5,504 nucleotides of DNA. It comes from a bacterium. GTDB lineage: Bacteria > 4484-113 > JALSIF01. A program made the translations under genes and the position numbers. Below, in pieces: positions 1 through 5,504 of the stretch; the stretch's first letter is position 1, and each line of letters starts with the position of its first letter. The stretch spans positions 1 through 5,504 of the forward strand of contig JALSIF010000039.1 of NCBI GenBank assembly GCA_026981635.1, given 5' to 3'. Below the pieces are notes generated by a model. That model saw only the letters and a list, made by a program, of their open reading frames with translations, searched no databases and was not told the DNA's origin.

Positions 1-43
1 ATGGTCCTTTCAAGACCTCACCAAATCTATAGGTTCCATGTGT

Positions 44-2275
44 CTACCCCTCCCCTATCTCCACCACCCTAAACCTGCTGTAGTTGCGCTCATGGAGGAA
101 GAGGGCGTAGCCGGTCATGCCCCCGGTGGATTTTAGCAGCTCCAGGGCGGCGAAGGTGTGGCTCTCCTCGGCCTTGCCGCCCTGGCCAAAGTAGTTCTGC
201 TCAATCTCTCCCAGGTGCTTCCTTGCCTGCTCCAGGTCACCTACTTGGTGGGCGGGGAGGTGGTCAATGAGGTAGCTGGTGGTCCTTCCCAGGGGGCGAA
301 GCACCCCCACCGCGTCGGCAAACTCGGTGTCGCGGAAGAAGTTGGCGATGGCCTCCTCGCGGGCCTCCGCGGAGAGGCCGGCGGGGGGGCTGAAGATCTC
401 GTAGGTGCAAAGCACCACCACATCAAACTCCCGCGCCATGGACTTGAGCTGGCTCAGGGCCAGGTGGGTGTCTAGGCGGGAGCCCTCGGGGAGGCTGGCG
501 TTTAGGCCGCTTATGAACATGGGCAGGGTGTCAATGATGATGAGCGGGGTGGTCTTCTCCTCAAGCTCGGCCGCCACCGCCCTGAGGCGCTCGGTCTGCT
601 TTCTGAGGGCCTCAAAGTCGGTCGCCCAGGTCCCCTCCACCATGGCGATGGCCGAGTTGAACTCCTGGAACTTCTCGTAGGCCTGCTGGATCTGCTGGTT
701 GAACTGGTCGTCCTCCATGAGCAGGTCGGGCTCGGCCCGCGCCCGGTCAATGAGCTCGCTGGGCAGGGAGCCCACTGCGGCGAGGGACTTGAGGTATAGC
801 TCCTCAATCCCCCGCTGCATGGTGATAAAGAGGGAGACCGCCTGGCCGGTGCGGGCCGCCTCCAGCATCAGCCAGTTTACGAAGGTGCTCACCCCGGCAC
901 CGGGAAAGCCGCCGATGACGTAGACCTTGCCCGGGGTAAGCCCTCCCCCCAGCAGGCGGTTCAGGTCATTGCTGGGGGTGCGGATGAGGCGGCGCTCATG
1001 GCTGAAGAAGCGGCGCAGAAGCTCCGGAGCCAGGGCGTGGAGGTTTCTCAGGCTTACCTCCTCGCCCTCCTCCACCCGGTAGAAGAGCTGGGTGAGGCGG
1101 TCAAAGGTGATCACCCCGCCGGCCAGGCGGGCCTGGCCGCGGGCGTTCTGGTAGAGCTCCTCGGCCAGGGGGAGCTTCTGGGGGTAGGGGTCGCGGGGGG
1201 TGTACTTGCCGGGGCGCTTGGAAAGCTCATAGAGGGTGACGTAGTTGGTCCGCTTGAAGACCGATACGGGCAGGCGGATCTTGTGGGCCCCCTTGGGGGT
1301 AGAGAGGGCGGAGCCTAAGACCGGGGTGAGGGAGGTGGGGTCGTAGACCTGCCAGCTCAGCTGGCTCCACTGCTGGCGGAAGGCCTCCTCCTCCTCCGGC
1401 TCGTAGCCCAGAACTATCTCTGCCATTCGGCGAAATACCCGGTGGAGATCGGGCTGGGGCTCAATGCCGAAGACGGTAGCGTCCACCACCACCTCCAGCA
1501 GGCGGCCCGAGTAGTAGATGGAGATGGCGTCGGGGGGGATGTCGTAGCCCTTGTCCAGCCGGTCGATCACCTCCAGGGCCTGGTTGATGGCGTGGACCAT
1601 CTCGGAGGAGTTGTGGGCCTCAAAGACCACCTGGAAGTCGCCGTAGAGGTCAACCTGGCCCTCCTCAATGAGCTGGTCCAGGCGCTCCACCTCTTGGGTC
1701 AGGTAGGAGTAGCGGGACTGGTAGAGGTCGTTGTAGTTCTCTTTCAGGACTTCGGGAATCTCTTCGGGCCTGACCAGCACTCCGTGGGGGTGTTCCCGGT
1801 CGTGGTATTTCACCGGCACCCGGCGGCGGATGAGGCTGCCGTCCTCCTGGCGCTCAAACTCAAAGCGCACCAGGCGCAGGAAGCCGTAGCCGGGGGGCCG
1901 CTCCTGCTGGTCGTCCTCCAGGTCCACCCCCGCCTGCTCGGCCAGTTCCTGGATGGCCTCGTCCTCGCCAATCCCCTTGCCGGCGGCGTAGAGCTCGGCC
2001 AGGTTGGCAAAGATGAGCCGGCCGTGGTTGGGGGTGGTGTCGTCCTCCTTGAAGAAGACCCGCCCCGAGTCGCGCTCAATGAGCAGGAAGCCGTTTCCTC
2101 CCTCGCCCCCTCCGGCCAGCTCGGCCACCCGGGGGGGACAGGGGGCGAGGATCTCGTTGCCCTGCTCCCTTACCAGGGCCGGGTTTACCCCGATGGAGGT
2201 GAGCACCTTGATGGGGTCCAGCCGAGCAAAGAGCCTTTTCAGGCCTCCCTCGCTCTGATTTGTCTCGTGGACCAT
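44..2275 (-). CDS. Degenerate primase-helicase-like protein (CHC2-like, AEP-like and DnaB/RecA-like regions)
   Basis: This is an intact 743-residue protein with no signal peptide or membrane segment, so probably cytoplasmic. Residues ~12-118 resemble the DnaG CHC2 zinc-finger domain: Cys46-Pro, a basic/aromatic strand (RVFF, 72-75), then a helix ending AIQELAEQAGVDL (107-119). Only one cysteine of the usual metal set remains. Residues ~130-345 follow the AEP motif order: FEAHNS (218-223) where DxD is expected, IYYSG (253-257), and GSALSTPKG (321-329) where the SxHxKTG-type motif is expected. Residues ~430-743 resemble the DnaB C-terminal ATPase: GFPGAGVS (456-463) in the Walker A position, LIIID (578-582) as Walker B, and KSTGGMTG (715-722) in the arginine-finger hairpin position. 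The RecA-fold assignment is the firmest; CHC2 and AEP rest on by-eye motif order. Walker A Lys is Val462. The ATG at 2273-2275 lacks a close Shine-Dalgarno, but later in-frame starts would cut the CHC2-like region. Codon use matches argS, so recent transfer is not evident. It could act in replication or repair as a non-catalytic DNA-binding or scaffold protein (inference). Confidence 0.8.
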   Translation of the reverse strand: MVHETNQSEGGLKRLFARLDPIKVLTSIGVNPALVREQGNEILAPCPPRVAELAGGGEGGNGFLLIERDSGRVFFKEDDTTPNHGRLIFANLAELYAAGKGIGEDEAIQELAEQAGVDLEDDQQERPPGYGFLRLVRFEFERQEDGSLIRRRVPVKYHDREHPHGVLVRPEEIPEVLKENYNDLYQSRYSYLTQEVERLDQLIEEGQVDLYGDFQVVFEAHNSSEMVHAINQALEVIDRLDKGYDIPPDAISIYYSGRLLEVVVDATVFGIEPQPDLHRVFRRMAEIVLGYEPEEEEAFRQQWSQLSWQVYDPTSLTPVLGSALSTPKGAHKIRLPVSVFKRTNYVTLYELSKRPGKYTPRDPYPQKLPLAEELYQNARGQARLAGGVITFDRLTQLFYRVEEGEEVSLRNLHALAPELLRRFFSHERRLIRTPSNDLNRLLGGGLTPGKVYVIGGFPGAGVSTFVNWLMLEAARTGQAVSLFITMQRGIEELYLKSLAAVGSLPSELIDRARAEPDLLMEDDQFNQQIQQAYEKFQEFNSAIAMVEGTWATDFEALRKQTERLRAVAAELEEKTTPLIIIDTLPMFISGLNASLPEGSRLDTHLALSQLKSMAREFDVVVLCTYEIFSPPAGLSAEAREEAIANFFRDTEFADAVGVLRPLGRTTSYLIDHLPAHQVGDLEQARKHLGEIEQNYFGQGGKAEESHTFAALELLKSTGGMTGYALFLHERNYSRFRVVEIGEG

Positions 2276-2313
2276 AACCGGGTGAGATTCTTACCCGCCT
2301 GGGGGCTTTCCGG

Positions 2314-2342
2314 TTTATACGCCGCCTATCCTAACATAGCAC
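2314..2342 (-). promoter_or_regulatory. Candidate promoter of the minus-strand primase-helicase-like gene
   Basis: Read on the minus strand, TATAAA (2319 down to 2314) makes a good -10 box. The hexamer 17 bases upstream is GTGCTA (2342 down to 2337), which matches TTGACA at only three positions. Transcription would start near 2307 and leave about 32 bases before the ATG. This is the only AT-rich pocket between the two divergent genes. On the plus strand the same pocket offers TATCCT (2327-2332) or TAACAT (2332-2337) as weak -10 candidates for argS, without a convincing -35. The two promoters may overlap back to back. Support is by consensus match only. Confidence 0.35.
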
Positions 2343-2345
2343 CGC

Positions 2346-2358
2346 GGCCAACTTGGCC
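2346..2358. repeat. Perfect 13-bp palindrome in the argS leader
   Basis: GGCCAA and TTGGCC flank a single central C, giving a perfect inverted repeat. It lies 19 bases before the argS ATG and just beyond the promoter-like pocket shared with the divergent gene. A homodimeric regulator could bind such a site. A one-base loop is too tight for a useful RNA hairpin, so a DNA operator is the more natural reading. No particular regulator can be named, and chance occurrence in GC-rich DNA remains possible. Confidence 0.4.
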
Positions 2359-2366
2359 AGTGGGGG

Positions 2367-2371
2367 AAAGG
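2367..2371 (+). promoter_or_regulatory. Ribosome binding site of argS
   Basis: The purine stretch GGGGGAAAGG ends at 2371, six bases before the ATG at 2378, with AAAGG as its best Shine-Dalgarno match. It favours this ATG over the in-frame GTG at 2360, which has only pyrimidine/GC-mixed sequence before it and would add six residues not expected at the start of the family's N-terminal domain. Confidence 0.55.
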
Positions 2372-2377
2372 TACAGG

Positions 2378-4234
2378 ATGGGTCTGAGAGCAGGGCTTAG
2401 AGAGCGGGTGAGGGCGGTGCTCAGGGACCGCTATGGGATTCCCACAGAGGTGGAGCTTGAGCCCATTACCGAGCCGCGGCCGTGGGGATATTCCACCAAC
2501 GTGGCCCTGCGCATCGCTGGGCGGCTGGCGGAGGAGGAGATCGCCCGGCTGGACCCCAGCCTCTCCAAGAAGGAGCGCAAGAGGCGGGAGAAGGCGCTGG
2601 TGCGGGAGCATGCCCTGCGGGCGGCGGAGGAGCTGGCGGCGGAGCTTTCCCGGGAACTTCCTGCGGGAGTTGCCCGGGTGGAGGCGGAAAACGGTTTTGT
2701 CAACTTCTACCTGGACCCGGCGGTCTACGGACGGGAGCTGATCGGTCAGATACTGGCTGACCCGGCGGGGCTGGCGCGGGGCGAGCCGCGGCAGGAGAAG
2801 GTGATGGTGGAGTTCAGCCAGCCCAACACCCACAAGCCCTTCCATGTGGGACATCTCAGAAACACCCTGCTGGGCAACGCCCTTTCTAACCTGCTTGAGT
2901 TTGCCGGCTATCCGGTGGTCAGGGCCAACTACTACGGGGACATCGGGCTTCACGTGATCAAGTGCCTGTGGGGGCTGATGCACCTCGGGGAGCTGGGCAT
3001 AGAGCGGGAGGAGGGGGAGAGCGAGGGGCGCTTCCTGGGCCGGGTCTACTCGGCGGTGGACCGCCTGCTGGGGGAGGATGGGCCCGAGCGGGAGCGGGTG
3101 GAGCGGGAGATCCGCACCCTACACCAGCGCTGGGACCGGCGCGACCCTGAGGTGGTGGACCTGTGGGAGAAGACCCGCAGGGCCTCGCTGGAGGAGTTTC
3201 GCCGCATCTACCGCGACCTGGGGGTCTCCTTTGAGCTGGAGTTCTTTGAGTCGCAGGTGGAGGAGGCGGGCAAGGAGGCGGTGCGTGACCTTCTGGAGAA
3301 GGGGGTGGCGGAGGTCTCCCAGGACCCCGAATACCGGGGGGCGGTCTTTGTGGACCTGGCGGAAAAGACCGGCGACGAGACGCTGGGCAAGCTGGTCATC
3401 CTTCGGGCCGACGGGACCACCCTCTACTCCACCAAGGACCTGGCCCTGGCCCGGATCAAGTTTGAGCGCTACGGGATTGACCGCAGCCTCTACGTGGTGG
3501 CCAGCGAGCAGTCCCTCTACTTCCGCCAGATCTTTGCCATCCTGCGCCTGTGGGGATTCCCCCAGGCGGAGCGCTGCGTCCACATCCCCTACGAGCTGGT
3601 GGTGCTGCCGGAGGGGAAGATGAGCTCCCGGCGGGGGACGGTGGTGCTGTTTGACGAGCTGTGGGACCGGGCGGTGGAGCTCTATACCGCCATCACCCGC
3701 CGCAAGCGGGAGGAGCGGGGGGGCGAGGAGGAGGGGGAGGAGGAGAATGCCCGCCTCATCGCCCTGGGGGCGATCAAGTACTACATGCTGGCGGTGGACA
3801 AGATGAAGCAGGTGGTGTTTGACTTTGACGAGGCCCTCAGCCCCGACGGGAGAAGCGGGGTCTACCTGCAGTACAGCTACGTGAGGGCGCGCCGCATCCT
3901 GGAGAAGGCAGGGCTTGACCCGGACGGGGCGGGGGCGGAGCTGGTTCCCGGGGAGGAGGTTGAGCTTCAGCCTGCCGAGGTGGGGCTGATGAGACGCATG
4001 GACGGCTTTTCCTTCGTGGTGGAGCAGGCGCTGGAGCAGCTTGACCCCTCGCCCCTGGCCCACTGGGCCTACCAGCTTGCTCGCGACTTCACCGACTTCT
4101 ACACCGCCTGTCCGGTGATCCGGGCGGGGGAGCCCTCGCGCAGCTTCCGGCTGGCCCTGACCGCCGCCTTTGCCCGCCTGATGGAGACGGTCTCAACCCG
4201 CCTGCTCTCCATCGGGCTTCCCCGGGAGATGTAG
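2378..4234 (+). CDS. argS: Arginyl-tRNA synthetase (EC 6.1.1.19)
   Basis: Cytoplasmic class I aminoacyl-tRNA synthetase of 618 residues that charges tRNA-Arg with arginine using ATP. The N-terminal tRNA-recognition domain (~1-115) contains GYSTNVALRIAG (37-48) and NGFVNFYLD (105-113). The Rossmann catalytic domain follows, opening with the family pattern SQPNTHKPFHVGHLRN; the HIGH signature is HVGH at 156-159 and the KMSKS-type loop is KMSSR at 414-418. The C-terminal DALR anticodon-binding domain includes YLQYSY (496-501) and ends in the typical LLSIGLPREM. The protein is complete, at the upper side of the usual 550-600 residues. The extra length comes largely from a Lys/Arg/Glu-rich helix (~57-78) in the N-terminal domain and a Glu/Gly-rich stretch (~445-456) after the KMSSR loop. 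It is divergent from the minus-strand gene, and no clear terminator follows before the tRNA promoter. Confidence 0.97.
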   Translation: MGLRAGLRERVRAVLRDRYGIPTEVELEPITEPRPWGYSTNVALRIAGRLAEEEIARLDPSLSKKERKRREKALVREHALRAAEELAAELSRELPAGVARVEAENGFVNFYLDPAVYGRELIGQILADPAGLARGEPRQEKVMVEFSQPNTHKPFHVGHLRNTLLGNALSNLLEFAGYPVVRANYYGDIGLHVIKCLWGLMHLGELGIEREEGESEGRFLGRVYSAVDRLLGEDGPERERVEREIRTLHQRWDRRDPEVVDLWEKTRRASLEEFRRIYRDLGVSFELEFFESQVEEAGKEAVRDLLEKGVAEVSQDPEYRGAVFVDLAEKTGDETLGKLVILRADGTTLYSTKDLALARIKFERYGIDRSLYVVASEQSLYFRQIFAILRLWGFPQAERCVHIPYELVVLPEGKMSSRRGTVVLFDELWDRAVELYTAITRRKREERGGEEEGEEENARLIALGAIKYYMLAVDKMKQVVFDFDEALSPDGRSGVYLQYSYVRARRILEKAGLDPDGAGAELVPGEEVELQPAEVGLMRRMDGFSFVVEQALEQLDPSPLAHWAYQLARDFTDFYTACPVIRAGEPSRSFRLALTAAFARLMETVSTRLLSIGLPREM

Positions 4235-4267
4235 CGGGAGGGGCGGGCCAGGGCTGGGGTGGCTGGT

Positions 4268-4281
4268 AAGACAAAGGTCTT
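4268..4281. repeat. Short inverted repeat overlapping the tRNA -35 box
   Basis: AAGAC (4268-4272) and GTCTT (4277-4281) are perfect complements around AAAG. The last two bases are also the first two of the TTGACA -35 element. It may be a small operator or a weak hairpin at the end of the argS transcript; no T-run follows, so it is not a convincing terminator. A 5-bp repeat can arise by chance. Confidence 0.3.
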
Positions 4282-4308
4282 GACAGGCGGGGTATATTGT
4301 GTTAGTAG
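4280..4308 (+). promoter_or_regulatory. Sigma70-type promoter of the initiator tRNA gene
   Basis: A perfect -35 box TTGACA (4280-4285) is followed by a 17-base spacer and TAGTAG (4303-4308) as the -10 box, which matches TATAAT at three positions including the key TA and the fifth-position A. The predicted start near 4314-4316 is only a few bases before the mature tRNA 5' end at 4320, typical of stable RNA genes with short leaders. TATATT at 4293-4298 is a better-looking AT hexamer, but is too close to this -35. The region separates tRNA transcription from argS. Confidence 0.6.
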
Positions 4309-4319
4309 TAGATAGCCGC

Positions 4320-4393
4320 TGCGGGGTGGAGCGGTCTGGTAGCTCGCCGGGCTCATAACCCGGAGGTCGCGGGTTCAAATCCCGCCCCCGCAA
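4320..4393 (+). tRNA. Initiator tRNA-fMet (anticodon CAT)
   Basis: A full 74-base cloverleaf without CCA. The acceptor stem TGCGGGG (4320-4326) pairs with CCCCGCA (4386-4392), with discriminator A at 4393. The D stem is GAGC/GCTC, so it has the purine 11-pyrimidine 24 pair (A11:U24) typical of bacterial initiators. The anticodon arm CCGGG-CTCATAA-CCCGG places CAT at 4354-4356 and has the three consecutive G:C pairs that direct initiators to the ribosomal P site. The T arm is GCGGG-TTCAAAT-CCCGC. Two points are odd: position 1 is U facing A72, so a weak pair replaces the classical C1/A72 mismatch, and the 3' CCA is not encoded (A73 is followed by CTTT), so it must be added enzymatically. The three G:C pairs and A11:U24 argue against elongator Met or Ile2 tRNA. 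Confidence 0.96.
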
Positions 4394-4394
4394 C

Positions 4395-4401
4395 TTTTTT
4401 T
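4395..4401 (+). terminator. T-run directly after the tRNA, possible tRNA terminator
   Basis: Seven T residues begin two bases after the discriminator. The GC-rich T arm and acceptor 3' strand of the tRNA lie just before them, so the folded tRNA end could serve as the termination hairpin. This is a weaker case than a dedicated stem, because nine bases of acceptor 3' strand, discriminator and trailer lie between the T arm and the T-run. The dedicated terminator further downstream may do most of the work. Confidence 0.35.
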
Positions 4402-4434
4402 ATTTCCGGACGCCTCCCCTCCTCCCTCTCCTCT

Positions 4435-4460
4435 GCCCGCCTTCGGTCTCTCCTGCGGGC
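4435..4460 (+). other. Hairpin that competes with the downstream terminator
   Basis: GCCCGC (4435-4440) can pair with GCGGGC (4455-4460), a 6-bp GC-only stem with a 14-base loop. Its 3' arm overlaps the 5' arm of the terminator stem (4456-4461), so the two structures cannot form together. This is the geometry of an antiterminator. Without an identified promoter, leader peptide or ligand motif, a regulatory role is only a proposal. Confidence 0.3.
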
Positions 4461-4491
4461 CGGGCGGCTTTCCTGCCAGGGCCCGTTTTTT
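4456..4491 (+). terminator. Intrinsic (Rho-independent) terminator
   Basis: CGGGCC (4456-4461) pairs with GGCCCG (4480-4485). Inside, GGC (4463-4465) pairs with GCC (4475-4477), extended by a G-U and a G-C pair around the five-base loop CTTTC. Six T residues (4486-4491) follow the stem immediately. It ends the initiator tRNA transcript, and any read-through from argS, just before the PAS gene. Confidence 0.75.
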
Positions 4492-4508
4492 GAGGGTAGA
4501 CTTTCGGC

Positions 4509-5504
4509 GTGAAGGGAAGAAGCGAGCCGGACGGTAGGAGAGGAGATAGGTCAGGCGACAGGGAGCGAGCGGTCCGGGGAAGGATCTCCCCCCTCAGGCT
4601 GGGCATCATCGCGGTGGCGGCCATCTTTGTGGCCGAGTTTGCCATCATGCACAACCTCGGCTGGCTGCTGGAGGAGGCGGGCCGCAAAAGCCATGTTCTG
4701 GAGTCTCTGCTGGACGCCCTGCTGGTCTCCCTCATTGCGGCGGGGGCCATCGGGGTTCTGCTGGTTAGGCCCCTGGAACGGGCCCTTGCCGCCTTGCGGA
4801 GGCTGTCTAGTCGGTTGCGCCATGAGCTTGAGATAAGCGAAGCCAAGTTTGTGGCGGTTTTCAAGCAGAGCTTTGAGTACATGGGGATTCTTGACCCGGA
4901 GGGCCGCTTTCTGGAAGTAAACGACATCGGGTTGGCGCTGGGGGGAGTGGAGCTGGAGGAGGTGAGGGGAAGGCACATCTGGGAGACCCTCTGGTGGGAG
5001 GGCATGGACGAGGAGCAGGAGAAGCTCAGGCAGGCGGTGGAGCGGGCCAGGGCTGGCGAGGTGGTCACCCAGGAGCTGCGGGTTATAGCCAGGGAAAGGA
5101 TTTGCTGGGTGGACTTTTCCCTCAAGCCCGTCTGGGGAGAGGAGGGGCAGGTTGAGTTCCTGCTCGCCGAGGGAAGGGACATCACCCAGCGCAAGCAAAC
5201 TGAGCAAAGGCTTCGCCTGCTGGCCCAGGCGGTTGAGTCAACCAGCGATGGGGTGATCATCACCGACCTGGAGGGGACCATTCTGGAAGTGAACCCTGCC
5301 TTCTCCCGCATCACCGGCTACTCGGCCGAGGAGGCGGTGGGCAAGAACCCGAGGATCCTCAAAAGCGGCAGGCAGCCGCCCGAGTTCTATCGCCAGATGT
5401 GGGATACCCTGCTTGCGGGCAAGACCTGGCAGGGCAAGGTAATAAACCGGCGCAAGGACGGCTCCCTCTACCACGCCAGCCTGACCATATCCCCCATCGT
5501 CAAC
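4509..5504 (+). CDS. Membrane-anchored PAS-PAS sensor protein, 5' part only
   Basis: An open frame of 332 codons runs off the right edge, so the protein is truncated by the window. The start is GTG at 4509-4511: the in-frame stop TAG at 4497-4499 lies just before it and no other in-frame start precedes the first membrane helix. GAGGG (4492-4496) is a Shine-Dalgarno-like match at a long 12-base spacing. Residues 1-31 are Arg-rich and probably cytoplasmic. Two membrane helices (~32-50 and ~67-86) enclose a loop of about 16 residues, so the protein is anchored but has almost no external sensing domain. PAS 1 spans ~114-225 (GILDPEGRFLEVND; ends RDITQRK, 223-229). PAS 2 begins at ~239 (SDGVIITDLEGTILEVNPAF, TGYSAEE, GKNPRILKSG, RRKDGS), a type often placed before GGDEF/EAL or histidine kinase modules. 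The output domain is unseen, so no gene name is justified. Confidence 0.9.
   Translation, partial: MKGRSEPDGRRGDRSGDRERAVRGRISPLRLGIIAVAAIFVAEFAIMHNLGWLLEEAGRKSHVLESLLDALLVSLIAAGAIGVLLVRPLERALAALRRLSSRLRHELEISEAKFVAVFKQSFEYMGILDPEGRFLEVNDIGLALGGVELEEVRGRHIWETLWWEGMDEEQEKLRQAVERARAGEVVTQELRVIARERICWVDFSLKPVWGEEGQVEFLLAEGRDITQRKQTEQRLRLLAQAVESTSDGVIITDLEGTILEVNPAFSRITGYSAEEAVGKNPRILKSGRQPPEFYRQMWDTLLAGKTWQGKVINRRKDGSLYHASLTISPIVN

What the first reader, a model, noticed from the sequence alone, without database searches (positions are those of the whole stretch)
44..2275. Primase-helicase layout in a single protein: CHC2-like, AEP-like and DnaB-like regions in order
Seen: three segments in the order zinc-finger-like (12-118), AEP-like motif series (215-345) and RecA/DnaB-like C-terminal domain (430-743). 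Known: CHC2 domains belong to DnaG-type primases and to some AEP proteins, and primase-helicase fusions occur in phages and plasmids, usually with a TOPRIM primase next to a DnaB-type helicase. Inference: a chromosomal AEP-DnaB-like fusion next to argS would be an uncommon arrangement and may be a lineage-specific replication or repair factor.
Basis: partly seen in the sequence, partly recalled or inferred. Interest (0 to 1): 0.75.

Follow-up and report, generated by a model that had tools for sequence, protein, structure and literature searches.

The report
Disabled primase-helicase fusion kept phylum-wide
A gene in a little-known group of uncultured bacteria makes one protein built like a DNA-copying primase joined to a helicase, but nearly all the residues that would do the chemistry have been replaced, and the disabled protein is kept by every genome of the group that could be checked.

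Summary
Structure search of the middle region returns only AEPs in the 50 rows listed; the C-region matches DnaB helicases at Z about 20. It is not an ordinary primase-helicase. Across nine orthologues AEP Asp-1, the motif II His and both motif III Arg are replaced; the Walker A Lys is Thr (Val here), the DnaB catalytic Glu is invariantly Gln and the coupling Gln invariantly Glu. DnaB proteins of the same genomes keep these residues. This member has also lost Zn ligands and the KxR arginine finger. The gene is in 10 of 10 genomes of its class (probably Candidatus Niteriota, GTDB 4484-113), with a tree topology identical to DnaB's and dN/dS 0.06-0.13. A homologous degenerate fusion occurs in a second bacterial family. 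Best reading: a domesticated mobile-element primase-helicase turned into a non-catalytic replication or fork-repair subunit. The function is inferred, not shown.

The parts
44..2275 (-). Gene of the CHC2-AEP-DnaB-CTD fusion, 743 aa
1901..2266 (-). CHC2-derived N-domain, residues 4-125; zinc ligands reduced to C46 (others are R49, F75, T80)
1112..1888 (-). AEP-fold domain, residues 130-388
1616..1639 (-). Former AEP motif I (residues 213-220, DFQVVFEA); DxD replaced by V217-F218-E219
1580..1609 (-). Most conserved stretch of the family, helix 223-232 (SSEMVHAINQ), 8 of 10 positions invariant
1481..1510 (-). Former AEP motif II (residues 256-265, SGRLLEVVVD); His replaced by E261
1310..1363 (-). 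Former AEP motif III (residues 305-322); Asp is S307 here, both Arg lost
53..1033 (-). DnaB C-terminal RecA-fold domain, residues 415-741
887..910 (-). Walker A without lysine (residues 456-463, GFPGAGVS)
815..817 (-). Q487 in place of the DnaB catalytic Glu
530..532 (-). Walker B D582, kept
398..400 (-). E626 in place of the DnaB coupling Gln
125..133 (-). Former arginine finger: KST (715-717) here, KNR in the eight other members
2276..2377 (.). Divergent intergenic region shared with argS; no sigma-70-like site found
2378..4234 (+). argS, divergent neighbour

Best explanation
The gene encodes a CHC2-AEP-DnaB-CTD fusion that descends from a mobile-element type primase-helicase and was fixed in the chromosome before the last common ancestor of its class. 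Its priming and ATP-hydrolysis sites have been dismantled while both folds were kept under purifying selection. Shown: domain identity, loss of catalytic residues, presence in every sampled genome of the class, vertical inheritance, purifying selection. Inferred: the mobile-element origin, and that it now works as a non-catalytic structural or regulatory subunit at replication forks or their repair. It would use the AEP fold (and the zinc domain where kept) to bind DNA or primer junctions, and its DnaB-like C-domain to dock onto a RecA-fold ring, most simply the cell's own DnaB, into which most members can still offer a KxR arginine finger in trans. The invariant Glu-to-Gln change is the one made in the laboratory in T7 gp4 (E343Q) and T4 gp41 (E227Q), so nucleotide binding without turnover is possible, although the missing P-loop lysine argues for weak binding. 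This member has also lost the finger and zinc ligands, so its role, if conserved, cannot depend on them.
For: AEP fold and DnaB fold. AEP Asp-1, His and both Arg lost in 9/9; Walker A Lys, catalytic Glu and coupling Gln lost in 9/9, while ten DnaB sequences of the same genomes keep K, E and Q. 10/10 genomes of the class. Tree topology identical to DnaB for eight genomes, similar mean identity 0.44 and 0.48. dN/dS 0.057 and 0.13. Conserved argS neighbourhood. Own DnaG in 10/10 and DnaB in 9/10 genomes, so it is not the replicative enzyme. Intact relatives sit on phages and plasmids, two of them beside a separate DnaB_C gene.
Against: No biochemical or interaction data. Motif III Asp is kept in 4 of 9 and motif I Asp-2 is Glu in 4 of 9, so the AEP site is not uniformly erased. 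P-loop glycines and Walker B Asp are kept. The window member lost the finger on which part of the docking idea rests. Motif register rests on profile alignment and predicted models, not on solved structures.
Confidence: 0.6

Rival explanations
1. Recombination mediator of the RAD51-paralogue or RadA kind: a non-hydrolysing RecA-fold protein that helps load or remodel RecA or DnaB at damaged forks, with the AEP and CHC2 parts as DNA-binding modules.
For: RadA and RAD51-paralogue chains are among the weaker sequence and structure matches. RadA/Sms reaches its cut-off in only 2 of 10 genomes of the class.
Against: DnaB chains score well above RadA (Z 20.9 against 16.0). The two genomes with clear RadA also have the fusion, so it is not a simple replacement.
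Confidence: 0.2
2. An active primase and/or helicase that uses unusual active-site residues, for example a new site built around the invariant helix 223-232 or a lysine-free P-loop.
For: Helix 223-232 and the E-loop QxGxEE are invariant, as is K332; Walker B Asp and P-loop glycines are kept.
Against: Metal ligands, His, both Arg, P-loop Lys, catalytic Glu and coupling Gln are replaced together; in PolpTN2 loss of both motif I Asp abolished activity (PMC5862659).
Confidence: 0.12
3. A gene of an integrated mobile element, still serving that element's replication.
For: AEPs in bacteria are nearly always on mobile elements (PMC5862659); intact relatives are on phages and plasmids.
Against: Present in 10/10 genomes, same tree as DnaB, housekeeping neighbours, no recognised mobile genes nearby, no viral-contig member found.
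Confidence: 0.03
4. In the window's own genome the gene is a decaying relic.
For: The window member is the most degenerate of the full-length ones: Zn ligands, finger and Walker A Thr are all changed.
Against: Full-length open frame with strong third-position GC signature, full-length profile match E 3.9e-175; low dN/dS in the two pairs that can be measured, none of which includes the window.
Confidence: 0.05

Closest known systems
AEP primases with PriCT-1 of phages and plasmids (Thermus phage P23-45 P23p40; Bacillus and Paenibacillus plasmid primases; PHROG 16345 and 18685)
   Same: Same AEP domain, profile-profile E 7.9e-15; in two plasmids the gene is followed by a separate DnaB_C gene
   Different: They keep D-x-D, SGxKGxH, D, R..R and K invariantly, are mobile-element borne, and are not fused to CHC2 or DnaB in those records
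DnaB replicative helicase, C-terminal domain
   Same: RecA-type domain with Z about 20; Walker B Asp and, in most members, the KxR finger kept
   Different: No DnaB N-domain match; P-loop Lys, catalytic Glu and coupling Gln replaced
Bifunctional primase-helicases (T7 gp4, Twinkle)
   Same: Order zinc domain, primase, DnaB-type helicase; T7 gp4 and Twinkle are among the C-domain matches
   Different: Their primase is TOPRIM-type (established knowledge); here it is AEP and inactive-looking
Unnamed degenerate AEP-RecA fusion of a second bacterial family (f122, L087, L089-L108)
   Same: Collinear over AEP and RecA parts, E 9e-26, AEP part alone E 4e-11; AEP motifs also degenerate; full length in 20 of 24 sampled genomes of that family; dN/dS 0.07 in one pair
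   Different: No CHC2 domain; Walker A Lys kept, Walker B Asp or Glu

Membership tests
Archaeo-eukaryotic primase (AEP) superfamily | AEP fold of the catalytic core | tested here: met
   All 50 listed PDB rows are AEPs, best Z 10.1; profile-profile E 7.9e-15
Archaeo-eukaryotic primase (AEP) superfamily | Catalytic motifs: DxD/DxE, His, Asp | tested here: not met
   Asp-1 and His lost in 9/9, motif III Asp in 5/9 including the window: member by fold, not an AEP enzyme by sequence
DnaB-family helicase | DnaB C-terminal RecA fold | tested here: met
   Pfam DnaB_C above cut-off; Z 20.9
DnaB-family helicase | Walker A GxxxxGK[ST], catalytic Glu, coupling Gln | tested here: not met
   V462/T, Q487, E626 in 9/9 against K, E, Q in DnaB of the same genomes
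DnaB-family helicase | hexameric ring | not testable with these tools
   needs biochemistry or electron microscopy
CHC2 / DnaG zinc ribbon (PF01807) | sequence relation to the family | tested here: met
   Orthologue L031 above Pfam cut-off; window matches orthologue profile E 1.4e-10
CHC2 / DnaG zinc ribbon (PF01807) | four zinc ligands | tested here: not met
   1 of 4 in the window protein; domain absent in L036; present in the seven other orthologues with an N-domain
Mobile-element AEPs (PrimPol-PV1 and similar) | encoded in a mobile element | tested here: not met
   10/10 genomes, same tree as DnaB, housekeeping neighbours
Non-catalytic replication subunit | physical association with the fork or with DnaB | not testable with these tools
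   needs pull-down, co-folding or biochemistry

The most novel reading that the evidence does not exclude
A whole bacterial phylum carries, as a fixed core gene, a catalytically dead primase-helicase that is an integral non-catalytic member of its replication machinery, for example mixing into or capping the DnaB ring as an ATPase-dead subunit that lends an arginine finger. It would be a bacterial parallel to the dead subunits of eukaryotic replisomes (such as Cdc45), built from domesticated mobile-element parts and kept in at least two lineages.
Probability: 0.25. Interest if true: 0.85.

Novelty: new variant of a known kind. Interest (0 to 1): 0.62.

Why it matters
AEPs in bacteria are described as almost exclusively mobile-element enzymes (PMC5862659). 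Here one is fused to a DnaB domain, fixed in the chromosome of every sampled genome of a phylum-level lineage, stripped of catalytic residues and still under selection. Such pseudo-enzymes usually mark a structural or regulatory job, so this points to an unknown component of DNA replication or repair in uncultured bacteria, with a clear testable prediction: it should bind DnaB and/or primed DNA without priming or hydrolysing ATP.

Tried and rejected
Viral contigs and phage records: no member found with the queries used. PADLOC defence models: no match, so no support for a defence role. The whole-protein fold search listed only DnaB-like and other RecA-fold rows because the C-domain fills the list; the AEP region was therefore folded and searched alone (then 85, 89, 90). 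Sequence search of PDB with the AEP profile found nothing real, so the AEP claim rests on predicted structure and profile-profile comparison. Other registers of motif I (F218/A220, A220/N222) were tried by hand; none gives a DxD. RadA replacement as a simple story was rejected. The DciA search was inconclusive, with weak hits in 3 of 10 genomes, so nothing is concluded on helicase loaders. The f122 profile over 385 genomes added, apart from f122 and the class itself, short matches confined to the RecA-like part of ORFs mostly of DnaB or RadA length, which are uninformative. Two literature searches for a described catalytically dead bacterial AEP-DnaB protein found nothing in the held library, which is incomplete.

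Full report
What was checked. The ORF at 44-2275 on the minus strand is intact, 743 aa. Its codon-position GC pattern equals that of the neighbouring argS, and its length is far outside chance. A profile of eight orthologues without the window protein matches it from residue 4 to 741, E 3.9e-175.

Domains, N-terminal. Residues 4-125 are CHC2-derived. Seven orthologues carry C-x2-[HC]...C-x4-C, one passes the Pfam cut-off, their profile hits Aquifex DnaG weakly (E 0.0013) and hits the window protein at E 1.4e-10, well clear of the best of 1000 shuffled copies at E 4.3. In the window protein three of the four ligands are gone (R49, F75, T80), and in L036 the whole domain is missing.

Domains, middle. 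For residues 130-388 an AlphaFold model made from seven sequences of the window and its relatives (pTM 0.65) matches only AEPs among the 50 rows listed: LigD polymerase domain Z 10.1, human Pri1 9.7, archaeal PriS 8.7, Prim-PolC 8.7. Foldseek on the same model ranks Prim-PolC first (E 0.004), and the full model gives a viral AE_Prim_S_like protein at E 2e-13. Profile-profile comparison with six catalytically intact AEPs from one bacterial genome, two phages and three plasmids gives E 7.9e-15.

Domains, C-terminal. Residues 415-741 are a DnaB C-terminal domain (Pfam above cut-off; G40P Z 20.9). The C-terminal part of the full model has low pLDDT in places.

Catalytic residues. The alignment was used for the AEP part, and an alignment with DnaB proteins of the same genomes for the C-part; tabulates nine members. 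AEP Asp-1: V,V,P,I,A,V,V,V,V. AEP Asp-2: E in four, otherwise V,Q,N,K,N. His: E,E,E,E,E,E,Q,S,E. Motif III Asp: S,N,D,N,N,K,D,D,D. Both Arg are lost in all; the Lys is kept in all. The motif I register is uncertain by one or two residues, but no register puts two acidic residues two apart in any member. Walker A Lys: V in the window, T in eight. Catalytic Glu: Q in all. Walker B Asp: kept in all. Coupling Gln: E in all. Arginine finger: KNR in eight, KST in the window. The ten DnaB sequences sampled keep K, E and Q. In PMC5862659, changing both motif I Asp of PolpTN2 abolished activity. That the Glu-to-Gln change is the one used in T7 gp4 (E343Q) and T4 gp41 (E227Q) rests on entry titles together with general knowledge of these motifs.

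Distribution. All ten genomes held for this class carry it; of 30 others in the first search none does, beyond ordinary DnaB or RadA-type matches. With the AEP profile, two of 375 other genomes respond. One, L086, is an intact AEP beside what looks by eye like a serine recombinase gene. The other, L087, is a homologous degenerate AEP-RecA fusion, full length in 20 of 24 sampled genomes of one bacterial family plus one fragment, collinear with the window family. In genome contigs only MAGs of this lineage give long matches.

History. The tree of the fusion has the same topology as the DnaB tree for the eight genomes compared, and a similar mean pairwise identity (0.44 and 0.48). dN/dS is 0.057 and 0.13 in two close pairs, against 0.152 for argS in the first of them; synonymous sites are near saturation in the first pair. 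Divergent argS pairing occurs in the window, G002, G003, G004 and G006, and argS lies nearby in G007. No mobile-element genes were recognised around the orthologues (partial annotation only).

Mechanism. Shown: folds, loss of catalytic residues, conservation, vertical descent. Inferred: loss of priming and hydrolysis. More speculative: a non-catalytic role at forks. The kept Walker B Asp, P-loop glycines and (in eight of nine) finger make sense if the C-domain still meets another RecA-fold subunit. Each genome has its own DnaG and nine of ten a recognisable DnaB (the window's MAG, 85% complete, shows none), so the fusion is unlikely to be the replicative enzyme. The strongly conserved helix 223-232, right after the former motif I, marks where to look for its new job.

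Novelty. Primase-helicase fusions and AEP-DnaB fusions are known kinds (PMC5862659 describes AEPs fused to DnaB-type helicases). A vertically inherited, class-wide, catalytically dead one is not described in what could be read (incomplete library). Hence: new variant of a known kind.

Noticed in passing
L087 1108-2991 and L089-L108: A second, related degenerate AEP-RecA fusion without CHC2 in 20 of 24 sampled genomes of one other bacterial family (unnamed, f122).
   Followed up: partly
L136 365-1450 and 1691-2075; L137 434-1552 and 1755-2159: In Paenibacillus and Bacillus plasmids an intact AEP-PriCT gene is followed by a separate DnaB_C gene, a possible ancestor arrangement of the fusion.
   Followed up: partly
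L036 9794-11839: One orthologue lacks the CHC2 domain entirely; a different ORF ends just upstream.
   Followed up: partly
L072 7999-9741; L073 13128-14882: About 580-aa protein with an ACS/CODH beta C-terminal domain (Pfam) directly downstream of argS, conserved in two families of the class, followed by a YbjN-like and a nitrilase-like gene.
   Followed up: partly
G000-G009: RadA/Sms reaches its cut-off in only 2 of 10 genomes of the class.
   Followed up: no
window 4509-5504: Start of a PAS-domain protein with a predicted N-terminal hydrophobic segment, cut by the contig end; tRNA-Met at 4320-4394.
   Followed up: no
L034, L032, L035 record titles: MAGs of this lineage are labelled UBP7 or Planctomycetales in public records, though size, GC and relatives fit GTDB phylum 4484-113.
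   Followed up: partly
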